A stretch of 20,683 bases of DNA from a virus: positions 1-20,683 of the IMG/VR virus record IMGVR_UViG_3300050821_016729; one strand, 5' to 3'. Shown piece after piece: positions 1-20,683 of this stretch; the first letter of the stretch is position 1, and each line of letters starts with the position of its first letter. The position numbers and the translations under genes are program-made. The notes below the pieces were generated by a model, which had not been told where the DNA came from, searched no databases, and saw only the letters and a list, made by a program, of their open reading frames with translations.

Positions 1-2250
1 CTTGGTCGCGTCCGTGGTAGCAGCGCCGGAGTATGGATCGTCCATCGCCGCCTTCTTGAGCGCGCCGGTGCGCTCATAGACGTCGAGCGGTCGCGACAGT
101 TCGGCGTATTTCAGCCGCGCCGCCTTCATCTGCGGATGCGTTTCTTCGAGATTCTTGAGGAAGGCGTCACGAACCTCGGTCAGCTTATGCGCGCCATTGG
201 CATCGAGGGCCTCGATGTTCTTGTTGAGCGTCTGGAGGATTTCGCGTGCCTGGCTGATCGACACTTTCTTGATCGCCGGCTGACCCTTGACGTCGGGCGC
301 ATTGGTCAATGAGCGGCGGAATTGCGCCAGCGCGTCCTTCAGCTCCGGGTTCTTCGTCTCGGCCTCGAGGCTCTTGGCCTGAGCAAGAAAGCGCTCGGTC
401 GGCACCGACGGCTTGCCGCCATCCGACTTCACCGCTTTGTCGAAGCCCGACTTATCGGCCCGCTCGGTCTTGAGCGTCTCCATGTCCTTGACCGCCGTTT
501 CGTGGGCGTGCAGGCCAAAGTCCTCGGGATTGGCGGTCGGCTTGGCCGCTGCGTCGGCAATCTTCGCCTTGTGGGCAACCGTTTCGGCTTCGTCGCCCGC
601 CGCCTGCGACTTCGCCGCCAGTTTGTCGATCTGCGCTAGCTTCGCCGTTTTCTCCTCGGCGGTCAGCGCCTTGCCGGTTTGCGTATTGACGCCCGACTTC
701 AACTCTTCCGACAACCGGCGCGCCTCACCACCCCAGACATCGCTAATCTCCTTACCGGCCCATTTCGCCGCGCCGGCGACGCCGGGAACCGCGCCGCCGA
801 TCGCCGCGCCGGCCGCGGCGCTGATGCCGGTGTCCTCCAGCTTGGCCTTGGCGCGCGCCGCATCGTCGCTCTCGCCGGTCGGTGTCATGGCTCCGGCGAG
901 GCCTGCGCCACGTCCGCCCTGCCATGCCGCCTCGGCCCATTTCGCCAACGACGGGCCCCCCTCGGCTACGGCGCGCGCACCAGCGCCTACAGCTTCGATC
1001 CCGCCGCCAACCGGCGCCAGCATTGACAGCGCCGTTCCGGCCTTCTGCGCCTCGGGGTCGCCGTAGCCCTGCAACGTGCGAGTCGCCTCGGCCGCCTTGC
1101 CGCCACCCAGCACGTTCGGCAGAAGTTCGCCGATCCCGGTGACACCCTGCAAGATGCCGGAGCCTAGACCCTCAACCTGGGAAACGTCGCGCTGGATCGC
1201 CGGACCTTTGAAGTCGCCGGTCACGACCTCTTTTAGCTCGTCTTTCAACTCCTCGTAGTTCGACGGCGGCTTGTCCGGTGCGTTCTTGCCCGCCTCGCTC
1301 TCGTAGGACTTGCCCTGCACGTCCTGCTGGTAGGCGTCCTGCGGCGTGATCGGCTTGGCGCCGGGAGGGAGTGGCGGCAAGCCTTCGCCCGGCTTGACGG
1401 TCTCGGCGGCGATCGGTTTCGCCCCGGCAGGTAGAGGCGGCAACGAGGGATCGTTGACCGCGTCTGACATCGCGTCGGCGGCAACACGCGGCTGAGAATT
1501 TTCGACGGGTTTTGTCTGAAGCCCGTCGGAAGACGCGCCGCCGAAGTCTTTCGTCATCACGCCATAAATCTGGCCAAGCGAGCGCGGACGCTTCGGATCG
1601 CCACCTTCGAAGAAAATCGTCGGATTGTAACGGGCCTCGGTCGGAAAGATCGACGCGCCGGCGACCGACGAGTCGGCCTCCATCGCCTTGAAGAACTTCG
1701 GCCCACCACCGGTTCCGAGAAAATGCATCATGTAGAGATTACCCGGCGACGGATCGACGCCGTTCGCCGTCAGGATCTTGGTGTTGTCGGCGGTGATCGC
1801 CTGCATCGCCTGATCCTGCTTGTCGCCGTTCCAGATGTCCTCGGGGCGCAGGTCCAACTCGGGATGCGCGGCGGCGACGCCCAGCCAAGTCTTCGGCGTG
1901 AAGGCGTAGCGGCCGAAAGCGACGCCATTGCCGGCCATATCATTGCCGCCGCTCTCGCGTCGGCGCACGATCGACATATAATCGCCCGCCGCCGGCTTGT
2001 CGGCCTTGGGCGCGGTCGCTGGCGCGTTGAAGAAATGCGGATGTGTCTCAGGCGTGATCTTGTCGGCTTTGGGCGTTTCCGGCTTGGCGGGCGCCGCAGA
2101 GGCAAGCGACGCGAGCATGTTGCCCTGACGCGGAGCCGCAGGATCACTCTGATCCGGAGCCGGTGGACGTTCGGCCGGAAATTCGAGCGGAGGTGGGTTC
2201 CGTGGCGCCAACGGCGCACCCTGATAAGGATCGTCGTCGAGCAAGCTCAT
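1..2250 (-). CDS. Large ejection (internal virion) protein with N-terminal lytic transglycosylase domain, partial (gp16-like)
   Basis: The frame is open for 750 codons from the ATG at 2250-2248 to the window edge, so the C-terminus is missing. Residues about 88-200 look like a soluble lytic transglycosylase domain: the catalytic-type motif ESGGN has its glutamate at residue 99, followed by a GRYAFTPKTW segment and an MHFLGTGGGPKFF segment typical of phage SLT domains. This domain would cut peptidoglycan during DNA entry. The rest is low-complexity and helical, with a duplicated LPPLPxGAKPI motif (residues about 270-280 and 291-301) and Gly/Ala-rich apolar stretches near residues 400-430 and 474-495 that could insert into membrane. 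T7 gp16 has the same plan: an N-terminal transglycosylase on a very long ejection protein, last of the 14-15-16 series. The start overlaps the upstream gene by 4 bp (ATGA). The transglycosylase call is strong; the gp16 equivalence is inference from order and architecture. Confidence 0.85.
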   Translation of the reverse strand, partial: MSLLDDDPYQGAPLAPRNPPPLEFPAERPPAPDQSDPAAPRQGNMLASLASAAPAKPETPKADKITPETHPHFFNAPATAPKADKPAAGDYMSIVRRRESGGNDMAGNGVAFGRYAFTPKTWLGVAAAHPELDLRPEDIWNGDKQDQAMQAITADNTKILTANGVDPSPGNLYMMHFLGTGGGPKFFKAMEADSSVAGASIFPTEARYNPTIFFEGGDPKRPRSLGQIYGVMTKDFGGASSDGLQTKPVENSQPRVAADAMSDAVNDPSLPPLPAGAKPIAAETVKPGEGLPPLPPGAKPITPQDAYQQDVQGKSYESEAGKNAPDKPPSNYEELKDELKEVVTGDFKGPAIQRDVSQVEGLGSGILQGVTGIGELLPNVLGGGKAAEATRTLQGYGDPEAQKAGTALSMLAPVGGGIEAVGAGARAVAEGGPSLAKWAEAAWQGGRGAGLAGAMTPTGESDDAARAKAKLEDTGISAAAGAAIGGAVPGVAGAAKWAGKEISDVWGGEARRLSEELKSGVNTQTGKALTAEEKTAKLAQIDKLAAKSQAAGDEAETVAHKAKIADAAAKPTANPEDFGLHAHETAVKDMETLKTERADKSGFDKAVKSDGGKPSVPTERFLAQAKSLEAETKNPELKDALAQFRRSLTNAPDVKGQPAIKKVSISQAREILQTLNKNIEALDANGAHKLTEVRDAFLKNLEETHPQMKAARLKYAELSRPLDVYERTGALKKAAMDDPYSGAATTDATK

Positions 2251-4115
2251 TGGACCGGCGTCCCGTCCTCATAGACATATTTGCCGTTCACCACGCCAAA
2301 CGGTTTGCCATCCTTGTCGGTCCACTGGGCCTTAAAACCACTCCCGGCCGGTCCGGCAGGCGCCGCACCGCCCTCGACGCCATTCGGCCCAACCTTGTAT
2401 TTCTGGCCGCCGAAATCATAAGCCCCCTCGACGCGCGGCCGGGCGGTGTCGGGGTCGACATGAAAATGCTCCATGACTTCTCGAGAGCCGATGGCGTCCG
2501 TGACTTCCTGCGGCGACAGTAGATTGCGATATTTGTTGATCGTCGAGGTCATCGCGCCGCCGACCAGCACCTGCACGGCGTTGATATTGGCGCGCAACTG
2601 ATCCTTGGTCAGCGACGGATCGAAGTTCTTCTTGATCTCCTCGCGGTCGCCGAGCGCGCCAGCGACGCCGGCTCCGGTCGCCGCCTTGACGATTTCGTCG
2701 CCGACCAGCGACAGCGCCGTCTCGTAGGAGGTGACGTTCGGATTGCCGGTTTGCTTGCCCCAGGCCGCCGCGAGGCTGTTGAGCGTCTTGATGTCGGCGC
2801 CATCCGACAGCTTGTCAACGAGGCCCTTGAAAAAGTCGAGATGCTGGTCAAGTCGCACATAGGAAGCGATCGCGTCGGAATCCTTGCCGCTGGTCAGCTT
2901 CTTACGCGCCGCCTGCACTGCGGCGAACTTGGCCGGGTTGAAATCCGGGTTGAGCTTCTTGGCTTCCTCAAGCGCGCCGTCCGGGCCGTCCCAGCCCGGC
3001 TCGCGGGCGATCTGCAACTGGCCCGGCGCCGGCATCTGATAAGCGGCGAGCGCCTGCGCCTGCCAGTGCTTGTTGGCGTCGGTCAACGGCGGCAGCAGCC
3101 GCGCGCCGCCCTGCGACTTGAACGCGCCGTAGATCGCTGCCTCTTTCTTCATCCGATCGTCGGGCGAAGACGCCTGCCCTTCCGGCGAAGCGGCCCATGC
3201 GTCATATTGCGCCTTGGCCTGACCGGTGAAGCTGTCCTGCTCCTTCTCCTGCTTGTCTTTCTCAGCCTGATACTTCTCCAGATATTTGTCCGGATTGGCT
3301 TCGGCGAGCAGCTTGTAGACGCCCATCGTGTCACCGGCCGCCAGCGCCGCTTGATATTCTGGCGTCTTTTTAGCCTCGCCCTCAGCTTTAGCGCCGTCGA
3401 CCGCGCCTTGTATCTTCGCCATTTCGGCGTCCAGCTTCTCCTGCTTGATATTCAAGTCAGCCATGTTCTTGTCGCGCTGATCCTGTAGCTTCGCCCAGCC
3501 GAGCACGCCGTTCTGCTGCATCATCTCCAGCGACGTCTGATCCTTGAACGCCGTCGCCATGGCCGAGATGCGAGCGCGATAATCCGCTGTCTCCTCCTTC
3601 GTCAGATCGACATTGTTCTTCATGCGATCCTTGACCGACGAGAGCAGGTCTTTGTAGGCGTCGCGCTGATATTCGTAGAGCTTCTGCGTTTGCTCGTTGG
3701 CGTCTTTCCACTGCTGGTAGGCGGCCGTCGCGGCGGCGGTATCCTTCTGCTTGAAAGCCTGCATCACCGCCGCGCCGGCGTTCATCGCCGTCATCAGCGG
3801 CGTGCGCGTGAAATGGCTCGCCAGCATCGCGAACATCATCGCCAGCGATCCCCACTCCTCGATCGGGCCAGACGACTTCGGCGGAACGTAAGGGGCCGGT
3901 GGCTTGAAGACAGGCGCGGGATTCTTGGAGAAGAAATCGCTCTCGATCCGCTGGTTCTCGGCCCTGTCTTTATCGACGCTCTTGTCGTGCTCGGCCGTCG
4001 TGGCATCGATCTTGTCGGTGAACGCCTTCATCCGAGCGCCGCTGTCGTCAAGCGGGCTCGGCGCCGGGGCGAGCGGCGCGGCGGCGGGAGCGCTGGCGAG
4101 CGGGCTGGCGTCCAT
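2247..4115 (-). CDS. Probable ejection/internal virion protein (gp15-like), 622 aa
   Basis: The N-terminus (residues 1-26) is Ala/Pro-rich. A Pro-rich linker at 64-85 leads into a weakly apolar segment at 88-120, then long charged helical stretches (about 120-330) rich in Lys, Glu, Gln and Ala that suggest coiled coil. A more globular part at about 340-560 contains NPNVTSYETALSLVG at 458-472, a pattern I associate with injection-type proteins of alphaproteobacterial phages. I see no enzymatic motif. The ATG at 4115 has AGGA just upstream on the minus strand and lies 3 bp after the previous stop, and the stop overlaps the next start by 4 bp, so the pair is probably translationally coupled. Placement between a gp14-like and a transglycosylase-bearing gp16-like protein suggests a role in the periplasmic DNA-ejection tube. 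That role is inference. Confidence 0.75.
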   Translation of the reverse strand: MDASPLASAPAAAPLAPAPSPLDDSGARMKAFTDKIDATTAEHDKSVDKDRAENQRIESDFFSKNPAPVFKPPAPYVPPKSSGPIEEWGSLAMMFAMLASHFTRTPLMTAMNAGAAVMQAFKQKDTAAATAAYQQWKDANEQTQKLYEYQRDAYKDLLSSVKDRMKNNVDLTKEETADYRARISAMATAFKDQTSLEMMQQNGVLGWAKLQDQRDKNMADLNIKQEKLDAEMAKIQGAVDGAKAEGEAKKTPEYQAALAAGDTMGVYKLLAEANPDKYLEKYQAEKDKQEKEQDSFTGQAKAQYDAWAASPEGQASSPDDRMKKEAAIYGAFKSQGGARLLPPLTDANKHWQAQALAAYQMPAPGQLQIAREPGWDGPDGALEEAKKLNPDFNPAKFAAVQAARKKLTSGKDSDAIASYVRLDQHLDFFKGLVDKLSDGADIKTLNSLAAAWGKQTGNPNVTSYETALSLVGDEIVKAATGAGVAGALGDREEIKKNFDPSLTKDQLRANINAVQVLVGGAMTSTINKYRNLLSPQEVTDAIGSREVMEHFHVDPDTARPRVEGAYDFGGQKYKVGPNGVEGGAAPAGPAGSGFKAQWTDKDGKPFGVVNGKYVYEDGTPVQ

Positions 4116-4118
4116 GGA

Positions 4119-5324
4119 TCATCCTGTCGGCGTCGGAATGGACTTGAACCCCATCCCGGCCAGGCCACCGGCGAAATTGGCGATCGATTGGCTGAGCGCG
4201 GCGTCCTGCTGGATCGAGGTCTGCATCAGGCTCTGGTAAAGCTGAGCCGAGAATTCGCTCTCGCTGACGCCCTGCTGCAACAGATTGGTGGCGATCTGCG
4301 CCCCTTGGCTGACCGTCGTCTGGGCGAGATTGGCTAGATCCTGAGCCTCGGCGCTGGAGCCGCTTTGACCGCGTGCCGCATATTGCGAACGGATCGTCGC
4401 CGCAGCCGCGTCATGCGCCGCCTGCAGACCCGACGAAATGCCAGGCGGCAGCGTGCCCGACGTGAGATAATTCTGCAATTCCTGGCCCTGCTGGGCGAGC
4501 TGAGCCGCTTCGCCGCTGACCTGGCCCTCGAAGGCAGGCTTCTTGTCGCCGCTCAGAATCGACGACAGCAAACCGGCTCCGCTCGCCGCCAACGGCCCAA
4601 AGGTTTTCAGCGATCCAAGCAGCCCGGCGCCGGCCGGCGCAGCAGCCGGAGCCCCGGCAACCGGCGCGGCGGCCGCGACGCCATTGGCGGCGGTCGTCAG
4701 ACCAGCCGGCGCGGCGGATGAGCCGACGCCCGCCGCAGCGTCACCGGTCAACGCCGAGGGCGCCGAAGCGGCCTGGATCAGCGACGGATCGACCGTGCCG
4801 AATTCGCCGACCGAAGATGGCGCAGCCGCAACGCCCGCCGGCGCGGCGCCGGCAGCGGCCGAACCCGCCGATCCGGCGGTTGGCGCAGCGCCCGCTGCAC
4901 TGGGAAGCGCCGCCGCTCCGGGCGAGGCGATCGGCGCCGCGCCGCCGGCTGAGCCGGGAACCCCGGCCCCCAACGCGCCGCCGGCGCTCGCCGCTGGCGA
5001 CAACAGCGAAGCGAAAGAGCCGAGCCCGGCGGTGTCGGCGGCGGACAGACCGGAAGCGGCGACGCCCGCGTCAAGCTCCGGCGCCGCGGCGGCGAGATCG
5101 AGGCCGCCTGACAAGGAGGAACTCAGCCCGGCGATATCAGCGCTGGTCAGCGCCGCGCCCGTGGCGGTCGGCGCCGCGGCAAGAGCGGCCGCATCGACGC
5201 CAGCCGCTCCAGCAGCTGTGGCGTCCGCGGCGCCAGCCGCCGCGCCGCCAAGCCCGAGCGCGCCGCCGACGCCAGCCAAGCTGTCCGAGAGCGCCGCGAC
5301 GAGAGGAATGGATACGCAACCCAT
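4119..5324 (-). CDS. Ala/Gly-rich probable ejection protein (gp14-like), 401 aa
   Basis: I place the start at the ATG 5324-5322 (MGCVSIPLVAAL...), 2 bp after the GNAT stop; the longer open frame reaching 5396 would overlap the GNAT gene. The ribosome site is weak (GAGA about 7 nt upstream). Residues 1-255 are extremely Ala/Gly/Pro/Ser-rich, with several short apolar segments. Residues 265-401 are a helical, Gln- and Ser-rich domain (QLAQQGQELQNYL, then SQYAARGQSGSSAEAQDLA). This low-complexity apolar region plus short helical domain, directly before a coiled-coil protein and a transglycosylase protein, is the arrangement of T7 gp14, which forms the outer-membrane part of the ejection channel. 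The antisense strand is also open over a long stretch, a side effect of GCC/GGC repetition. The ejection role is an inference from context. Confidence 0.7.
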   Translation of the reverse strand: MGCVSIPLVAALSDSLAGVGGALGLGGAAAGAADATAAGAAGVDAAALAAAPTATGAALTSADIAGLSSSLSGGLDLAAAAPELDAGVAASGLSAADTAGLGSFASLLSPAASAGGALGAGVPGSAGGAAPIASPGAAALPSAAGAAPTAGSAGSAAAGAAPAGVAAAPSSVGEFGTVDPSLIQAASAPSALTGDAAAGVGSSAAPAGLTTAANGVAAAAPVAGAPAAAPAGAGLLGSLKTFGPLAASGAGLLSSILSGDKKPAFEGQVSGEAAQLAQQGQELQNYLTSGTLPPGISSGLQAAHDAAAATIRSQYAARGQSGSSAEAQDLANLAQTTVSQGAQIATNLLQQGVSESEFSAQLYQSLMQTSIQQDAALSQSIANFAGGLAGMGFKSIPTPTG

Positions 5325-5326
5325 GA

Positions 5327-5794
5327 TCAGTCTCGCAGCCAGAGATAATATTCGTGTTTGATCAGCGTCGCCCCAAGCCTTATGAACCACACCCACAGAC
5401 GCGCGCCACGCCCGAGCATCCGGTGATGCATCAGCGCGTAGTCAGCGCCGAACAGCCTAAGCCCCGGAAGGGAAAAAGTCACCATGCGATAACCGACCCC
5501 GGCGAATTGCGGGTCGACGTAAATCGCGCCCTGATTGGCCATCGTCAAACCCTTCGATTCCGGGTCGGGCAGCAGGCTCCATGTGCAGTAGCCAATCAGG
5601 CGCCCATCGACCCGCGCTCCGACCACACGCAGCACGCCGGCCCTCTCGGCCTCGGCCATCGCCCGCTCGTCGATCCTGCAGGGTCGCTTCTCGGCCAGAC
5701 GGCCCTCGACTTCGCTGAAATGCGCCTTCGCCAGCCACTCGCCTTCGGGCCAAACGGAGCCCCACGTCTCCCATGCGATGACTTCGTCACGCAT
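5327..5794 (-). CDS. GNAT-family N-acetyltransferase, 155 aa
   Basis: GNAT enzymes transfer an acetyl group from acetyl-CoA to an amine. The central strand-turn-strand (VVGARVDGRLIGYCTW, residues 57-72) is followed by a strand and the acetyl-CoA-binding motif A, VDPQFAGVGYRM, with Q96-x-x-G99-x-G101, the usual Q/R-x-x-G-x-G/A signature. The C-terminal GATLIKHEYYLWL fits the last strand of the fold. Length matches single-domain GNATs. The ATG at 5794 lies inside the end of the sulfotransferase-like gene (8-bp overlap), and the next gene starts 2 bp after its stop. Small GNAT-like genes are familiar just upstream of ejection genes in podophages. The position corresponds to T7 gene 13, but I claim no homology. 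The substrate is unknown. Confidence 0.8.
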   Translation of the reverse strand: MRDEVIAWETWGSVWPEGEWLAKAHFSEVEGRLAEKRPCRIDERAMAEAERAGVLRVVGARVDGRLIGYCTWSLLPDPESKGLTMANQGAIYVDPQFAGVGYRMVTFSLPGLRLFGADYALMHHRMLGRGARLWVWFIRLGATLIKHEYYLWLRD

Positions 5795-6353
5795 TCGCGC
5801 GCGCCTCGATCTCCTTCTTCATCGCAATGATCGCGTCCTGATTCGCGGCGACCTTTTTCATCGCATCCATGACGTCGATCTGAATATTGAGCGCCGCCAG
5901 CTTTTTGTCCCATTGCTGATCCCACCAGCACGGCAGGCAATGCTCGAACAGGCTCCGCCGGATGATCTCATTGTAGAGACCAAAAAATGATACCGACAGA
6001 ACGCCCGCCTCTCTCGCGATCTCGTCGAGAATGGCGTCCTTCGCTTCGAGATCGCCCTCACGAGGGAAGATGCCGAACTGGCCAAGACTTCGCTTCACAT
6101 CCTGAACCGGCCGGCGGATAACGGCGATTGCCGCTTCAGGAAACCGTTCGCGAAACAGCCGCCAGCCCATCATCGCGCCGGTCTCGACCGTGCCGCTCAT
6201 GCCATTATCGAAAGCAGAAAAGAAGCCTTCGATCGAATCGCTCTTCGGCGCGATGTCATGGCCGACAATCCTGCCGTCATAGGCCAGATATTGCGCCAGC
6301 CACGCAGTCCGGCTTCTCGGCAGAGCAAAGACGATAAACGGCGATTCGGTCAA
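5787..6353 (-). CDS. Sulfotransferase-like P-loop protein, 188 aa, TTG start
   Basis: Residues 6-19 (FIVFALPRSRTAWL) match the 5'-phosphosulfate-binding loop of PAPS-dependent sulfotransferases: a beta strand then PRSRTxWL. Residues 76-90 (IAVIRRPVQDVKRSL) match the 3'-phosphate-binding region, with Arg80/81 and Ser89 in the usual Arg-(x)n-Ser spacing. At 188 aa it is shorter than typical cellular sulfotransferases (about 250-300 aa), like other compact phage and bacterial members. The start is TTG at 6353-6351: GAGG lies 8 nt upstream, TTGA overlaps the previous stop by 4 bp, and the next in-frame ATG would delete the P-loop, which settles the choice. The C-terminus (about 155-188) is a charged helix. 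The family call is fairly secure; activity and substrate are unknown. Confidence 0.72.
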   Translation of the reverse strand: MTESPFIVFALPRSRTAWLAQYLAYDGRIVGHDIAPKSDSIEGFFSAFDNGMSGTVETGAMMGWRLFRERFPEAAIAVIRRPVQDVKRSLGQFGIFPREGDLEAKDAILDEIAREAGVLSVSFFGLYNEIIRRSLFEHCLPCWWDQQWDKKLAALNIQIDVMDAMKKVAANQDAIIAMKKEIEARANA

Positions 6354-6682
6354 ATCTGCAACCTCAGTTCAGCATAGAGATGCTCGAAATAATGAAGCTG
6401 TATCCACGCCTGTAACTGCTTCGGATCGCCAAGGTCGACGTCCTGCAGATCGGCGCTTTGCAGGCCGAGAACACCGTTCATATCGCTGTGGAGTTGCGAA
6501 TTGTTCTGCAGGAAATCGTCGGTCGAGTTCGGATTGATCGGGTCGATCTGATAGTCGCTCAAATTGACGCTGAACTGTGCCTTGATCGCCGCGCGGATGC
6601 GACTGTGGCTATCTCGATGGTCAAAGGACCATCTCGACCACTGGTCCTGCGTTTCGGGCGTGTTTTCTAAGGCCGGCAACAT
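6350..6682 (-). CDS. Conserved small phage tail-region protein, 110 aa, function unknown
   Basis: The ATG at 6682-6680 lies 1 bp after the stop of the previous gene, so I prefer it to the longer frame reaching 6823, which would overlap most of that gene. The protein is acidic with many His, Asp and Gln. It has an FDHRDSHSRIRAAI segment, an NNSQLHSDMNGVLGLQSADLQDVDL segment (quoted here as a pattern of H, DMN, DL and D positions) and a final LQAWIQLHYFEHLYAE. I recognise this H...DMN...DL...W...EH pattern from small unannotated proteins next to tail-nozzle genes of alphaproteobacterial phages, but no function is known to me. Its GC content looks somewhat below that of its neighbours. It ends with a TTGA overlap with the sulfotransferase-like gene, suggesting coupled translation. 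Confidence 0.7.
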   Translation of the reverse strand: MLPALENTPETQDQWSRWSFDHRDSHSRIRAAIKAQFSVNLSDYQIDPINPNSTDDFLQNNSQLHSDMNGVLGLQSADLQDVDLGDPKQLQAWIQLHYFEHLYAELRLQI

Positions 6683-6683
6683 C

Positions 6684-6899
6684 TCATTCAGCGGTTCGAT
6701 TGCTGCGTCCCGCCGGGCGCGTCGGACCGGGCTCGACTTGCGGCATCTCCCACGGCTCGTCTTTGTTCCATCCTTCACCTCGCCACGAAGCAGTGCCGTT
6801 GGCAGTTTGAGCCAAAAAACCATCGGCTCCCTTCTCGTTCTCGCCGCGAGCGATCAGGTTCTCGAAGTCCATCTTGACGCCCTTGGTGCGCATGGTCAT
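6684..6899 (-). CDS. Small hypothetical protein, 71 aa
   Basis: The start ATG at 6899-6897 (MTMRTKGVKMDFENL...) has GAGGAG 7 nt upstream on the minus strand, a good Shine-Dalgarno; a GTG further upstream would overlap the preceding stop. The N-terminal 20 residues are basic then helical. The remainder is Gly/Pro/Trp-containing (WRGEGWNKDEPWEMP) and probably extended. No domain is recognised. It sits 11 bp after the gp12-like gene and 1 bp before the next gene, so it belongs to the tail operon and could be a small virion or assembly protein. Confidence 0.65.
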   Translation of the reverse strand: MTMRTKGVKMDFENLIARGENEKGADGFLAQTANGTASWRGEGWNKDEPWEMPQVEPGPTRPAGRSNRTAE

Positions 6900-6910
6900 G
6901 GATACTCTCC

Positions 6911-9733
6911 TCACGCGAAGAAGGCGTGGTCCTCGGTGTAGCCTACCACGAGATCGGCCAAGGTGAAATCGGGGCTGCTGCTGGCGAAACGCAGGCCCAT
7001 CGAGAAGAAGGCATTGCCCTCAATGGACGTGCCCCAGACGTTCCACGCCGGCGGCGGCGAAGCAAAACTGACCTGGTTGAGGAACGGCTGCGAGACGCCC
7101 TGCGGCACGGTGATCATGTAGCTGTTGATCACACCGCCGCCCAACCCGGAGATCGCCGCGGTTAGCGAGCCGCTGATGCCGACCTCGGCGGCGGAATTGT
7201 CCTGCGCCTGGAACCAGACACCCTGACCGGCCTTCTCGATGAAGATGCGATCCGAGCCATAGAGCTTGGTGTCGAAACGCTTCTGCAGCGACGACGACGC
7301 TGCGCTGAACAGCGGATAGACCGAATTGCCGTCGGTCCCGTAAGCAAAATATTCGCTGCCCTGTTTCTGCGTCGAGATGAAGCTGAAGGAAACGGTCTGC
7401 GAAGTGACGACCCAGTCCTTCTCGTTCCATGTCGCCATGACGTTGCGCTTGGCGCCGGTGTCAGGATCGACGACCGTCATCAGCAGCATGTAATGCTTGA
7501 TGTTGAAGATCGTCGCAATCGCGCCGCAGGGCGTCACCGCGCCGACGGTCGGCGGGAAGATCGCATTGGTGAACAGCTGATCGAGCTTGCCGCTGATCTT
7601 GGTCGCCGCGCCGCCGTAGAGACCATAAATCCCGGTCGTATTGGCGAAGATCGTCGAACGGCCGAAGTCCTGCAGCGCATCGCGCCACGCGCAACCAGCC
7701 TGCGGATCGACGTTCTGATAGTTGAACGTCGTCGACACCGGACTGCCCGACGAATTGACATTGGAGACGACGCTGACCGAGCCATTGCCGAAAGCGTAGA
7801 GATAACCCGACGACTGGCGCACCTGCGTATATTGGAGGTCGAGGAAAGCGTCGGTATTGACCGCATTGACGCCGCCGTCCGAGGTGGCGAAATCGACGAA
7901 GGAACCCGGCGCCGAGACCTGCCAGTCGCCGCCCGGCGGCAGCGTCGAGGTCTGCGACGGCGCCGGATTGAAAATCCACAGCCGCGACAGAAACGTCTCC
8001 ATCACCGAGCCGCTGACGCCGAAGGGCATCAGCGTGATCGTCGCCGCAGCAGCGTTGTTGGCGCCGGGCGAAACCACGACCGCAGGCGCGGTCGTATAGA
8101 ACTGGCCAGTTGACATAACCTCGGCGGAAGCGATCGAGGTCGGCGCATAAAGCACTTCTGCGCCAGCGCCAGATCCCCCACCGCCGGAGAACGTGACCTG
8201 GATCGGCGAAGTGTAGCCTGTCCCGGCATTGGTGACGACAATGTAGCCAACCGAATCGCCATTGAGATAAGCGGTCGCCGCCGCGCTCGACCCGCCACCG
8301 CCGACGAAAGCCACGGTGGGGGCGGAGGTGTAGCCTGTTCCTCCGGACGTTAGATTGATCGAAGCGATCGTCGTCGCCGTCAGCACCGCGACCGCCGTCG
8401 CGCCCGCGCCGCCGCCTCCGACGATCGTCAGCAGCGGCACGGTGGTGAAGCCTGAACCACCGTTGACCACGGTTACGCCGCTCAAACTTCCGCCCGCCGT
8501 CAGATTTGCTGTCGCTGCGGCGCCAGACCCGCTGCTGCTGAAAACCAACACTTGCGGCGCCGACGTGTAGCCCGAGCCGGGATTGACGAGGTTAAACGAC
8601 GTCACCACGCCACCCGACACCGTCGCCGTCGCTGTCGCTCCCGACCCTCCGCCGCCAAGAAAAAAGACAAAAGTGCTGGCCGAACTTGCGTAGCCGGAGC
8701 CACCGCTGTTGCGCGACAAACTGGCGATTGAAGTCGGCGCAATGCCTGAAGCGAGACCTGACGGCGTCAAAACGGCCGAAGCCTCGGCGCCCGACCCATC
8801 GCCGACGATCGTGACCGATGGCGCCGTCGTGTAACCGGAGCCCTGATTCGTCACCACGATCGCCGTGATGACGCCATTGACGATCGTCGCCGTCGCCGCG
8901 GCGCCCGTTCCGCCGCCCCCACCGACAAACTGAACGCTGGCGAAAGAATAGCCGGCGCCGCCCGCCGTCACGCTCACGCCGGCAACCGTCGTCGCGGCGA
9001 GCGACGCGGTGAGAATGGCCGAAGACGAATTCGATCCGCCGCCGCTGAACGCCACCTGGACGACGTCGCCCGGCTGGTAACCGGAGCCGGAGTTGGTGAT
9101 GTTCATCTCAACGACTTCACCGCCAAGCACCACCGGGGTAATGGCGATCCCCGAACCGAAGCCGCCGTAAACCGTGAGCGTCGGCGGCGTCGAATAGCCA
9201 GCGCCGCCCGAGTCCAGCACGACACCATTGGGCGCCGCCGATCCGGCCGAATAAAGCAGCGCGCCATCCCAGGCCCAGAAATCGTTCGACGTGTTGCGAT
9301 TGCTGATCAGCAGATATTGCGTGCCCCACTGACGCGCGTATGGCAGCGCGCTGGTCGCCGCCTGATAGAAAAGACCGGGCGGGCCGATCTGTGTCTGCAC
9401 CATCGTCAAGACCTGAACCTGCACGGCGCTGCCATCGGACAGAAACACGGCGCAGTAGTAGGTCGTCGCGATGTTATAGAAACAGTGCCAGATGACCGTC
9501 AGGCCGGCCGGCGCGGTGAAGATCGGCGCGCCCTTGTCCCACACCGTGCGCAGATTGCCATCGCCAAGCCGGACGAAATTCTCGAGCCAGAGGAACTCAT
9601 TGTCGGCGATCGCCACCGCCGACGACTGAACGTTCATGCCGCCGAAGGGAAAAGGACTGTAGGTCTTGAACCCCGGCGGAAGCTGCAGCGTCTCCTGCGC
9701 CTTGGCGGAAATCTGACCGCGCGGATCAGGCAT
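6911..9733 (-). CDS. Tail nozzle/tail tubular protein B-like (gp12-like) with internal Gly-rich repeats, 940 aa
   Basis: The start ATG at 9733 is set by GGAGG 7 nt upstream and an 8-bp overlap with the preceding gene; the longer frame from 9766 lacks this site. The N-terminal block (about 25-175) reads PFPFGGMNVQSSAVAI, LWLENF and GDGNLRTVWDKG, a pattern found in gp12-like nozzle proteins of podophages, whose beta-propeller closes the short tail. Residues about 176-564 are about ten imperfect repeats of GSGYTSAPTV...GGGGSGA (separate entry). The C-terminal part (about 570-940) resumes the propeller-like sequence (SRLWIFNPAPSQ, GNGSVSVVSN, NIKHYMLLMTVVDPDTG, VMATWNEKDWVV, FAYGTDGNSVYPLF) and ends FTLADLVVGYTEDHAFFA. 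T7 gp12 is about 794 aa; the excess corresponds to the repeats. Assignment rests on sequence pattern and position after a gp11-like gene. Confidence 0.75.
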   Translation of the reverse strand: MPDPRGQISAKAQETLQLPPGFKTYSPFPFGGMNVQSSAVAIADNEFLWLENFVRLGDGNLRTVWDKGAPIFTAPAGLTVIWHCFYNIATTYYCAVFLSDGSAVQVQVLTMVQTQIGPPGLFYQAATSALPYARQWGTQYLLISNRNTSNDFWAWDGALLYSAGSAAPNGVVLDSGGAGYSTPPTLTVYGGFGSGIAITPVVLGGEVVEMNITNSGSGYQPGDVVQVAFSGGGSNSSSAILTASLAATTVAGVSVTAGGAGYSFASVQFVGGGGGTGAAATATIVNGVITAIVVTNQGSGYTTAPSVTIVGDGSGAEASAVLTPSGLASGIAPTSIASLSRNSGGSGYASSASTFVFFLGGGGSGATATATVSGGVVTSFNLVNPGSGYTSAPQVLVFSSSGSGAAATANLTAGGSLSGVTVVNGGSGFTTVPLLTIVGGGGAGATAVAVLTATTIASINLTSGGTGYTSAPTVAFVGGGGSSAAATAYLNGDSVGYIVVTNAGTGYTSPIQVTFSGGGGSGAGAEVLYAPTSIASAEVMSTGQFYTTAPAVVVSPGANNAAAATITLMPFGVSGSVMETFLSRLWIFNPAPSQTSTLPPGGDWQVSAPGSFVDFATSDGGVNAVNTDAFLDLQYTQVRQSSGYLYAFGNGSVSVVSNVNSSGSPVSTTFNYQNVDPQAGCAWRDALQDFGRSTIFANTTGIYGLYGGAATKISGKLDQLFTNAIFPPTVGAVTPCGAIATIFNIKHYMLLMTVVDPDTGAKRNVMATWNEKDWVVTSQTVSFSFISTQKQGSEYFAYGTDGNSVYPLFSAASSSLQKRFDTKLYGSDRIFIEKAGQGVWFQAQDNSAAEVGISGSLTAAISGLGGGVINSYMITVPQGVSQPFLNQVSFASPPPAWNVWGTSIEGNAFFSMGLRFASSSPDFTLADLVVGYTEDHAFFA
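8040..9210 (-). repeat. Coding tandem repeats: about ten Gly-rich GxGYTxAPxV units in the gp12-like protein
   Basis: Within residues about 176-564 the cores GGAGYSTPP, SGSGYQPGD, GGAGYSFAS, QGSGYTTAP, GGSGYASSA, PGSGYTSAP, GGSGFTTVP, GGTGYTSAP, AGTGYTSPI and TGQFYTTAP recur about every 40 residues. Each is followed by a beta-strand, then a GGGGSGA/GSGAAA turn and another strand ending near a V-T-N type segment. The DNA units differ by many silent and coding changes, so this is an old protein repeat rather than a recent tandem array. The likely structure is a chain of small beta units projecting from the nozzle, which is an inference. Confidence 0.85.
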
Positions 9734-9998
9734 TGCGCGCCTCCGCAGCCGCCATTTCGGCGTCAAGCACCTTCTGGAACGCTTCCTGCGCCTTGACGAT
9801 CGACATCGTCTGACCAGCGACGGCGGCGCGCGTCGAATCGTCTAAGCGGCCGAACGGCCGCGTCCCCGTCTCGATCAGCGCGTCGAGCAGCAGCGCCAGC
9901 GTCGCAGTGCGAACCGGTGTCTCAACGCGACGCGGATCGAGCCCGTCACGGATCACGCGAGCCTGCGCGATGGTGGAAGCGAGATGGTCCTGCGGCAT
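9726..9998 (-). CDS. Small helical hypothetical protein between tail-tube genes, 90 aa
   Basis: The ATG at 9998 shares one base with the stop of the gp11-like gene (TGATG), and the stop region overlaps the start of the gp12-like gene by 8 bp, which indicates coupled translation across all three. The protein looks wholly alpha-helical, with an ALLLDALIETG segment at about 34-44 and a C-terminal Ala/Glu/Lys helix (IVKAQEAFQKVLDAEMAAAEARNA). No domain is recognised. Its place between adaptor and nozzle genes suggests a small tail or assembly factor. Confidence 0.7.
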   Translation of the reverse strand: MPQDHLASTIAQARVIRDGLDPRRVETPVRTATLALLLDALIETGTRPFGRLDDSTRAAVAGQTMSIVKAQEAFQKVLDAEMAAAEARNA

Positions 9999-10795
9999 CA
10001 GGGATAACTCGGGTAGTACGATCTCGTTTTACCGCGATCGAAAGCGACGCGCGCCACGCCCATGCGATCGGCGAACTCATACTCCATCACCTGCGCCTGC
10101 GAGTAGCGACCACGCGCCATGAAGGCAAGCGACGCGGCGCCGAACTTGAGACACTCCTGCATCCCGTTCGGAATGGCGTCGAAGTCGTCATCGGTGTTGA
10201 GCGGTTTGGGCGTGCAGGTCGCGTCGAGCTCCATCTCGGTCGCCTGGCTGGGAACCGGGAACACCCAGATTTCGCCTTGCGGCCCGTCGTTATAGACGGC
10301 CCAGACCGACGGCCACGACGTGTTCAGCACTGCATAGGCTCGCGCATAGGCCTGCAAGTCGTCCCACGCCATCCAGTCGAGCGTCGGCCGCGTCGTACCG
10401 CCCCAGTTGACGCTAAGCGCGATAGCGTCAATCACCTCGTCGCAGCCAGCATATTGCGCTCGCAGGGCCGGATTGAAGAAGCCGACAAACGGGTAGCGCT
10501 CGACGCCGGGGATCGTCATCATTGCGTTCTGCACCGCGCCGTAGGTTCCCGAAGTGGCCTGCGGAAACGCGCCCGGCAGCGCGCCGGGCTGCATCGCGCC
10601 GGGAATCGCAAATCCCGGCTGCGCGCTGGCGCCGAAGGCCGACTGGCCGGTGATCAAACGACGGATGCAGCCGGTACGCTTGGCGCAGCTTTTCCGACTT
10701 TCATTTATCCACCTGACGAGCTGCGTCTTCGAGGTGAAAGAATAATTCGGATCGTTCAAAAGCTGGGAGGTGTCGTTGAGGATTTGAGACAGCAT
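9998..10795 (-). CDS. Tail tubular protein A/adaptor-like protein (gp11-like), 265 aa
   Basis: The ATG at 10795-10793 (MLSQILNDTSQLLND...) opens a frame that otherwise runs up through the preceding gene; no strong Shine-Dalgarno is seen, only a weak GGTG. The N-terminal segment (LNDTSQLLND...SFTSKTQLVRWINES, residues 6-33) resembles the opening helices of phage neck/adaptor proteins, where a portal-binding helix bundle carries a beta domain. Residues 55-80 are a Gly/Pro/Ala loop. The later part (DEVIDAIAL, TLDWMAWDDLQAYAR, GEIWVFPVPSQATEMELDATCTP) shows the beta-sandwich pattern of gp11-like tube proteins, and the C-terminus is helical. It would link portal to nozzle. The call depends on motif style plus its place before the gp12-like gene. 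Confidence 0.65.
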   Translation of the reverse strand: MLSQILNDTSQLLNDPNYSFTSKTQLVRWINESRKSCAKRTGCIRRLITGQSAFGASAQPGFAIPGAMQPGALPGAFPQATSGTYGAVQNAMMTIPGVERYPFVGFFNPALRAQYAGCDEVIDAIALSVNWGGTTRPTLDWMAWDDLQAYARAYAVLNTSWPSVWAVYNDGPQGEIWVFPVPSQATEMELDATCTPKPLNTDDDFDAIPNGMQECLKFGAASLAFMARGRYSQAQVMEYEFADRMGVARVAFDRGKTRSYYPSYP

Positions 10796-10802
10796 GGCGC
10801 AC

Positions 10803-10842
10803 CAACAAAGAAGCCCACGCCCGCTATCAGCAGGCGCGGGCT
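10803..10842 (-). terminator. Terminator-like hairpin between capsid block and tail block
   Basis: On the minus strand, a 13-position stem with two mismatches (arms 10830-10842 and 10812-10824, loop 10825-10829) is GC-rich and is followed by the T-rich tract TTCTTTGTT. It lies just after the stop of the 88-aa gene and just before the gp11-like start. The U-run is interrupted, so termination is probably partial. The position parallels T7 Tphi, which sits after the capsid gene, but that parallel is inference. Confidence 0.55.
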
Positions 10843-10865
10843 CTAGAACACCATGCGTCGTCGCA

Positions 10866-11132
10866 TCACACCTTGGCGGGAGCGACCGGCGTCTTGACGT
10901 TGAGCACCTCGACCGGGAACTTGCCCGAAATCGAAGCGCCCGCCGTATTGAACCCGAAGCACACCGCAGCGAGCGACTCTTCGACAAAAGTCGCGCCGGC
11001 CGTGTTCGGCGGCACCGGACCGACGGCGTCGGCCACGGCAAAGCCAACGACCGTGAGGTCCGGGCTGCCCGACTTGAGATTGACGACATCGCCAACCGAG
11101 ATGCCGTTATACTTCGTGACGATCTGGGCCAT
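10866..11132 (-). CDS. YodC/DUF2158-like small beta protein, 88 aa
   Basis: The ATG at 11132-11130 (MAQIVTKYNG...) has AGGAGG 8 nt upstream, one of the best ribosome sites in the window, implying high expression. Residues 12-30 (SVGDVVNLKSGSPDLTVVG) match the GDxVxLKSGSPxMTV signature of the YodC/DUF2158 family, and the family's V-C-x-F then F-P-x-E-x-L pattern recurs as VCFGF and FPVEVL. An Ala/Pro/Gly insert (VGPVPPNTAGATF) lies between. The family's biochemical function is unknown to me; the fold is a small SH3-like barrel. Position after capsid and a repeat protein, with a strong ribosome site, would suit an abundant head-decoration protein. That is inference. Confidence 0.6.
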   Translation of the reverse strand: MAQIVTKYNGISVGDVVNLKSGSPDLTVVGFAVADAVGPVPPNTAGATFVEESLAAVCFGFNTAGASISGKFPVEVLNVKTPVAPAKV

Positions 11133-11153
11133 GTAAACGCCTCCTGATATGCG

Positions 11154-11170
11154 AACCCCGGATTGGGGCT
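11154..11170 (-). other. Short intergenic hairpin upstream of the DUF2158-like gene
   Basis: Arms 11154-11159 and 11165-11170 can form a 6-bp stem including four C-G pairs and one G-T, with a 5-nt loop. It lies in the 75-bp gap between the 376-aa gene and the 88-aa gene, without a T-run. It may be a processing or weak pausing site, or chance. Confidence 0.25.
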
Positions 11171-11207
11171 TGACCATACAACACGCCTCAAACGCGAACC
11201 GTTCCGA

Positions 11208-12338
11208 TCAGAGCTGCGTCATGTAGCTAGTGTCGGACGAGAAATAGCCCATCGTGGCGAGCGCCGTCACCAACGCACCAGCCGCGACGCTGGTGTTGGC
11301 GGTGATGTTCAAGAGCGGCGTGCCGGTATAGACACCGCCGTCGCGAACCACCCAGGCGGTGTAAGCCGGCAGCGTGCCGCCCGCAGCCGTCGCGGTGAGA
11401 AGCGCCTGACGGGTGCGCACCAGGCCCGCCTGGACCTGCACGTTGAGCACGGTGGAATTGGCCGTGGCCGGCTGATCGACGCCGGTCGCGATGACCTGCG
11501 TGCCGCCGGCGCCGCCGACGCCCGAGGTGCCGTTGGCATAGGTGCCGCTCTGCAGGCCGGTGATCGACCAGTTCATCACGGTCGTCGCGGCGGCCGACGA
11601 TCCGCCGCCGCCCGAGAAGGACAGCGTCGGCAGCGTCGTCGCCGAACCGGCGGTGAAGGCGATCGGATTGCCATGGTCGAGGCAGAGCAGCGCGGTGATC
11701 GTCTGCGAGCCGGTCAGCGTCGCAGTCGCGGTCGCGCCGGCGCCGACGGTGGTGCCGTTCAGACCTTCACGCGGATCGTTGACGAAGACGATCGTCGGCG
11801 CCGCGGTATAGCCGGCGCCCTGATCGACCAGCGTCACCGTCGAGACGGTGCTGCCCGACAACGTCGCATAAGCGGTCGCCTGCACGCCACCAGCCGGCGG
11901 CGCGGAAATCTGGACGATCGGCGGATAGGTGTAATTGGTGCCGGCGTTGCTGACGGTGACGGTCTGATTGACCGCGCCGCCGACAATCGCCTTCCACACC
12001 GAGCTACCGGCCGAGGCCGTGACGGTCGGCGCCGAGGTGTAGCCCGAGCCGACGTTGGTCAGCACCGCGCCGACCGCGCAGCCGTTCTGGTTGGCGATGC
12101 GGTAGTTGACGCCGTCGGCATAAATATATTCGAGGCCGCCGGCCATCACGCCGCCGCCGATGTTACGCCAGATCTGGGTGATCGGGTCGAACTGCTGGAG
12201 CGTCGAATAGATGCCGGTCCTGATCATGTACCAGCCGGCGGGCTGGATGATCTGAACCTGCCCCGCCTTGAGCGTGACGACGTTGGACACGACCCCCTTG
12301 AGAGACGGGGTGAGGCCAGTACCGGAAAACAGACCCAT
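11208..12338 (-). CDS. Post-capsid structural protein with GYTxAP repeats, 376 aa
   Basis: The ATG at 12338 has GGAG 8 nt upstream and starts 12 bp after the capsid stop. Residues 1-75 (QIIQPAGWYMIRTGIYSTL, DPITQIWRNIGGG) form a beta-rich domain of a type I associate with phage proteins encoded directly after capsid. Residues about 93-250 carry GSGYTSAPTV, GTNYTYPPIV, GAGYTAAPTI and a LPTLSFSGGGGSSAAAT unit, the same repeat found in the gp12-like protein. The C-terminal 120 residues are Ala/Gly/Thr-rich beta sequence ending GYFSSDTSYMTQL. No enzyme motif is present. A head-fibre, decoration or minor capsid role is the likely reading given location and repeats, but the sequence does not settle it. 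Confidence 0.65.
   Translation of the reverse strand: MGLFSGTGLTPSLKGVVSNVVTLKAGQVQIIQPAGWYMIRTGIYSTLQQFDPITQIWRNIGGGVMAGGLEYIYADGVNYRIANQNGCAVGAVLTNVGSGYTSAPTVTASAGSSVWKAIVGGAVNQTVTVSNAGTNYTYPPIVQISAPPAGGVQATAYATLSGSTVSTVTLVDQGAGYTAAPTIVFVNDPREGLNGTTVGAGATATATLTGSQTITALLCLDHGNPIAFTAGSATTLPTLSFSGGGGSSAAATTVMNWSITGLQSGTYANGTSGVGGAGGTQVIATGVDQPATANSTVLNVQVQAGLVRTRQALLTATAAGGTLPAYTAWVVRDGGVYTGTPLLNITANTSVAAGALVTALATMGYFSSDTSYMTQL
11585..12060 (-). repeat. GYTxAP-type coding repeats in the post-capsid protein
   Basis: Three clear cores (GSGYTSAPTV, GTNYTYPPIV, GAGYTAAPTI) and one degenerate unit (LPTLSFSGGGGSS) lie in residues about 93-250. Their core and following GGGG/Ala-Thr turn match the repeats at 8040-9210, so the two virion proteins share a building block. 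Confidence 0.75.
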
Positions 12339-12350
12339 GGTCGATGCTCC

Positions 12351-13421
12351 TTAAATCACGGCCGGCGACGTGCCGGGAATATTCTGCCACGCGGCGCCGG
12401 TGATACCCGTCACCTGCGCGCCCGAGGACGGCTTGGCGCAGACGAGATCGGCGCAGGAGATCAGCACGCCGACGTCGGCGATCTGACCGACGTTGATCAG
12501 CGGCTCGAAGCCCGAGAAAGTCATCGGCGCGTATTCCGACATATACATGCCGGTGTAGCGGCTGTTGAGGAAGAAGGCCGAGCCCATCGGGCAGAAGGGA
12601 TCGGGGAAGATCGGCGTGTCGAGCACCTTGATGCCGCGAAAACCGGCGTTGACCACATCGTCCTTCTCGTAGATCGAGCGCGGCCGGGTCTGATACATCT
12701 CGAGGCTCATGAAATCGGTCATGAGCTCGGCCCAGTTGGCCGGGTTCATCACGCCGAAGTCGGGCGCCTCGCCGCCAGCGCCGGACTGGATACGCGCCAG
12801 AATCTGCGCCGCGCCGACGCGCGTCGTCACCGCAGCGCCGGAGTTGGTGATCAACTGGCCGGCCCAGAACTGGCCGGGCGAGCGGGTGATGCCGCCGTAG
12901 GACGGGACGTTGGAGCCGTCATCGAAGGCCTGGCTGAGCGAGTCCCAGATTTGCGTATTGGCGTAGTTGTTCGAATAGAGCGCCTGCGCATAGGACTGCT
13001 TCATCACCACCGCGGCGTCGCTCATCACGGCGCGCAGCTTGGGGATGACCACCTCGGAGCTTTGCAGGATGGCCTCCATCCCAAAAAAGCCAATCGGCAC
13101 CATGCCGAGCTTGAGGCTGAACTGCGCGTTCTGGATGGCCGCCTGATCGGTCGGCATCGGGAAGTTGCCGTCGAAGCCGCCCCACGAAAACTGAACGAAG
13201 CTGTTGCCCTGCACCGGGATGGTGATCTGGCTGACACCGCCGCGAGCCGCTTTGCTATTGGACATGAAAAGTGAAAGAAGAGGGTGGGACTGGTATATTT
13301 GAACATAGACACTGGGCAAAAAGGCTCGCCTCGTGATGGCGGAAAGTTGAGCCCCTAAAGCGCCAGATGGAGTGATGCCGGAACCTGTGAGTGTACTTAC
13401 CGGAGAATTGGGGTAGGCCAT
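12351..13421 (-). CDS. Major capsid protein, 356 aa
   Basis: This is the podovirus-type major capsid protein, expected to have the HK97 fold and to form the icosahedral shell. It begins MAYPNSPVSTLTGSGITP (a flexible N-arm), then has the long-helix region with AAIQNAQFSLKLGMVPIGFFGMEA, read here as a pattern of alternating strand and helix (residues about 93-118), the MSDAAVVMKQSYAQALYSN spine helix, a GVMNPANWAELMTDF segment, and a C-terminal strand series with FEPLINVGQIADVGVLI and DLVCAKPSSGAQVTGITG. Length suits the family. GAGG lies 6 nt before the ATG. The preceding gene is an HNH endonuclease ending 8 bp upstream. The first 55 codons have lower GC (about 50%) and different codon choice from the rest (about 62%). 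Confidence in the capsid call is high by pattern and neighbours (scaffold, portal). Confidence 0.85.
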   Translation of the reverse strand: MAYPNSPVSTLTGSGITPSGALGAQLSAITRRAFLPSVYVQIYQSHPLLSLFMSNSKAARGGVSQITIPVQGNSFVQFSWGGFDGNFPMPTDQAAIQNAQFSLKLGMVPIGFFGMEAILQSSEVVIPKLRAVMSDAAVVMKQSYAQALYSNNYANTQIWDSLSQAFDDGSNVPSYGGITRSPGQFWAGQLITNSGAAVTTRVGAAQILARIQSGAGGEAPDFGVMNPANWAELMTDFMSLEMYQTRPRSIYEKDDVVNAGFRGIKVLDTPIFPDPFCPMGSAFFLNSRYTGMYMSEYAPMTFSGFEPLINVGQIADVGVLISCADLVCAKPSSGAQVTGITGAAWQNIPGTSPAVI

Positions 13422-13440
13422 GATTTACCTCACATTCCGA
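13255..13440 (-). other. Low-GC, atypical-codon tract covering the capsid N-terminus next to the HNH gene
   Basis: Direct counts give about 42%, 60% and 48% GC in the three 60-bp lines from 13261 to 13440, against 62-63% in the two lines from 13141 to 13260. Codons here include GTA, AGT, ACA, TTA, ATA, AGG and CGA, which are scarce in the rest of the capsid gene. The change is abrupt at about 13258, near capsid codon 54. A tract of foreign composition next to a homing-type endonuclease is what co-conversion of flanking DNA leaves behind. Confidence 0.6.
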
Positions 13441-14200
13441 ACGATAGCGCGCCTAATACTGCGCTTGATTGACTGAATACTTCATGGCTGACGCCATGCT
13501 CGGTAAGAAGAGCTTTCGCCGCCACGATTTTATCCTCCAACCTCTGACCGCTGGGCTGCTGCACAACCCACAGTTCAAGATTTGAGAGATCGTTATTCAG
13601 CCTATCGCCATCGATGTGATGAACATTCTCGCCGGAACGTAATTTTCGCCCCAGCTTCTTCGCCATCTGCAAGCGATGCTCGAACTCATACCCGTCCTCG
13701 GTCTTGAGCACTCGATAACCGGTCTCAGTGATCCTTCCAGACCCCTGCTCAGCCCGCATGAGCCCCGCTTGACCGGCGTCGCCATTGATCCGAAGACGCG
13801 CGTAATGCATCTGGCAATAGCCGCGGCCAACAGCAGGTTTTTCGCAGCCATCAACGAGACACGGCACGCCGCGCGCAACCCGCTTGGCGATCACAAAATC
13901 GCCGAACGATCCCGTCTTATAGAATCGATTATAGTGAATGACGCACAAGCCGTTGTGCTTGTGCGGCTGATCGCAACCTTCCAGCGCGCACAACGCGCCG
14001 CGCGGCTCCATCTTCGGAACCTTGGCGTTCTTCGACGAGTGCGTTGCGCAAATCGTCCCGACCCGCACCGGATTATCGCAGCCGTCAATCGAACAGACCG
14101 ATTTGCAGGTTCCGCAAAAACGCTGCGGCCCCTTCGGGACGTCAATCGTCTCTCCGCACTTCACGCACGGCCTAGCAGCGTATGTGCGAAGATATTTCAC
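13430..14200 (-). CDS. HNH endonuclease with zinc-binding repeats, 256 aa, GTG start
   Basis: A free-standing phage HNH (probably homing) endonuclease that would nick or cut DNA near its insertion site. The C-terminal domain has FEHR (His175), VHHIDGD (193-199), N202-N203 and SNLELW (206-211), the full HNH signature. The N-terminus has a CxxC...CxxC ribbon (C12, C15, C29, C32) and three repeats with identical spacing C-x4-C-x9-C-x2-H at 36-54, 71-89 and 114-132, probable zinc-binding, DNA-reading units. The start is GTG at 14200-14198, overlapping the scaffold stop (GTGA), with AGGGGG/GGGAG upstream; the longer frame to 14350 lies inside the scaffold gene. GC is near 45-50% in sampled lines, below its neighbours, a sign of transfer. 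It sits between scaffold and capsid without breaking either. Confidence 0.88.
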   Translation of the reverse strand: MKYLRTYAARPCVKCGETIDVPKGPQRFCGTCKSVCSIDGCDNPVRVGTICATHSSKNAKVPKMEPRGALCALEGCDQPHKHNGLCVIHYNRFYKTGSFGDFVIAKRVARGVPCLVDGCEKPAVGRGYCQMHYARLRINGDAGQAGLMRAEQGSGRITETGYRVLKTEDGYEFEHRLQMAKKLGRKLRSGENVHHIDGDRLNNDLSNLELWVVQQPSGQRLEDKIVAAKALLTEHGVSHEVFSQSSAVLGALSFGM

Positions 14201-14811
14201 GCCCCCTGCGACTCCCTGACGAAGCGGTCGGGATCGCGGAAGAAGTCCGAAAGAACGTCGTCCTGGTAGCCGACCGGATCGCGGTGCAGCTTGACCAGCG
14301 CGTCGTCCTTGTCCTTCGAGCCGAACAGGTTGAGATCCTGCGGCGCCCATGTCGGCCCCTTGACCTGAGCCGGCGGCGTCTTCGAGGCGACCCAGGCGGC
14401 GGCGGCATCGACCGCAGCGGCCATATCGCCCTGCGCGCCCATTTCCTTGACGCGCGCGACGGCCTTGTCGAGACCCTCGTCAGTCAGATTGTAGTTCTTG
14501 CGCGCCTGTTCGAGCGCCGCGTCGATCGTCTGCTTGGCGGTCTGCTCGTCCCAGTATTTGCGATCGGCGGCGCGCGACTCTTCGAGCTTGTCGAGGCGCG
14601 CCCTGAGCGCTTCGTTCTCGGCCCGCAGCGGCGCAACCACCGGCTCGGCGACTTCGTCGACGGTCCGAATGTCCGGGAACTTGGCCTTGGCGGCCTTGCG
14701 GATGTCGGCGCCCAGCTTGCCGTCGGCCATCAATTCGGCAAGCAGCGCCTCGGCGCGAATCTGCGACTGGGTGGCGGGCTTGACGTCGTCGGCTTTCGGA
14801 GCGTCGACCAT
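14197..14811 (-). CDS. Probable scaffold (capsid assembly) protein, 204 aa
   Basis: The protein is highly charged and helical: residues 60-105 (VAPLRAENEALRARLDKLEE...) show heptad-like coiled coil, and residues 178-200 contain GYQDDVLSDFFRDPDRF. Phage scaffolds are small, acidic-to-neutral coiled-coil proteins that guide capsid assembly and then leave, and they are normally encoded just upstream of capsid, as here (only the HNH gene intervenes). The ATG at 14811 shares a base with the previous stop (TGATG) and has GAGG 8 nt upstream; an in-frame GTG at 14814 is the alternative. Recognition is by composition and position, not by a specific motif. Confidence 0.7.
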   Translation of the reverse strand: MVDAPKADDVKPATQSQIRAEALLAELMADGKLGADIRKAAKAKFPDIRTVDEVAEPVVAPLRAENEALRARLDKLEESRAADRKYWDEQTAKQTIDAALEQARKNYNLTDEGLDKAVARVKEMGAQGDMAAAVDAAAAWVASKTPPAQVKGPTWAPQDLNLFGSKDKDDALVKLHRDPVGYQDDVLSDFFRDPDRFVRESQGA

Positions 14812-15008
14812 CACTTAGCCCTCGGCGCCGAACCGCGCGAGCCGTCCTTGCCGACGTGCTCGAGCGACTTGATCCCGCTGACATCGCCCTTCGGCTGAGC
14901 GGACGGACGGGCGCCGATGTCCATCTTCTCGAACACCGTGTACTCCATCATGCCGCGATCGACCTTGACGTCACCGTCATACGCCTTAGGAAATTTGCCT
15001 GAAGTCAT
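14811..15008 (-). CDS. Small hypothetical protein, 65 aa
   Basis: The start ATG at 15008-15006 (MTSGKFPKAYDGDVKVDRG...) has GAGAGG about 10 nt upstream on the minus strand; a TTG further upstream would overlap the preceding stop. The sequence is charged and Gly/Ser-rich at the C-terminus (EHVGKDGSRGSAPRAK), with a helical centre (MMEYTVFEKM). No domain is recognised. It lies 14 bp after the Met/Pro-rich gene and is coupled to the scaffold gene by a TGATG junction, so a minor head-assembly role is plausible. Confidence 0.6.
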   Translation of the reverse strand: MTSGKFPKAYDGDVKVDRGMMEYTVFEKMDIGARPSAQPKGDVSGIKSLEHVGKDGSRGSAPRAK

Positions 15009-15022
15009 CGGTTCAATTCCTC

Positions 15023-15385
15023 TCAAGCGCCCATCTGGGGCGGGGGCATCGGCGCGCCAGCGCCGGGCGGGGGCGGGGCGCCGCCTCCCTGCTTGGCGGC
15101 GCGCGCCATTTCGACCAATTGCTGAATCATGGCGCCGGGGTCGCCCTGCCCGCCGCCTTCCTTCTCCAGCGCTTTGCTGATGTCGGTCAGCGCCTTGAGA
15201 ACGGCGGTGTGAAGCGGAGCGCCCATCGGCAACACCGGAAGCGCTTCCTGAAGCCCTTTCAAAGACAGCTTGAGCTTTTCCATGCCGCCTGACGCGGCGC
15301 CCTTCATCGGTCCGGGCGCCGATGCCGGACCCGCGCCTGCCCCTGGGGGCGGCGGCGAACCGGACATTGGCATAGGCATCGGCAT
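15023..15385 (-). CDS. Met/Pro-rich small protein, 120 aa
   Basis: The ATG at 15385 has GAGG 6 nt upstream, which fixes the start of the MPMPMPM run even though several later Met codons are in frame. The N-terminus (MPMPMPMSGSPPPPGAGAG) and C-terminus (GGGAPPPPGAGAPMPPPQMGA) are Pro/Gly/Met low-complexity tails that mirror each other. They flank a helical core at about 35-97 (MEKLKLSLKGLQEALPVLP..., TAVLKALTDISKALEKE, MIQQLVEMARAAKQ). I do not recognise a domain. Proteins of this type occur near portal and scaffold genes of alphaproteobacterial podophages, and one may act in head assembly. Confidence 0.65.
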   Translation of the reverse strand: MPMPMPMSGSPPPPGAGAGPASAPGPMKGAASGGMEKLKLSLKGLQEALPVLPMGAPLHTAVLKALTDISKALEKEGGGQGDPGAMIQQLVEMARAAKQGGGAPPPPGAGAPMPPPQMGA

Positions 15386-15445
15386 GAAAAACCTCAGAGA
15401 ACAGGGCGAGGAGCCGGAGCCCCCCGCCCGTCGATCACGGTCGAC

Positions 15446-15490
15446 TTACTTCCGGCGGCCCTTGCGGCCCTTGTGGCGATAGCGAACCAT
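15446..15490 (-). CDS. Candidate 14-aa basic peptide (mini-ORF)
   Basis: A 15-codon frame ATG...TAA encodes MVRYRHKGRKGRRK, with nine Arg/Lys residues in 14. AAAGGAG ends 6 nt upstream of the ATG, among the strongest Shine-Dalgarno matches in the window, and a candidate promoter lies about 60 bp upstream. It is the first possible gene of the leftward operon, about 60 bp before the next start. It could be a real peptide (RNA/DNA-binding in style), a translated leader, or a chance frame downstream of a leader ribosome site. No family known to me. Confidence 0.4.
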   Translation of the reverse strand: MVRYRHKGRKGRRK

Positions 15491-15549
15491 GGGAGTCTCC
15501 TTTGGGTCAAAAACGGGGAAGAAACTGGCCTCACCCCCGAACAATCGTC

Positions 15550-15579
15550 AGACTACGCTGGACCGGAAGCTCATGTCAA
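15550..15579 (-). promoter_or_regulatory. Candidate sigma-70-type promoter for the leftward head-tail operon
   Basis: On the minus strand a perfect TTGACA (15579-15574) is followed after 18 nt by TAGTCT (15555-15550), a 3-of-6 match to TATAAT. Transcription would start near 15543 and read into the mini-ORF and the head genes. It is the only -35 consensus I noticed in the gap. Confidence 0.45.
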
Positions 15580-15631
15580 TATAACGTGCGAAAAACAGCA
15601 AGTGTATCAATACTATAGGATGGTATCAATA
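15574..15631 (+). promoter_or_regulatory. Candidate control region for the rightward portal operon, with TCAATA repeats
   Basis: The AT-rich segment holds TCAATA at 15576-15581, 15607-15612 and 15626-15631; the last two are parts of a 9-bp direct repeat GTATCAATA (15604-15612 and 15623-15631) with 19-bp period, bracketing the portal ribosome site (AGGA, 15617-15620). TATAAC (15580-15585) and TACTAT (15611-15616) are -10-like, but no good rightward -35 is seen. The repeats could be an operator. The leftward -35 overlaps the first copy. Confidence 0.4.
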
Positions 15632-17418
15632 TGCGGATACCGCGAGACGCCAAGCGTCTGACGGAATTCGTCAGCGAAACATCTTCGCAATGCATGTCGT
15701 CGCGCCAGGCGCGCATGAACCGCGGCATCTTCTACCAGAACTATGTCGACACCGGCTCCGCCGACCCCTCGACGCCGGCGATGTATAACAAGCTATGGGT
15801 GTCGCTCGACGACCTTGAATCCCTGCTATTCAGCCCGGTTTCGCTGCGCTTCCGCATCGGCGATCCCGACTACCCCTCGGTGATCAACGAAGCCAAGGGC
15901 CGCGCCGCAGCGGCCCATATCCGCAACCAGTATCGCCGCTGCGACGCCGACTCGATGCTCAGCCAGGCGGTCAACATCGGCCTGATCCGCGGCAAAGGCA
16001 TCGTCAAGCAGAGCTTCGCCGGCGGGCGCATGGCGACTTGGCTGGTGCAGCCGGAAGATTTCGGCGTTTTGCGCGAAAATTACGACAAGCTCGACGAAAA
16101 CATGGGCGCCTTCGCCCATTCGATGCTGATCACTCGCGACCAATTCGCCGCGCTGGTGCGCGACCACCCCGACCGCAACGAACTGATGCGCAAGATCAAA
16201 GGCTACACCCGCGAGGAATCTGGCGGCCTGACCGACACGCGCGGCACGGCGATGAACATCGTCGTTGGCGGCCTGTATCCTCTGCAAGCTGCGGGTTCGA
16301 ACAACAATCCCTCGCGCGGGCTGGTCGACTGGATGGGGCGGCCACAACCTCAGCTCGACCCCGCCGTCGAACACGAATTGATCGAGCTGACCGAACTCTG
16401 GGCCTGGGACGAGAAACGCGAGGACTGGGCGACCTTCCAGATCGTCGGCTCCGACATGCTGATCATGGGCCGCTATGCGATCCAGAACGCGCTCGCCTTC
16501 GACCCGACGACACAGACATCGGCGGCGTGTCTGCGCGGCGAGCATCCCTATTCGACCTTCTGCCCCAATCCGGTGCCGACCTATTTCTGGGGCGCCTCCG
16601 AAGTGCAGCGGCTGATCTATCTGCAAGAAGCGATCAACGCGCGCCTGATCGGCACCAACAAGATGCTGCGGATGCAGGAAGACCCGACGACCCGCTTCAC
16701 CGGCACGACCGGCGTCAATCAACTGGCGCTGTCGAAATATAAGAAGCCCGGCGGCTATTTCGTCGATAATAGCCCAAGCGCGAAGATCGAGAAGGATCGC
16801 GTCGAAATTCCTCAGGATCTGTGGATGTCGCTGCACGAATACGAGCGCATGTTCGACGAATTAATGGGCGTGCCGCCGATCGCCAAGGGTCATGGCGAAA
16901 AAGGCGTGCGTTCCGGCTCGCACGCCGACACGCTGATCCGCATGTTTTCGCCGCGCTTCAAGGACCGCGCGCTGCTGATCGAACGCGACATTGAGCGCAT
17001 GGGCTCGCTGACCCTCGATCTCAACCGCGCTCATAACGAGAAAAAGCTGGTGGCCTGGGTTCCCGAAGCGGAAGCCGGGCTGCAAAGCGTTGCCTCTCCC
17101 GACGAGAAGCTGCTGCTGACGCCGCCCGCCAAAGGCCTCGTTCCAATCTATTTCACCTTCGACGATCTGCCCGACGATGTGACGCTGACGATCGACGAAC
17201 ATTCGTCTTCGCCCGCCTTCTCGGCCGAAGCCCGGCAGCTCGTGTTCGACATGCTCAAGACCGGCATCATCTCGCCGCTCGAAGCGGTCGACAGTCTCGA
17301 CGTCACCGATCCCGAAGCGATACAGGCCGGGATCGTGCGTCGACAGGTGGCGCAAGCCGAAGCGTCAGAAAAGGAGCAGGCGACGAAGCTCGCTCTCCAC
17401 CAAGGCGGCAAGAAGTAA
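15631..17418 (+). CDS. Portal (head-tail connector) protein, 595 aa
   Basis: The portal forms the dodecameric ring at the capsid vertex through which DNA is packed and leaves. The sequence matches the podovirus head-tail connector style: an N-terminal helix region with MYNKLWVSLDDLESLLFSP, a GKGIVKQSF wing segment, a WAWDEKREDWATFQIVGSD strand pair, YFWGASEVQRLIYLQEAINARL (pattern of the clip/stem helix), and a MRMFSPRF-like segment with IRMFSPRFKDRALLIERDIERM before the crown. The length is near T7 gp8 (about 536 aa), slightly longer. I chose the ATG at 15631, with AGGA 10 nt upstream; an alternative ATG at 15694 would drop 21 residues. The gene is the first of the rightward operon, divergent from scaffold and capsid, which is unusual. 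Family call strong. Confidence 0.88.
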   Translation: MRIPRDAKRLTEFVSETSSQCMSSRQARMNRGIFYQNYVDTGSADPSTPAMYNKLWVSLDDLESLLFSPVSLRFRIGDPDYPSVINEAKGRAAAAHIRNQYRRCDADSMLSQAVNIGLIRGKGIVKQSFAGGRMATWLVQPEDFGVLRENYDKLDENMGAFAHSMLITRDQFAALVRDHPDRNELMRKIKGYTREESGGLTDTRGTAMNIVVGGLYPLQAAGSNNNPSRGLVDWMGRPQPQLDPAVEHELIELTELWAWDEKREDWATFQIVGSDMLIMGRYAIQNALAFDPTTQTSAACLRGEHPYSTFCPNPVPTYFWGASEVQRLIYLQEAINARLIGTNKMLRMQEDPTTRFTGTTGVNQLALSKYKKPGGYFVDNSPSAKIEKDRVEIPQDLWMSLHEYERMFDELMGVPPIAKGHGEKGVRSGSHADTLIRMFSPRFKDRALLIERDIERMGSLTLDLNRAHNEKKLVAWVPEAEAGLQSVASPDEKLLLTPPAKGLVPIYFTFDDLPDDVTLTIDEHSSSPAFSAEARQLVFDMLKTGIISPLEAVDSLDVTDPEAIQAGIVRRQVAQAEASEKEQATKLALHQGGKK

Positions 17419-17434
17419 CCGGAAAGGAAAAGTT

Positions 17435-17908
17435 ATGGCTCGTTTTCACGTCGATAACCGCATGACCAACGCCCAACAGGCGATCACCACCACGTTCAAG
17501 ACGCAGGTCCAGGTCTGGGCGGCAACCGCCACCCTATGCCGCGGCCGCGCCGTGGCGCTGCAAATGGGACCGGACGGTGCGCCCAACGCGACCGACTGCC
17601 AAATCGTCTACGAAGTGCAGCGCGCCACGGCCGACGGCACCTCGACCGCGGTGACGCCCGATCCGCTCAACCCGGCCGATGTCGCCTCGCGCATGGTCGC
17701 CCACAACGCCTACACCGCCGAAGGCACCTACACGCTCGACATCTTCTCGCGCTCGCTCAACCAGCGCGCGTCGATGCAATGGGCGGCGCAAGACACCGAC
17801 GCGATGCTGACCTGGGCAGCGACCAACCTCGTCGGTCTGGCGCTGATCGCGCTATCGCCGACCTATGCGTCGAACGTGCTATTCGGCATCGAGTATGACG
17901 ATCTATGA
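17435..17908 (+). CDS. Probable virion protein downstream of portal, 157 aa
   Basis: The ATG at 17435 has AAAGGAAAA just upstream and follows the portal stop by 16 bp. The protein is beta-rich with an alternating pattern (CQIVYEVQRATADGTSTAV, then MVAHNAYTAEGTYTLDIFSRSLNQRASMQW) and an apolar segment near 128-142 (ATNLVGLALIALSPT), ending FGIEYDDL. I recognise this pattern from unannotated proteins next to portal genes in related phages; the final strands look like a jelly-roll-type virion protein. A structural role is likely from context, but no specific function can be given. Confidence 0.6.
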   Translation: MARFHVDNRMTNAQQAITTTFKTQVQVWAATATLCRGRAVALQMGPDGAPNATDCQIVYEVQRATADGTSTAVTPDPLNPADVASRMVAHNAYTAEGTYTLDIFSRSLNQRASMQWAAQDTDAMLTWAATNLVGLALIALSPTYASNVLFGIEYDDL

Positions 17909-17950
17909 TCGCTATCAGCACAAGCACCTACTGGATCGTCGTCAGAATCG

Positions 17951-17978
17951 AAGCATTTATCCTTACCTTAAAATGCTT
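17951..17978 (+). other. AT-rich perfect hairpin in the 130-bp gap
   Basis: AAGCATTT (17951-17958) and AAATGCTT (17971-17978) are exact inverted copies around a 12-nt loop. The stem is mostly A-T, unlike the surrounding GC-rich DNA, and has no long T-run after it, so it is not a classical terminator. It may be an RNA-processing element or a protein-binding palindrome between the 157-aa gene and the Lar-like gene. Confidence 0.35.
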
Positions 17979-18006
17979 TCCTGGCGCCGGCGTCGAGCAT
18001 CTCTAC

Positions 18007-18032
18007 CGCTCCGTTTCACTAGAACCGGAGTG
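18007..18032 (+). promoter_or_regulatory. Hairpin that would bury the ribosome site of the Lar-like gene
   Basis: CTCCG (18009-18013) pairs with CGGAG (18026-18030), extended by a G-T and a C-G pair (18008-18031, 18007-18032), with a 12-nt loop. CGGAG is the likely Shine-Dalgarno of the gene starting at 18039, so the fold could reduce its translation. Confidence 0.35.
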
Positions 18033-18038
18033 TTGGGA

Positions 18039-18383
18039 ATGAAGACCTGCAAATTCTGCGGCGCGCCGGCGCTCGAGCAGGTGCGCGGGCAGCTCGGCGA
18101 GAACGACAAAGGCTACGTCGCGCCGCGCGGCGACGGCCCGCACGCTAACTCGAACAACGCAGCCAACGCGACCGACACGCGCGTCGTCTGTTCCAACACC
18201 AAACTGGCGATGCGCGGGCCGAACGGTTCGCGCGTCACGATCGAAGCCGACGCGCAGGCGTGGAACCTGTCCTATAACGGCGAAGGCTTCGTCTTCCCGT
18301 TCTGCGACAACCAGACCGGCTGGAACAAGGCCGAGTTCGCCGACTTCACCCGCTTCAAATGGGATCGCGATCATGGGGCCTAG
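18039..18383 (+). CDS. Small probable zinc protein, Lar-like, 114 aa
   Basis: The start is the ATG at 18039 (MKTCKFCGAPALEQ...), with GGAG 8 nt upstream; the open frame beginning at 17865 overlaps the previous gene and is not used. The opening CKFCG (C4, C7), a later VVC (C51) with a G-P pair, and a DAQAWN segment (71-76) resemble the Lar restriction-alleviation family (CPFCG...C..C...G...A...WN). Only C51 and a lone C89 (PFCDNQTG) are available for the second pair, so the zinc site would be atypical. Lar modulates host type I restriction in enterobacterial phages. Function here is inference and the match is modest. It overlaps the next gene by 11 bp. Confidence 0.5.
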   Translation: MKTCKFCGAPALEQVRGQLGENDKGYVAPRGDGPHANSNNAANATDTRVVCSNTKLAMRGPNGSRVTIEADAQAWNLSYNGEGFVFPFCDNQTGWNKAEFADFTRFKWDRDHGA

Positions 18384-18648
18384 CCGACAAAGAAAATCAC
18401 GCGGTTACTCGATCATCACCGATCCGGCTTTCGCACGACCGACGGAAGTGGACACATTCAGCTGCCTCCATTGCCAGCAGATCGTCGACAAGCCGCCATT
18501 CAAATCGGCAACCGACGACGGCATCGGCGCATGGTGCCATTGCTGCAACGGGCCGATCTGTCTGCGCTGCGTCGGCAAAGGCTGTCGTCCGATCGAGAAG
18601 TGGCTCGACCGCATGGAGGCGCGCCGCCACATCGCGGCGTGCTCGTAA
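18373..18648 (+). CDS. Small cysteine-rich probable zinc-binding protein, 91 aa
   Basis: The ATG at 18373 lies within the end of the Lar-like gene, with GGGA 8 nt upstream. Cysteines occur as C31-x2-C34, C55-x2-C58 (with H56 and C57), C63-x2-C66 and C71, in the order FSCLHCQQIV, WCHCCNGPICLRCVGKGCRP. This spacing suits a double zinc ribbon or treble-clef-like fold. The pattern CxxC...CxxC...CxxC-xGxGC followed by a helical tail (EKWLDRMEARRH) recurs in unannotated genes near portal genes of alphaproteobacterial phages. No function is known to me. It might be regulatory, packaging-related or virion-associated. Confidence 0.7.
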   Translation: MGPSRQRKSRGYSIITDPAFARPTEVDTFSCLHCQQIVDKPPFKSATDDGIGAWCHCCNGPICLRCVGKGCRPIEKWLDRMEARRHIAACS

Positions 18649-18658
18649 GGAGAGACTG

Positions 18659-18874
18659 ATGAGCGAGAGATTTACTGTCGATCTAAATGACGTGGACGCC
18701 GTCACAATGCGAAAGCCGAATGGCGCTCCCACTAGACGCATGGCGCGCTACAAGCCGATGAACGTTCTCATGGAATTGGAAGATTCCGAAACAATTTCAG
18801 ACCCGGACGTAATTAAGCGCCTTAGCGAGCTCGTCCTCTCCCACTGCGCAATAACCGACGATTTTATCAGGTGA
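18659..18874 (+). CDS. Small hypothetical protein, 71 aa
   Basis: The ATG at 18659 has AAGGAG about 7 nt upstream, directly after the previous stop, which defines the start within a longer open frame. The first 20 residues (MSERFTVDLNDVDAVTMRKP) are acidic; the rest is basic then helical (PMNVLMELEDSETISDPDVIKRLSELVLSHCAITDDF). Codons such as AAA, ATA and TTA are more frequent than in its neighbours. No family is recognised. Confidence 0.6.
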   Translation: MSERFTVDLNDVDAVTMRKPNGAPTRRMARYKPMNVLMELEDSETISDPDVIKRLSELVLSHCAITDDFIR

Positions 18875-18878
18875 GTCG

Positions 18879-19334
18879 ATGGCCTATTACACGGCTCTGA
18901 TCAATGCCTGGAACGGCGCAACGCAGCCACCGACCGGCGTCACCGGCACGGGCCTGACGGGCGGCATGACCACGGCGCAGAAGCTCGCGGCGGTCAATGC
19001 GTGGACGGTCGTCGGCGCGGTGCCGACGACGATCTATGTAACCGGCGTTCAAGTCGCCAACTGCATCAACTGGGCCGAGCTCGCCGCGCTGACTGACGCA
19101 CAACGAAAAGACGTTTTACTGCTTTGTCTTCAGGACGGTCTTCTTATCTCCGGCAGCGCGCAACTCACGCATCTGCTGCCCGGCATGCTGCTGGCCTATT
19201 TCAGCGTCTCAGGACCGACGATCACGACGCTGACCGCGCTCGCCGCCGCGACGCCGCAACCGTGGTGGCAATACGCCGGCTATCCTTCCGCGTTCAACGC
19301 GAATGATCTCGCTGCAGCCGGAGGGCTTACTTAG
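18879..19334 (+). CDS. Conserved phage protein of unknown function, 151 aa
   Basis: The ATG at 18879 has AGGTGA about 5 nt upstream, at the very end of the preceding gene. The N-terminus AYYTALINAWNGATQPPTGVTGTGLTGGMT... with QKLAAVNAWTVVGAVPTTIYVTG is a pattern I know from unannotated proteins in the structural regions of podophages of Alphaproteobacteria and Burkholderiales. It is probably a virion or assembly protein. There are helices at about 30-42 and 64-88, and a C-terminal PWWQYAGYPSAFNANDLAAAGGLT. No enzyme motif is seen. It is coupled to the next gene by TAGTG. Confidence 0.6.
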   Translation: MAYYTALINAWNGATQPPTGVTGTGLTGGMTTAQKLAAVNAWTVVGAVPTTIYVTGVQVANCINWAELAALTDAQRKDVLLLCLQDGLLISGSAQLTHLLPGMLLAYFSVSGPTITTLTALAAATPQPWWQYAGYPSAFNANDLAAAGGLT

Positions 19335-19837
19335 TGGCTGTAGATTTTCTTTGGGCGGCTGGAACCAGCAACAACGGTCTAATCGCCTCGGCGCTGTCGC
19401 TGCTGACGACCGAACTCGAAAGCGTCACCTCGGCCAGCGTCGTGCAAAGCTCGGTCGGCGGATCGAGCGGACTGTTCACCAACGCCAACACCGGACAGGC
19501 AATCTGGGGCGAGATTTTCTACTATCCTGGCAACGCCGGCCTGACGACCGGCTCGGGCGCGCCAAATCTCGCCGGCTGGTTCGAAACGACGCCCGACGGA
19601 ACGGCTTTCGAATCTTCCGCCGCCGCGCCGGCGCGCCCACCGGATTTCATCATCCCGCTGCCCGCCTCGACCGCCATCGGCGGCGCGAACAACACCGTCT
19701 ACAAAGCCGCCGGACTGGTGCGCCTGCCGGCGCTGAAATTCTATGTGCTGATCCAGAACAACGCCGGAGCAACGCTCGGCGCCGGCGGAACGTCCGCTCC
19801 CTACATCAAACTGGCTCCTGTCGCCGTTCAATACTGA
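19334..19837 (+). CDS. Conserved phage protein of unknown function, 167 aa, GTG start
   Basis: The GTG at 19334 overlaps the previous stop by one base and has GGAGG 9 nt upstream, favouring it over any later start. The sequence (MAVDFLWAAGTSNNGLIA..., then SSGLFTNANTGQAIWGEIFYYPGNAGLTT, and ALKFYVLIQNNAGATLGAGG near the end) is beta-rich, Gly/Ser/Ala-rich, with a globular pattern typical of small virion proteins. I associate it with the preceding gene as a recurrent pair. No function is known. Virion association is inference. Confidence 0.6.
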   Translation: MAVDFLWAAGTSNNGLIASALSLLTTELESVTSASVVQSSVGGSSGLFTNANTGQAIWGEIFYYPGNAGLTTGSGAPNLAGWFETTPDGTAFESSAAAPARPPDFIIPLPASTAIGGANNTVYKAAGLVRLPALKFYVLIQNNAGATLGAGGTSAPYIKLAPVAVQY

Positions 19838-19846
19838 GGCGCGGCG

Positions 19847-20683
19847 ATGCAGCTTGTCATCCGCGACCCTCTCGCCTACCCGGCAGGCGTAGCGCCGGGA
19901 TTTGATCCGACACATCCGGCCGCTGTCAGCCCGCGCCTTTCAGCCATTGCGACATCTAACGGCTTCATAAACCTGCTCACCGGCCTGCCCGCGACAATGA
20001 CAGGCTCACCATCGACGGTAATTGATGGCCGCATCGGCCCAGCCATGTCCGGGTCTGGGACGCAATACGGAACAATGAGCGGGCTGCCAGCCCTCTCTGA
20101 TACTCTTTCAACCTTAGCGGCGATAATTACGCCAACAGGGAATAGCGGCAACACCGCAATTGTTTCGAGCAGCACAAGCAATGATGGCACCTCTATACGC
20201 TTGACGAACGGCGTATTTACCGCTGTTATTACAGGTGTCATCTCCGCCTCATCTGGGATTACGCTGTCTCTGAACACGCCGTATTTTGTTGCGGCGACGT
20301 TTCGGTCTGGCTCTGCCGTAAACATACAGATGATCGTGATCAATCTGCTTACCGGGCAGATTAGCACAGCCAACGGAACATCTGGAACGTTCAAAAATCC
20401 AAACAACGGATCGGCCTGGATAGGGCAATACACGACATCCTCCCCGTTTGTTGGTAAAATAGCCGCTGCGATGTGGTCTGCAGCGATCCTCAGTCCAAGT
20501 CAGCTTCTCCAATGGGCCGCCGATCCCTGGTCCTTCTGGTATCCGCCAAGCCTGCTCGAAGCGATGCTGGTCGGCGTCACGTCGACCGCGACATGGTTCG
20601 ATCTCGCGCCCGAGACCAACGCGCGCCGACAGACCGCGCTCGCCGCCCTGACAAGCGACACGGCGCTCGTCGTCGCGCCGACA
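19847..20683 (+). CDS. LamG/jelly-roll-like phage structural protein, partial at the right edge
   Basis: The frame is open for 279 codons from the ATG at 19847 (TGAGG 7-8 nt upstream) to the window end. Residues about 35-235 have the beta pattern of LamG/concanavalin-like domains: TPYFVAATFRSGSAVNIQM, a LLTGQISTANG segment, a WIGQYT strand and KIAAAMWSAAILSPSQLLQWAADPWSFWYP, the usual ending in which a helix (SPSQLLQW) is followed by DPW. Such domains occur in tail fibres and virion surface proteins and often bind sugars. Its middle (about 19950-20500) is near 48-53% GC in sampled lines, against 70% at 20581-20640, with ATA, ACA and TCT codons, suggesting a mosaic insertion. The role as a fibre or adhesin part is inference. 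Confidence 0.65.
   Translation, partial: MQLVIRDPLAYPAGVAPGFDPTHPAAVSPRLSAIATSNGFINLLTGLPATMTGSPSTVIDGRIGPAMSGSGTQYGTMSGLPALSDTLSTLAAIITPTGNSGNTAIVSSSTSNDGTSIRLTNGVFTAVITGVISASSGITLSLNTPYFVAATFRSGSAVNIQMIVINLLTGQISTANGTSGTFKNPNNGSAWIGQYTTSSPFVGKIAAAMWSAAILSPSQLLQWAADPWSFWYPPSLLEAMLVGVTSTATWFDLAPETNARRQTALAALTSDTALVVAPT

Follow-up and report, generated by a model that had tools for sequence, protein, structure and literature searches.

In close relatives that differ in the HNH endonuclease gene lying next to the major capsid gene, the start of the capsid gene is far more diverged than the remainder: in five independent sets of such relatives, the capsid 5' synonymous sites differ by 31-72% whereas the rest of the capsid gene differs by 2-13%. 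This pattern lends strong support, from sequence comparison, to the proposal that capsid codons 1 to about 54 are an HNH-linked co-conversion tract. The explanation that we consider quite probable is that free-standing HNH genes have homed, with co-conversion of flanking DNA, into the gap separating the scaffold gene from the capsid gene, a site that has seen repeated rounds in which such genes invade, decay and are lost. Our starting point was a viral record of 20,683 bases, hereafter the window, by which we mean the whole stretch of DNA that was analysed.

The HNH gene between the scaffold-like and capsid genes

Read along the minus strand, the window presents a scaffold-like gene (14197-14814), an HNH endonuclease gene of 256 aa with a GTG start (13430-14200) and an intact major capsid protein gene of 356 aa (12351-13421), in that order. 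Four base pairs (GTGA) are common to the HNH start and the scaffold stop, 8 bp separate the HNH stop from the capsid ATG, and the capsid and scaffold frames are both open beside the HNH gene, so that the layout with unbroken neighbours described in the earlier note is exact to the coordinate. The capsid gene is assigned by its match to the phrog_9953 major head protein (9e-20) and by 37-38% identity to the annotated major capsid proteins of MW202825 and MW202753; the upstream gene gave no family match in Pfam/PHROG profile searches and is called scaffold because of its position alone, its homologue preceding the capsid gene in most relatives. A GAGG motif (13428-13431, minus strand), read directly and likely to act as the ribosome-binding site of the capsid gene, overlaps the HNH stop codon and is thus supplied by the HNH 3' end; L004, L036, L114, L126, L133, L135 and L142 have a purine-rich site in the corresponding position. 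Elsewhere in the window, two minus-strand genes (6911-9766 and 11208-12338) encode proteins with repeated glycine-rich GSGYTSAP-like units and PHROG matches to virion structural and baseplate proteins.

The HNH protein consists of N-terminal zinc-finger-like Cys/His repeats followed by a nuclease domain that belongs to Pfam HNH_3 (PF13392; 2.6e-8, 33.8 bits against a cut-off of 24.8). Of the 12 PHROG families that it matches at E<=1e-5, 11 bear the name HNH endonuclease, and in the HNH motif with its catalytic His and Asn the residues H194, H195, N203 and N207 are invariant in 10 relatives. A search of solved structures by sequence yielded no match; the structure model (mean pLDDT 70.6) has as its best fold match I-HmuI (1u3e), at a Foldseek probability of 0.97 and a moderately significant E of 9e-3. 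The resemblance to I-HmuI is limited to the domain, because the capsid gene is uninterrupted and an Rfam search of the window returned no RNA family, hence no group I intron match, which sets this gene apart from intron endonucleases of the I-HmuI type. Rather, it is an intergenic gene of its own, with intact neighbours and neither intron nor intein, and full, deleted and absent states of it occur in the same gap among relatives. We therefore regard 13430-14200, judging by its sequence features, as a probable free-standing homing endonuclease gene.

The relatives compared comprise about 110 distinct loci (L-numbers), all from uncultured metagenome contigs except for one MAG contig; a scan of bacterial genomes for capsid relatives recovered a single MAG contig only, and a sequence search of viral contigs for relatives of the HNH protein recovered two, both distant. 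A full HNH gene lies between scaffold and capsid on the same strand in the window, L114, L116, L133 and L142 and on the opposite strand in L042, L080 and L104, and the HNH proteins of relatives are 23-42% identical to that of the window. In 100 related records, all nine HNH_3 genes found within 4 kb of a capsid gene adjoin it, and the same genomes carry further HNH_3 genes farther away. In L004-L008, L085 and L086 an internal deletion has fused HNH codons 1-7 in frame to codons 208-256, leaving an open frame of 56 codons, and this deleted type is identical in contigs that come from several metagenomes and diverge by up to 3% in the capsid body. L126 has HNH codons 1-5 fused, in a shifted frame, to the terminal codons of a gene resembling that of L133, L135 retains a C-terminal relic, and in L036/L039 only about 20 bp of the HNH end are left. 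Because diverged HNH lineages, both orientations and relics all occupy one gap, we read the site as recurrently invaded; because every relic keeps the HNH 3' end with the ribosome-binding-like site of the capsid gene, the same record suggests that an HNH gene, once established here, becomes difficult to lose cleanly.

Several further features of this region were recorded. In L080 (3125-5788) the capsid gene lies between two different HNH genes in opposite orientation, and more HNH_3 genes occur elsewhere in the contig. An HNH gene directly follows the capsid gene in both L080 and L102, and family-wide the synonymous divergence of capsid codons ~343-356 is raised as well (0.62 against ~0.43); the capsid 3' end is possibly a second co-conversion site. 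A 79-bp spacer before the capsid gene in L001, L002, L003, L009, L011 and L012 forms a 27-codon ORF with conserved FIAL and EGVL residues; this ORF shares bases with the scaffold stop at one end (ATGA) and with the capsid start at the other (TGATG), and it could serve translational coupling. As a candidate HNH relic (in L001/L002/L003/L009/L012) it was rejected, being not HNH-like against shuffles. Matches to an HNH 3'-end pattern in L091, L094 and L086 added nothing new, the first two being due to chance and the third a duplicate type. The L086 contig also contains a further stretch that is about 34% identical to the capsid (4076-4437, reverse-complement coordinates), possibly a second capsid-like gene or a sign of a contig of mixed origin.

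Divergence of the capsid start in close relatives

We call relatives discordant when they are unequal in HNH content, one having the gene or a larger part of it and the other a smaller part or none. L116, with HNH, differs from L068 at 21/45 synonymous sites in the tract and 14/276 in the capsid body (P=6e-12), and L114, with HNH, differs from L113 at 31/50 and 18/279, respectively (P=4e-18). The corresponding fractions are 0.66-0.72 and 0.10-0.13 between the relic carriers L004-L008 and L009/L011/L012 (P<=2e-14), 20/47 and 30/271 between L133, with HNH, and L126, with a short relic (P=1e-6), and 14/45 and 5/270 between the relic of L135 and L134, which has none (P=1e-9); the last pair shows 0% divergence across about 1.2 kb upstream. 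Divergence profiles along the locus peak at the HNH insertion and the capsid start and are low elsewhere, and the differences at the capsid start are mostly synonymous, so that the protein is hardly altered. The HNH-linked tract that the earlier note had proposed gains strong support from these near-identical pairs with and without HNH, though not from the base-composition argument on which it had been based.

The right edge of the replaced stretch falls at codons 51-56 in 4/6 pair comparisons, at codon 26 in L134/L135 and at codon 71 in L126/L133; in the latter pair, both members of which have HNH sequence, the codons beside the HNH gene are alike and codons 26-71 differ. The scaffold side is mostly unchanged across pairs, with the exception of L116/L068, where divergence reaches 23% in the bin covering the scaffold end, and the earlier suggestion of one-sided repair consequently holds for most pairs but not for L116. 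Homing would be expected to leave an asymmetry of this kind with a cut placed within the capsid gene, since all DNA from the HNH gene to the cut has to be copied. In the window the approximate edge is placed by the pair edges and the GC3 change point at 13236-13275 (minus strand), a possible cut-site neighbourhood; a cut near 13258, as formerly put forward, is plausible in view of the four edges at codons 51-56, the other two lying at 26 and 71, and conserved DNA past codon ~54 could also fix the edge.

Under the homing explanation, the enzyme would, during mixed infection, attack the capsid gene of a phage without HNH, nicking or cutting it a certain distance in from the 5' end, and repair would copy the donor HNH gene together with all DNA up to the cut site, replacing capsid codons 1 to about 50-70; repair that halts early would transfer the tract only. 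The HNH gene may later decay via internal deletion, its 3' end being retained because the ribosome-binding site of the capsid gene lies on that end, and repeated cycles would hold codons 1-~54 far more diverse than the remaining gene. Against this explanation, a donor search by nearest tract identified none for any tract, the nearest ones differing at >=0.33, and the right edges range over codons 26 to 71.

For the window itself (tract codons 1-54, 13260-13421, minus strand; a probable co-conversion tract by its GC3 and its synonymous differences), a close HNH-free twin is absent among the relatives compared, and its HNH-tract link is for this reason drawn from its relatives. In a more distant comparison, that with L001, its HNH-free nearest relative in the capsid body, 26/46 tract sites and 45/257 mid-gene sites differ (P=1e-7). 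The alignment check that the earlier note had called for came out in the expected direction, L004/L006, of the HNH-relic group, being nominally nearest in codons 1-54 (0.51) and L001 in codons 61-356 (0.18), but it is not decisive, since the tract distances lie near saturation (0.51-0.57 for the five nearest). We infer from the relatives that the window's tract, too, is an HNH-linked replacement.

That the scaffold-capsid boundary might be a hot spot of homologous or modular recombination, with the HNH gene as a passenger and not the cause, is the rival that fares best, and we consider it unlikely. It draws on L011 and L012, both HNH-free with the same 79-bp spacer, which differ at 24/48 tract and 18/270 body sites, with 25% divergence in codons 1-54 against ~0-1% in upstream DNA, and on a milder tract excess in L041/L043; HNH is therefore not needed in the sampled genomes for such an excess, and short repair tracts, an unsampled nuclease or ordinary recombination would each explain these cases. 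The conserved DNA after codon ~54 could, moreover, by itself set where exchanges resolve. Against a hot spot stands the HNH-naive clade L014-L035, which has the same gene order, a 16-17-bp spacer and neither HNH nor relic, and in which many pairs show no excess. An excess is present in 5/5 discordant but only 2/11 concordant pair groups, which were counted by hand (Fisher P=0.005, an optimistic value because many concordant groups come from one clade). Where both copies were available in the same pairs, the first 54 codons of the portal, scaffold and post-capsid genes lacked an excess of this size, and the HNH genes within 4 kb sit at the capsid only, which likewise speaks against a hot spot. 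A haplotype-sharing permutation test returned an excess of shared runs that we have left unused, its pair set including related pairs of the HNH-naive clade; metagenome contigs may in principle include chimeric assemblies, though the deleted-HNH type recurs in seven of them.

The synonymous character of the differences could instead reflect an arms race in which a recognition site within the tract is recoded under selection to escape cleavage, with no copying from a donor. Near saturation between all lineages and the occurrence of divergent tracts in HNH-free genomes too would suit such recoding. It is, however, difficult to reconcile with L134/L135, in which 14 of 17 comparable synonymous codons have changed together between flanks that are identical for more than 1 kb on each side, a block change that indicates one import event and not stepwise mutation; the tract also exceeds the length of one typical site, and we rate this reading as distinctly improbable.

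Base composition of the capsid start

A composition break near 13258, as the earlier note had it, is real, with the maximum-likelihood GC3 change point after capsid codon 62 (~13236; log-likelihood gain 22). Codons 1-54 have 51.2% GC and a GC3 of 0.48, against 63.6% and 0.87 for codons 55-356, so that the earlier figures of ~50% and ~62% captured the pattern and were about one point low. Among the 13 window genes checked, the capsid start contains the lowest 54-codon GC3 stretch (0.45) and the HNH 3' end the second-lowest (0.51); the HNH gene as a whole has 56.3% GC, its GC3 dropping from 0.75 to 0.48 toward the 3' end, and the dip is absent on the scaffold side, where the last 54 codons have 65% GC.

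What did not survive is the further claim that low GC marks a segment imported with the HNH gene. HNH-free relatives with a low-GC capsid start had been named beforehand as the observation that would speak against it, and a GC3 drop of >=0.25 occurs in 13 of 83 HNH-free representatives (e.g. L041, L009, L045 and L050); likewise, twins with and without HNH have equal tract GC3 (0.73 vs 0.72; 0.60 vs 0.56). Low GC as a donor-segment marker was accordingly rejected. The drop is commoner in loci with HNH or a relic (8/13), and it is small or absent in L010, L040, L052 and others, L010 lacking it despite a capsid protein 91% identical. Low GC in the tract is thus common and not constant, and it is associated with HNH-visited lineages, yet not brought by the HNH gene.

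The HNH-free representatives and the equal twins would also be expected if the low-GC start were a translation feature unrelated to HNH (a slow-codon ramp, an unstructured 5' mRNA or relaxed codon selection). Such a feature does not, however, explain the relatives with little or no drop, nor the contrast between codons 1-54 and upstream DNA in L011/L012, and the window's other structural genes have no comparably long dip; it already fails to account for the divergence spikes, and as an account of the whole we find it very unlikely. Error-prone repair after nicking, which would mutate the flank in place with no donor copying and is one of two possibilities proposed for yeast mitochondrial introns (PMC5378118), is hardly credible here, as random mutation would not produce in one step blocks so dense and so strictly synonymous as that of L134/L135.

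Homing with co-conversion may also have a longer reach than the HNH genes themselves. We tentatively entertain that capsid codons 1-~54 are a persistent battleground, in which one unrelated homing endonuclease after another, together with the alleles resistant to them, sustains a standing pool of strongly diverged, protein-equivalent 5' alleles that are traded as whole blocks even when the nuclease gene does not move; if this were true, the nuclease would shape capsid population genetics long after its own loss.

Known homing systems and what the capsid tract means

Intronless homing has been studied mostly through laboratory crosses of T4, whose segD lies between the major capsid gene 23 and gene 24. 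For the free-standing nucleases of T4, distant cut sites and co-conversion are established, and the arrangement proposed here resembles that of the T-even Seg and Mob genes, known for intronless homing and marker exclusion, namely an intergenic gene beside essential genes with neighbours intact, flanking DNA that is co-converted and a cut site away from the gene (PMC2988022). The Seg enzymes are GIY-YIG nucleases, whereas the window gene is of the HNH_3 family with N-terminal zinc-finger-like repeats; and the T-even evidence comes from laboratory crosses, while ours is standing natural variation with decayed copies. I-HmuI and I-HmuII of the Bacillus phages SPO1 and SP82 are HNH homing enzymes too, the former being the best structural match, and competition over flanking markers has been reported for these phages (PMC2988022), but both enzymes are encoded in group I introns of a polymerase gene, and in the window no intron was found and the capsid gene is unbroken.

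HEG-islands are groups of homing endonuclease genes that adjoin or bracket capsid and other essential genes and whose content at a given location is unstable (PMC10448857). L080, with its capsid gene bracketed by HNH genes, has this layout. In the window there is a single HNH gene and the downstream neighbour is not HNH, and its first ~54 capsid codons are hypervariable whereas the cargo of the islands is highly identical. In yeast mitochondria, diversity peaks beside mobile introns and has been attributed to co-conversion from outside donors or to mutagenic repair (PMC5378118); there the elements are mitochondrial introns, and here a free-standing phage gene with matched plus/minus genomes and relics. 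In lactococcal Skunavirus genomes, HNH genes are numerous and recur at particular locations, some intact and others truncated; most belong to the early-expressed region, and the main text of that report makes no mention of the capsid (PMC12724721). In a literature search confined to papers outside subscription, we found no report of a comparable capsid 5' tract.

The natural plus/minus pairs and decayed copies at the major capsid gene constitute an unusually clear record of a known homing type, from which tract length, sidedness and decay become measurable without culture. They illustrate that a low-GC stretch by itself is an unsafe sign of a foreign segment and that the footprint of a tract can outlast the nuclease gene. 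For capsid phylogenies it matters that the 5' end of this marker may have a history unlike that of the remaining gene.
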